From Siphonodentalium dalli (Eukaryota > Mollusca > Scaphopoda > Gadilida > Siphonodentaliidae): DNA of 64,000 bases. The first letter of the stretch is position 1; each line of letters starts with the position of its first letter. Shown piece after piece: positions 1-64,000 of the stretch. The notes below the pieces were generated by a model that worked only from the letters and a program-made list of their open reading frames with translations, was not told where the DNA came from and searched no databases. Where the stretch lies: positions 211,685,982 to 211,749,981 of the forward strand of contig CP136063.1 of the NCBI GenBank assembly GCA_032622095.1, given 5' to 3'. The translations under genes and the position numbers were made by a program.

Positions 1-621
1 CACTTTCAAACGATGCGTGTATCGTATTGTGTAATGAGTATTCCGATACAGGAAATCAAGTAATGTCTGAAGATGGGTTAGTGTAAAAACGCAAAGCCTG
101 CAAGTATCACTCAAGTTTACATGTATACTATGTATATTTGACTCATCTAACCAACAATTACGGTAACTCACGCAACGAGTTGTGGGGGGGTATACTGGAA
201 TCAGCTTGTCCGTCCGTCGTACCGTCGTTCCGTCCATCCGAGCTCACATCTGACGTTTATGTGGCCAATTTTAAGAAAAATGGATGGTTGGGTGGCTGAT
301 TTCCGTTACGTGGCTAGCCACCTAATGGAGTTGAGATCAACCCTTTAAAATGATCTATTTGGCCATATCAGCATATTTAATTTTTTGGTCACTTAATAGT
401 TGGAAACAAAAAGTCCATAGATTTGGACATCCATGATCTGTCTATAGGAGCCATTAGGAGGTGTTCGGACAGTTATGTGGCTAGCTACCCAATCACGGAC
501 ATGTCAGTTTCTCCTATTCAACTGTCCTAGTTGCTGTTTACAAGTTTTTGGGTTTCAATCAGCTACTTCTGCTATAATTCCTACATGTTCTGACTCCACA
601 ATCAGAAATTGTATCACTTTT

Positions 622-752
622 AACTACTTGATAGCCACATAAAAAAAATTCCACTACTTGATAGCCACATAATATTTTGTCCACTACTTGATAGCCACAT
701 AAATTTTAGCCACATAAAATATTTTAGCCGCATAACTCAATAGCCACATATC
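622..752. repeat. Tandem repeat, ~30-bp unit with 'ttgatagccacataa'
   Basis: The words 'actacttgatagccacataa' recur at about 30-base spacing three times, followed by two to three degenerate 'tagccacata' units. It is a short degenerate minisatellite. Confidence 0.75.
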
Positions 753-872
753 TCCCCAAATGTGAGTAGTCCGTGGACACAATTTTGTCCGAGCTTTTAT
801 TCCTACATTTTCTGGTCAATATTTTTGAAACTTGGCACAGATATTTAGTACATTGGGAAACAGTGCACCTGC

Positions 873-1030
873 GATTATGAGGTCTGTCCAATTTTTTTTG
901 GTGGAGTTAGCCCCCTTTTTCAACTTACAAAATCTTCTCAAAATGCATAAATTGATTATGAGGTCTGTCTGATTTTTTTTGGTGGAGTTAGCCCCCTTTT
1001 TCAACTTACAAAATCTTCTCAAAATGCGTA
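873..1030. repeat. 81-bp tandem duplication
   Basis: The segment starting 'gattatgaggtctgtc' at 873 is repeated at 954 almost identically, including the run ggtggagttagcccc. The small minus-strand reading frame here is only this duplication read in frame (81 is a multiple of 3). Confidence 0.85.
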
Positions 1031-1073
1031 ATTTTATCCGAGCTTTTATTCCTACAGTTTTCAGTCAATAGGT

Positions 1074-1139
1074 TTTAGGATTAGGATTAAGGGTTAAGAG
1101 GTTCAAGATTAGTATTAGGGCTTAGGGGATTTAGGGTTA
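1074..1139 (+). repeat. Degenerate TTAGGG-like tract
   Basis: Repeated variants of ttaggat, attaaggg, ttaggg and ttagggtta occur over about 65 bases. It resembles a decayed interstitial telomere-type repeat but could be a chance low-complexity tract. Confidence 0.4.
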
Positions 1140-2052
1140 CCTGTTCACATAATTTCAGTGCCCAATATACAGTAATGGCTACTACATTCAAATAACATGT
1201 TGCATACGGGGGGTATACCTCAGTCCCATCTGGGACACGCCCATCTCCAGTTTAAAATGAACTCTACCTCCAGTTATAAATTTGTTGTTTCTAATAATTC
1301 AGGCTGTATTCATTTGGAAACATTAATTTAGTGTATCGTGATATATATCGTATCATTGATCATGTATTGTGATTCGTATTGTATCGTGACCAAGTGTATC
1401 GTTACAGTCTTACATGCGGCTCACGTTTATTATTCCATTGACTCAAAATGGGGGTCTTAATAGGGGTTACCTATAGATGGGAGCTATTGAATTTTGTTTA
1501 AAAGAATGGTGACCTACATGTGCCTCTATCTTGGATTTCACATTTGAATCTTCGCACATTCTGTAGCTGTATATGTTTGCATCTTTTTTGAAAAATCACA
1601 CAGAACGAGAACAGCATCTACATATTGCTAAAAATCTAATTTATCGCTGAAAAAAAAAATAGAAGAAAGGAAATTAAATTCACCATCCTTCTCTCAAATA
1701 ACATAGCTCGGCAATACCCAATTACATGTACGTGTAACCCCATTGACATTTCATTTCTTGTCTCTGTAGTTCTGGCAATTTCTTTCAGTCTAGAGGTATG
1801 ATAAAATTTGGAATGTTACTGAATATTTTTCCTTTTATAGAGTTCAAACCTCATTAAATCAGGTGTTATTTTACATATAGTAGAAAAATGTTGCACCTGC
1901 AATAGATAAAGACCTGGAATTTATTTTATGATATGCGTCGTATTATTCACAAAATAATTTTCTACATGAGAAAGAAACATTTAGACGTATAACATGCAGA
2001 GCCTTATGGTTATGTTATGGTGTGATTAGATATTGTTTTTCTTCTTCCGTAG

Positions 2053-2118
2053 ATACCAAAGATCAGTGGGCTAGAGATGATCCGGCTTTCCTTGTACTGT
2101 TAAGTTTCTGGTTATTGG
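2053..2118 (+). CDS. UNC50: UNC50 coding exon (TKDQW block)
   Basis: The acceptor is ccgtag at 2047-2052 and the donor gtgagt at 2119. The exon begins with the last two bases of a codon (AT) and ends with one base of the next (phase 1). It encodes the family signature TKDQWARDDPAF and the start of the first visible membrane segment. Confidence 0.93.
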
Positions 2119-5100
2119 GTGAGTTAAATATAATACTGATTTGAAATTTGTTCAAGCGATTAAACATAATTTAGCTCATAGATGACATACACTATTCTCA
2201 ATGACCTACTGTACAGTTATTGCATTGTTTTAATCTGATATATGAATTGCCTAGCTAGCATATTGAGGATATCAAGCAATATTCAGCTATTACACTAATA
2301 TAGATATTAGTGCTCTATTGGAAAGTTCTACATGTACAAAATGCTATACAAACTAGGAGTAATGTTCAGTAATGATACATATTAATGTTTAAACATAAAA
2401 CACTATGCCACAATGGGCTGTCTGGGGTATCGTCATGTCCATCCCAACTACTAAATGTAACTCTGACCGTGATTGCCAAGTGCCTCATTATATCCACTGC
2501 AACAACAAGGGATAGTGTTTGAACTAGAGAAAAGTAAATATTTACCAGTTCATTCAGACAAATAATTTTCAAATATACTATGGAAAACAAATTTTCAAAG
2601 GTAAGTCCCTGTCTATAACCTATTATATAGATAATACATGGCTTGTTGTAGACTGTTAAAATGGTGATCTGAGAGAAGGGGTAGTAAACTTGCCTGTGGC
2701 TCATTGACTATTCCTCTTCTCGGACCACTATTTTGGCATAGGCAATATCAAGACATGCATTAGTTATTATATTATATCAAAAAGTGTTGTGAAATGTCAC
2801 AAAATTTCTGTGTCTCAGTTTGTCACATTTTTATTTGCCCGCAAATTTTGGAAATATGTCTCGAGATTTTTAAATCTACGACAATCTCAAAGTTACTGAG
2901 TCCATTGCCATTTTTACACACCAATTGTTGTATTCTCAGTAGATGGACTGGTTCCATCCTGTTTGATTTGTTTTGGACAATCAGTATTTTCTTGCAAAAT
3001 GGGGACGTGATAATCATTGACATTGCAAAACAAACAATTGCCGAATTGTTGATCCGATAAGCTCTGAATAATATTTTTTTATTTTTATACATTTAGCTAA
3101 TACTGCACCACAACAATTGCCACAAAGATACCTTATGCCAACTGCTATTATAGAATAACCCATTATTTACTAAATACTAATTTATGAGTAGTTATCCCAT
3201 AGGAAATGTACAGACGATATGTTCAACAAATGACTATATGGTCGTTTGTTGACTTATTATCTGAACATTTCCTTCCAATAAATTGGACTCCTTCTGTACT
3301 TTTGTTATTTATATTTTTTAGGGGCCTGCGAGTCTTAGATTTTGGTTCGAATTGAATCTCAAGTCAAATTTTTTATTCGACTCGAATATCGAATCCCCGA
3401 AATCCAAATGTTGAAATCATCAATATTTATGTCGAAATTTCCCGCAAAAGAAACGAGGACCTTGTAAATACAAAACCGTATTTTACTTGTGTCATTATTG
3501 TTCGTGTATAAAGCTCAATTCTGAGTAACTTGACATTTATCTAAATGATTTTATTCCCGAATTAACAGAATAATCAATTAATAATTACAATAATGACAAT
3601 CACCACTAACTCTTCAATTATAAGAGATAATACAAATGAACATTCAAAAATTAACATCGATCACCGACCGACAAACTAGGCTCTCGCAGCCTCGCTGGTC
3701 CATAAATGAAAATAAAAAGACGTTTTGATTTTAAAGGAATGGTATAGCGTTCGCGGTGGGTAATGCTGTAAAAATATGCACATTCGTAGAAACTGTGATA
3801 CTAGTGTCTGGTAAGCAAAAAGAGTGTTAAAATATAGAAAAATGTTGTGCCTATAGACACCTATACCAATCATATACATGTATATTGCGTAAATAGCATG
3901 TTCTCTTCAAGATCTATGATGTGTTATGTAACAAAACGCCAAGTTATGTAACATACATTGGCTTTTGTTTACATAACACTGTGCAGCTCTTGACGATAGA
4001 TAACGTCATATTTATAAGAACAAAGTATGTCTACATTTTAATATTCTTTCTGTTCATGGAGGTGTTAAGTTAAGGCGAGAGGTGCCCCTGATGTGGTTCG
4101 ACATTCACTTTCATGTATGTTTTACACTTCAAATTCGTGCGAGATCCGGAAGTGCCGCTGTATTAAAATTTTGATTACAACGATATCAAATCGAAGCTTT
4201 GCGACAATTTCAAATCGAATCGGTTACTCGAAGCTTCACAGGCCCCTAATATTTTCGTCTCTTGTTGTCTGCTTATTTATCCTGAATGCACCTCTAGATG
4301 AATAATAGACCATTCCCATGTATACTATTATAACTGTGTGGGTAAATCCATTTAGTATAGAAACGGTTGACCTGACCTAACATGTCTATGGCTCTATATA
4401 CTTGTAACTTATCTGAGGAACCGGAAAATGTTTGGACAATTTGTTTTCCTTGAATTTGCAATCCTATAAAGATAATACATATTACATGCTTTACCTTGAG
4501 TTCTCAGAACTATAGAAAACTTGGAAACAGTCTGTCAGCTCAATGCTTTTGATCATAGCATGTACATTTAATCCATTCTGTCTTTCAGTTTCATCAATCT
4601 GGTTTTCCTTTGGAGTGCTTGGTCTACACTTTTTTGGCTTTATTAAGTTCCTGCTGTGGGTTGTGTTTGTGGACTGTATTGGTGTTGGGCTCCTGATAGC
4701 AACTATTTTCTGGTTAGTAGACATTACATTTTATTAATCCACTATATTGCATATTTTAATTCACATACGGCATTCTTACCCCAGGGTTTCTGGTAGTTAA
4801 AAATAAATGAGGGTGTTGGAAACTCTAAACCCTTCAGTTTGATAGAGATTTTGTGAAAATGAATGCCCTATTACTTCTATATCTGCATTGATAGTCACTT
4901 GGCCAATCACTAGTTGAGAAAGGCTATTTCATATGGGCAGATATATTGTACTGTCAAAACAATTTTCTTCAGAGATTTTTATACCCCCGCTCTCGAAGAG
5001 AATGGGGTTTACTTGATACCTCTTTTGTCGGGGTGTCCGTCCATCTGCTCTCAACAGCACCATTTATGTGGCTATATTTTAGTACAATTGATATTTGTGT

Positions 5101-8100
5101 GGCTCATTTCTGTTATGTGGCTAGCCGCTCTTTAACATGCTCTATATGTTAAAAGATGACTATTTAGAAAGGGGTCACTTTATATTTGGAGGATGACTAT
5201 GTTGTGTCCATAAGACTCCATATTAACATCCGACATTATGTGCCTATGAAAAAGCAGCACAAATGTCAACTTTTGCTCATATTTACGAATATCCCTCCAG
5301 ATTAATAATAGGCTTTGTTTCTGGAGTATGTTTTCCAGATTTTTAGAGAAAAATAAAAATAAATTGAGATCTAAAGGGCTTGTTACATGAACCGGGGCTT
5401 TCCATCGTGGATTTTGTAACTCGGAATTGTTATCTGGCAGAGTTGCCAGTTACTCGCCGATGGCCAGTGGTTTGCCGCACATGGTCGACTAGTTAGCAGC
5501 CATTGAAATCACTGTTAGATTAGCTGCAAGTGTGCAGATTTCCTCCACCACTAAAACTGGCAATGTCCTGATATGGCCTTAGTTGCTGAAAATGATATTA
5601 AACGCCAATAAATAAATCAATTAATCAACATGAGCCGGGGCAACTTTGGTTTGCCAGGACAACTCAGTCGGGCTGTTATGTGAGCCGAGACAACTCAGTT
5701 AGTCGGGACAACTCGGTTTGGCATGCACACAACTAGCTATCCATCTAGCTGTCAATCACTATGGTGTCAGCCCCTAATGTCAGCGCACCCATAAATGAGT
5801 GACTTGGGCTGCCACTAAATGTCACTCGCATGACGTGAGCATTCCATTGCTAACGTCATGGCAAGTCACAATGAATTGTGTTAAGTTCCAGACTAGCCGG
5901 GATGACTCTTGGAACTTTTTGACAGGGAACCTTATAAAGTCAAAAAAATTACGCCTGGAATATCTTTATTTGTAATGATCTGTTCCTTAATAATGTACTT
6001 CATTGTAGGTGAAGGTTCCAGTTCCAATTTCAATCACGATTTAAGTGACTTTGTGAGTGATTTTGCTTTGCGTCGTGTACAATTATGGAATTTCTCCTGG
6101 GTAATTAATTCAATGTTTATTGCGATTTCGGTTCACAAAAGTCGGAGAAAAACATTCAATTTAGAGTTGGGACTTTCACCTACAGTGAAGTATATTATTA
6201 AGGGACAGATAATAGCTAAGAAATATATTCCCCAAGTTATATTTTTGACTTTATAAGGTTGCCTGTCAAAACTTAAAAAAAATCCCAGGTTTTGTGCAGG
6301 TGGAACATGATCTCTACGGGCGTTAGGGAGAGTAGATATTCATGACATGATCTAGGAAATGTTCAGATAATAAGATCAACAAAGGACCATGAATATTTCA
6401 TGAGGAATAACAACTTATCAACGAGTATTTAGTGTAGAAAGGGTTAATGTCCTAATATTTCCACATATTTTGTAGGTTCTTGATAAACAGATACATGATT
6501 CTGGCGCCACCCAGAGGACAGGAAGTTGAGTGGGGATACGCATTCGATGTTCATCTCAATGCTTTCTTTCCTCTCCTGATGATTTTACATTTCTTTCAAA
6601 TTATTTTCATGCATTGTAAGTATTATTAGCAGATTGTTATATCTGGCTCATAGTTAATATCCTCAAATATAAACTCAAATGATGCTAAAGAAAGTTATGA
6701 TTTGTGATTTTTTTTTTGTATAGCTCAAGAAGTGTTAATATTTACTTTATTTTTGAACCATACTGTATGTAAATTAATTACCCTTAAATCTGAGACTGAC
6801 AGCTTATTTTAATTTGAATACTTATTTAGAAGTAGTGAGTAAATTGTGAACTTATGTAACAATTAACAATATGTTCTGGAATACCTTTTCAACTTTTTTC
6901 TTGTTTTATTTTTATTAAAATTGAATCAATGTGACATCTACCATTGTTTGTGTTCAATTATTAAGGATGAAAAAATACTCTCTGAATTTTTCCCCAAAGT
7001 AAGATAAAATTAAAACTGAAATATTGCAGCTTCATGAATTTTGAGACAAGGAAGGTAAATTTATAAGAACTTCTCTCATTGATAGTTTATTCACTTAATA
7101 TCATTTTCTTTTTCAGTATTCAATTACTATCATGAGTATTTCCTGTCTACATTCTTTGGGAACACAATTTGGCTAATATCACTGATATACTATGTCTACA
7201 TAACATTTCTGGGCTATAGCGGTGAGTATTGTAAACTACCGGTATACACATTAAACTTCATGCACCTGGAAATATTGAAAACTCTTGTTTTGGTATTGTT
7301 TGGCCTTATGGCCTTCTTCATCCATGAACAGGTTACATTTGTAGATATAATAATATTATTATAATATATTGGGGAGTAGTGTTTGTAATAAGTGGATAAC
7401 AAGTAGTGGGTGAAATCATGAAAGAACACCCGCGAGACGTTTATAAACAAGAGAAACCAATAGGTGGACATTTTAGTAGACCTGGGCATTACAAGACGCA
7501 CTTACAAATTCTCCAAGCTATTACATTCTATCGTCAAAATGTAATCTGTTCATTTTATCATCTGGTTGATGAGGCCGAAAATTTCCAAAATAAAAATGTT
7601 TTAAACTGATCAAGTACACACATTAACCTTTTGATGATAGGAGCTGCACTGGCACAACATTAGAGACCCTTTGCCAATGCATTCTCTTATATATGTGAGT
7701 CGACCAAAGGTCTCTTACATTTTTTAACAATTATAAAAAATAATATACAATTTGTTAGGCTAATGCATTCTCTTATATATGCGAGGCGACATAAGTCATG
7801 AGTGTGATGGCGTTAACCCTTTACCCAACAGAAGGGCCCTGTGCCAATGCATTCTCTTAAATATGCGAGTCGACCATAGGTCGCCTCGCATATATAAGAG
7901 AATGCATTGGCTTAACACATTAAAAATTATAAAATTGTTAAAGAATGTAAGAAAAAATGGTAAAAAGTGTTAAAAAAAGATTTTTTTTAGGCCAATGCAT
8001 TCTCTTATATATGCGAGGCGACCTATGGTCGACTCGCATATATAAGAGAATGCATTGGCACAGGGTTTTCGCAATAATTCATGAAGCTCCCATCATGAAA

Positions 8101-8653
8101 GGTTTAAGCTTGCTGTTTAAGGACATATTATTCTATCTGTTTATTATTGCAAAACTATCCTTTCTATTGTCATCTTACATTGAAATTGAGATTGAAATTA
8201 GTGGCAGTTGATACAAAATCTCACTGAGAAATATATTGACAATTGTTATTCTGAGTGGCAGAAGATTTTTATTTTCGAATGTGATGATGCAGAGGATAAT
8301 TTTCTTGCGATCTACTTTCCTGAAGCTACAAATAGCCAAACGTTTCCCTTAACTGCCTGAAGTAAAAGTTTAAAATGGGAGGACATACCTTTATTAGCAA
8401 CTAATCATTGGACAAGTTTCTGTAAGTTTCTTAAATATGTCTGTTTTTTCTAACAGTATAATTTTTTCATCCTTGAATTTCTGATATAATCAGTATATGT
8501 TATAATTCTATTCCAGCTCTGCCGTTTGTGAAGAACACAAGAGCTATTTTATATCCAATCACTGGGATAATACTTGTCTTCATTCTCTCATTGATCTTCC
8601 AATGGAACTTCAATTATGGACTTGTTACGTTCTACGAGAAGAGAGTGTTATGA
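2053..8653 (+). CDS. UNC50: UNC50 homologue, Golgi inner-membrane protein (3' part, last five coding exons)
   Basis: Five exons splice in frame with GT-AG junctions: 2053-2118, 4589-4712, 6476-6615, 7117-7221 and 8517-8653 (TGA at 8651-8653), giving 189 complete codons. The translation starts with TKDQWARDDPAFLVLLSFWL, followed by DCIGVGLLIATIFW, VEWGYAFDVHLNAFFPLL, TFLGYSALPFLKNTRAILYP and WNFNYGLVTFYEKRVL; these are hallmark blocks of the UNC-50/Gmh1 family. Five hydrophobic segments are visible, about one per exon, matching the family's five-pass topology. In known members the protein sits in Golgi membranes; the worm gene is needed for nicotinic receptor trafficking and yeast Gmh1 binds Arf-GEFs. 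The first ~70 residues expected from the animal family (about 259 aa) are absent, and no upstream exon is visible in 1-2052, so the 5' exon(s) must lie before the window. No frameshift or stop is seen. Confidence 0.95.
3160..4370. mobile_element. Family D MITE (TTAACCCTTTCTTTAC type), split by a hAT-like insertion
   Basis: The parts at 3160-3318 and 4249-4370 together match the intact copy at 9003-9265 ('ctaaatactcattaatgag', 'gaacatttcc', 'gaccattcc', 'ataactg.gtggg'). The 3319-4248 element interrupts it. Further partial copies lie at 6295-6450, 41222-41310, 42460-42705 and 44325-44430. Ends of the ttaaccctttcttt kind suggest a TTAA-targeting family. Confidence 0.7.
3319..4248. mobile_element. 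Non-autonomous hAT-like element (TAGGGGCCTG ends)
   Basis: Terminal inverted repeats TAGGGGCCTG and CAGGCCCCTA bound 930 bases. Flanks are atattttt (3311-3318) and atattttc (4249-4256), a 7/8 match to an 8-bp target duplication. The empty site in the related copy near 9150 reads atattttc, which supports insertion here. No transposase is seen. Its inner part (3880-4060) resembles 10950-11130. Confidence 0.8.
4589..4712 (+). CDS. UNC50: UNC50 coding exon (second visible)
   Basis: The acceptor is ctttcag ending at 4588. The donor gttagt at 4713 was chosen because it leaves TG, which with the first G of the next exon restores the conserved Trp in ATIFWFLIN. A second GT four bases later would break the frame. 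The exon encodes two hydrophobic stretches around LLWVVFVDCIGVGLLIA. Confidence 0.93.
4975..5160. repeat. Interspersed repeat with 'tatacccccgct..cgaagagaatgggg' head
   Basis: The short palindromic head is followed by gtccgtcc and 'tatgtggctagcc' text shared with 186-530. Repeats with this head are common in molluscan genomes (from general knowledge). The superfamily is not known to me. Confidence 0.55.
5480..5625 (+). mobile_element. Possible SINE 3' end (ttaaacgccaataaataaatc tail)
   Basis: The segment ends in 'gatattaaacgccaataaat' followed by short aatc repeats. That form is typical of the 3' tails of molluscan tRNA-derived SINEs. No clear A/B box is visible upstream, so it is probably truncated. 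Confidence 0.45.
5917..6271. mobile_element. Palindromic MITE (TTTTGACAGG ends), ~355 bp
   Basis: The left end TTTTGACAGGGAACCTTATA and the right end TATAAGGTTGCCTGTCAAAA are inverted repeats, and they continue inward through 'aagtcaaaaa' and 'gaatatctttatt' versus 'aagaaatatattcccc'. The 115-codon frame inside is an accident of the palindrome. Confidence 0.85.
6476..6615 (+). CDS. UNC50: UNC50 coding exon (third visible)
   Basis: The acceptor is ttttgtag and the donor gtaagt at 6616. The exon encodes the cytosolic/luminal loop with VEWGYAFDVHLNAFFP, the most conserved block of the family, then a hydrophobic stretch (LLMILHFFQIIFM). It ends in phase 1. Confidence 0.94.
7117..7221 (+). CDS. 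UNC50: UNC50 coding exon (fourth visible)
   Basis: The acceptor is tttttcag and the donor gtgagt at 7222. The exon encodes HEYFLSTFFGNTIWLISL and YYVYITFLGYS, a membrane segment followed by the conserved FLGYS turn. It ends in phase 1. Confidence 0.94.
7622..8106. mobile_element. Composite of family A and B hairpin MITEs
   Basis: A family B element (ttaaccttttgatgataggagct ... agctcccatcatgaaaggttt) contains a partial family A element starting TTAACCCTTTACCCAACA near 7815. The unit 'ccaatgcattctcttatata' and its reverse complement form several long hairpins. Small reading frames here are repeat shadows. Confidence 0.8.
8517..8653 (+). CDS. UNC50: UNC50 terminal coding exon
   Basis: The acceptor is attccag ending at 8516. 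The exon encodes ALPFLKNT-like ALPFVKNTRAILYP, the last membrane segment (ITGIILVFILSLIF) and the C-terminus ending FYEKRVL, with TGA at 8651-8653. The C-terminal FY.KRV ending is typical of animal UNC50. Confidence 0.95.
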
Positions 8654-8880
8654 GTACAGTAAGGTATAAGAAGGAGGAAGTGATTATCTTCTGCACGATA
8701 GTATCGCTCGGGTGTTGCCATATGTTGATATAACATGAATTTTGCTCAGAAATCATGAGTGAAATTAAAAAAGCATTGTCATGGAAACCAGCAAGATGTC
8801 TAATTCTTAGCATCTGTGAATGCTGAACTCTAGATCTGACTCCAGGAGACATCAGGTTCGAAACGGAGAAACATGCTGAG

Positions 8881-8981
8881 TCAATTCAACAGTGACAATT
8901 GAGGCGCGATACTCATATGAGAGAATCATGTTGTCAATTCAACAGTGACTATTGAGGCGCGATACTCATATGAGAGAATCA
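8881..8981. repeat. 53-bp tandem duplication just downstream of UNC50
   Basis: 'tcaattcaacagtgac.att' followed by gaggcgcgatactcatatga occurs at 8881 and again at 8934, nearly identical. It lies in the probable UNC50 3' UTR or flank. Confidence 0.85.
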
Positions 8982-9002
8982 AGTCGTGCTGACTACCTGT
9001 TT

Positions 9003-9265
9003 ATCCCTTTCTTTACTAAATACTCATTAATGAGTAGTTCCCTTAGGAAATGTTCAGAATATAAGTTCAACAAATGGTCATATTGAACTTTTTATCTGAA
9101 CATTTCCCACCAAAGAAAAATGATTCCTTCTTCACTTGTATTATATTTTCGCCTGTCTGTCATTTGCTTAAATTTCTTGATTATCCCTTAAAATGAATAG
9201 AAGACCATTCCAATGTATATTTTATAACTGGGTGGGAAAGTCCATTTAATAAAGAAAGGGCTGAT
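9003..9265. mobile_element. Family D MITE, most complete copy
   Basis: It runs from 'ttatccctttctttactaa' to 'ttaataaagaaaggg', with a long imperfect inner palindrome (ggaaatgttcag ... ctgaacatttcc). It serves as the empty-site reference for the hAT insertion at 3319. Confidence 0.7.
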
Positions 9266-9360
9266 GCATGAAACTATATTGGAGCTAAGTAGTCATCGAA
9301 ACAAATTATATGTGATTCTAGATAGAATCGGTGATTTAGAATCGGTGATTCTATTTATTT

Positions 9361-9836
9361 AAAGGCCCACTTAATTTTCGAGTCACTGATTATTTTTTTT
9401 TATAGTACCTTGATATATACGGTTTTATTAACAATCTATGCCATAAAATATTATTATCATACTATAATTCATCACCATTTAGAATGTCTGTGTCTCAGAA
9501 AGGTGCCCATAGAATAATAGAAAATAGCTGAAATCATAAAATCATTTTCCCCGTTATGGCTCCCAGAATGCAACATAATTCAAAATATAGCTTATTTTCA
9601 ATGGAAGGGGAATAACTCTATATCTTAATATATATAGTTATTCCCCTTCTATTGAAAATGATAAAACTTCAGCACAGAACAGATGTCGCTTTCTCAACAA
9701 AAACAACATGTTCACAGTTTATTACATCGAATAAGTTGAAAATACAATGTTTTGGAGCTTCCTCTTTCAAATGGTAATAATATGCCATATATTTTATATA
9801 ATGTGATCTGGGTGTTCGAAAATTAAGTGGGGCTTT
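9361..9836. mobile_element. Foldback MITE (GGCCCACTTAATTTTCGA ends)
   Basis: Left 'ggcccacttaattttcga' at 9364 and right 'tcgaaaattaagtggggc' are inverted repeats. The centre holds a strong hairpin (ttttcaatggaaggggaata ... tattccccttctattgaaaa, 9596-9659). No coding content. Confidence 0.85.
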
Positions 9837-10949
9837 TTTAATCTCAGACATGTTCATAGTGGTATAAAATAGAACAAAGCTATTCATATGCACACACAAA
9901 ATATTTTTAACTGATCAGATATCTATGAAATGAAAACAGTTGTCAGTTGCTGTTTTTATTTCATATTGTCTTTTGTTAACTGATACAAGCTGGTCGCTTT
10001 ATTCCATTCACACGCAATCATGGCCATTGTGATGTGGAAAGATGAAGAAAGATAGTAGTGGTACTGTGATAAAAACCATTAACAAGCAAATGGTTAGTCT
10101 CAAACTCCCCCTACAACATTTGACTCTCTTAAAGTTACTCAATATGATCAGATGCTCCTAAATTACTATTTCTTTGGCTTCTGGAGTAAAAAATATTTGA
10201 TTCGAGTAAAGGAACCCACCCATCAAAGCTCAGAGTGATCAGATATCGAATTTTGAAGTTTGTTATTTCTCGAGATTTGTAATAATATGTGGCCGAGGAA
10301 CTCATCTAATGGAGAGTCTCAGACAAAATTGCGGATGAAGATGGATAACTCGAAAATCAAGTGTAATACAGTCAAATTTCGTGATACTTTAGTGATAATA
10401 CTGCCATATTTTGTTGAACAAAATGTTGATAAATAACAAGTTTTGTGAAATAGTTGACAGTGGTTAGCATTATTTTGTTGCAATAAATCGATTCTGATAA
10501 CTAAAGCGTATTTTGAAGAAATGTTGTTGTTGTTGTATATTGATGGTATGGGGACCATCTGATCGGATTGAGTACCTTTAAAGCCACACATGCCGGCAGC
10601 TATGTTGGAGATATTAGTTATATTATACCTAATTTATCTTATATTTGTTACATCTTGTTCATTATAATAATCTCACGCTAAAAACTTGTAAGTATGATGT
10701 TTTTAAAGGCACAGAAGGCCTTGGTTGTATTTAGAAATAAAAGTTACCACATTATGAAAATTTCCTCAACAGTATACTAATAGTAGTATAGTAAAATTAT
10801 AGTATGAATAAGATATTATCCACAAAACACACTTGTGCGAGCCGAGCGTTTGTTTATGCACACGATTTTTTTTTGGGAGATTGATTCACGGTGACCCATT
10901 CAATGCCCAAATATTGAGTGGCGAGCACTATAACGGTATGTTGTAAACA
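9837..10949. other. Intergenic stretch, nothing recognised
   Basis: No conserved coding segment and no clear repeat boundary was found. Local simple patterns occur (tgttgttgttgta near 10525, tagtagtatagta near 10785). The 90-codon minus-strand frame at 10319-10591 has no recognisable motif. Confidence 0.5.
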
Positions 10950-11150
10950 TGTTGAGTGTTTTGCTTATTGCACACTGTTTACATACTGTAACATAACATG
11001 GCTTTTGTTTACTAACACTGCATACCATCTTGAAAATAGCATGCTATTTATGTGATATTTATGATTGGTATAAGAACAAAATCTGTCTATATTTTAATAT
11101 TCTTTCTGTTTATGGTGGTTTTAACAGATATGACTATTTTAACAGCAGTA
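10950..11150. mobile_element. Fragment related to the hAT-like element at 3319-4248
   Basis: 'acatggcttttgtttac', 'attttaatattctttctgtt' and nearby text match the inner part of the 3319-4248 element near 3955-4060. No ends are visible. Confidence 0.55.
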
Positions 11151-11190
11151 CCCATTGCGAAGGCCATCCATAGCTTTAAAGGTACTCAAG

Positions 11191-11444
11191 CAAGCCTTGA
11201 GATAGGGTGTCTGTCATTTGCAGAATGAGGTCCCCAGAGGGTGAATTTAGTGATGCTACCCCGCATAGCGGGCTAGCATCACCAAATTCACCCTCTGGGG
11301 ATCTCATTCTGCTTACACCTCAGCAGAATGAGGTTCCCAGAGGGTGAATTTGGTGATGCTAGCCCGCTATGCGGGGTAGCATCACTAAATTCACCCTCTG
11401 GGGACCTCATTCTGCAAATGACAGACACCCTATTTCAAGGCTTG
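11191..11444. mobile_element. Family C foldback element, full 254-bp copy
   Basis: The ends caagccttgagatagggtgt and the reverse complement (acaccctatttcaaggcttg) enclose two nested palindromes, each built on gcagaatgaggt, agagggtgaattt and the hairpin ccccgcatagcgggctagc. The copy at 26283-26536 is the same length and almost identical. Confidence 0.92.
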
Positions 11445-11960
11445 CACTCAAGGCCTTTAAAGTGGGTTCATGCAAATTAAAATATGCATTGTATTTATAA
11501 AAGTCTGTAAAACAACTACATGTACCATCAACAAGTACATGTGAAAATATATCGACTGTTCTTATTTTCATTATTAACCCTTTGATGACTGGAGCTTCCT
11601 GAAATTTTTGCGAAAACTCTGCTAACCCTGTGCCAATGCATTCTCTTATATAAGAGAGTCACATATGCAACGCATTGGCCTAACAATATTTACCTTCATC
11701 TTGTAAGCCAGTTCATTCTCTTATATATGCGAGGCTCCCTATGGTTAATAACTCTCGAATAATGAGATTTTGCATATTGAACCATTAATTGTTATGTAAA
11801 CATTACTGTTACAGTGGCATTACTGATCTAAGTTCAATAAGATTTTATTAAACTTTGTTAAACAAAGTTTAATAAATGAAAGTGTCAATGACACTATAGC
11901 TCAACTTGGAAAGGGGATATTGTCATGCATTACAGTCAATGGAGCAATAAGGAATGTGGA
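11445..11960. mobile_element. Family G element with a family B MITE inserted
   Basis: Family G text ('tataaaagtctgtaaaac', 'gttatgtaaacattactgtt') flanks a family B MITE at about 11574-11755 (ttaaccctttgatgactgga). Other family G copies lie at 39940-41215, 44440-44850 and 45963-46400. Confidence 0.65.
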
Positions 11961-12840
11961 AAGTTTAAATGTTTAAAGTATTTAGTGACGCAAAGAGTAA
12001 AATCCAAGTTGTTTTTGGTTGAATATGATTAAAATTTGATAGCTCCCATCTAGAAGTGATCCTCATCCTTGCCCATTGGTGCTTCTAGCATCCCTGTTAT
12101 CAAACACTTGTTTTAAATATATTTCAGTCACAATACAATACACCGAAAATAATACAGGTCATGCCTGTAAATATTTTTAAAAACAATTCTCCAATAAATG
12201 TCGTCTGCAGGGTGTGCCGATGAATTCAAATGTGAAATCCAAGATGGCCACTAGCAATCTGAAAAAATTGAATTGTCACCCAGAAGATCCATATCAAGTT
12301 TGATATTGGATGAGGGATATGGTCAGTATGGTGTTTAATTCGCTTATTAAAAAAAAGCCATGCTCATAACGTATATTTAGTACACCCATGAGGCAGCAGG
12401 GGGGGGCAATATCCTCATGCAACAGATTTGTCCGTTCATTTCTCTTTGTAATTATGGCCCTTAGAAAATTGAAAAGCTACTTTTGTAGGGGATACACTGC
12501 ACTTGTTTTAATTCGGCGAAATCTTAGTTCAGTACAAAACTCTTCTTGTGTGATACCTGAGTACAACTCTACATGTCACTATTTATGTTCCTCACATTTC
12601 AATTTGAAGAGGTTTCATGTTATATAATATGATTGTTCTGTTTAATGCTCTATATGTCAGCTAACTGAGAGTGTATGTTAATGAAAAGTTTAAGATTGAC
12701 ATTGTATGTGTGCTGTTATAAGCCGAAACATTATGTAAATTGTTTATTAACTAATATATACCATACCATGGCGGAATATGTGCATATGAGGTGTATTATA
12801 AAATATTTAAGTAGAAAATGTGTTCTTGATTGTTTTCCTT
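11961..12840. other. Intergenic repeat fragments
   Basis: 12180-12330 carries 'tcaaatgtgaaatccaagat' and 'agaagatccatat', shared with 44985-45370. I see nothing recognisable in the rest, including the 79-codon frame at 12388. Confidence 0.5.
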
Positions 12841-12844
12841 GAAA

Positions 12845-13139
12845 ACTATGAATGTCTGTCCATCCATCCGTCAACAATTCTTTGAACATCTTCTCCAGAT
12901 CTATAGAACCGAATGAGTTCATAATTTGTGTGGATGTTCCCTAGGTGACTGGTAATCAGATTTGTTCAAATGAGGTCACTGTCTAATAGCTGTGAAGCCA
13001 GGGCCATAACTCTTTCCCTCCATATTTTAATTCTTAAAACAACTTCTTCTCAAGTACCATTGGGCCGATTGGATTCATATTTGGTATGAAGGGTCCTTGG
13101 GTGACTGGGGTTCAGATTTGTTCAAATGAGGTCGCTGGG
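12845..13139. repeat. Family I interspersed repeat
   Basis: 'tgtctgtccatccatccgtc', 'acatcttctcca' and 'ggatgttccctaggtg' match a second copy at 14640-14965. No ends or coding region were identified. Confidence 0.65.
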
Positions 13140-13528
13140 TTAACCCTTTACCCAACAAACCGCCCAAATAAAGCTTCAACAGCCTAAAATATCTTCGGTC
13201 TGTCTCAATAGAACCATACAAATATGGATATCATTGGAACCGGCTCCTTGACCACATTGTGATGGTTACAGTTATGACCTGTGCCAATGCATTCTCTTAT
13301 ATATGCGAGTCGACCATAGGTCGCCTCGCATATATAAGAGAATGCGTTGGACTAAAAAAAAAAAAAATTAACACTTTTTACCATTTTTTCTTACATTCTT
13401 GAACAATTTTATAATTTTTAATGTGTTAAGCCAATGCATTCTCTTATATATGCGAGGCGACCTATGGTCGACTCGCATATATAAGAGAATGCATTGGCAC
13501 AGGGCCCTTCTGTTGGGTAAAGGGTTAA
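13140..13528. mobile_element. Family A piggyBac-like MITE (TTAA-flanked), 389 bp
   Basis: It is bounded by TTAACCCTTTACCCAACA and TGTTGGGTAAAGGGTTAA. TTAA target duplications with CCCTTT-type ends fit piggyBac-like elements. The interior holds two long near-perfect hairpins of 'ccaatgcattctcttatata' plus tgcgagtcgacc, separated by a T-rich spacer. Other copies are at 16031-16422 and 37955-38329, and one is nested at 47480-47815. Confidence 0.88.
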
Positions 13529-13871
13529 ATGTGAGCGGAGCCAGGGACATAATTAACAATTTTTTTTATTTTTTTTTTATTTGTTTATTTCAATTATAAT
13601 AATTGTTTTTTTTTAAAGTTAATTATTAAAGACACAAATATTAAAAGGCGCCCCCAGTCTGCTATGTTGATGATATTTATCCACATGTCAATTGTATCCT
13701 ATCTGACAGTGTAGTATCAACAAGCGCACAGCTCTAGCCAGAGATGTTTTGTTTTGGTAATTAATTTTGAATTGAAATGTCAAATGTATTCCCAGGAGCC
13801 TTCAATCTCTACTCATAAACTACTACTGGTATAGGAATTTGTTCAAATGGTGGGTCAGTCAAAATAGGTCA

Positions 13872-14385
13872 TTATACCCCCACTTTCGAAGAAAATGGGG
13901 GGTATACTGGATTGACTGCATCGTCCGTCACGATTTCTCCTTCCGTTTGTCCGTCCGTCCTCATAACTCGAACAACTATGAACCGATTTCAATAATTTTT
14001 TGTATGCAATCTCCTTAGGACTGCCTCTCCGCATAATGCTAATTGCGGTTCGGTCCGACTTTTTAAAAAAAGTTACGCCTCATTTACGACTTATTTTGAC
14101 TTAGAAAATTCTGTCCGACTTAATAACTTTAACAAATATGAACCGATTTCAATAATTTTTGGTATACATGCTTCTCACAATACCCTCTCTACATGATGCG
14201 GCTAGGGATTGGCTCAGACTGTTTTTCGTAATATTACACTTCATTTTCGACTTATTTTGACTTAGAAAATTCTGTCAGACTTAATAACTTCAACAAATAT
14301 GAACCAATTTGACACCATATCGATATTATTAGTCCGAATTTTTGTTGGGTTTTGCGGATAATGCGGGTTGAACCTCTTGTTTATA
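13872..14385. repeat. Interspersed repeat with 'ttatacccccactttcgaag' head
   Basis: The palindromic head is followed by tccgtccgtcc and two diverged copies of a ~150-base unit ('atgaaccgatttcaataatt', 'cttattttgacttagaaaat'). It is the style of repeat seen widely in molluscs; the class is unknown. Confidence 0.6.
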
Positions 14386-14639
14386 CAGTTTTAACACTTC
14401 CTTCCAGTGAATTAATTTCTACCCTATGAATGGTTCTGTAGTTTGGGTGGACCATCTTTTGTTGATTGAGACTTTATAATAGAGACAGCATTTAAGTTTA
14501 AGAATCAGCCACTAACTCAAAAAATATTAACCCCCTCCATAAGACAAACTATTTGAGTTGTTGAGTTCAAGTTTGGTACTGATGTACAGGTTCCCATGAT
14601 TATAGTTTTAAGCTACCGGGTATAGTCATCACTCCTCGT

Positions 14640-14965
14640 CCATTGTCTGTCCGTCCATCAACAATTCTTTAAACATCTTCTCCAGACCCATAAGACCGAA
14701 TGGGTTCATATTTGGTGTGGATGTTCCCTAGGTGTCAGAAAATATTCAGATTTGATCAAATGAGGTCACCAAGTCAAATAGTTGCAAAGCCAGGGCCATA
14801 ACTCTTTCCCTCGATAGTAATTCTTAAAACAACTTCTTCTCAAAAACCATTGGGCCAATTTAGCTTATATTCGGGATGGAGGGTCCTTGGGTTACGTGAG
14901 TTCAGATTTGTTAAAATGGGGGTCACTGGGGCAAACATGGGCAGAGCCCGGGTCAAAATCTTTAA
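14640..14965. repeat. Family I interspersed repeat, second copy
   Basis: It matches 12845-13139 through 'ggatgttccctaggtg', gccagggccataactctttc and 'gggtccttgggt'. Confidence 0.65.
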
Positions 14966-16030
14966 AAAATATATAAAAAATAATTTAGATTCAATTTTTT
15001 TAACTCCTTGCTCATTTAACAACAACAAAATTTATATGGAAAACAAAATTGAGATTTTAATTCTTGCTCAATTTTTTTTTTTATGAACATAAAAAAAATT
15101 ATTTTAAATTTTGAAAACTAATTACGTTATAACAACGTACTGACTGTTGTAGTCTTCAGAGTCCCTGTATTCTCCATCTATACAGTTTGGTAAGTGACTT
15201 AACAGTCATTGACTGTCTTGTTATTGCTTCCCCAGCACCTACATCAGGGGGGGGGGGGTAGTAAAATATTTGTAGCAGGAAGGTATGCAGGTTTTTGCAT
15301 CTGGCATACTTGGGTACCCACCACCCCAAAACCTGCAAACAAAATGATCATTTACCCCCAATTTTTTTACACCCACCCCCCAAATTTCACTAATTTTGGT
15401 CTAAAACCGCATCAAATCCTACTGATATCACTCATATGACTGGGAAATCAGCTCCTTATTTAGTTAAAATTACAGTTTAACCTGTTTCAGAAGCTGAAAA
15501 AATGGTTAATACAGGTAACTATGAAGATTTTTTTGCAAATACTGGCTGATAGGCATTTGTCTACCACATGCAATGGAGTGTCCAGGTCAGTGTGTGATGA
15601 GAGTACATGTATGCTATACATGTAGGTCTTCCTGGGTGGGTCGTCAAATTCCATACTGCTAAATGGAAATTCTGATGCATCGATATGGTGGACAAATACA
15701 TTAACCCATCAGAAGATGATGGGTGCTCATTAAACACTTTTATAAGGTATATGCATCCATTTTTACTAAAAAACAAATGATACATATCCAGTGAGATATC
15801 ATTTTCCCCTGCAAGCTATTATACATGAACCAAACATGTGTTTTGGCTATTTGGCTTTGATACATTTTAAGCTGATAACAACATCTGAAGACAGTGAACT
15901 CAATCTTGACTTTCGAGTCACGCACTGTTGACATTTTGTAGACATATCAGTTGTTAAGCTTCAATTCAACTAGAGTTGACATATTTTGAAAATAAATACA
16001 TATCTGGCCACAATTGGAAATATTATTTTA
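14966..16030. other. Intergenic, low-complexity and unassigned
   Basis: It contains runs of T, A and G (a 10-base G run near 15250) and imperfect C-rich text at 15310-15390. No gene-like or repeat-boundary signal is visible. Confidence 0.5.
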
Positions 16031-16422
16031 TTAATTGCTTTACCCAACAAACCGGCCAAAACCGGCCAAATAAAGCTTCAACAGCCTAAAATATCTTCGG
16101 TCTGTCTCAATAGAACCATACAAATATGGATATCATTGGAATCGGCTCCTTGTGATAGTTACAGTTATGCCCTGTGCCAATGCATTCTCTTATATATGCG
16201 AGTCGACCATAGGTCGCCTCGCATATATAAGAGAATGCATTGGCCTAAAAAAAAACTTTTTTTAACACTTTTTACCATTTTTTCTTACATTCTTTAACAA
16301 TTTTATAATTTTTAATGTGTTAAGCCAATGCATTCTCTTATATATGCGAGGCGACCTATGGTCGACTCGCATATATAAGAGAATGCATTGGCACAGGGCC
16401 CTTCTGTTGGGTAAAGGGTTAA
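16031..16422. mobile_element. Family A piggyBac-like MITE
   Basis: The right end TGTTGGGTAAAGGGTTAA is intact. The left end reads ttaattgctttacccaaca, slightly decayed. The interior is the same as the 13140 copy, with the two hairpin blocks. Confidence 0.82.
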
Positions 16423-17071
16423 TTGCTGATACTTGGTCATTGTGCAGGGCTCTGCTGGATACACACAATTCCATAATTTCTAACTATTTCCTGATTAGCT
16501 TGTCAACCAGCCCATTATCTCGCATTATTCCATACAACTTTTGTTAATCTACTGGAGCAACTGCCTTTTTACTAAATGACAGGCAGTCACTATGTTAGAC
16601 TTGGATACATTAGGTGTTGTGAGATCAACAGATCATCTGAGATTCTGAGTTGATAAGCACATGCAAATAATTCATTGATTAACTTGATGCACTGATGATA
16701 GTTATTTTCTAGCCATTGGTAGTCTCATTAATGTTTGAGACAGCTGCTCGCACTTATTCCATTCTCACAATGATCTAGGCTTCAAGGTCTTGTGAATCTT
16801 CATGGTGACCTCTAGATGGGAGCAATCAATTATTTCTGAAATTTGTTGAAAAACATGGCTGCCAGTGGCCATCGTGGATTTTACTCCCTCATCCGATTGT
16901 CACCAAACTTCATACAGGTATTGGAGCCATCGATTATTTCTTAAATTCGTTTTATTTGGATATTTATAAAAAATCTTAATGTTTAAACGATCAAAAATTC
17001 GCACGTCACAAAGGGGCTGCTGCAATGTCTAAGTATGAGAGGCCCTTTTAACATTTATTACTTATTTGATC

Positions 17072-17671
17072 TTAAAGGGGTACTGTATGCCATTTTCAAT
17101 AAATTCCCGGTGATAACAACGATCTATTATCGATACTATATAGAAATATAAGTAATTTGAGTCGAAGATGTATTCTGTAAACGCTCAGGTTAATAGGCTA
17201 TCTTAAAATTTAATAATTTAAAAGTTAATAATTTAATATAAATTGATTTTATGGCTCCAGCCATAAAATGGCGTCTCTTAAAATTCGAATTTCCGTGTAC
17301 AAAACGTAATCAAATTATAATTGAGGGATACTGGATTAGGAAAACAATTGCACACACGATCGTTTGAAACATTATGCTTATACGGGGAGAAAACCCAAGC
17401 CACTCGTTGACTAGTGACGGTACACTAACTTAAATGAGTATATGGGACTACTAAGCATATAATATAATGTTTATTTGATTCATTTGGTTGAAAACTTTAC
17501 AAAAATTACTCGACAACGACAATTTGTATTTTTGCATTCCGGTAAATTTGCCATCCGTAACAATACTTCGTACTCAACAGACTTTCAAAAAATGGAAAAG
17601 TTGTTACCTTATTCTCCGACTCGGGGATTATAGAAACCAACAACAACATCTTGGGTACAGTACCCCTTTAA
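17072..17671. mobile_element. TTAA-flanked MITE (TTAAAGGGGTACTGTA ends), 600 bp
   Basis: Ends TTAAAGGGGTACTGTA and TACAGTACCCCTTTAA are perfect 16-bp inverted repeats that include the TTAA. A 3' fragment of the same family ends at about 35433 ('gtacagtacccctttaa'). No transposase is present. Confidence 0.88.
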
Positions 17672-17815
17672 GTGCAAATATTTGGCTTAAGTGTCAATCA
17701 TTTGCGTTTAACCACAAATCAAGCGCAAATATGTATCTATCAATTTATTTGCACTTAAGTGTAAATCATTTGCACTTAAGCATAAATCATTTGCACTTAA
17801 GCGCAAATACCTAAC
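17670..17815. repeat. Array of short palindromes (ttgcacttaagtgcaa)
   Basis: Repeated 'catttgcacttaagcgcaaa' type units occur every 20-22 bases, each nearly self-complementary around ttaa. A second array is at 18605-18745. Confidence 0.8.
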
Positions 17816-17899
17816 ACTCCCTTACTTCCCTCCGGTTGTGAATGATTGAGTCCATCTCATAGTATATTAGTATAGGCCCATATAGTAGTAGCCCCATCA

Positions 17900-18604
17900 G
17901 TGTAGTTTCCAGTAATTATTTGGGGACACCTGTTTATATGCCAAAGTCATATCCGAAGGCCGCAGCCCTAAGCTGGGGAGGGTATGGGGTGGCCTCCCCC
18001 TTGAACTACATGTACATACTGCCATAATATGACAATTTATTGCTTTATTTGATGCGTTAGTGTTAGTTGTGTTTGTTTTCTAGTAATAATGGTCAAAAAA
18101 CAAATTATCTGAGGAATTTTTCTTCTTTCTAACTGTTTTTTGGGCGCCTGGAGTTTGGGCGCCCATACCTGTTACAGGTACCAAAACTGGCCTGGAAATT
18201 ACCCTGAGCCCCATACAGACTCGAAAATTTAAGAAAAAACATATTCCTGGAGTTCTAGTATATTTTATTAAAGGGACATATCTCTTGTACAGATATATAC
18301 CATTTTCATGACCATAAATAGGGAATTAGGGGTTACTGGGGGGGGGGGCTTGCTTCACTCATAGGGTGTTCTTATTGACTTGAAGTAGGGGAAAAAACCC
18401 TATTTTCATATTATCAGCACCCTGACCCCAAGAATTTGTGTCTCCTTCCCAGAGATGTAGTATATTTTATAAAAGAGACATATCCTGCACAGATCTATAC
18501 CATTTCCATGGTCGTCTATTTTGATTTGAGTGATGTACTCAGGCCTGTGCCATTTAAAATTAATTCAGGGGGGGGGATCATTCCAATCAATGCATATGAA
18601 TTTT
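17900..18604. other. Intergenic repeat fragments
   Basis: 17917-18005 matches 21866-21995 and 24800-24935 ('ggggacacctgttt', 'atatgcc', gaaggc). 18145-18190 holds the palindromic pair gggcgcc ... ggcgccc and 'acctgttacaggt', also at 21485. Two runs of G occur at 18340 and 18568. Confidence 0.5.
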
Positions 18605-18745
18605 TATTTGCAGTTAAGTGCAAATGATTTAAATGATTTGTGCTTAAGCGCAAATTATTTGCACTTAAGTGTACAGATGTTATTTGACTTAAGTGCAAAT
18701 ATTTACACTTAAGTGCTAATATTTGTGATTAAGCGCAAATAAGGA
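18605..18745. repeat. Second array of (ttgcacttaagtgcaa)-type palindromes
   Basis: 'tttgcagttaagtgcaaat', 'gcttaagcgcaaat' and 'gacttaagtgcaaat' recur. Same unit as 17670-17815. Confidence 0.8.
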
Positions 18746-18989
18746 ATAAATGTGAAGACGCCCTCCCATATATATCTAAGATCTATATTGTGCATTGGGC
18801 CCATTCAACGTTGAATAAACTTTTTATAAAGGCTCCATAAGGGAGCCTGTTTCAGCTAGTGGTAAGTGAAATAAAGAACATTATGATGCTACATGTATGT
18901 TGAAAGTGAAAGATTGTCAACATATAAACTATTGATATGAGTATAATGTGTATAAACCTACTTCGACTCGAATACTATGAGTCCCTTTA

Positions 18990-19139
18990 AATTTGGCGAA
19001 TGACGTCACGTGATGCCTTACTCCAACCTGTTACTCCAACTCTTGTGCAGTGTCGTCGGGGCGGCATTGGAGTGCGTCAATATAACCTTCCATTTTGGCG
19101 TTGTTGTCGGGAGAAATAACATATTTCTTGGATTTAGTC
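18990..19139 (+). promoter_or_regulatory. Probable UQCRC2 promoter with overlapping CRE and E-box
   Basis: TGACGTCA (19001-19008) overlaps CACGTG (19007-19012), a composite CREB/ATF and USF/bHLH site often seen upstream of nuclear mitochondrial genes. The stretch is relatively GC-rich for this window and lies directly before the proposed start codon at 19140. No TATA box is seen. The transcription start is unknown. Confidence 0.6.
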
Positions 19140-19181
19140 ATGGCTTCCCGGACAAGCAGAGGGATTTTGCGATCACTGAAG
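19140..19181 (+). CDS. UQCRC2: UQCRC2 exon 1 (start of mitochondrial presequence)
   Basis: ATG at 19140 opens 14 codons, MASRTSRGILRSLK, rich in R/S/K with no acidic residues. The donor is gtctat at 19182 (GT present, weak consensus), phase 0, matching the phase-0 start of exon 2. This start was chosen by composition, frame and promoter-like upstream sequence; no transcript evidence is available. Confidence 0.75.
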
Positions 19182-22100
19182 GTCTATTGAACAATTTATT
19201 CCCATGTTTTGAATACGTACCTCCAAGTTATTGCCAGTATTTTAAATTTATAAGCTGACCGGCGCAAGGTCAAATTGAAATTCCCCCCTAAGTCAAGACT
19301 CAAGTCAAGTCAAGGTAACGGTTTGAAAGTAGTCGGATATTCCGCACAGCGATTGAAGTTTGAAAATTTTAGTATAATTATTAGCAAAACCACTGTCTTA
19401 AATAATATTTCAAACAGATAAGAAAGAAGCTTTTGCTGAGTTCGAGAACACCCAAGGCAAGACTTCCACAGCCTGCACAGCCACAGGAGTCAGGACCGTC
19501 ACCATCTGAGTCTAGTCTGAATTACAGTGAATACATACTGTGACTGTCTAATTAATAATAATGGAGCCCCCAGGCTAATCTGAGTCTGACTCTCTGAGGA
19601 CAGATTTAGCCTGTAAAGGCTGTATCCTGTAGGACAGTAGGTCTCGGCATTCAACTACAAGTTCACTACAATTTACAAGGACAACCACTGTCCTGAACTA
19701 GGTCTTTAGGCCTAAACAAAAAATACCTGTGTTTGGGGTCACCCGACCATGCCTAAAAAAAACATGCGACCCTAAACTTTTTATTGAGATTTCCAAAAAT
19801 TCAACTAATAGTAATAGTAATACAACTAAATTTTCTGACTAAGGTTTGAAAGTGAACTTTCAGACAATGATTCAATCACGATGTAACTTCGTAAGTGAAC
19901 GTTCAGATGACCACGAACCACGATACAATCGTAAGTGGAGGAATCGGGGCCCGACGAGATCGTGGATAGTTTGTTCACACGATTGCGATGTCATCGTACT
20001 TGGTGATATCGTAGGTTGTTCGTAAAGCATCTGATTGACTACCCTGCGATATTTTCAGCCACGATTTTTACATACATACGACTGCGATTACGTCGCAAGT
20101 GGAGGTATCCAAGGATACGCCATGATTTTGAATCTAAAATCAAACAGTGCTTGATATTATATGTGGATACAGGATACTAGTAGACTGTTCACATGATTGA
20201 ACGGATAATAGCTTACTCTTGAGTGCCTAATAAACATACATGTACGATTATTAAAATCGAGGCAAAATTCCCACCTGTACGATCGTTATTTGGCCCTGTA
20301 CGTTTATTAAATTAACCAAAAGAAATAATTCACAAATCTTAAATTGTGTTATTCAAAGATAAATGAACTCTGATTGTTGACAGTGATCAGCACATTGTAG
20401 ATTCACAGACCTGGTTATCCATCGAAACTATTTCTGTCCCATGGCATCAGTAAACCAGTCAGATGGTGCGTTTTGTTGGGATGTATGGTACTAATATTTC
20501 CAGTCTGTACGTTTATTCTGCCCTGTACTATTATTCAGTTACGCGACATTTACCAACCTGTACTATTATTCCACCCTGTACTTTTATTAGGCACTCAAGA
20601 GTAATTGTTTTGTGGGCCGACCTCTGAGCTAAACATTTAACACGATCGAGGGTTCGAATCCAACAGAACAATTCCAAAGCAAAACAATCTCAGAACAAAT
20701 TTGAAAAACAGGAATGACACTGCTTGACACACCGTCGGATCGGGAGCCGACATTAATGGCCGTCTCATATTAGAGATGGGCGGTAATCGGTATTTACCGT
20801 GCGCTATCGGTATCAGCGTAATTCCGATTTACTGTACCGAATCAAAACTAAAAATACCAACTTTTCAGTACTGAAATTATTCATGTGAACATGCCAACTT
20901 GTGTGTCTTCGTATTGAGTAAAGTTTCTCAGTAAACAGTTTTGATTCGGGACTTTAATTAAAATTAATCTCAGAATTATACAAATCCATCAGACCATCAC
21001 AAATACCGTGACCTTTTATCAGTTTGACAGGCCTTGAGCGAGCAAAAGGAATAAACACTCACAGATGGCTGACCTAGTTACGGGCCTAACAATCAATGCA
21101 GTTGTTAGAATAGATACACACTACACAGTGTATCAAAGAAGCAGTGCTGTAACTTATTGCTACATTGTAACGTCGTAAATGCCACACTGACTCATGTGGT
21201 GGCAGTCCGTATAACACGTGGCTTTGGCGACTTCAAAGACATCGACAATGCAAGCAGCATAAATAGAAATAAGGTCCGATTTCATTTATACAGTGAATCA
21301 AAATCTACTTTCACTTTCTAAAAATAGAACAGATCCATCAATTGATTAAATTCTAAGATTTATTTCGGCGTTGCGGCTATTGATTAGGATTTGTGAATTG
21401 TGATCACTGATTACTACTCACAATTCTATTCACTCGCGAAAATGTGACGAAATTGACACGCAGGGAAGGATCCAGGGCTCTTTTGATACCTGTTACAGGT
21501 TTGGGCGCCCAAACTCTGGTGGCATAAATGTCCCCAAATTGCAAGTGGATAGTTTAATAAAAGCTGAATTTTCTATATTTTGAAGGAAATCTTCTATTAT
21601 AATTCAACAACATGCAATGCAAATCATCAATATACAGTTGATATAGAGCCTTTATTTGCTTAATCAAGTGTCCAGTGAGAAATATTTTAACCCTTTAATG
21701 ACTGGAGTGGGGCTTCTTGAAATTTTGCAAAAATCCTGTGCCAATGCATTCTCTTATATAAATGAGAGTCTCCCATCTAAGGAGCCTCGCATATCTACAT
21801 GTAACATAATACATTGGCCTTTATCTTGACCTTGTAAGCCAGTGCATTTTTTTATGCGGGATCTTTAATGCTGCAACTAAGGGATGGGGGCGACCCCCTC
21901 CTGTACCTACCCCCATCTCGGGCCTACAGCCCTTGGGATATGCCTTCGGCATATCATGGTCCCAAAACAGGTGTCCCCAAAAAATCCCTGGATCCATCCC
22001 TGTTGACACGTATAGATATTGTAGCCATCCAATGATGCAATCTCTTATTCTTTTCAAAAGCGGTGCGACGGCCTGCGTGTAAATGATCAAAGAGATGTCT

Positions 22101-25100
22101 GAATATCACCTAATTGAATAATTGTGTAGGTCATCCGACTCATTGTGTTGCCTCATTTAGCTGTTGTCGCGAATGTAGTAAATCAGTGGGCATATTTTCA
22201 TGTACATTGTTCAGTTAAAACTTGAGTTACCGCAATTTACCTGGAATTTCTGCTCTGGTTTTGTAATTTAATAGCAATACCGATTACCGTACCGATACCG
22301 CGGTAAATCGACGGAAATTTACCGATACCGAGCTTAAAATTTCAATACCGCCCATCTCTATCTCATATGCAACAAGGTGCACGACTGCACGTTAACCCTT
22401 CCATGACTGGAGCGTATTGACATTTTTTGAAAAACGTGCCAATGCACTCACTTTTATATGCGAGTCTCCCATAGGTAGCCGTGCATATTAGGGATGGGTC
22501 CATTACTTTGCAATGTACATGTACTAGTAATGCATTACCATTACTTGCCATTTTTTTCATTACAATTACCATTGTAAACCATTACTTCCAATAATGTTTT
22601 TTTTTGGAGATATATAACAAAATTTGAGTTAGGGATGGAAAAAAGGAAGAAGATAGTGTTAGGGATAGCAGTAGGCAGAGCGCTAGATAAGAGAGAAAGA
22701 TAGGGGAAGTAGAAACTAGAAGACAAGAGAGGGACAGATGAAGTCGCGAGATGATGACAGTCGGTGGGGAGTTTTCAATTAATGGTTTGTTGTGTGATTA
22801 AAAATGATGCATGTTAAGTCGTATATAGTAATCATGCACATATAGTGGTATATAGTAAGGCCAAATAAAAAAGTACCTTCGTTTCTAGTAACGGAGGGCA
22901 AAAAATTAGGGTAGGGAGGGGGTAAACCTCTTCTTTTTTCTTTTTTTTAAATTCACATAACGCACAAGGTAATAACAGGCCTTCCTTAATGTATTGTTGA
23001 TACAGATATACTATGTAATAATGTATATATAGTCTATCTAGATATAATATTGTAATGAACTTGCAAGGCACTTTATTTTATATTCTTTTATTTAAGTTTT
23101 TATTTATCATATGGCCTGGCAATAACAGGAGTCAGACTGCTCTTTGTACAAATCTCGCATATAGGAGTGGCTGTCTTGAATCTTTTGTCTTAGGGAAGCT
23201 TTCACCACACCACTACCTTCCCCATATTGGACACAAAAATACTAAGTCAATACCTCTATAAAACTGATATAGACTTTATTCTAGTTAGATGAAATTATTA
23301 TTTACAAATTATAGTCAGGACTATTTTACATGTATATGATTGATTCTTGGTATAATTTAGTACATGCATGTAGAATTAAGTAGTTATTGAACTGTTATTC
23401 CATAATAACATGTTGCGTTAAAGCATGAGTTCCCTGTATGTGAACAATATTGACCTGCTAAAACAATTCCCACCTCCCTGCACCTTCCCACAAATCATGA
23501 TGTTTCATCCATTTTTCATACTGTGCCTAACTATCAGAAAATTTAACAACAGATTGTTGAGAATTTGTATGAAACAATCAATTGTAATATATGTCCAAAG
23601 CCATTTAATTTTTATTAAATCAACATACCCAAAACATTTCAAATTGAGTTAATAAACATATTCCATACCCATCAGTCTAAAAGACTTTGGGTTAAAGTTG
23701 CCTATTTTCGAGGAATCATGTTTTTGGATGTTTGTTACTACTCATTTGTTAGTCCACTATCCCTGGTTTGGTGTGTTTTGTAAGTGCGATTTTGCAAGTT
23801 AATTAGGCTAATGACTCCTTGAATTGAAACGAGCAACTTAAACTAATAGAAACTGGAAGAATAAAGTCAAGTTGGAATAATGAGATTGGTAATTTTCAAA
23901 CTGTAAATTGGGAACTTTGGATTTTTTTTTATTTTGCAAATAAAAAGTTTACGTGGGGCCGTCTGGCGAGCGGGGAGAGGGTTACCGGAAACAAAGCTAT
24001 TTTTTTTTATGCCTAATCATCATGTGTCAGATGCCATGGGAGGGGTTAATCACAATTGCTGAGACTTCAAATACAAAGCAACTATCACTCATACATGATA
24101 GATGATACAGATAACACTGTTGCAACTGTCTATAAATAGACCACCCCATCTCTATATTAAAGATGGCGTAAGTCCACCGGGTTGGTGCTGTAGGATTGCA
24201 AGAAATCCACGTCACATGGGAATTACATAAAAAATAATTTGGCAAAAATCTCTGTTGTGTATACGGCCAAAGGTCAAGCTTTCAAGAAATTCAGTAACAA
24301 ATATTGCATAGAACACACATGAACAGCCCTCATAATTGGCTATGGCAATCAACAATGTTGAAGCCATTTGATGAAGCAAACTGGGTAACGGCAATAGCGG
24401 ATTGCCGAAGTGAAACAATCTGAATTAAGAGGGCTTTTATTTTATTAATATTGTTAGATAATTTAAGATCCATTGACAATCATGTATCAATATGATGTCT
24501 CCGATTGTTATGACTTCCCGTCGTTAATATAAATGCTGGTATTTTTTTAGGCAATGACAATCCTGTGCTGAAAGTAGGCCCTAATTCCAACAGGTTTATT
24601 CCAAATGTCTGACTCCGAAATTTATAATTCACAGAAAGTCTCTTCTGAACAAAAGATATGATTTCCCATTCATTTTAGAATTTTTTTCAAGTACACTCGC
24701 TCCATTTGCATAAAATAGGAACAACCAATCTAAGAAATATCCTAAACTGGTTGATTATACATGTACTGTGTTTCACAATGAAAATGCTTGTTCCTATCAG
24801 AGAAGGATCCAGGGATTTTTGGGGGACACCTGTTTTTGGGCAATGATATGCCAAAGGCACATCCCGAAGACTTGAGTGAGGGAAGTGAGGGATGGGGTAT
24901 CCCCCTGTTGATGGTGGGGTGTCTGGGGGTTCTCCCCCTGAAAAATGTTTTGAAAATCCAATGCATTGAGAGCTAATCTAGGGCGCTCGGAGTCAGTATT
25001 TTGAATTTTACTGAGAGGTCAATTTGATCAAGTTTCTCAAGTGGAACTTTGGAAATTTTTATATATGTATGGATTGGAAATGCTTATAAGATATCGTTTT

Positions 25101-28100
25101 CTTCAATGGATTATAAATGCTTATCCTGCTTGAAATGAGACCGTTGTCACTCTAATTCATACAATAGGCTATTTTCTAAAATTCAAGTGAGAGACACATA
25201 CATAATATACTAGTACATGTAGTACAGTAATAATGTCTATTAAGTTAGTAATTACTCTATGTTAATTATTCATTTAGTATTTGAGATCCCACCTGATAAC
25301 CAGGTTGATTTTATCAAATTGTCACTGTTCCTGTGCTGTATTGTGCAATTTCACTTTAATTTTATTGAAATAGTGACGTCTGAAGGCTGAATGATAACAA
25401 ACCTGAACTCAAACTATTTGAAGTTTTCACAGATGAAAGCTAGATCAAGCCAAACATACTTTACAGTATGATTCCAACTGTTTAACTTATATCTTTTAAA
25501 TGTCTTATGTCAATATATATAAATATATATATATCTTGATATGAATTGGGACCTGAATAAAAAAAAACTATTTGTTTTGGTCAAATTTTATTTTTGAGTG
25601 CCTGGAGTTTGGGAGAATTAAGTCAAGTTTTCCCAATGGAATAGGTGCAGGAAAAATCCCTGTCTGAAGTGCTCCCCAACAGTTCAATATCTTCACTTTT
25701 GATACACTCAAGATAATTATTCAATTTTAAATGTGATGTGAATTTCTATCTTTTGCCTGTTTCAATTCAAATTGGAAACCCCCAATTTGCAGGGCCCTAA
25801 TGATGTGTCATGGCTGATTGATGTGAATATAGTCCAAAAGACTTTTTCACTTTATCGGTCCATGGATACCACATTACCAGCGGATGCAAGACAACTTATT
25901 ATTTCCCTATAAATACCCGGCGTAGTGATAACAAAATATGAATATTATCTATTTATTTTATTTGAATAAATTTGATAACAACCAAAATGAAAATGATAAT
26001 AAAACATACGGTAAAACACTTGTAGAAGGAATTTTTGAACAATGATAAATTTTGCTATTAACAACAGAATTAGTTGATAATATTTTATTATTCTCCAAGT
26101 GGCAGAATAGCCTAAGGACGCTTACTAGTATATCTATTCTGCCACTAACTGTGATTAGTCTAACCACTGCCGGCACACCATTTAATCACTTGGAACATGG
26201 TTCCGTCAAAAATCTGGTTGATATTTAAAATTAATTCTATTATTTCTTAGTTACTAGATAGACCAGTACTTTATACTGGGCCCAAGCCTTGAAATAGTGT
26301 GTCTGTCATTTGCAGAATGAGGTCCCCAGAGGGTGAATTTAGTGATGCTACCCCGCATAGCGGGCTAGCATCACCAAATTCACCCTCTGGGAACCTCATT
26401 CTGCTGAGGTGTAAGCAGAATGAGGTCCCCAGAGGGTGAATTTGGTGATGCTAGCCCGCTATGCGGGGTAGCATCACTAAATTCACACTCTGGGGACCTC
26501 ATTCTGCAAATGACAGACACCCTATTTCAAGGCTTGACTGGGCCTACATTGCCTTTGTCATTGTAACAATAACATGACTCTTACATGAGGATTAGAGCAC
26601 TGACACTTTGTTTTTCATCAATTATTGCACGGATTTGGACTCTTGTTTTTACAACCACTGTCCAAACTAAATATAGACCAGACAGTTAAACCTATAAAAG
26701 ATCCCCAGTCTACACTAAAGCCGACAAGAGCTCATTATCAAGTATGTCAAATCTACCATCAGCGTCATTTTCAAAAACGCAGAAGGGGCTAAATAACCAT
26801 CACACAGGCAGAAATTTTATCCCGAAATCAAGCAAACATTTATGCTAAAATATTTGGCACTCAAGAGTAGGCTTAGTTTAGGCACTAGAAATACTCTAGA
26901 AGATATTGACATTCTGTTCCCACTCCATTTCAGACACGGCTTTATTCGACACAGACAGCTTTTAAAACTAAAGATGCTGTGAAGCCTGAGGCAAAAGTGA
27001 GTATAATTATAAAGAAGTTAATAAATGCATTTGGTTACTCTCAGGATTCATATAAAACTAGAGTGTGGAATAAATGTAGGGGGTGCAACATATCCCTGAA
27101 TCATATAAGAGTAGGGGGGAGGCAGAATAAAATTAAGGATAGGAAATCTGAAGGATATTCTCAAACACTTGGATTGTCAGCACAAATTATAATGTACCTG
27201 ATATCTGCATAGACTTAGCCAGCGACATTTGGGCGGGCAGTTTACAGAGTGGACAGGCAGTTAAAAATTTCTAATGAGTTATGGATTCCATATTATTATT
27301 GAAGTTTTTTCCTATTCTATTGTCCTATTCTGTCTGTTTCATCTTGTATCGTATTTTAAGAACTTGATGAATGAGCAGGTTGATTCATTTGACAGACTAA
27401 AATTCAAAAATATCCATACGGAGGATGCAGGAGGTAATTTCGTGTTATTCAGCATAAATAGCTGATAGTTGAAATCCAGAGGAAAATAGAATGTTGAAAC
27501 ACATGTTTAAACTTCAGATATTTATAGCCATGCTCCTGATATATAAGCATTGGGAACTTCAATTTAAAAAATTGTTAGATGTATAGGGTGATACTAGTGT
27601 TTTAGACCAGTAGACTTGTTTTTAAATGACAATGCATTTATAATTTACTAGCAGGGTTACCCGGCGTTGCCCAGGTTAATGTATGCTGTGGATATTCAAA
27701 TTTTGTTGGGAATAGAGAATGCTCTTGCTTAAAGTGTTATACGTTTTCTCATAAATTGTATATTCAAATAGCATCACAAAACATGATTATTACAGTCATG
27801 GAATGTAAGTAGTGGCTCACCTTGTCAATTGTCATTCTGTTTATCGCGATTAATCCGTTCCACCAATAATGAAGTATTTATTTATTTACAACTGCGTATA
27901 CATTAGACGTTATGATATGATACATGAACATCATAAACACATTAGTTCGATAAAAGATGATAATTGGGTTTTACATATTGAGATGTATCAATCAATCTAG
28001 TGGGTTGGACTAAGATGTCGAGTACACCTGGCTATCATATCTCCATGAAGATACAGATGTTTCAAAGAAATTTCCAGGTGCTCCTCTGTTCATGGTGCTA

Positions 28101-31100
28101 TATATTGGCTAAATATTCTTAGTTTAAGCGAAATGTTGCTGCGCAATATATCAGCTACATGTGCCAGGCACAGAGCGAGATTTTGAGTTGTTTATGTCAG
28201 TCGACGAGTCTGTTCTAAAACCCTTGTCAGATGTCAGTATTGGTAGGATCCTCAAAAGTCTTGTGCTACTAACTGCATTTTCTTGTATATCAGAAGAAAC
28301 TATATTTGACTGCACACTGTGACCACTATTTTTGAACAGGCATTCCATATCTCTTGACAAATTATAACTGTTTTGTGGAAACTGTATTGAATGGAACAGA
28401 CTAAATTTTGTTATTATATATATGCAATCCTCTGACGGTTCGGGGTATCTCAGTTTGCACGAATATATGTATCTCTTCAATAGAATGATAAACATACGTT
28501 TAATGCTTCTTCTAGTTATCTCTTTTTGCTCATTGTGTGAATGCCTTGATTGCCATTCCAGCCCTTTTAATTCAGATTGTTTGGCTTCGGCAATCTGCTA
28601 CGGCAACCCTTTATCGTGGCCCAGTTTGCTTCAGCAAATGGCTTCGGCATTGCCGATTGCCGTAGCCAATTATGAGGGCTGCCATTCCCATATAAATATG
28701 ACTGTTAAGAAGATATAATTGTTCAAATGACTTATGTGGGTCACCATATGTCGGGATTGTGAAATGTGAACGCCCAACTACTTAAAATGATATGGAGATG
28801 ACCTGGTGAGTGTATATAACTTATATGTGGATATCGGCGAATAGCAATCTTATCAATGATGGTGCATAACCGCTCGCCATCCGTGACGCAAACGACACCA
28901 AATGTGATTTAATTCATGGTATATCATTAGAGAAAAACGTGTATGAATTTGGTGGATTTTGGTTTATTAAATCAATTGTTGATGCAACGCTGACTCGAAC
29001 AACGCCATATTGCGAAGGTGATTATGTATTCGTTTGATGGAAATCAGCGACAAATCTATTTCACCATATTTTTTAAATTTCCCCTCCCACCAAAAGCGTC
29101 ATTTTAGAAAATTTTAAACCGCACCATTATCTTCCTTGTAAACAGTTACCCCTCTTAGGACGCCTTGGTTCCATCTCGATTGTACCGCGTGAAGTTATAT
29201 ATTGAACGCACACAGACAGACAAAAAGACAGACAGACAGCACGATTTTATTTCTTGTATCATTTGAGAAGAACGTGTCTGAATTTGATGGTACTAAAAAT
29301 ATTTTGTATCAGTTATGGTGACCCTCCCGTCCCTATTTCGGACTCAATCACACACTAAGACTCATTAGAGATTAGAGATGCATATATATGAAATTGGTGA
29401 AAATTGGCGAGTATACAAATTCGTATCAAATTTAAGGTCCCCATATCTCTCACCCATAGGGCACCAATTTGGTGTATCTAAACCACACGATAAGATTCCT
29501 CGTATCACGGAGAAGAATATGTATCAATCTGGTGGAAATCGGCACTAAACATATAGATATAATTTTTTGTGTCCCTCTCATCTCTATACACCACTGACTC
29601 GAATGGCCCCACTTGTGACATCCTTAAACCACACGATTACACTCATATCATGGAGATGATTGTTTATAAGTTTGGTAATAATCGGCGACTAAACAATTTT
29701 TTTTATCAAATTTGGTGCCAATCCCTCCCCTCTCCAGCTCTCACCAAACAGCACCACTATGGCGTCTTTAAATCACGATTAGATTCCTCGTATCATGGAT
29801 AAGAACGTGTATCAATCTGGTGGAAATTGGCACTAAAATGTGCATCAATTTTGGTGCCCCTGTCCCTTTCAATGCAACCCTGACTCGAATGAGGCCACAT
29901 TTGACAGATAAAAGCCACACCATTAGACTCCTCATACCATGGGGATGATTTTGTATAAGTGTGGTGGCAATCGGCGACTTATTATCAAATTTAGTGCCCA
30001 CCCCCTCCCAATCTCTCATCCAAAAACAACAATTTGGCGTTGTTAAATCGCACAATTAGATTCCTTGTATCATGAAGAAGAATATATATCAATATGGTGG
30101 AAATCGGCGCTAAAATTAGTCTTTATCAATGTTGGTGCCCCTCTCCCCTTCCGTTCATCCCTGACTCAAACGACGCCACTTTTGACATATTTAAACCACA
30201 CCGTTGGATTCTTCATATCATGGGGATGATTATATGTAAGTTTCGTGGCAATCGGCGACATAAAAAAATCTGCCCCCCCCCTTCCGGGCACCCCTGACGC
30301 GAACGGCGCGACTTTTGCCATATTTAAACCACGCCATTAGATTCCTCATATTATGGGGATGATTATATATAAGTTTGGTGGCAATCAGCGACAATTTTTT
30401 TTCTGCCCCTCCCCCTTTTCTGTCCCTGACAACAACGGCGTCACTTTAGAAAATTCTAACCCAGACCATTATCTTTCTCGTAAAAAGCTACCCCTAGTAG
30501 ACCCCTTTGGTATCATCTAGATGGTCCCCTGTGAATATCTATAGAACACAGACAGACAGACAGACATTCGCAAATATAGATATAGATTATGGAGAATGCA
30601 CCTGGGTAAATTCGGGACCAGGCATCTAGTTTGAAGAGATTTTACTGTACATGTATTTCATCTGTAGTTGATATGGCAGTTTGAGCTACTTTTAGGCCAT
30701 CCAAAATTAAATATTTGTTTCTCAGACACCGCCACATTGAAACTAGAATGCACTCAGAGAGATGCCAACGTGCGCAAAAATGTAATAAACAATAATTTAA
30801 AAAATAATTTCATTGTATTTTACTTAATTTATTTAATTTAATTTAATGTTAGCAAAACAAGACAATTACCATTTCTCATTTCATCACAGATAAAAGGCAA
30901 ATTACTATATTAATCATTTCAGTAATTAAAACCAATTCCATGTTGCCGAAAGGATGAGACTTTAATATCGATTACATTTTTTTCAGCGGCATATTTTGAT
31001 TTTTCATTTTCCGATAGTCAAAGTTGACCAAAGGAGCAATTATAAGAAATAATTAATACTATTTGTGTAAATATTGATAGCAGCCAATATGCAACAATAA

Positions 31101-34100
31101 ATATCAATAATTAATCAATAATTAATCAATAATTAATCAATAACGATCATTTTATGTAATAATAAACTCTTCAAACAGTGTTTGTGTCAACAGATGCGTT
31201 TTGTTTTGTGTGTCATTCGTCGTATTTGACCCGAAACTCGGCTGAAGGTTAGGCTATTCAGCTTATTGCGTCGAATTACGAAATCGCGTTTTGAATGTCT
31301 CTCTTTTCCCGCACGATAAAAAGAGGTCTTCGCACGAACCAAAAATAATAAAACTTCCCAATTATAAGTAAAAATACCCAAATGAAGGAGTCTATGTAGG
31401 TCCCGAAGGAGTCTATAGACTCTTTGATGTAGAGTTCTGATGGAGAAAATGTAGGTCGATCTATTTTTGTCATAACTCTGGGATAAAAAATCGAAATCGA
31501 GGCTCACTATGAGCATGCCAGTTTTAAATATAGAAACAGGGAATCCCGACAAATGGCGATATCGGCGACAAACAAATAATCGAAAACAACACATAAAATA
31601 AACATAGCAAAAACGCGGCACAGTAAAAATGTCAGAACGCCACGAAGTTTTACGTCGTTTTTGGTGACGTCATGGAGTGAAGTAGGGTGACACCAACCTA
31701 CGAATCTGTCTGATTGCCATACTGTTGCGCGAGCGCACGTAATAAATGGCCCGCATTGGATGTTTTATTTAAATTTTTGAGATTACAACCAAAAAAGTAT
31801 GAAATTAAAACAAATTTGGGTACCAGTATGAGTGTATATCATATGCATAAGAAAGTTCCCTCTACATGTTCTGACTTTTCTAGACAAGGTATCATACTCA
31901 ATGCTTACTATGTGCTAAAATAATAATATAAAATTAAAATAAAAGCCTCCCTCACTGATTTAAAGTGATGTGAAACACTGCGGTAGGGTGATAACATATA
32001 AATGGAGAATAATCTTGTTCAAAGTAGTTATTTTTACAAATATTATGTCTAAATTGACAACTCACACCGTCATTCTTATATATTAATTAAATGCAGTGAC
32101 TGCTGATGACGAGATCATTTACGTTAGATTATCGCCGATAGAAGCGTCCCGATTTGAGTAGTAAATATTTACAATTTAGCGTAGTTCAGACAATGTTTTC
32201 TATGGAGTGGTACGGTCGATTTGCTTGAGATTTTGGGTGACGTTAGTAGAATGCTATATTCCTCCAGTTGGCATACCACCTGAATACTAACTTATCAGTT
32301 TCATTCACCCGAACAAGTACATAATATGTCTTTAAACATAAAATTGCCAAAGAAACAATTAATTTTGGATTGCCTTAGTGCAGCTTAGTGCTCAATTTTA
32401 ATGCACACAAAAGCCTTATGATAGCGCTGAAAGTTTCCCATGTTGTCATGATTTCAGAACTACAGTTAAGTTATATCTTCTACAGGTGACCAGACTTGAG
32501 AATGGGCTTGTCGTTGCTTCTTTGGAGAACAATTCCCCATTGTCCCGAATAGCTGTCGCAGTTAATGCTGGCTCTCGATATGAAGATGGCGAGAATCTTG
32601 GAGTAACTCATTGCATAAGATCAGCGGCCTGCTTGGTAAGTTTCATCACACCTCTCTTATAAGACTAAAATAAACTGAAGCTGTGTTTCCCCTATTCCAA
32701 GGTCACTGTCTAGTGATGTAACAATATGGGGTTAAAAGTCGATAGCCAATATTTTCAATAGAATTATTGGCGGATCCGATACAGATACTGAGACGGATAG
32801 GTCTTGTATGTGAAAATAGTTTGGGAGAAACAGAACAAATTTCCGTATCAATTTTTCTTTCAAATTGCAAAGTATTATCGGCAAAGAACTGATACCCTGG
32901 GCCCAAAAACGGTTTAGTTTACATTCCCAAAATGATTTAACATTCTGTTGCATTCGACAGATTTCCCAAATATTTGTTTTACTCCCTTATGTAATCACTC
33001 CATAATCCATTTGAGTCAATTTCAATTTGCCAAACGAACTTGATCTTTTTCAGAAGTTGAACTTGCGTTAATAATAACACCCGCAATGTCTCGCATACAA
33101 ATTCTGCCCATAGAGCACTCTGATTGGATTGGATGGTTCCATCTAACATGTAAGTCATCTCCTCCATCTTCAAACATCGTATACCAGAATGTCAATCAAT
33201 TTGGATCAAAAACACACGCAGTTAAATGTTGTTGTCTTCAATGATGCACCATAATATTTCAGTCTAATCAAGTTGACAGTGGGTTTGGTCTGACACGGAA
33301 GATACAGCAAGTTGGTGGAGATTTACAGTGAGTATGCTACTACATTAGGCTACATAAGCCAGTTCTATGTTACTCAAGTCTATGCAATTTATTTGAGTAA
33401 TTTGTACATGCCCCATTTAGGGTTAATAAAATAGTGATGTTTCACGTAACGGAGGAAAAAGTAAGGGGTAGTGGTAAAGTTTTTTTCATATTCTGAATAT
33501 ATTCCCCTGGCAGCGCAAACAATATAACAGGATACTATAAGCACATTACTACAGGCATTGGAAGAGATATTGAAGCCTTGATAGTATTTTGAATCACAAA
33601 TGATCGGGACATCAACCGGCCTGTTTACACAAAGACGACGCCATCTTCTGGTGTAAATAAAGCAGATCGGCAACTGATTAGAACAGTTTTAGTATGATCA
33701 CGGATTGATAAACGTGTCTCCCTACCATCCCCCAAATCCCCTCTATCACCCCCCCCCCCCCCCCCCCAAAGTTCCAAAATCAGAAACGGAATAATACGTG
33801 ACTATCAGTAAAAGGTATATTCCGTTATCTTAACATGAAACTATATAAAAACGTCATGCACTGCTTTCTCATTGTTTTAATCATCAACATTATGTCGTAC
33901 CATAAACGTTTCAGATTGAATACAGCTTAAGATTTTCAAGATCGTCTACAGGTGGAAATTATATGAGACCTCTGATTAAACAGTTTGAACCACAATCTAA
34001 AATTTATCGGAATATACAAAAAAAACATGTATTTTCAGTGCTATATCAATGAATTTGTTTGGAAATTTTCTGCATAGGTATGTTTTGAGATACCTCTTAC

Positions 34101-37100
34101 CAAATAGGCATACATAATTACAGAATGCACTGGCTTACAATGTCAAGGTACATATTGTTAGGCCAATGCATTCTCTTATATCAACCCTGATTATTAGCGG
34201 TCGGCTATCGGCAAAGCCGACCGTTTTGCCGAGGAAAAATTTACTATCCTCGGCTAAAAAATAGCCGAGGATATTATCTGAACAAATGATAAACAAAATG
34301 TCAATAAATGAGATTAATTATCAACCTTATCTCTATCAAACCATCGATGTATATTGTATGGTTAGGACACAAAGCAATTCCCGCTTTATCTCACGATCGG
34401 CGTTACTTCGACCGCAGCTGGCGAGAATTGCTGCCAGTGGAAGTTAGCGTAGTAACCAGTGTAAACAATCTATAGCGATTACGCATGTCTCGCGTAATTT
34501 CGCTGTTTAATGCAGGTCGATGGTATTAATAAACGATATTTGTGTTACATTTAGTTAGTTGTTTATGGACTTTATTGTTCAATGTTGTCTGATCAGAGTG
34601 TTTACAATAATTTCATCGCAAGAAACATGAACTTTCACAACAGTACCATTTATGTTGTTGTTGTGTGTTGGCTTATATTATTATATAATTAATACTCAGA
34701 AGTATTTTGAAATAAAAACAAATATAGTTACATATAGTTCTTAAATATCAGTAATGATCAAATTATTTAGATGACAATTGATTTCTAACAAGATCTAACA
34801 CATTCAGTAACATAATTGAACAATTCGAGCTTGTTTTGGACAATTAAAAAAAAAGCCTAAGAGAATGCTGTTTTTGCCTAGGAGAAATATTTCTCCTAGG
34901 CATTTTTTTTGCCTAGGACATTTTTCCTAATTATCAGGGTTGTATAATATATACAAGGCTACCTCGCATATATAAGAGAATGGCTACCTATGGGAGACTC
35001 GCATATATAAGAGAATGCTTTGCCACAGTGTTTTCGTAAAATTTTGTGAAGCTCCAGTCATGGAAGGTTTAATAGAAAATACTATTCCTTTATTGCAGGA
35101 TCACAGGTACAAAAGAATATATCATATATTCCACGGAATGTATAAGAGATGGAATGTAAGTACAGTTTATTTATATTACACAAAATGATTGTAAAGCGTG
35201 TAATGATTAGTCAGTAACCCGAGTTCCCATGGATATGCTGCCACCGATTTGTGGTATAAATTAATTTTATTTATAATGTAATTGTTAATTATTTGAACTC
35301 AAGACACTTATCTGCCATATTTAACATTACTTTGTACTCAGTAGACATTCAGGTAATGGAAATCTGGTTACCTTATGCTATGAAGCAGAGAATTAGAAAC
35401 CAACAACAACATTTGAGTACAGTACCCCTTTAATGGGTGAGGGACTGGACATTCGGAAAATTAGAAAGATTGAGCCCCGAAAACCTTTTAGTTTCCAAAT
35501 ATCAAGTCACGAGACAAAAACCACAGTTTTAAAATATACAAGGAGGAAATAAATATGTTCATGTGTGTAAAGTGTCTTGTTTTGTTGATTTGATTTGGAA
35601 TTAAATATTTGAGTCTCAGACACCGCTGTATTGAAATAATTGGCCCGCATTAGACAGTTTATTTTAATTTTTCATATTATGACCAAAAAAAGTATTAAAA
35701 AAAATATCTGACTACATGTATTACTAAACATGGGAAGCAATCATAATCCATGCTTCCGATGTGCAAAACAAAATTCAATTAAGTCCTCCCTCCCTCATTG
35801 ATTTTGAAAAAATGTTGTCTGAGACTCAAATAATTATTTGTATTGGCCTTACACTAACCATAGGAAACTCAGTTCTCTTCATCATTACTTTTTCAGTAAT
35901 GACTGTTTGGGTCATCTTAGAAATATGGTCACAAAACAAGAATTCAAACCATGGCAGTTAAAGGATATGCAACCAAACATGAGATATGACCTTGCAGTCT
36001 ACAACAGCCAACCTCAAGCCCGTATGTATATTCATGAAGTGTCATTTCATGGCCCCCAACAGTCAGCCTCAAGCCTGTATGCATATTCATAAAGTTCAAG
36101 TATCCTCTCACAGACTTCAACAGCCAGCCTCAAGCCTGTATGTCTATTCATGAAGTATGACCTCTCAGCCCCCTACAGCCAGTCTCAAGCCTGTATGTAT
36201 ATTCATGAAGTACGACCTCACAGCCCCCAACAGCCAGCCTCAAGCCTGTATGTATATTCATGAAGTGTCACCTCACAGACCTCAACAGCCAGCCTCAAAC
36301 CTGTATGTATATTCATGAAGTATGTCCTCACAGTCCCCAACAGCCAGTCTCAAGCAGTGCTCGCCCTGCCGTTGACCATTTTAGCAAATTGCGAAAAAAA
36401 ATACAAAGTGGCTAAAATAAATATGCTGGTGGCTAAAAATATGGCTACAGGCATTTTTCGTGTCCGCGGACTGAGCGACAATTTATTGTAAACAAAAGAA
36501 ATTAACCGGCTTAGCATAAGACGACTTTAACGTTAATCGCGAGAGCTGACGAGAAAGGATGATATTACGGATGTGTTCGATTATCTATACTATAGGGTGT
36601 CGGTTTTTACGCCCTGGGCAATTAGATAATGGTTGTTTAAAGGTCGATTCTTTAGACGATATCACAATTGAGTAAACATAGATTTATGAAATGGCTTCTT
36701 GTGTAACAAAAGGGCTTTATTTTATGGTGTTTTAAACTGATTGCAAAATAGTGAAGTCATATATACGCTCAATTCAATAGCTTGTCACATTTCATTGACG
36801 TTAATGGAGTGGACAGTGTTGAATGGGACAATGAGACTCGCGGACATGAAATTAAAGATGGAACTAAACTTAGACAACATGCAGTGTCAGCCTGCAGGAA
36901 GTTTGCGTCTGTTCTGGTTGATAAATTGAAGAGTAGATTCGCTGATGACGAGGACTTGGAGATCCTCTCTAGTTTGACCAAACTGTTTGAGCCGTTAATG
37001 TGACAAGCATATTATCATAAAGCATTCCAAGCATTTGGTGGATTGTGTGAAACGATTCGCGATGATGACATTAATGAGGAAGAAGGGAATCAGGAAAGTG

Positions 37101-40100
37101 TGTAGGATCAAAAGGCACATGGACGATATAGACAATTATGTTCAGTTTGCGATCAGAAATAAAGAACTCTTTCCGATAGTAATTTGACGGCAATTCAGTA
37201 TTGTGTACCAGTGTCAACTGTAGATTGCGAACAAGCGTTTTGTACCCAGAATCTTATTAAAATGAAGCAACGAAATATACTGTCTGCGACATATTTGAAT
37301 GTTGATGTTGTATATTGTTATGACTTATAAGTGCTAATAACTTTGAGTAAATAACTGTTTATATCGTATTACACCTTGTGCTAATTTATCCCACAGTATG
37401 TGGCTAAACTTTTTCAAAAGTGGCTAACAAAAGTGCATAAAGTGGCTAAAAAAATGGCTACAAAGAATTTCGGGCCAGGGCGAACACTGGTCTCAAGTCT
37501 GTATATATATATTCATGAAGACCGACCTCACAGCCGTCAATAGCCAGCCTCCAGCCTGTTTGTATATTCATGAAGTGTCACCTTGCAGACCTCAATAGCC
37601 AGCCTCAAGCCTGTATATATATTCATGAAGTGTTATCTCACGGCCACCAACAAGTTACTGACCACTCTTGGTATCATTGCGCCATCGTATGTGTGCTTCT
37701 TGCTAGTCGTCAATTTGTGGCTCTTTTTCAATCACAGAATGAAAACACTAAATACTACTGACCAGTCATGGTGTCCTTTACATCCTCATACTCGTGCTTT
37801 GCGATAGTCAACAATTTGGAATGATAACACTAGAGATAACTGACAACTCTTGGTATCCTTACGCCATCATACTCGTGTTTGTGCTTATCCTAGTCGACAA
37901 TTATTGGCACTATTTTGGTCTCGGAATTATAGCACTTGAGGCTACTGACCTATCTTAACCCTTTACCCAACAAACCGGCCAAAACCGGCCAAATAAAGCT
38001 TCAACAGCCTAAAATATCTTCGGTCTGTCTCAATAGAACCATACAAATATGGATATCATTGGAACCGGCTCCTTGACCACATTGTGATAGTTACAGTTAT
38101 GCCCTGTGCCAATGCATTCTCTTATGCATTCTCTTAAGAGAATGCATTGGCCTAAAAAAAATCTTTTTTTAACACTTTTTACAATTTTTTCTTACATTCT
38201 TTAACAATTTTATAATTTTTAATGTGTTAAGCCAATGCATTCTCTTATATATGCGAGGCGACCTATGGTCGACTCGCATATATAAGAGAATGCATTGGCA
38301 CAGGGCCCTTCTGTTGGGTAATGGGTTAACGCCATCACACTCGTGATGTCACATTTTCTTCTTAACAGGTCTGTTTGAGATGATCCACAAAGCAGCGTAC
38401 AGGGACACATTAGGAAGGTATTTGTATGCTCCGGAATACAACATTGGAAAATACGACCGAGAACAGGTAACTAAAAACACACTTCAAATCTGAACCCTTC
38501 CATGACAGGAGCTTCCTGAAATTTTGCGAAAACCCTGTGCCAATGCATTCTCTTATATATGTGAGTCTGCCATAGGGAGCCTTCCATATGTAAGAGAATA
38601 AATTGGCCTAACAATATTTACCTTGAGAATGTACTGGCACAGGGTCTTTAATGGTGCACGGTGCACCAGTGCAGCACCTGTCAAGAAAGGGTTAATAAGT
38701 CCACTCAAACAAGATAACTAAATTTTTACCCGTGGATAACAAAAAAAACAAAAGCCCCTCCTGTCCTGTTCCATGGAAAAAATCTATGATCAACAAGTAA
38801 TCTTTGTAGAATGGCCTTACTGCATAAAAAAATTGTGAGCCAGGCAGAGCCAGACCTACAAATTTAAGGCCAACAACCATTCAGTTCGCCTGGATGTTAC
38901 CTAAAATGGAAATGCCACAATCAAAAACATGTCGCGCAAATAAAAAACTTGTTGCCTAGAATTTTCGTGAAGGTTTCACTGATTCAAGATGTTGAAAGAC
39001 CAATTAACAGATTCATAACTTCTAATACATTCCACAATTCTTTTCTACCTTCAGCTATTCATATCAATTTGTAATTCAAGTTGAATAGTTATCTCTGCAA
39101 CATACATTCTGATTGGCTGTTCTCTCCAGTTTTAGATTCACCAGCATCGGCTGCTGATCGGAGAAATTTTTTTGAATGGTGTCATTGACAATGCACATAA
39201 AATGCTTCACAGCGCTGTCTGCAGTTGCATAACGATTCATACAGAACATTATTTGATCACCCAAAAAAGAATACCTCATGTGATAACATGTAATGTCGAT
39301 AAAAAGTCTTTTTTGTGGAGTTTCATCTAATTCTTTTGTTGCATTGAATTACATTGGAGATAAAGTTGATAAACATTCCCTGTTGAATTGGATATTCATG
39401 GATACAAGCATTTATAACAGCTCTTTCACAAATTCAGAGTACATCTCCTAATTAGCCCTTCCATGACTGTAGCGTCCTGAAATTTAGCAAAAACCCTTGC
39501 CAATGCATTCTCTTATATATGCGAGTCGCCCATAGGGCGTCTCACATATATAAGAGAATGTATTGGCCTAACAATATTTACCTTGATCTTGTAAGCCAGT
39601 GCTTTCTCTTATATATGCGAGGCTCCCTGCTGGAGACTCACATGTATAAGAGAATGCACTGTCAAAGGGTCTTTAATGCTGCACCAGCACAGCTCCCATC
39701 ATGAAAGGATTAACAGATGTTTTTGGCAGACTGACTTTATTATACGCCTTATTTTTTTCCACAGCTTCTCTTTCACACAAAATCTCACTTCACGGCAGAC
39801 AGGATGACTGTGGTTGGTTTGGGTGTTGATCATGATGATTTAGTTGCTGAAGCTAGAAAGTTTGAAGTAGATCAGGGACCTGCCGTGAATGCAAAAGCTG
39901 CGAAATATGGAGGAGGTAATTAACTTAAAGGGACCCAAGGCACTTGCAGTTGGTAAATGTGCAAAAAATATAAAAGTCTATAAAACACCACTAAGAAGAA
40001 CATGGAGATATAAATAAATATTGTTCTTGTAATTCATTATTGATAGTTCTCCAATAACAAAATTTCACATGTTGAAATCATTGTTATGTAAACAAAACTG

Positions 40101-43100
40101 TGACAGCCTTTATTCAGCATCGGAGGGGCCTTCAGCATACGGGGCCTAATTTTTATCTTAAGCAGAGCCTTTATTCATTTACGTGTGCGCTTTGCATACA
40201 TTTTGATAGTTTTAAATATTTCGATTTAAAAAAAAAAAAGGTATTCGAATCTCGTACACGACCGCATTGGGCGTTTTTATTACAATTTATTTATTTTTAA
40301 TTTTTTTTTAATTTAAATTCAACTTTTTTTAGTAGTCATAATTTTTTTAAACTAATGCTGTTATAACCTCTTCCAGGGTACCCCGAGTCACCAAATTTGG
40401 TTGAAATCGATCTAGGGGGTATGGGAGAAAGCTCCGAACAGACAAGACAGACTAATCCTACTCTTTTATATAATTACTAGCCAATGAGCCCGACGTTGTC
40501 CGGGCTATTCAAAAACCAAATTTCAAGTCGATAGCTCCACCCGTTTCCGAGATCTGGTCTGCACATGCGCGAAGCTGGCGTCGCACGGGCTCGGCGACCC
40601 GATAAAATTCGTATCCGGGGCAAGATACATTCACATACCAAATTTCAAGTCGATAGCTCCACCTGTTTCCGAGATCTCGTCTGCGCATGCGCGATGCTGG
40701 CGTCGCACGGGCTCGGCGACCCGATAAAATTTGTATCCGGGGCAAGATACATTCACATACCAAATTTCAAGTCGATAGCTCCACCCGTTTCCGAGATCTC
40801 GTCTGCGCATGCGCGAAGCTGGCGTCACACGGGCTCGGCGACCCGATAAAATTTGTATCCGGGGCAAGATACATTCACATAGCAAATTTCAAGTCGATAG
40901 CTCCACCCGTTTCCGAGATCTCGTCTGCGCATGCGCTGCACAGGCGTCGCACGGGCTCGTCAATACGACAACGACGACCGCCTGGTCAAACTACACACAC
41001 TTACCAAGTTTCGTCCCGATCGGTGGAGAATCGTAGATTTGTATAAATGACATACAGACATACAAACATACAGACAGACAAACAGAGGTCTTCATAATAT
41101 ATATGTTATATAGATGAAAATAAGAACAAAGTCAATCTATTTTTCATGCTCTTGTTGGTGATAGTTGTTTTACAGACTTTTTTGTTATTTCGCATGAACC
41201 CACTTCGAAGGCCTTGATTCCCATTAACCCTTTTATTACTGAAATGAGTCTCCCATTCCAGCCCGTTCAGTTATAAAAGTATTCAATGTCCAGAGTGGTC
41301 TATACTGATTTTTAGGGATGTTCAGATCATATAAGCAGACAGAGTATCATCTTTCAGTCCTCCTCAGGAGACAGGAGCGATTGCTCTCACACGCGTATGC
41401 ACTCTCAAATTTTAATTCACGAGTTCTAAAATTTGCACTCGTCCCCCTTGTCAAAATGTTTATGATCACTGTAATCGTTGATTCAATATTTGAGGTATAT
41501 TTAAAACCTTTCCCATCTCAGTTAAATTATTTTCATGTGAAAGTGAAACTGGACATAGGTCTATCCCACAATGACATTTTATTTGAGAAAAACCCAACTT
41601 ACAATTATATTGCAGGTGCAATTACACCCGTCTTCTGAATTACGAGAGTAAATAAGTGCTCTTGATGTGGTTTCCTCATGGGGAGAATTACTCTTTGGAT
41701 TGGTTTAATCAATTTTTATTTTAACACTCAATTCATGAACATACATAGTACAATATTGATACGGTATGACAATGACAAAACTTGAAATAGTGTGTCTGTT
41801 ATTTGCAGAATGAGGTCCCCAGAGGGTGAATTTAGTGACGCTACCCCCAACAGTGACTAGCATCACTACATTCATCCTCTGTAGACCTCATTCCACTTCA
41901 TCTTCTGGGAAGTGTCTATAGTCTCATATGGCCATCTTCCATGCGCAACCCTTGTTATCTATTTTATTTTGCCATTCTAGGCCAGCTCAGAGATTGCACT
42001 GGTGGAGATGTTGCATTTGCTGCCATCGCTGTAGAAGGGCCAAGGTATATTATATTCAAAGATATATATCTCCGATTCTTGAAGTATTATAGGAAAAATA
42101 TTCTGTAATGAAAAAAAAAATGTTACATTTCTGAACGATGGTAAGAGATTATCATATTTACTATTCTCAGCCACGCCTGGAAATATGGTGGTTTTTTTTC
42201 TAAAAACAAATATGTTAATATGGGACAGTCCCACCTCTAGCTGATTTTGATCTAATATGCATTTATTGATCGATTTATCAAATTTCATTTCAGTTACACA
42301 AACAAAGATGTACTGGCAGCCGGAGTTTTACAGAAGTTGATGGGATGTGGGCCATCGATGAAGTACGGCAGTAACAGCACATCTAAACTGGGTCAAGCTG
42401 TTAGCAAAATATCTGGAGGATCGCCTGCTGTGAGTTCCATTTGATAATCAGGCATATTTAACCCTTTCTTTACTAAATGGATTCTCCCATCAGTTATGAA
42501 AGTATACTTTGGAATGGTCTATAATTCTTATGGTGGGATGTACAAGAAATAGAAGCAGACGATAAACAGTTGACAGATGCAGAAGGATTCCTATTCATTA
42601 GTGGGAAATGTTCAGATAATAAATTCAGTTTGTTGAATTTATTATCAGAACATTTCCTAAGGGAATTGATCATCGATGGGTATTTAGTTAAGGATCAAAG
42701 GCATAATGCAATTTTCACTGAACAGTTGCTGACCATGTAACACAAAGGAATAGTTCCAACTGAAATGTGCTTTCTTTTAATTTGCGATGTGATCTGCTAA
42801 CAAAAAGTAACTGTAGGAAAAGTGCGATTTGGTCATGTAAATGAATTTTGTCAGGGAATTTACTTTTTTATCCCCGACAATATTGTCAAAATTTGTCCAG
42901 TTTGTGAAGTGGACCAAATTCTGAAAGTCGGACCAAATCGTCAACCTGTGTACATTACGAAATAGTTCAAGACCAACTGAAAGTTTCCCATTAATCATAC
43001 ATTGTATATTTAAGAAATAAATACACTGCGCATCGGCGTGTATAGTAGAATTTGACCACAAAGAAACTGATTGCAGGATGTGTATTTATTTCTTTTGTAA

Positions 43101-46100
43101 TTCGACTATGTTTTGGTCCAAATTGTAGTGACATACGTTCAACCTGCAATATAATAGCACAGTTACTAGCCCTGCATGGTATGATTTTCCACCAAACAGT
43201 TCTTCTCTTAGAACTGTAACCTCAAACATGACGTCACTCTTGAACAGCGACCCCTTTTCATTGCCTTTTTGGCAAAAATCATTTCAGTTAAGACTTATTT
43301 TTGTTCTATCTTAAAAAAATTCAGTATAGTACAGTATGTAGTCATTATATGTCTCTTTCTTTGGTATATAGCATGACATTAATCAATGCCCGTGTGGTTT
43401 GACTTCTCAAAGTTTGAGGCTTGGGCAGCATTTCACTGATTGTAGCACATTTCTTTGTGGTACAATTCAGAATATCTAGAATTGTACCACAAAACGACGG
43501 TCGTGTCTCCATGGGAATACAGGATACTGACCAATCAGGGCGAGCCTTGTATCTAGGTTTAGGCAAGGTCGTATTACAATATAAGTTATCCCAGACAATT
43601 TTTGGGTACATGGAGATTTGATAACCTGGATGTCAATTTTGAATCTGAGACGGAGCCAAGGTGTTCAAAAAGAGACAAATAGGTACCAAATATCCATGTA
43701 CCCCACACCTTGCCGGAGGACACAATTGTATTCCCCACAACAATGGACCTACAGCCTCAAGTTTAGTGTGGTTATCAATGGATCCTTAAATTTATTCACA
43801 TCAATAAGATGATTTCTGTAGTAACAGCTGAATGGGTTGTCCCTGCAACTGTTTCCCCTTCTTGCTCTGCAGTTAACTACAACAGGCAAAAGGTAAGGGA
43901 GCATTACCCTGCAATATAGCATCTTACCCTAACTAATATCCAAGGCAGATATAGTCCCAGACCAAAAAAAGCTCCCCAACTATTTCTCGCCATGTGAATG
44001 AGCATATGTCCCTTTATTTGCAGCTATCTGCTTATCATGAATTATATCTCCTTTATTTGCAGCTATCTGCTTATCGTGAATTATGTCTCTTTTATTTGCA
44101 GCTATATGCTTATAGTGATTTATGTCTCCTTCATTTGCGGCTATCCTGCTCATCACATGCTCTATTGATTATGTCCCTTTTATTCACAGCTGTCATGCTT
44201 CAGTACTAATTACTCTGACGGAGGATTGTTTGGGTTTATCGCTGTGATGCCATATGAAGAATCCGGAGCGGTGAGATTCAAACTGATTTAATAATGTTAT
44301 CTGCCTACCCTAATTTAACCCTTGTGAATTCTCCATTAGTTATAAAAGTATACATTAGAATGGTATATTTTTCATCTGTCCCAATGGAACTAATCATCAA
44401 TGAGTATTGTAGTAAAGAAAGGGACTCATGGGTATACGTGAAATAACATAAAAGTTTTTAATTAGCAATAAGAACATAATAAAATAGATAGAGTTTGTTC
44501 TTGTTTTCATCTATAAATATAAAAAGAGTTGGATCTGTCTGTTTGTTTGCCATTTTTCTCCCAGACCTCTAGACCGATTTCAACCAAATTAGGTTCGGTG
44601 ACTCATTTTTTCCTTTAAAAAAAAAAATGTGCACGTAGTGTGCAAAGGGGCCACCACAGGCCCATCTGGCGCTGAATAAAGGCTCCCAAAGGGAGCCTGT
44701 TACATCTTGTTATCAATTATTCTTCAAAAAGAGATATCAAATGTTGAAACCATTATTATGAAAAACATCAACTATTACATTATAATTTTAACTACTCTAT
44801 ACTGTCAAGACCACTACCACTTTCAAATTAAAGTGTCAATGACACTGTACCTCAGCTGGAAATGTGTTAATATTAATTTGAGTAGACAATAGAATGACAA
44901 AAAAATATTAAGGAAAGTCAAAATGATTTAGTGAATGGAATGTTCCGATTGTATTGCTTCGATGAAACTGTTTTCATTTCAAACATTTCTCTGAGTGTCA
45001 AATGTGAAATCCACTGCTGGTTGCCATGTTTTTTTTTAAAGAAATTCAATAGCTCCACCCGAAAGATCCATATGGAGATATGGATTAATGGGATAAAAAA
45101 AAATGTGGTCTGTACGTGTCCCAAAAGATTTTGTAATGCAAATAGTAAAATCAAAGATGGCTGTCAGCGGCCATATTTTCATAGAAAATTATTCAAATCC
45201 AATAGCTTTCATCTAGAAGTGTTCATATACGTGGCTGTAAATTTTCAAAGCAATTCTCCATAAATGTTTTTTTTTTAAACAAATTCTGGAAAAAATCAAT
45301 GGCTCATGATGGTCTCACACATGCACAGATGGACAACGGATGCCAACCCATGGCAATAGACTTTGTCAAGCTGAGCTAAAAAGAAAATGAAGATCAGAAT
45401 TTGACAGAAAGGTCAATGCATTGAAATTGTATTTGTATTCAGCATAACACAGATTTTCAACTAAATGACAATGGATGAACTAGCTAGACACATTTCAACA
45501 TGTATTTGATACTTCCTTTTGTACTTTCTGAACAATTTTTTCTTTTTGGGTTTGTTGAAACTGTATGTACTTGGTTTGTACAACTTACATTTACAATCAA
45601 ATTTTATTAACACTTTTAGTACCAGTAGTGAAGTAATTTTTACTTCCAAAAATGTTTTTTTTATAATGCCAGAGTAAATATATAAAACCCGCCTGTTGGA
45701 AAATTTTGGTTGTAAAAAGTGGGAATAAAAACCTGCATGTCGCAGCCTGTCTGGTCATTTTTCGGCTAAAAATAAATATAAAAACCTTCCTACCTGCCCA
45801 TTTTGAAAATAAAATGTGTCTGCGAAACAGATGATTAATTTTGTGTGGCCTAAGAAAACCCAACAATAGCAAATAAAAATTCCAGAGTCTCCAAATTATA
45901 AATGATTCAAGCCCAATAATCCAATCAGAGAGACCAAGTGGAGAGTGGGTAAATGTGTGGAAAATTGGACATCGAAAGAACATGGCGAAATAGATAAATT
46001 TGTTCTTATATTCATTATTGATAGTTCTCCAATAATGAAATTTCCCTTGTTGAAACCACTGTTATGTAAACAAAACTGTTACAGTGATTTTATCAAAAAA

Positions 46101-49100
46101 CATCACTAAATGTGTAGTAAGTTCAAATATCTTAGTTTGAATATGATTTGCGGAATATTTTTCAATGCTTTGGCTATTTCCAATGGTTACAATCAATTTT
46201 GATTATACCTTGGAATGCACTGTAAAAGTAATGTTTACATAGCAATGGTTTTAACATGTGAAATCTCATTATTGGAGACTTATTAATAATGGAAATAAGG
46301 ACAAAGTCAATCTATTTTTTCATGTATTTGTTGAGGATAGTTGGTTTCAGACTTTCATGTTATTTGCATGAACCCAATTTGAAGACCTTTTAGTCCCTTT
46401 AATGTACAAGTGACGGAACAAAAACATACCCACTTTGAAGACCTTTTAGTCCCTTTAATGTACAAGTGACGGAACAAAAACATAGTCCTGAAAAATTGAA
46501 TTAAAAAATGAAAGCTAAAAAAACTAGGCCTGCGTACTAACCGTAAATGTAACCCAGTCAACATTTAAATCTCTTTCAAATTCTTTGGTCTTGTCATTTG
46601 TGAAACATGGTGAACCCTTCCATGTCTGGAGGTTCCTGTAATATTACGAAAACCCTGTGCCAATGCATTCTCTAAAGTATATACCGGTATGCGAGTCTGC
46701 CATAGGGAGCCTCACATATATAAGAGAATAAATTGGCCTAACAATATTTACCTTGACCTTGTAAGCCAGTTCATTCTCTTATATATGCTCCCTATGGGAG
46801 ATTCGCATATATAAGAGAATGCATGGCACGAACTTTAATGATTCACCAGTGCAGCTCCTGTCATAAAATGGTTAATATAAGTGTGTCAAAATTGGCTGAT
46901 GCTACGTCTAACATATTTAACATAATAAGGATGTTGATCACCATACTGGCTACTGTGTTGTAAAATGTTAAGATGTAATATATGTTCTCGCAGATATTGA
47001 AGGCTGCCATGAATGAAATGGGAACAGTAACCAAATCAGCAATCTCACCGAGTGATGTGCAGAGGGCCAAGTGAGTAAACCCTAGTGATGTGCAATTTTA
47101 TGGTTTCTCTGTTTTATTTCAAAACCAAACCGCAACTGATACATTCTATAAAACCTATTCTTCAGGTTCAATTAACCGACACTTTTACAGGATTGTGCTT
47201 TTGTTAGCTGCTATTTGCCATCATTACTACTAGCAGTTTCAATGTGGAACATTTTGGTGTCATATGAGTGATAATGGCCCATATTGCTACATAGGCATTG
47301 GAAATCACTGGAAAATGGCTGGAAATATTATGTCAAAATATTATACCATCTGCTCTATGTATTGTATAAAACCATAACTGAAACCAAAACCTGGTTTTTC
47401 TACAAAGACCATAATGGAACCAAAACCGTATATGTGACCCGCCATATCAAATCCAGTCGTAAGTCAGGATTTTGTTACCCTGTGCCAATGCATTCGCATA
47501 TATAAGAGAATGCATTGGCCTAACAATTTTTTATCATTTTTTTTAAATAACTGTTTCTTACAATTTTTAGGACATAAAATAAAAAACATCCATTACCCTG
47601 CAGGGAGCCCCACACATATATAGAAGCATATATAACAGTGTCGTCTGCTCATGTTTGTCTGGGGCTCTGTATGGGTGAAATTATAAAATTGTTAAAGAAT
47701 ACAAGAAAAAATTATTAAAATTGTAAAAAATTGTTAGGCCAATGCATTCTCTTATATATGCGAGGCGACCTATGGTCGACTCGCATATATAAGAGAATGC
47801 ATTGGCACAGGGTAAACAAAATCCCGACTTACGACTGGATTTGATATGGCGGGTCACATATAACTAGTAAACACATACAGCTTGGTATACAGGTTGACTA
47901 GTCCCTGGGTAATATGTCATACTCTTGCGTTCTGATTGGCTGCACACCACTTTACTATTTTCCGATAGTACCCTTGTAGCCGGCCTAGTGACACACTATT
48001 GTTTCTATTTATAGCATCATACTCATTTCGCTCAATAGAATTGACACCTGAACCCATGGCCAATCTGAATCTATATTCTATGTAACTTGTTGCAATATCG
48101 GTATATCATTAGACTTATTGATGAATTTTAATGATCTTACAAGTGTTTGATACTTATTGATAGTAGCTATCCAATGTATTTAAATAGTTTGTCCGTTTAG
48201 TTTGGCAAGTGGACAATCCGAGCTTCTCCAATTTCCCCGTAATTATTTGTTGTTATGCCAATTTTTTATATAAATACATGAATAATGAAGAGTTGTTACT
48301 AATAACATAGTTTTACTCCCTTGCCATCATTGAAAGATACCTAAATTGTAAAATCTGAGACCAATTTAAAAAATTCAGCTTATATACACTAACATAAATT
48401 TTCTGATACTTATTTCCAACTGAGGCAATGATTATGATTGACAACTCTGCAATTCTTCGCCTAACTGAGGCAATGATTTTAATTTAAGGAACCAACTGAA
48501 GGCTTCAATTGCTATGTCTCTAGAAAATAGCGAGTCGTTACTGAATAGTATGGTGGAACAGGTGTCGAACCAACAGCAAATCCACAGCTATGAGAGCATC
48601 GCCGCACAAATCGATAAAATCACAGCAGATGATGTCTCAAACGTATGTATAACAAAGTCTATTTCATGCTTGTATACAAACCTTGAAATAACATAGGTTT
48701 TAGTTACTATTGTCCATCTGTTTAGTTTCTATAATCCCCTAATTTGCAGAAGATAAAATGCATAATCAAGGTTTGTTTGAACATATTTTATTGGTCATCC
48801 AAGAATATAATATCACATAATAATTTGAATACAGTCGTTAGCGTATATACGATGAGCAACAGGGATTTGAGCACAAGTTATTACAACTTACTAAATGCTC
48901 CTCTCCCCATATCAAGGTGACTAATGGGTGAACATCACTACCATATTATCGCGGGTATAAGACCAGGGAGCCTAGGGAATAAATAGCTTGAAAAGGCATG
49001 GGTGGTCTTATACCCCGGAAAATTTAGCGTAATTATATAGAACATCTCATTTCTGCATTTCGAGGTATAAATATAACGACAATTACAAGTAATTTTCATT

Positions 49101-51290
49101 GATAATTTATTAATAAAAGATAAAATAAAAACATAATACACAACAAATAACGACAAAGCAATAAATAAATGATTAATAAATGGTCACTAATAGTTCTATA
49201 ATTCCGGAGTTTCGATGTTCGTTACGTAAACGTAACTTTACCAAAAAGCTGGGATTTCCCCACATTCAGTTTCGGTTTCGCACGTGGTCGATACAGAATT
49301 AACGTTGGAAATCTTACACAGAAAATATGCACAGAAACGAACAGTCAAAATAACACATGTGATACATAACACAGTATAAGAATATATATATAGGCATTGA
49401 AACGTATGTAAAACTTTGTGTAGATAAATTATTTGGGAATTACAATGGAAATTTATATTCCGATAATCGTTTCGTAAACGGAGTCCTGCATTCCGTAAAA
49501 TATTTAGTTCCTGTTGACATTAAAACAAGAATGTTGTGCTTCATATGTCAATCAATGGAAAGTGGGCGTTAAATTTAACTGAGAAATCCAATCGCTATTC
49601 AGAATGAGAAAACAATACAGCTTATGCGGTTACATAACTTCCCTGTGTACATCGATGCATGAAAGGTGTTATATTGATTTATGGTAGGCCTTACTCATGG
49701 TAAATTTATGACATTGAATAATTAATTAGGGGAACAAAACAAATTTTAACGGTGTGTTGTTTCTTAATTTGGGCCGTTTTACCCTTGGATAGGGGTTTGA
49801 GTTTATCGTAATCGCGCTCCCAAGATCGAATCTGCTTCCGCGAAATTCCATTGATCTTTTCCGTTGATTGAACGTCAGTAAAACAGACCTACCGGCCGGT
49901 TAATAATTGAACACAATGTCACAAAAATCTTTTTTATTGTTTTCAAATTTCAAAAGTAATCTAACCTTGAATATATAGTTTCTTGTATTCATCTTTTCCA
50001 TACACTCAGTACGACACCTGTCACCATCGATGAACGTCAATAATATAGGCCTACCGGCCAGTTATTAATTGAACACAAGAAACAAGACACAGTGTAACAT
50101 AAGTCATCTTTATTTTTCTCAAATACTGGTATATACACCCGTTTTGGAGGGGTTATGGTTAGGGCTAGGGAGGGGGTGGTCTTATACCCCGGAAAACTTA
50201 CTTCTAGTGAAAATACTGGGGTGGTCTTATGCCCGAAAGTGGGCTTATACCCGCGAGAATACGGTAACTTCAACTGGGGTACATCAATATGATCCTATGT
50301 CTCCCATAGCAGTTGAGGCCACAGCAGAATGCGGTTGACAGACACACTATTTCATGGCGTGTTTGTATAGTAGGGCCTTGCGAATATTCAAGATTCTAAT
50401 TTATTATGGTAATCGAGATCCTGTGTTTCTTGGCATTATTTTATAGCGTTATTAAGCCATATAAATCCTTATGATTTCTCACTCTGGGAGGCAATATTGT
50501 GGACATTTTACTTCCCTCTGGCCAAGCCTTGACATAGTGTGTCTTGTCATTTGCAGAATGAGGTCCCAGAGGGTGAATTTAGTGACGCTATCCTGCACTG
50601 TGTGCTAGCATCACCAAATTGACCCTCTGGGAACCTCATTTTGCTGAGGCCTCGACTGCTGTGGGAGACCTAGGATCAGATTGAAGTTCCCCAGTTGAAG
50701 TTGGTGATTAGTCACCTCGATTATGCAGTTTATCCTCTGCAAATTAGGGGATATAGAAACTGAAGAGAAGGGAAAAAGTAACTAAAAATAATGTTAATTT
50801 GAGACAATAGATACTTGCAAGAAGATAAGGCCCAAGCAAAATGAGGTCCCCAGAGGGGATGCTAGCTTGCTGAGAACTAATTACTAAATTCACCCTCTAG
50901 GGACCTCATTCTGCAAATGAGACAGGCACTAAACAATTAATGTATTTTCAATCAAAGCCCATGCTCTACAGCTTTCTCATTATTTAACAACAAAAATCTT
51001 ATGTAAGAACCATGTGTCTGTTTATAAATGTAACTTATAAACATCTATGTATGTATTTTATGAATATAACTTATGACTATCTTCTATGTATTTTGTGAAT
51101 TTACTTATGAATATCTTCTGTATTTTATGAATGTAACTTATGCATATCTTCTGTGTATTTTAAGAATGTAACTTATGAACATATTCGATGTATTTTGCAG
51201 GCTGCCAAGAGAATGTTTAACGGGAAACCATCCATGGCTGCCATCGGAAACTTGACACAAATGCCATATTTAGATGAGCTGTATAAGTAA
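19140..51290 (+). CDS. UQCRC2: Cytochrome b-c1 complex subunit 2 (core protein 2), complete, 14 coding exons
   Basis: Exons 19140-19181, 26934-26996, 32486-32635, 33263-33327, 35099-35155, 35897-36021, 38369-38466, 39765-39915, 41981-42044, 42294-42429, 44190-44270, 46994-47070, 48489-48642 and 51201-51290 join in frame into 450 codons plus TAA; vertebrate UQCRC2 is about 453 aa. Residues 1-35 are basic, Ser/Arg-rich and free of acidic residues at first, a mitochondrial presequence. Landmark blocks are LENGLVVASLENNSPLSRIA, AGSRYEDGENLGVTH, GPSMKYGSNSTSKLGQAV and the C-terminal GKPSMAAIGNLTQMPYLDEL. It is an M16-family protein of complex III on the matrix side of the inner membrane. The zinc motif HxxEH is degenerate (H77-C-I-R80-S81), as expected for core 2, so it is structural rather than a protease. 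Several introns carry splice-junction minisatellites (see findings). The gene spans 32 kb because of transposons. Confidence 0.97.
19182..20212. other. UQCRC2 intron 1, first part: nothing firm
   Basis: 19850-20110 holds scattered direct and inverted matches around 'cacgat', 'cgtaagtggagg' and 'atcgtgg', suggesting an old element, but no ends could be fixed. Confidence 0.4.
20213..20604. mobile_element. TIR element of unknown superfamily, 392 bp
   Basis: Starts TTACTCTTGAGTGCCTAATA and ends with its reverse complement (perfect over 22 bases). Inside, 'cctgtac.tttatt' units repeat. A stray 'ggcactcaagagta' at 26860 may be a relic of the same family. Confidence 0.85.
20640..20665 (+). other. 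tRNA-like B-box (gggttcgaatcc)
   Basis: 'gagggttcgaatccaac' matches the Pol III internal B-box consensus. No convincing A-box or full cloverleaf is seen. It may be the remains of a tRNA-derived SINE. Confidence 0.35.
20771..22360. mobile_element. Non-autonomous hAT element with perfect 8-bp target duplication
   Basis: Terminal repeats TAGAGATGGGCGGTA and TACCGCCCATCTCTA bound 1590 bases, flanked on both sides by TCTCATAT (20763-20770 and 22361-22368). Subterminal text is rich in 'accgataccg' and 'ggtaatcggta'. The interior has a truncated family B MITE (about 21690-21860) and a family L fragment (21866-21995). No transposase is recognised. Confidence 0.93.
22391..22600. mobile_element. Family B MITE cut by a 'TAGGGATGGG' element
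   Basis: A family B start (ttaacccttccatgactgga) runs to about 22488, where 'tagggatgggtcc' begins a stretch of repeated 'attacc', 'ccattac' and 'gtaatg'. The start resembles hAT ends; the far end was not found. Confidence 0.45.
22601..24300. other. UQCRC2 intron 1, unassigned
   Basis: 22620-22750 is purine-rich (gagagaaagatag). I see no exon-like conserved segment and no clear element ends. Confidence 0.45.
24310..24420 (-). repeat. Interspersed repeat K (inverted relative to 28575-28690)
   Basis: The reverse complement shares 'gcttcatcaaatggcttc' and ccaattatgagggct with 28575-28690. The two similar small peptides here come from the shared repeat and not from a gene. Confidence 0.65.
24800..24935 (+). 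repeat. Family L fragment
   Basis: 'ggatccagggattttt', 'ggggacacctgttttt' and 'gatatgccaaaggcacatcc' match 21866-21995 (reverse strand) and 17917-18005. G-rich and with no coding sense. Confidence 0.6.
24936..26282. other. UQCRC2 intron 1, unassigned
   Basis: Only AT-rich text is seen, with a short 'atatataaatatatatatat' run near 25515. No exon or element boundary was found. Confidence 0.45.
26283..26536. mobile_element. Family C foldback element, second full 254-bp copy
   Basis: It has the same ends and internal order as 11191-11444, with only a few differences. It lies just upstream of UQCRC2 exon 2. Confidence 0.92.
26934..26996 (+). CDS. UQCRC2: UQCRC2 exon 2 (presequence end and linker)
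   Basis: The acceptor is ccatttcag and the donor gtgagt. The exon encodes TRLYSTQTAFKTKDAVKPEA then K (residues 15-35). R-x-Y-S is a typical mitochondrial processing site context, and the K/A/P-rich linker matches the animal UQCRC2 N-terminus. Confidence 0.87.
26997..27647. other. Start of UQCRC2 intron 2, unassigned
   Basis: Two short open frames (26979-27212 and 27274-27465) show no conserved motif. The first simply reads out of exon 2 into the intron. Confidence 0.5.
27648..30590. repeat. Long element: 'gttacccggcgttgcccagg' head, ~140-bp degenerate monomers, (acag)n tail
   Basis: From about 28840 to 30420 a monomer containing 'aatcggcgac', 'taaaccacacgatta', 'tcatatcatggggatgat' and 'aagtttggtggcaatcggc' recurs at ~140-base spacing, in alternating pairs of ~280. 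Stretches of acagacagacagac occur at 29210 and 30543. A similar head, monomer and tail order is found at 40474-41115. Repeat K (28575-28690) lies inside. Confidence 0.65.
30700..31990. mobile_element. Family P TIR element, probably split by an insertion
   Basis: 30705-30760 ('attaaatatttg', 'tctcagacaccgc') and 31745-31975 ('ggcccgcattgg', 'gcctccctcactgattt') match the two parts of the compact copy at 35598-35842. The ~1 kb between them is extra. It holds a 144-codon minus-strand frame (31187-31621) with no recognisable domain. Confidence 0.5.
31991..32485. other. UQCRC2 intron 2, 3' end
   Basis: Nothing recognised; ordinary AT-rich intron before the exon 3 acceptor. Confidence 0.5.
32486..32635 (+). 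CDS. UQCRC2: UQCRC2 exon 3
   Basis: The acceptor is tctacag and the donor gtaagt; residues 36-85, phase 0 at both ends. It encodes the first M16 strand-helix unit, with the degenerate zinc motif at H77/R80/S81. Confidence 0.95.
32636..33262. other. UQCRC2 intron 3
   Basis: No element ends or tandem repeats are visible. Small minus-strand frames lack motifs. Confidence 0.5.
33263..33327 (+). CDS. UQCRC2: UQCRC2 exon 4
   Basis: The acceptor is atatttcag and the donor gtgagt at 33328. It encodes SNQVDSGFGLTRKIQQVGGD plus L and two bases (CA), ending in phase 2. GLTRKIQQVGG corresponds to the family's ITRGIEAVGG block. Confidence 0.94.
33749..33767 (+). repeat. Poly-C tract (19 C)
   Basis: An uninterrupted run of C follows 'cccctctatca'. 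It is likely length-variable and error-prone in sequencing. Confidence 0.9.
34118..35072 (-). mobile_element. Family B MITE (reverse orientation) split by a hAT-like element
   Basis: 34118-34181 and 34943-35072 are two halves of a family B MITE ('ggccaatgcattctcttata', 'gtgaagctccagtcatggaa'). The element at 34182-34942 separates them. Confidence 0.75.
34182..34942. mobile_element. hAT-like element (CAACCCTGATTATTAG ends), hairpin-rich
   Basis: Ends CAACCCTGATTATTAG and CTAATTATCAGGGTTG are imperfect inverted repeats. Flanks tcttatat and tataatat agree at 6 of 8 positions, so the target duplication has decayed. Inside are three clear hairpins: ggtcggc ... gccgacc, cctcggcta ... tagccgagg, and gcctaggagaaa ... 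tttctcctaggc. No transposase. Confidence 0.7.
35099..35155 (+). CDS. UQCRC2: UQCRC2 exon 5
   Basis: The acceptor is ttattgcag and the donor gtaagt. It completes Q107 and encodes ITGTKEYIIYSTECIRDG, ending in phase 2. It matches the TATRENMAYTVECLRGD region of the family. Confidence 0.92.
35290..35433. mobile_element. 3' fragment of the TTAAAGGGGTACTGTA MITE family
   Basis: It shares 'gaaaccaacaacaacat' and 'gtacagtacccctttaa' with 17500-17671. The left end is missing. Confidence 0.7.
35598..35842. mobile_element. Family P MITE, compact copy
   Basis: Left 'atatttgagtctcagacacc' and right 'gttgtctgagactcaaataa' are inverted repeats. It ends about 55 bases before the exon 6 acceptor. The longer relative is at 30700-31990. 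Confidence 0.8.
35897..36021 (+). CDS. UQCRC2: UQCRC2 exon 6
   Basis: The acceptor is tttttcag and the donor gtatgt at 36022. It encodes residues 126-167 plus one base, with NMVTKQEFKPWQLKDMQPNM and DLAVYNSQPQA. The last ~38 bases, together with the donor, are the source of the 55-bp minisatellite that follows. Confidence 0.95.
36012..37640 (+). repeat. 55-bp minisatellite made from the exon 6 / intron 6 junction, interrupted by a hAT element
   Basis: 'cctcaagcc' followed by tgtatgtatattcatgaag recurs at 36012, 36067, 36128, 36183, 36238, 36293 and 36348, then after the hAT at 37491, 37548 and 37603. Spacing is 55 in most cases. Each unit holds ~38 bases resembling the exon 6 end plus a gtatgt-like donor. 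Confidence 0.93.
36355..37489 (+). pseudogene. hAT transposon with decayed transposase (C-terminal dimerisation region)
   Basis: Ends CAGTGCTCGCCCTG and CAGGGCGAACACTG lie between perfect 8-bp duplications GTCTCAAG (36347-36354 and 37490-37497). An open stretch at 36782-37003 reads like the middle of a hAT transposase (ends LEILSSLTKLFEPL). After several stops, around 37190-37320 the residues STVDCEQAFCTQNLIKMKQ and RN.L resemble the hAT dimerisation signature. The 5' part of the transposase is missing, so the copy is dead. 'gtggcta' words repeat in both subterminal regions. Confidence 0.9.
37653..38368 (+). repeat. ~100-bp tandem repeat reaching the exon 7 acceptor, split by a MITE
   Basis: 'actgaccactcttggtatc' and 'cgccatc.tactcgtg' recur near 37655, 37755 and 37840. 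A last partial unit (cgccatcacactcgtgatg) continues after the family A MITE to the acceptor at 38368. Confidence 0.8.
37955..38329. mobile_element. Family A piggyBac-like MITE inside the tandem repeat
   Basis: It is bounded by TTAACCCTTTACCCAACA and TGTTGGGTAATGGGTTAA. The neighbouring tandem unit reads ccttacgccatc where this one reads TTAA-cgccatc, an empty site supporting TTAA targeting. One hairpin arm is shortened (38115-38145). Confidence 0.9.
38369..38466 (+). CDS. UQCRC2: UQCRC2 exon 7
   Basis: The acceptor is cttaacag and the donor gtaact. It encodes LFEMIHKAAYRDTLGRYLYA and PEYNIGKYDREQ (residues 168-200), corresponding to the [21 protein letters not shown] block. Confidence 0.96.
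38491..38695. mobile_element. Family B MITE
   Basis: It runs from 'gaacccttccatgacagga' to 'gtcaagaaagggttaa', with the usual ccaatgcattctcttata hairpin inside. It is directly downstream of exon 7. Confidence 0.75.
38696..39453. other. UQCRC2 intron 7, unassigned
   Basis: Nothing recognised; short open frames without motifs. Confidence 0.5.
39454..39712. mobile_element. Family B MITE
   Basis: It runs from 'ttagcccttccatgactgta' to 'catcatgaaaggattaac'. Two hairpin blocks contain 'gcattctcttatatatgcga'. Confidence 0.75.
39765..39915 (+). CDS. UQCRC2: UQCRC2 exon 8
   Basis: The acceptor is tccacag and the donor gtaatt. It encodes residues 201-250, including HFTADRMTVVGLGVDHDDL and the ending NAKAAKYGG. 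It ends in phase 1. Confidence 0.96.
39940..41215. mobile_element. Family G element carrying a monomer-array element
   Basis: Family G text flanks (39940-40110 and 41110-41215: 'agaacatggagat', 'gaacaaagtcaatctatttt', 'gcatgaacccact'). Between them lies 'gtaccccgagtcaccaaatt' (reverse match at 44560-44610) and the array below. A related but shorter arrangement occurs at 44440-44850. Confidence 0.6.
40474..41115 (+). repeat. 122-bp tandem array with 'gagcccgacgttgtccgggc' head and (acag)n tail
   Basis: 'ccaaatttcaagtcgatagc' starts at 40516, 40638, 40760 and 40882 (as 'gcaaatttc'), exactly 122 apart, with >90% identity by eye. CpG is high, unlike the surroundings. The tail is 'acatacagacagacaaacag'. 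Overlapping frames on both strands are shadows of the array. Confidence 0.9.
41216..41980. other. UQCRC2 intron 8, 3' part: family D and C fragments
   Basis: 41222-41310 is a family D fragment (ttaacccttttattactgaa). 41779-41905 is a damaged single-palindrome family C copy (gaatgaggtccccagagggt). The 106-codon frame at 41318-41638 has no recognisable domain. Confidence 0.6.
41981..42044 (+). CDS. UQCRC2: UQCRC2 exon 9
   Basis: The acceptor is cattctag and the donor gtatat. It encodes GQLRDCTGGDVAFAAIAVEG and P, ending in phase 2 (residues 251-271). Confidence 0.94.
42294..42429 (+). CDS. UQCRC2: UQCRC2 exon 10
   Basis: The acceptor is atttcag and the donor gtgagt. It encodes residues 272-317 with LQKLMGCGPSMKYGSNSTSK, the conserved [20 protein letters not shown] region. 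Confidence 0.97.
42460..42705. mobile_element. Family D MITE copy
   Basis: It runs from 'ttaaccctttctttactaaa' to 'tatttagttaaggatcaaag', with the inner inverted repeat gaaatgttcagataataaa ... ttattatcagaacatttc. Confidence 0.75.
42706..43990. other. UQCRC2 intron 10, unassigned
   Basis: A 20-bp inverted pair around 43450-43495 (ttgtggtacaattcaga ... agaattgtaccacaa) forms a hairpin. Otherwise nothing recognised. Confidence 0.5.
44005..44189 (+). repeat. 39-bp tandem repeat of the exon 11 acceptor
   Basis: Units 'cctttatttgcagctatctg' + cttat end their cag at 44023, 44062, 44101 and 44140 (as cgg), then the real cag is at 44189. Each carries a pyrimidine tract, an AG and a short exon-like start (CTATCTGCTT versus CTGTCATGCTT). 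Confidence 0.92.
44190..44270 (+). CDS. UQCRC2: UQCRC2 exon 11
   Basis: The acceptor is tattcacag and the donor gtgaga; residues 318-344, LSCFSTNYSDGGLFGFIAVM then PYEESGA. Four tandem pseudo-acceptors precede the real one. Confidence 0.95.
44325..45370. other. UQCRC2 intron 11 repeat fragments
   Basis: 44325-44430 is a short family D copy. 44440-44850 is family G, with an embedded reverse match to 40370-40480 ('ctagaccgatttcaaccaaa') and 'ggctcccaaagggagcctgtt' (also at 18828). 44985-45370 is the repeat shared with 12180-12330. Confidence 0.55.
45371..45962. other. UQCRC2 intron 11, unassigned
   Basis: The 128-codon minus-strand frame at 45597-45983 is AT-driven and has no recognisable domain. 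Nothing else is seen. Confidence 0.5.
45963..46490. mobile_element. Family G element with a 56-bp tandem duplication
   Basis: It runs from 'gaacatggcgaaatagataa' to 'gttatttgcatgaaccc'. 46381-46488 repeats 'gaagaccttttagtcccttt' + aatgtacaagtgacgg twice, 56 bases apart. Confidence 0.7.
46612..46875. mobile_element. Family B MITE
   Basis: It runs from 'gaacccttccatgtctggag' to 'cataaaatggttaat', with two 'attctcttatatatgc' hairpins. It lies about 120 bases before exon 12. Confidence 0.75.
46994..47070 (+). CDS. UQCRC2: UQCRC2 exon 12
   Basis: The acceptor is tctcgcag and the donor gtgagt. It encodes ILKAAMNEMGTVTKSAISPS and DVQRA plus two bases (residues 345-369), ending in phase 2. Confidence 0.95.
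47429..47862. mobile_element. TIR element (TATATGTGACCCGCC ends) containing family A hairpins
   Basis: Left TATATGTGACCCGCCATATC and right GATATGGCGGGTCACATATA are perfect inverted repeats. They extend inward through 'aaatccagtcgtaagtc'. The interior is family A hairpin blocks, flanked by 'ccctgtgcc' and 'ggcacaggg'. Confidence 0.9.
47863..48415. other. UQCRC2 intron 12, unassigned
   Basis: Nothing recognised. Confidence 0.5.
48416..48488 (+). repeat. 45-bp duplication next to the exon 13 acceptor
   Basis: 'c.aactgaggcaatgatt' occurs at 48416 and 48461. The exon itself has 'ccaactgaaggcttcaatt' at 48492. This could be a small version of the other splice-junction arrays. Confidence 0.55.
48489..48642 (+). 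CDS. UQCRC2: UQCRC2 exon 13
   Basis: The acceptor is aatttaag and the donor gtatgt. It encodes residues 370-421 with NQLKASIAMSLENSESLLNS and ending KITADDVSN. Confidence 0.96.
48939..50266. mobile_element. TIR element (TACCATATTATCGCGGGTAT ends), ~1.33 kb
   Basis: Left TACCATATTATCGCGGGTAT and right ATACCCGCGAGAATACGGTA are imperfect inverted repeats. 'gtggtcttataccccggaaa' is repeated in the subterminal regions (48990 and 50179). No transposase; the superfamily and target duplication are unresolved. Confidence 0.75.
50281..50940. mobile_element. Family C relatives (long version), fragmented
   Basis: 50281-50357, 50523-50650 and 50834-50935 all carry family C words ('gcagaatgaggtcc', 'agagggtgaatttagtgac', 'tgctgtgggagacctaggat'). 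Together they look like the ~345-bp version at 52051-52394, rearranged. Confidence 0.65.
51023..51200 (+). repeat. ~35-bp tandem repeat ending in the exon 14 acceptor
   Basis: Five units of 'gaatgtaacttatgaatatc' + ttctgtgtatttt start at 51023, 51061, 51096, 51128 and 51163. The last runs straight into 'gatgtattttgcag'. Confidence 0.9.
51201..51290 (+). CDS. UQCRC2: UQCRC2 exon 14 (terminal)
   Basis: The acceptor is attttgcag. It encodes AAKRMFNGKPSMAAIGNLTQ and MPYLDELYK, then TAA at 51288-51290. The acceptor is the last unit of a five-copy tandem repeat. Confidence 0.97.
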   Translation, partial: AAKRMFNGKPSMAAIGNLTQMPYLDELYK

Positions 51291-51457
51291 TGGAAAATTT
51301 GTTAGTTATTTAATAATTTAAATATTCATGCGAAAATGTTATCGATGACAGATCAATCTTATTGTGTATAACACATCAAGTTGAAATTCCAAAGACGCTA
51401 GAAATTTACAGATCTATGATATATGGCGAGAGAGAGGAAGACTGTCCATGAGAAATT

Positions 51458-51797
51458 TTAAAGGGAGAATGTACACTAAATCTGGCCATTTATGGGACTG
51501 TCTCCTATTATACTCAACAGAATATATGCAATAAGTGAATAAATTTAAGCCATGGATGAGTGCAAAACACAGTCATTTACTTTATGAATGATGTAAAACA
51601 ACATGGTAATTATAATGAAAATGAGTTTATGGCTTTAGTCATTACCATGTTGTTTGCATCGTTCATAGAGCATATGAGTGTATTTTGCACTCATCCATGG
51701 CTAAAATTCATTCATTTGTTGCATATACTATGTTGAGTATAATAGGAGATGGCCACATAAATGGCTGGATTTAGTGTACATTCTAGAACCCCTTTAA
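51458..51797. mobile_element. Palindromic TTAA-flanked MITE in the UQCRC2 3' UTR
   Basis: TTAA at 51458 and 51794 bound ends that pair as aaaggg ... ccctttaa and gaatgtacactaaatc ... gatttagtgtacattc. The palindrome continues inward (ctcctattatactcaaca ... tgttgagtataataggag; ccatggatgagtgcaaaa ... ttttgcactcatccatgg). Confidence 0.9.
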
Positions 51798-51938
51798 GAC
51801 TGCATTGTTGAAGATTTTGAAATGCATGTCTTCAAATTTAAACAATGACAAAAGCAGCTTTGATGTTATCTCTTTTCTCCCAAGACTGAAATTTGTTAAA
51901 CATGAGTTTGATAATTTTGTCATACTGGTGTAATTACA

Positions 51939-51944
51939 AATAAA
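51939..51944 (+). terminator. Candidate UQCRC2 polyadenylation signal AATAAA
   Basis: AATAAA lies 649 bases after the stop, beyond the palindromic MITE. It is the clearest such signal in the near 3' flank. An earlier hexamer inside the MITE (near 51538) may also serve. Confidence 0.5.
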
Positions 51945-52050
51945 ATGATAAAATCCTTAATATTCTGTTCTCTTTACCCCATGGTATTATAATTATAATT
52001 AAGGCTGTTGACGTTAGAAGCAGACAAAATAAACTCCTCATAGATAGGTG

Positions 52051-52394
52051 CAAGTCTTGAATTAGTATCTTTCATATGAGGGATGAGGTACAGAGGGTGA
52101 ATTTAGTGACGATATCCTGCACCGTGGGCTAGCATCACCAAATTCACCCTCTGGGGACATCAACTGCTATGGGAGACCAAGGATCAAATTGAATTACCCC
52201 AGTTGATGTTGGTGATGTTCACCAGTTTGTCACCACGATTATACATTTTATCTTCTGCAAATTACAGTAAATAAGCAGAATGAGGTCCCAGAGCGTGAAT
52301 TTCGTGATGCTGGCCCACTGTACGAGATAGCGTCACTATATTCACCCTCTGGGCCCTCATTCTGCAAATGACAGACACACTATTTCAAGGCTTG
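52051..52394. mobile_element. Family C, long version (~344 bp)
   Basis: It runs from 'caagtcttgaattagtatct' to 'acactatttcaaggcttg', two family C half-palindromes separated by ~110 bases of unique text ('ggagaccaaggatcaaattg'). Confidence 0.8.
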
Positions 52395-53921
52395 GATAGG
52401 TGGTGTTAATCTGCTGAGTAATTACATGCTTGAGGGAGCATCATTTGAGTAGAAGCACTCAATTCAAAAGTCAGATAATTGCTATTAGCCTTTGAGGGTA
52501 CATAATTCATTTAAGGTCAACCAAAATATTCTGTTTCTCAGCCTGTGCATGTGGCTCCGAAACCTGTGCATACATCCTTTTTATACGCGTTCAATCTGTC
52601 AGGGAAAGTTTTAATCGCTATAAAATGTTGCTAGTACATTTTGAGATAAAACAGACCTGTTTACCAGTTCAGATTTCCGATTCATTTAATACTGTAACAA
52701 TATTCAAACATTTGTTAACACGCGATACATTACGACTGCAATCGCAATTTCAGTCAACAACAATTGGTTGGTCATACTTATTGGGTTATTTTTGACAAAA
52801 TAAATCACATGGAATCTTTATATCAACTAACTTTGTTTTCCCCCCACAGACATCTGTTCGGGAAATAATGGTCATGGGTATAAATGTTTGCCTGTGTGCT
52901 TTTCAAAATATTTTGGCCTGAAAAAACGGGAAATTGACTGTACATGTCTTGAAGACTCGATATTAATAGTTTTAAGGTCTTTTCCAGACAGCAGACAAGC
53001 ACATGAATTTGTACAGCAATGGCGAATTCTGTATGACTATAATTACATCGTTGGAAATACCTGCCTTTTGACGGTGAATGACATTTACTATATTAATACC
53101 CCTTGTAGCTAATCTGACCGTGGTAGTGTTGGCTAATCACTCAAGTTATTTGCTGGCTGCAAGTTCCCATTGCACCATGTGTGTTCTCATTTGGCTGATC
53201 CGCTCACGTCACATGTAGGAGGGCTTTTATGCAAGTATCCACAATCATCACGGCACCATGCAGATTTGGAGCCACCATGCCCATTCCTTTTGCAGTAACT
53301 GAAGAATATCATTTGGTCCCATAAGAAATTCTGTCATTTGGACATATTCCCTGTAGTTCATATGTTCCTAGAGTTGATGCTCCCTAATCAATTGATGACC
53401 ATTCAAGCATGAAGCCACTCACTATATCCTTGATCATAGGATAAATGTATCACATCTAAAACTGCTTTCACAGACCTGCAGCAAACGCAAGTGGTTATCA
53501 GCGCAATGTTTCAAACCATATATATATAATTGGGGGTTATGGCAAACGGTTAAACACAACCGATTTCAAAACTTTTTGAAATTGGATGCTTTTTACTGCG
53601 TCAGCCACAACCCCTGTGATATTATGTATGATTTGAAAGTTGTGCCCGATATTCCAACTACTGTATCAAAAGATATCCTTGATATATCGGGGGTACTTTA
53701 GAGGTGTTTATATATTGAGATAATATTATTATATGCTAGCGTAATTAACGAACCAAAGCTAAACCACTCACATGAGGGTATCTGCCGTCTAAAACAATTC
53801 TTATCAAGATCACTTTATAGATTCCCACCAAATAAAATTCACATGTATAATGCTTATATTTCGTGGGTAATTATAAATAGTTATATATGTTGTAGAGTGG
53901 AACAGAAACTAACCATTATTA
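52395..53921. other. Intergenic, unassigned
   Basis: The 74-codon frame at 52888-53112 follows a splice-acceptor-like tract (ttccccccacag) but shows no domain I know. Nothing else was recognised. Confidence 0.45.
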
Positions 53922-55623
53922 TGCCCCCGACTTGAAGTCGGCGGGTATATAGTCGACGTCTCCGTCCGTACAAACATTTTGCATTATTGTTCAGCAAACG
54001 CTGGGCAGATTTAGCTGATATTTGGTATGGTGATAGAGCAGCATGGGGGAACAGCTACATGCATAGCGCGGGTTTCGTCCACCCATTTTCACCAGAGTTA
54101 TGGCCCTTTTTTTACTTAGAAAATTCAATTTTGTCCGTCCGTACAAACATTTTGCATTATTGTTCAGCAACCGCTCGGCAGATTTTGCTGATATTTGGTA
54201 TGGTGATAGAGCAGCATGGGGGAACAGATACATGCATAGCGCGGGTTTCATCCACCCATTTTCACCAGAGTTATGGCCCTTTTTTCCTTAGAAAATTCAA
54301 TTTTTCACTTGTTTTTTTGGTTTCCAGATGATAGCGTGAGCTTTGGTGGTACGATTGCAAATCCCATATTTTTGTGGATCAGTTATATGAAAATGCATGT
54401 CAAGTGCGAATTTGGGTATGATCTGATGATTTTTGCCAGAGTTATGGCCCTTTTTTCAACTTATAAATCCGTCCGTACGTCCATACAAACATTTTGCATT
54501 ATTGTTCAGCAACCGCTGGGCAGATTTAGCTGATATTTGGTATGGTGATAGAGCAGCATGGGGGGAACAGCTACTTGCTTAGCGCAGGTTTTGTCCACCC
54601 ATTTTCACCAGAGTTATGGCCCTTTTTTTACTTAGAAAATTCAATTTTTCTCTTGTTTTTTGGGTTTCCAGATGATAGCGTGAGCTTTGGTGGTACGATT
54701 GCAAATCCCGTATTTTTGTGGATCAGTTATATGAAAATACATGTCAAGTGCAAATTTGGGTATGATCTGATGATTTTTGCCAGAGTTATGGCCCTTTTTT
54801 CAACTTATAAATCCGTCCGTACGTCCATACAAACATTTTGCATTATTGTTCAGCAACCGCTGGGCAGATTTAGCTGATATTTGGTATGGTGATAGAGCAG
54901 CATGGGGGAACAGCTACATGCATAGCGCAGGTTTTGTCCACCCATTTTCACCAGAGTTATGGCCCTTTTTTGACTTAGAAAATTCAATTTTGTCCGTCCG
55001 TACAAACATTTTGCATTATTGTTCAGCAACCGCTGGGCAGATTTAGCTGATATTTGGTATGGTGATAGAGCAGCATGGGGGGAACAGCTACTTGCTTAGC
55101 GTGGGTTTTCGTCCACCCATTTTCACCAGAGTTATGGCCCTTTTTTTACTTAGAAAATTCAATTTTTCTCTTGTTTTTTGGGTTTCCAGATGATAGCGTG
55201 AGCTTTGGTGGTACGATTGCAAATCCCGTATTTTTGTGGATCAGTTATATGAAAATACATGTCAAGTGCGAATTTGGGTATGATCTGATGATTTTTGCCA
55301 GAGTTATGGCCCTTTTTTCAACTTATAAATCAGTCCGTACGTCCATACAAACATTTTGCATTATTGTTCAGCAACCGCTGGGCAGATTTAGCTGATATTT
55401 GGTATGGTGATAGAGCAGCATGGGGGAACAGCTACATGCATAGTGCGGGTTTTGTCCACCCATTTTCACAAGAGTTATGGCCCTTTTTTTACTTAGAAAA
55501 ATCAATTTTGTCCGTCCGTACAAAAATTTTGCATTATTGTTCAGCAACCGCAGGGCAGATTTAGCTGATATTTGGTATGGTGATACCGTCCATGCTTAAT
55601 CCGAATTGCTACGGTCGGGGGCA
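53922..55623 (+). mobile_element. TIR element with internal 170/515-bp tandem array
   Basis: Ends 'tgcccccgacttgaagtcgg' and 'ctacggtcgggggca' pair over about 10 bases. Inside, 'acaaacattttgcattattg' recurs near 53970, 54144, 54487, 54830, 55003 and 55346, with an alternating insert ('gatgatagcgtgagctttgg'). Frames of 86-114 codons here repeat one another and are shadows. Confidence 0.85.
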
Positions 55624-56549
55624 AATGCCACGCGACAGCGTACCTCTTGTATTATTTGGCGTGCTGTGGGAACTCTCCGCTTGAGATACTCAGGCCAGAT
55701 TTCATTCATAACATGTCATCATGTCAATTTCAAAGACAGTTGGACACGTCATCATGTAACTTTCCCCATGACCGAATTCGCGTGGAACTGAATGTATCGT
55801 CTGCTTTGTTCATAAATGTGTCTTCTCATTTTATTCAAGAAAATAGGATATACACTGGGATATATATGGATTATCAGATGCACGTATGTACTATGCAGAC
55901 TTGTGATACAAATTAAATCCATATTTATAAATATGTTATTTCCTTTCGCACAGTATAGTCTCTATAGAACCATGCAGTATCAACTGCTGTGCATCAAAGC
56001 TTTGAGATAGACGTAGATAATGTTGTGACTGTCACGATGATGAACCTCGCACCGGTGTCAAAATGAGGCTTAATCAAGTATGGTTATATAGTAGAGATGT
56101 GGGTCAAGTGATTTTAGTTTACTTAAAAAAAATTAATACTTTCTAGATACGCTGTTCAACTGACCAGTATCCAAAACTGTTTGCCTCTGACGGAGAGCTA
56201 GGATATGATCATTTGATCCAGTAGAGTGAGTAGACCCGTTAGAAATTCTTTATATGCCTACAAGCCCTTATAAATAGAAAAAATTATTTTATGACGTTTA
56301 TATAAATAGGAGAATGTTGCACGTCGACTGATTTGGGTGGCCTCTTGACAGCCGATTATGACATTTATGTTGTAAGTCGACCGTTCTACTATGCGACAAA
56401 AGTGCTCGCATCTAAAAAAAAATCGCTCCTTGTATTATTTAAAAAATTGGTGACGTCACAAAATCAAGATAGCCTTTGTAAGAAACAAAGCTTTGTTTCG
56501 TTATAAATAAAAGGCTTGATCAATGAGTACATCTGCGAGTCTGAATAAT
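55624..56549. other. Intergenic, unassigned
   Basis: Nothing recognised. Confidence 0.5.
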
Positions 56550-56895
56550 GTTTCTGACATTTGCAGAATGAGGTCCCCAGAGGGTGTATTTAGTGACGCT
56601 ATCCCGTATGAGAAGAATAGGAGCCTCCTTACCGTCACATCTAAAAATAGAATCTTTGGGGTCTAAAATTGGTTGTGGGTGTCTCGTTCGCGTCACATCT
56701 AAAAATAGAATCTTTGGGGTCTAAAATTGGTTGTACTAAAATATTCCCAAAATATCAAAAACCCAAAAATTATTTTTCCAAAAATTATTTTTTCCAAAAA
56801 ATTTCAAAATCCCAAAAAATTTTAAAACCCCAAAATTTCAAAAAAGAAAAAAATTCAAAACCCTCAAAATTATTTCTCCAAAAAAAAGTTTAAAT
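56550..56895. repeat. Truncated family C copy, a 57-bp duplication and an A-rich tract
   Basis: 56550-56612 is the left part of family C. 'gtcacatctaaaaatagaat' + ctttggggtc occurs at 56634 and 56691. 56750-56890 is low-complexity, with 'cccaaaaatt' and 'ccaaaa' repeated. Confidence 0.75.
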
Positions 56896-57611
56896 AAAAA
56901 ATTTATAACGAGTTTTCGGTTTCTGATAATCTCGATATTAAAATGTCGAATGTTAAATTATTTGCGTGTAATATCTTTCGTTATTTTTTTTTTGTTCAAA
57001 TATTTTTCATGAAATTATTAATCGATGTTTAGAAATAGCTTTATTGGACATTGTGACCATCGATATGAATGCATACATTCCAGTGTTTTATCGGACGCAG
57101 TTCATATAATTGTCATACCTGAAAATAGACACTATTACTTTTACATAAATAATAAAGAGCGTTTATTCTTTACACTCTCTCTATCCCATATGACAGGTGT
57201 GTATTATCGTGAATTATTGGAAGTTTTGAGATGTACTATGTTCAATCCCTAACGGTCGAAAATTGTAATGTGAAATTACAACCCTCCAGAATGAATTGTC
57301 ATATTCGCTGTACACGCAATCACACGCGACATTGGTGGTAACAATGTGTCTTTCACACCTTTGCTTTACCAAATGAATTATATTATTTCCCCGGTCACAG
57401 TTATATGCTATTCAGAAAACATATCGATTTAATGTCTGAACAAACGGGTTAGTATCAATTAAGGTTGATAAACTGTGTCATTCACACGATAATTAGTTAG
57501 CCAAAAACATGCATACGTCCAGGACACTCAATTATAGAAATTGCTTTGATGACATTGTTATAACAACATTACGTAATAACCACTTATCGCCCCACATTCA
57601 TACTTACGCTT
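56896..57611. other. Flank of the right-end element, unassigned
   Basis: The 75-codon frame at 57025-57252 has no recognisable domain. The left edge of the right-end element probably lies in or just before this stretch. Confidence 0.4.
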
Positions 57612-57817
57612 TGGACATTTTATCAGTTTATCACGTGATCACTAAATGTGGCAATCGGGTATCCACCGATGCCTGCAATATATTATTTATAATAATTGGA
57701 CTCATTGATCTCACGTGAATAATACTCTTAGTTGTTCCAATAAAATAGTTATCAAATTCGATCACCAATAGATTTGACTGTGGAATGTAATGACCTTTTA
57801 ACTTATTTATCGATCTA
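57612..57817 (+). repeat. Module A, copy 1
   Basis: 206 bases starting 'ttggacattttatcagttta' nearly match 59080-59285. It contains the palindromic 'tcacgtgatca'. Confidence 0.9.
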
Positions 57818-58105
57818 AAGGGACACTCATTATGAATGAATGTTAACAATACAAGCGCACGAATGAAGAGCGTTGAACATATACAAAATTACTACACGAA
57901 TGAATTGAACCTTGAAATTTATATTTCACATCTTACCAACAACAGTTACAGACATAATCATAGTATTATACTGTCTTGCATGTACACACGCTATGACATC
58001 ATTAAAGGCGGACAATCCACTCACGGTGTGACAACAGATACGGACATAGGCATAGTGTTATACAGTCTTCTATGTACCCACGCTATGACACCATTAACGT
58101 ACATT
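57815..58105 (+). repeat. Module B, copy 1
   Basis: It starts 'taaagggacactcattatga' and matches 59681-59965. An internal duplication of 'cata.gtgttatac.gtctt' + catgtacccacgctatgaca gives two ~90-base half units. Confidence 0.9.
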
Positions 58106-58142
58106 GGATGTTAGGTCTATGACTCTTGAGTATGCACCAATC

Positions 58143-58796
58143 AATGAGCAAATGAGCAAAAAAATGAGCAAATGAGCAAAAAAATGAGCACATGAGCAAG
58201 AAAATGAGCAAATGAGCAAGAAAATGAGCAAATGAGCAAGAAAATGAGCAAATGAGCAATAAAAATGAGCAAATGAGCAAAAAAATGAGCAAATGAGCAA
58301 GAAAATGAGCAAATGAGCAATCAAATGAGCAAGAAAATGAGCACATGAGCAAGAAAATGAGCACATGAGCAAGAAAATGAGCAAATGAGCAAGAAAATGA
58401 GCAAATGAGCAAGAAAATGAGCAAATGAGCAATAAAAATGAGCAAATGAGCAATAAAATGAGCAAATGAGCAAGAAAATGAGCAAATGAGCAAGAAAATG
58501 AGCAAAAAAATGAGCAAATGAGCAAGAAAATGAGCAAATGAGCAATAAAATGAGCAAATGAGCAATAAAATGAGCAAATGGGCAAAAAAATGAGCAAATG
58601 AGCAAGAAAATGAGCAAATGAGCAATAAAAATGAGCAAATGAGCAAAAAAATGAGCAAATGAGCAAGAAAATGAGCAAATGAGCAAGAAAATGAGCAATA
58701 AAAATGAGCAAATGAGCAAATAAATGAGCAAATGAGCAAAAAAATGAGCAATAAAATGAGCAAATGAGCAATAAAAATGAGCAAATGAGCAAACAA
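58143..58796. repeat. (TGAGCAAA)-type tandem array, left arm
   Basis: About 650 bases of 'aatgagcaaatgagcaag' and variants occur, with basic word tgagcaa and a period of about 16-18. It is open in all three minus frames and gives hydrophobic repeats such as FLAHLLIFLL. The same array reappears, inverted, from about 63878 to the window end. Confidence 0.95.
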
Positions 58797-59079
58797 ATGG
58801 GGCATACCTGTATGTAGGCCTATCAGTGGATGAATAGTCTGCCGGAGAAGTACTGTGTAGACAGGTCTTGACGGTAAGAGAGTCAGACGAGAAGTGAAGG
58901 CTTGGCTATTAAAACATAGTAATGCGATAGCGAACATCAAACGAGTCTGCGCACACATATCTGTCAAAAGGATACAATAGCAGTCATTGGTCAATTTATC
59001 CCCGGTGTCAGCTCAGTACCCAATCGGGACGAAGCCGAAGGTCAACTCATTTTTTTTTTTGCTCATTATAGTACGTCAC

Positions 59080-59285
59080 TTGGACATTTTATCAGTTTAT
59101 CACGTGATCACTAAATGTGGCAATCGGGTATCCACCGATGCCTGCAATTTATTATTTATAATAATTGGACTCATTGATCTCACGTAAATAATACTCTTAG
59201 TTGTTCCAATAAAATAGTTATCAAATTCGATCACCAATAGATTTGACTGTGGAATATAATGACCTTTAACTTATTTATCGATCTA
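59080..59285 (+). repeat. Module A, copy 2
   Basis: A direct repeat of 57612-57817. Its mirror lies at 63389-63594. Confidence 0.9.
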
Positions 59286-59448
59286 TGTTAGAACATGGTC
59301 TTAACAAAAAACTTGACCATAACAAAAATTACCTTACATTTATGCATGAATCTAATTAGACCATACGTAAATATTGTCAGCTTATCGTCTGATGAGCAAA
59401 TCCGATGTTTATCAAAAATAGTACAACTTCCAGTTGGTAATTACTCTT

Positions 59449-59653
59449 ACGAATGAAGAGCGTTGAACATATACGAAATTACTACACGAATGAACTGAAA
59501 TTTATATTTTCACATCTTACCAACAACAGATACAGACATAGTCATAGTGTTATACTATCTTACATGTACCCATGCTATGACATCATTCGAAGGGGCAATA
59601 CACTCAAGGAGTTAAAGTGACACGAAACAAGGGACGTGATGTAATATTGGTAT
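59449..59653 (+). repeat. Module B, partial copy
   Basis: 'gaatgaagagcgttgaacat' to 'catgctatgacatcatt', then a tail (aagggacgtgatgtaatatt) that also ends copy 2. It is shortened relative to copies 1 and 2. Mirror at 63021-63225. Confidence 0.8.
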
Positions 59654-59680
59654 TTGAATCTTAAAGGAACACAAGACACT

Positions 59681-59965
59681 CTAAAGGGACACTCATTATG
59701 AATGAATGTTAACAATACAAGCGCACGAATGAAGAGCGTTGAACATATACAAAATTACTACACGAATGAATTGAACCTTGAAATTTATATTACACATCTT
59801 ACCAACAACAGCTACAGGCATTATCATAGGGTTATACTGTCTTGCATATACACACGCTATGACATCATTAAAGGCGGACAATCCACTCACGGTGTGACAA
59901 CAGATACAGACATAGGTATAGTGTTATACAGTCTTCTATGTACCAATGCTATGACATAATTAAAG
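59681..59965 (+). repeat. Module B, copy 2
   Basis: A direct repeat of 57815-58105, with the same internal half-unit duplication. Mirror at 62709-62993. Confidence 0.9.
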
Positions 59966-60103
59966 GGGGATAATACATGCACGGTGTGGAATGTTAAAGT
60001 GACACGCGGTAAGGGACGTGATGTAATATTGGTGAAAACCCCTCCCCCACTTATAGATATATAACGAAGACGAGAATAACATGTTGATGAAGTTTATTGA
60101 AAT

Positions 60104-60706
60104 TTAATCATTGTCTGAATCTTCGCCCGTTAGATTTACTTCTAAGAGTTTCTTGAATTTTCTCATCGCTTCATCCGCAGCCCATTCATTATTATATCCG
60201 TGTTTGGTCAGTTTGACCATTTTCTTCATGATAGCGTTATGTATGCGGGATGTTTTCAATCGATGCTGGTATTCTATCAATCGTCTGTAACTTTTGAGAA
60301 AGAGAGAAAACTCTGTGTCGATGCGTTCTAGCTGAGCTTTTCCATCATCCTCTTCTCCCGACACGCCCTCTTCTTCCATCAGTTGATCAAACTTATCAGA
60401 CAATGCTTTCACATCATCGATGACGCGTTTCATCATACTTTTGAATGTGTTCATCTCATTGACGCATCGCGCAGCTTTCTTACGGCCGAATACCGTTCTA
60501 CTACCGGCGATAGTATCATCCTCTGAATCTGATAGAGTTCCCCGTTCATCTTCATCTGAATCTAGACCCGCTTCGTCAGATTCATCGGTATCTTCTCCGA
60601 AGAGAGTTGGTTTTGTCTCGGACATAACTCCGTGTTTAATCTGTTTATGTCTTTGTAGATTGTAGTTCGTCGATAAAATAATGCCACATAAATCACACCC
60701 GTGCAT
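60104..60706 (-). CDS. ORF2, left arm: C2H2-finger acidic protein, 200 aa
   Basis: This is the mirror copy of 61968-62570, identical in predicted protein. One C2H2 finger lies at residues 4-25 (C4, C7, H20, H25). A strongly acidic stretch covers about 36-67, a predicted helical/coiled region 84-115, and a basic C-terminal helix-rich region about 140-185 precedes a short acidic end. A polyadenylation signal (TTTATT on +, 60093-60098) lies 5 bases past the stop. The left-arm ORF1 overlaps its start by 14 bases. I do not recognise the family; C2H2 plus acidic region suggests a DNA-binding regulator, an inference only. Confidence 0.8.
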   Translation of the reverse strand: MHGCDLCGIILSTNYNLQRHKQIKHGVMSETKPTLFGEDTDESDEAGLDSDEDERGTLSDSEDDTIAGSRTVFGRKKAARCVNEMNTFKSMMKRVIDDVKALSDKFDQLMEEEGVSGEEDDGKAQLERIDTEFSLFLKSYRRLIEYQHRLKTSRIHNAIMKKMVKLTKHGYNNEWAADEAMRKFKKLLEVNLTGEDSDND

Positions 60707-60896
60707 TATCGCGAATTATTGGAAGAACCATCACTCTTATAAGTATTTGTTGTTGTTGTTGTGGCTGATGTGGCTGATGATACTGTTGTTGTTGTTGTTG
60801 TTGTTGTTCTGAAGGTGTGTGTTTAACTTTGATATGATGCTTCAAACTATCTTGCCAAGCATAGACACTTAAGCACTCTTCACATTGATACTTCAT
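60693..60896 (-). CDS. ORF1, left arm: C2H2-finger poly-Q protein, 67 aa
   Basis: This is the mirror of 61778-61981, with H instead of R at residue 20. One C2H2 finger (C5, C8, H21, H26) is followed by a run of eight Q and a second Q-rich patch. It ends 14 bases inside ORF2 in a different frame. Because both frames begin with or contain a finger, the pair may be one two-finger protein broken by a frameshift in the CAA repeat, or two overlapping genes. A TATA-like element lies at 60942-60949 on the minus strand. Confidence 0.65.
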   Translation of the reverse strand: MKYQCEECLSVYAWQDSLKHHIKVKHTPSEQQQQQQQQYHQPHQPQQQQQILIRVMVLPIIRDNARV

Positions 60897-60941
60897 TTTC
60901 CTATATAATCAGTGAAATCGAGCGTTCTTCTATGCACCTAT

Positions 60942-60949
60942 ATTTATAT
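60942..60949 (-). promoter_or_regulatory. TATA box for left-arm unit
   Basis: Mirror of 61725-61732 (TATATAAA), about 46 bases before the ORF1 start. A 14-base palindrome ACTAGTTAACTAGT lies at 60977-60990 just upstream. Confidence 0.6.
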
Positions 60950-61261
60950 AGAACAGAAACAAGGGAAACGTGGTGGACTAGTTAACTAGTTCAGGCTGTC
61001 GTTCACAACGTCTCTTATTGTTGTTTGTACTGGATACAAATTTATCACATTAGCTACAATACAACCTACCTATCCAAATGTCAATGCAATTATGAGTGAT
61101 TTCAATATGAACACTCTATTATATAGATATGTGTAACCTGGTGACTGACATGATGATACAGTTATGCACTAAATAATGGACTGCTTAACCACAGCAGAAT
61201 TATAGGTAACTTTTCAGGAGTTAGTCGGAAATATGGCTTGTTGCCATTCATCGGAAAGCTC

Positions 61262-61412
61262 TCACCGCCGCCGGCGGCGGCGGCAGCATTGCGGCATTGC
61301 AGTATTTTACTGTGGGGTCCGACGGCGGCGGACCCCGGCGGCGGTGGCGACACCGCCGCCGCAGTAAAATATCGCAATACCGCAATGCCGCCGCCGCCGC
61401 CGGCGGCGGTGA
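61262..61412. repeat. GC-rich axis with two side-by-side hairpins (T-shaped)
   Basis: The arms meet as ...ttttactg (to 61312) and cagtaaaa... (from 61362). Between them lie hairpin B (61314-61321 GGGGTCCG pairs with 61329-61336 CGGACCCC) and hairpin C (61336-61346 CGGCGGCGGTG pairs with 61351-61361). The outer stem near the axis is (CCG)n-rich and holds most of the arm mismatches. Confidence 0.92.
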
Positions 61413-61724
61413 GAGCTTTCCGATGAATGGCAACAAGCCATATTTCCGACTAACTCCTGAAAAGTTACCTATAATTCTGCTGTGGTTAAGCAGTCCATTA
61501 TTTAGTGCATAACTGTATCATCATGTCAGTCACCAGGTTACACATATCTATATAATAGAGTGTTCATATTGAAATCACTCATAATTGCATTGACATTTGG
61601 ATAGGTAGGTTGTATTGTAGCTAATGTGATAAATTTGTATCCAGTACAAACAACAATAAGAGACGTTGTGAACGACAGCCTGAACTAGTTAACTAGTCCA
61701 CCACGTTTCCCTTGTTTCTGTTCT

Positions 61725-61732
61725 ATATAAAT
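61725..61732 (+). promoter_or_regulatory. TATA box for right-arm unit
   Basis: TATATAAA lies 46 bases before the ORF1 start codon, with the 14-base perfect palindrome ACTAGTTAACTAGT at 61684-61697 about 28 bases further upstream, a candidate operator. Confidence 0.65.
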
Positions 61733-61777
61733 ATAGGTGCATAGAAGAACGCTCGATTTCACTGATTATATAGGAAA

Positions 61778-61981
61778 ATGAAGTATCAATGTGAAGAGTG
61801 CTTAAGTGTCTATGCTTGGCAAGATAGTTTGAAGCGTCATATCAAAGTTAAACACACACCTTCAGAACAACAACAACAACAACAACAACAGTATCATCAG
61901 CCACATCAGCCACAACAACAACAACAAATACTTATAAGAGTGATGGTTCTTCCAATAATTCGCGATAATGCACGGGTGTGA
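61778..61981 (+). CDS. ORF1, right arm: C2H2-finger poly-Q protein, 67 aa
   Basis: MKYQCEECLSVYAWQDSLKR and HIKVKH form one C2H2 finger of spacing C-x2-C-x12-H-x4-H (C5, C8, H21, H26). Residues 31-38 are all Q, with a second Q-rich patch at about 46-50, both coded by CAA repeats. The stop at 61979-61981 lies 14 bases inside ORF2. Finger spacing is the same in ORF2, which suggests a shared origin. The product is probably nuclear and DNA- or RNA-binding by analogy to C2H2 proteins. Whether it is a separate protein or the first part of a two-finger protein broken in the repeat tract is open. Confidence 0.68.
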   Translation: MKYQCEECLSVYAWQDSLKRHIKVKHTPSEQQQQQQQQYHQPHQPQQQQQILIRVMVLPIIRDNARV

Positions 61982-62570
61982 TTTATGTGGCATTATTTTA
62001 TCGACGAACTACAATCTACAAAGACATAAACAGATTAAACACGGAGTTATGTCCGAGACAAAACCAACTCTCTTCGGAGAAGATACCGATGAATCTGACG
62101 AAGCGGGTCTAGATTCAGATGAAGATGAACGGGGAACTCTATCAGATTCAGAGGATGATACTATCGCCGGTAGTAGAACGGTATTCGGCCGTAAGAAAGC
62201 TGCGCGATGCGTCAATGAGATGAACACATTCAAAAGTATGATGAAACGCGTCATCGATGATGTGAAAGCATTGTCTGATAAGTTTGATCAACTGATGGAA
62301 GAAGAGGGCGTGTCGGGAGAAGAGGATGATGGAAAAGCTCAGCTAGAACGCATCGACACAGAGTTTTCTCTCTTTCTCAAAAGTTACAGACGATTGATAG
62401 AATACCAGCATCGATTGAAAACATCCCGCATACATAACGCTATCATGAAGAAAATGGTCAAACTGACCAAACACGGATATAATAATGAATGGGCTGCGGA
62501 TGAAGCGATGAGAAAATTCAAGAAACTCTTAGAAGTAAATCTAACGGGCGAAGATTCAGACAATGATTAA
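61968..62570 (+). CDS. ORF2, right arm: C2H2-finger acidic protein, 200 aa
   Basis: The start at 61968 is the first ATG of the frame after an in-frame stop at 61956-61958. MHGCDLCGIILSTNYNLQRH and KQIKH form a C2H2 finger (C4, C7, H20, H25). An acidic stretch (about 36-67, DESDEAGLDSDEDERG) follows, then helical segments including NTFKSMMKRVIDDVKALSDK (likely coiled coil) and a basic region KTSRIHNAIMKKMVKLTK. The protein ends GEDSDND. I know no family with this whole layout. Perfect preservation of the frame in both arms suggests recent duplication or selection. AATAAA at 62576-62581 is 5 bases past the stop, a compact virus-like arrangement. Confidence 0.82.
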   Translation: MHGCDLCGIILSTNYNLQRHKQIKHGVMSETKPTLFGEDTDESDEAGLDSDEDERGTLSDSEDDTIAGSRTVFGRKKAARCVNEMNTFKSMMKRVIDDVKALSDKFDQLMEEEGVSGEEDDGKAQLERIDTEFSLFLKSYRRLIEYQHRLKTSRIHNAIMKKMVKLTKHGYNNEWAADEAMRKFKKLLEVNLTGEDSDND

Positions 62571-62575
62571 ATTTC

Positions 62576-62581
62576 AATAAA
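62576..62581 (+). terminator. Polyadenylation signal of the right-arm unit
   Basis: AATAAA begins 6 bases after the ORF2 stop (62568-62570). The mirror signal is at 60093-60098. Confidence 0.65.
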
Positions 62582-63877
62582 CTTCATCAACATGTTATTC
62601 TCGTCTTCGTTATATATCTATAAGTGGGGGAGGGGTTTTCACCAATATTACATCACGTCCCTTACCGCGTGTCACTTTAACATTCCACACCGTGCGTGTA
62701 TTATCCCCCTTTAATTATGTCATAGCATTGGTACATAGAAGACTGTATAACACTATACCTATGTCTGTATCTGTTGTCACACCGTGAGTGGATTGTCCGC
62801 CTTTAATGATGTCATAGCATGTGTATATGCAAGACAGTATAACCCTATGATAATGCCTGTAGCTGTTGTTGGTAAGATGTGTAATATAAATTTCAAGGTT
62901 CAATTCATTCGTGTAGTAATTTTGTATATGTTCAACGCTCTTCATTCGTGCGCTTGTATTGTTAACATTCATTCATAATGAGTGTCCCTTTAGAGTGTCT
63001 TGTGTTCCTTTAAGATTCAAATACCAATATTACATCACGTCCCTTGTTTCGTGTCACTTTAACTCCTTGAGTGTATTGCCCCTTCGAATGATGTCATAGC
63101 ATGGGTACATGTAAGATAGTATAACACTATGACTATGTCTGTATCTGTTGTTGGTAAGATGTGAAAATATAAATTTCAGTTCATTCGTGTAGTAATTTCG
63201 TATATGTTCAACGCTCTTCATTCGTAAGAGTAATTACCAACTGGAAGTTGTACTATTTTTGATAAACATCGGATTTGCTCATCAGACGATAAGCTGACAA
63301 TATTTACGTATGGTCTAATTAGATTCATGCATAAATGTAAGGTAATTTTTGTTATGGTCAAGTTTTTTGTTAAGACCATGTTCTAACATAGATCGATAAA
63401 TAAGTTAAAGGTCATTATATTCCACAGTCAAATCTATTGGTGATCGAATTTGATAACTATTTTATTGGAACAACTAAGAGTATTATTTACGTGAGATCAA
63501 TGAGTCCAATTATTATAAATAATAAATTGCAGGCATCGGTGGATACCCGATTGCCACATTTAGTGATCACGTGATAAACTGATAAAATGTCCAAGTGACG
63601 TACTATAATGAGCAAAAAAAAAAATGAGTTGACCTTCGGCTTCGTCCCGATTGGGTACTGAGCTGACACCGGGGATAAATTGACCAATGACTGCTATTGT
63701 ATCCTTTTGACAGATATGTGTGCGCAGACTCGTTTGATGTTCGCTATCGCATTACTATGTTTTAATAGCCAAGCCTTCACTTCTCGTCTGACTCTCTTAC
63801 CGTCAAGACCTGTCTACACAGTACTTCTCCGGCAGACTATTCATCCACTGATAGGCCTACATACAGGTATGCCCCAT

Positions 63878-64000
63878 TTGTTTGCTCATTTGCTCATTTT
63901 TATTGCTCATTTGCTCATTTTATTGCTCATTTTTTTGCTCATTTGCTCATTTATTTGCTCATTTGCTCATTTTTATTGCTCATTTGCTCATTTTCTTGCT
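63878..64000. repeat. (TTTGCTCA)-type array, right arm, cut by window end
   Basis: The inverted mirror of the 58143-58796 array begins here and continues past the window edge. Confidence 0.93.

Follow-up and report, generated by a model that had tools for sequence, protein, structure and literature searches.

Introduction

To our knowledge, hairpin ends occur among the agents of animals only in parvoviruses and in some large DNA viruses. In AAV, a closed hairpin that is not nicked is described as letting synthesis through; the products are duplex dimers, joined head to head, whose axis of symmetry lies in the ITR (PMC1131931). Among AAV defective particles, snapback genomes are reported to be a major class (PMC8235507). 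For Kaumoebavirus, covalently closed ends are deduced from a hairpin with incomplete pairing that continues into both strands of the terminal repeat (PMC7909422). For vaccinia, hairpins with mismatches are described, as are concatemer junctions (PMC8956199). A T-shaped hairpin of 161 nt is reported for the Penaeus monodon metallodensovirus (PMC11357303). Inverted blocks of endogenous IHHNV in shrimp genomes (PMC8982415) offer a precedent for such junctions in animals, and ITRs near densovirus genes are reported from tapeworm genomes (PMC6880638).

Here we compare with these systems a long palindrome found in a 64-kb stretch of DNA (the whole stretch analysed, called the window below). A first-pass annotation made from the letters had read its centre as a possible head-to-head junction of a linear, virus-like or self-replicating element; this interpretation is partly supported by the present analysis. 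Among the matches listed in a literature search, no matching animal element was recognisable by title and the start of the abstract, which is a weak guide to the published record.

Results

Fold of the palindrome centre

The palindrome is centred on 61337 and each arm is at least 2.6 kb long within the 64-kb window. Its centre is a T-shaped hairpin of terminal type (61262..61412, 151 nt, 72% GC) that forms the GC peak of the window: the highest-GC 150-bp block, scanned in 10-bp steps, begins at 61261. The DNA fold of 61262-61412, in which nested parts were folded too, consisted of one stem and two hairpins (-89.5 kcal/mol), in line with the T or cross described in the first-pass annotation. 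The outer stem was paired to 61312/61362, where the two arms had been said to stop pairing, and a T.G wobble (61313/61361) follows. Hairpin B (61314..61336) had the 8-bp stem and 7-base loop attributed to it. Hairpin C (61337..61360) had the proposed 4-base loop (GCGA), but its stem is 10 bp and not 11 bp long, as the eleventh pair would borrow a base from B. The A stem, B and C meet in a three-way junction with zero unpaired bases. MFE DNA folds reproduced the T, with one added pair in the B loop and a few stem pairs shifted around mismatches. The order A-B-C-A' is the layout described for the AAV2 end (PMC1131931); the first-pass annotation had recognised it as that of parvovirus-type terminal repeats, and the block resembles a terminal palindrome of Parvoviridae type, folding to a T or Y, by its shape only.

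The energy of the core (61314-61360) was matched or beaten by 0 of 5000 dinucleotide shuffles, and 4 of 5000 formed two hairpins with 19 pairs or more (768 of 5000 at a laxer cut of 16 pairs or more). Only one of 11311 host 47-mers formed two hairpins with 18 pairs or more, and in 0 of 11311 was the energy as low as -25. When the core was shuffled by mononucleotide, 196 of 40000 sequences were comparable by pairs and 7 of 40000 by energy. The view that chance could hardly produce the fold was toned down by a control for the GC block, a second-order Markov model in which 206 of 40000 sequences were comparable by pairs and 55 of 40000 by energy; between 0.1 and 0.5% of GC-rich model sequences fold comparably at the centre. 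The T fold exceeds chance, though not astronomically, once GC-richness is considered.

The left half of the stem holds a 16-bp GC palindrome, CCGCCGCCGGCGGCGG, at 61265-61280 and three 8-bp iterons (GCAGCATT, GCGGCATT and GCAGTATT), and the right half holds the iterons GCGGCATT, GCGGTATT and GCGATATT. The GCGGCATT-type 8-bp iteron, present three times per stem half, is unrelated to GNGC and to ACCA, the latter being the initiator-binding repeat at the MVM end. No tandem GNGC or ACCA pair was found on either strand of 61101-61574. An IMG/VR search with a 28-mer of the A stem (taken from the right half, then as a pattern covering both halves) gave 0 matches. The 17-mer of hairpin B was found in 11 IMG/VR stretches, which were rejected as chance matches; the loci of all 11 have 55-71% GC and lack the remaining hairpin.

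Stem and arms

A 2630-nt inverted repeat pairs 58686-61315 with 61359-63988. The left arm (58686..61261, minus strand) and the right arm (61413..64000, plus strand) are nearly identical: a position-by-position comparison over 58800-61261 (2462 bp) found 3 differences, at 60838/61836, 59978/62696 and 59855/62819, and the arms differ further out in a tandem array. This array of AATGAGCA-type units lies at 58143..58799 (plus strand, 63 units by pattern count) on the left; on the right only its beginning is seen (63875..64000, minus strand), as the window end cuts both the array and the arm. At this outer edge the two arrays are unequal by one 8-bp unit, the extra unit being on the right; apart from this indel, the right arm mirrors the left one to the window end. 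Imperfect subrepeats of 92-172 bp occupy 62641..63225 (plus strand), with a mirror copy at 59449-60033.

At each of the 3 arm substitutions, a CpG on one arm faces a TpG or CpA on the other. If CpG is the ancestral state, 2 of the changes lie on the left arm and 1 on the right. As 6.8% of left-arm bases are in CpG, the chance that 3 of 3 differences fall there is about 3e-4, a rough figure that assumes uniform changes. The pattern is consistent with decay of methylated CpG once the arm had been duplicated in a methylated genome, and methylation-linked miscalls would look alike. A more diverged, partial direct copy of the arm lies at 57611..58097 (plus strand), with segments matching 59080-59285 (98%) and 59680-59963 (95%). 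Aligned with the matching arm segments, it shows 17 differences, and CpG transitions make up 2 of its 16 substitutions, so the CpG bias is confined to the comparison of arm with arm. About 394 bp are absent between the two arm segments of this copy, which is outside the visible mirrored region.

By contrast with the arms, the 52-bp stem, whose outer bounds are those set by the first-pass annotation, is diverged between its halves. The left half (A, 61262..61313, plus strand) and the right half (A', 61361..61412, minus strand) match at 47 of 52 positions. The 5 differences (61285, 61295, 61301, 61302 and 61313, facing 61389, 61379, 61373, 61372 and 61361) are 3 A.C mismatches and 2 G.T wobbles, all in register. 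Divergence was 5/52 in the stem vs. 3/2462 in the adjoining arm (Fisher's exact P = 1.7e-7), and the gap held when the innermost stem pair was excluded (4/51, P = 5e-6). A single uniform mutation history of the whole palindrome fits this gap poorly. In the simplest reading of these counts, the imperfect hairpin is probably older than the event that mirror-copied the arm from one side.

An incompletely paired hairpin flanked by near-perfect terminal repeats is the configuration of pox/asfar-type ends, and it is present here in the stem and arm counts just given. Replication around a hairpin end would predict this asymmetry, with AAV dimers and the ends of poxviruses and Kaumoebavirus as parallels, and in this respect the proposed junction of a hairpin-ended replicon is supported, an imperfect hairpin with near-perfect arms being what copying round such an end gives. 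Foldback priming at a hairpin that already existed, in the host cell or in the library, predicts an equal asymmetry. As the asymmetry is common to both, it does not separate biology from artefact; it does count against a symmetrical foldback transposon.

Arm genes

Each arm carries two overlapping open reading frames. On the right arm, ORF1 (61778..61981, plus strand, 67 aa) encodes an N-terminal C2H2 zinc finger followed by a Q-rich part, and ORF2 (61968..62570, plus strand, 200 aa) encodes an N-terminal C2H2 finger and an acidic stretch; the two overlap by 14 nt. Both remain open in the mirror copies on the minus strand (ORF1 at 60693-60896, with one R-to-H change, and ORF2 at 60104-60706). 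A candidate TATA-like box, TATATAAATA, called by sequence alone, lies 44 nt upstream of ORF1 (61724..61733, plus strand; mirror copy 60941-60950, minus strand), and a poly(A)-type signal, AATAAA, lies 5 nt past ORF2 (62576..62581, plus strand; mirror copy 60093-60098). None of 3000 mononucleotide shuffles of 61413-62700 contained an ORF as long as 200 aa (longest, 159).

The best Pfam match of ORF1 was zf-H2C2_5 (E 6e-4) and ORF2 matched zf-C2H2 (E 0.003), both under the curated cut-off. The finger spacing in both, read by eye, is C-X2-C-X12-H-X4-H. An AlphaFold model of ORF2 alone was helical and of low confidence (mean pLDDT 53.8), too poor for a structure search. ORF2 had no match in a protein database, whether the limit was E 0.001 or E 10 (187 candidates), and for ORF1 there was no candidate; the database is perhaps poor in animal proteins, which makes these absences weak. 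ORF2 had no match in a sequence search of the PDB at E 1. In IMG/VR there were 14 pattern matches for ORF2, 106 for ORF1 and 22 for a 75-aa ORF at 57025-57252, and none was confirmed as a relative. The 75-aa ORF lies in a CpG-dense stretch adjoining the element and had no Pfam match at E 0.1.

Genomic setting and gene content

The frame 32402-32659 matched Pfam M16 above the cut-off, and its residues 27-79 matched UQCRC2 chains in the PDB (best E 2.6e-14), which we take to be vertebrate. A likely exon of the host gene for UQCRC2 (cytochrome b-c1 / complex III subunit 2) is thus placed at 32480-32638. This match and the lack of long ORFs elsewhere in the window indicate an animal nuclear genome, so that an animal host, as first proposed, is likely.

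CpG o/e reached 1.14 over the arm gene region and 0.93 over the outer arm, against 0.65 for positions 1-56600; the inner arm (60900-61261) gave 0.59. Values above 1.0 were also found in three host 2-kb bins, and high values start near 55.6 kb. The raised CpG o/e of the arm is in keeping with a recent arrival; the argument is weak because of the low inner arm and the three host bins. Host-type repeats extend to approximately 56.6 kb, so that a free end is at most indirectly indicated. The window also holds two copies (11190-11445 and 26283-26536) of a near-perfect palindrome of approximately 255 bp, with arms of 123-124 bp and an 8-base centre, which look like a palindromic MITE. A piece at 56544-56610 matches these palindromes and other places in the window. 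At 53961-55585 lies a large array of tandem repeats, whose periods are 173 and 344 bp.

Stop-to-stop frames of at least 180 aa were confined to the array region (three frames), ORF2 and its mirror. The survey of ORF sizes, covering intact frames in the window, found none the size of NS1/Rep, of a capsid gene or of a polymerase. The Pfam scan of 12 selected ORFs gave the weak zinc-finger matches, M16 in the host UQCRC2 frame and weak matches at chance level. Rfam (gathering scores) and ARAGORN (bacterial code) found nothing in the window, and no second terminus was seen within its 64 kb. Membership of the Parvoviridae is not supported, as the window has no intact ORF of NS1 or capsid size and the surroundings of the hairpin have no GNGC repeats. 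Of the parvovirus-type end that the first-pass annotation had proposed, the layout thus stands, but family membership lacks support, given in addition that the searches found no relative of the arm genes.

Discussion

We regard it as evenly balanced whether 61262-61412 is the terminal hairpin of a linear hairpin-ended replicon, with the palindrome as its head-to-head (snap-back) product. Under such a scheme, DNA synthesis would run along one arm, round the T-shaped end and back along that same arm, leaving a head-to-head palindrome. The folded end would comprise two side hairpins and a stem that holds three 8-bp iterons and a small number of fixed mispairs, and the iterons, with the adjoining 16-bp palindrome, may serve or bind a putative initiator. 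The arm would be nearly perfect because it was copied from itself, and each arm would carry the same ORF1/ORF2 zinc-finger pair, reading outward from the hairpin. The head-to-head form would then have been integrated in the chromosome, or attached by the assembler.

Several observations favour this replicon: a T fold beyond that of shuffles, the gap between stem and arm, an ORF longer than in shuffles and two weak finger matches. From the stem and arm counts we infer that the stem came first and that the arms were mirrored later. The hairpin would once have been a free genome end, and the synthesis around it biological; the iterons would bind an initiator, and the junction would lie in the chromosome instead of consisting of reads of free copies joined by the assembler. 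Other observations speak against such a replicon. ORF1 and ORF2 have no homologue in the databases searched, IMG/VR gave no relative, and the window has no ORF of replication- or capsid-gene size. There is one locus in the window, where no second copy, flop isomer, insertion ends or target duplication were seen. Moreover, GC-rich model sequence folds comparably at the rate given above, and explanations by foldback predict the same asymmetry.

Whether the locus represents a new family of hairpin-telomere replicons living in this animal lineage is a more tentative matter, and we lean against it. Such a family would have a GC-rich, mismatched T end, its own origin of 8-bp iterons, inverted ends of several kilobases with a doubled zinc-finger pair and no Rep repeat of parvovirus type, and its run-round replication would leave head-to-head dimers in chromosomes.

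The alternative that survives best, which we still consider unlikely, is a foldback artefact seeded by the hairpin. The genome, or an episome, would then have a single arm that terminates in the T hairpin; the hairpin would be real and the right arm not chromosomal, produced by self-priming, by a read of template and complement, or by reads of a closed free end assembled as a palindrome. Long-read data are described as containing foldback reads, some of them nearly perfectly palindromic, and such artefacts can tangle assembly graphs (PMC12870357). Foldback priming at a hairpin in the cell (PMC10766183) would give the same asymmetry, and a hairpin could presumably seed foldback reads in a library too. 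The first-pass annotation had not expected a centre of two hairpins from an assembly foldback; this was too strong, a pre-existing hairpin being a natural place for foldback. The tiny divergence of the arms fits such an artefact, and the 3 arm differences, all CpG against TpG or CpA, may be methylation-linked, strand-dependent miscalls. However, the arms are separated by an 8-bp array unit as well as by these substitutions, and the CpG-ancestral changes, lying on both arms, fit real divergence equally. A foldback at a random place would seldom land on such a centre, judging by the single host 47-mer in 11311.

A foldback-type transposable element, mobile through its outer ends and with the central T as a secondary feature, seems improbable. 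Foldback elements with long inverted arms that hold internal tandem arrays and subrepeats exist, and the arms described here have this composition. Such an element does not, however, predict a stem beside the axis that is approximately 80 times more divergent than the arms, nor the gap-free T junction. About as improbable, finally, is a host-driven inverted duplication of the ODIRA type, in which, at a fork or break with a short inverted repeat, template switching would have turned ordinary host or relic DNA into a large palindrome: it likewise predicts an imperfect centre with near-perfect arms, but a plain short inverted repeat would be enough for it, a gap-free two-hairpin junction with stem iterons is uncalled for, and the arms resemble an element in their overlapping open ORFs and arrays.

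A real junction would mean that a replication intermediate of a hairpin-ended element, with genes that match nothing in the databases searched, is present in an animal genome, and an imperfect hairpin with near-perfect arms would be a sequence signature for finding similar elements in assemblies, one that alone cannot tell elements from foldback artefacts seeded by a hairpin.

In its comparison with known systems, the locus combines traits of several. Shrimp IHHNV EVEs are described as having inverted repeats with hairpin-forming centres in animal genomes (PMC8982415), and tapeworm densovirus remnants as having ITR stems in sequence integrated in an animal genome (PMC6880638); as described, both are recognisable by viral genes, whereas none was recognised here. 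ODIRA-type palindromes, described as beginning at short inverted repeats, and long-read foldback artefacts, as described, share with the locus an inverted copy about an axis, but no special T-shaped centre or arm genes are expected in either. Poxviruses, African swine fever virus, Kaumoebavirus and chlorovirus PBCV-1 are described as having an incompletely paired hairpin beside terminal inverted repeats, like the present locus; these are hairpin-ended large DNA viruses, and no large ORF is present in the window. The ITRs of vaccinia are reported to contain tandem repeats, as the arms do, while its hairpins are described as AT-rich (PMC8956199) and the present one is T-shaped and very GC-rich.

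Parvoviruses differ from the locus in gene content, with no intact ORF of NS1 or capsid size in the window. They differ also in the mirrored arms of at least 2.6 kb, the 5 stem differences and the zinc-finger ORFs without found relatives. A Parvoviridae genome is approximately 4-6 kb long with two hairpin ends, whereas the window has one hairpin and its end cuts the right arm. The initiator-binding repeat described for the AAV end is GNGC (PMC1131931), which is absent in tandem from the 61101-61574 region. In the order A-B-B'-C-C'-A', nevertheless, the centre agrees with the T-shaped ITRs described for parvoviruses, and its length of 151 nt compares with 125 reported for AAV2 and 161 nt for the metallodensovirus. 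A hairpin block lying on the axis of head-to-head symmetry, as here, is described for the duplex-dimer and snapback forms of AAV. The closest structural relatives of the locus are thus the T-shaped ITRs of AAV2 and of the shrimp metallodensovirus, together with AAV snapback genomes.
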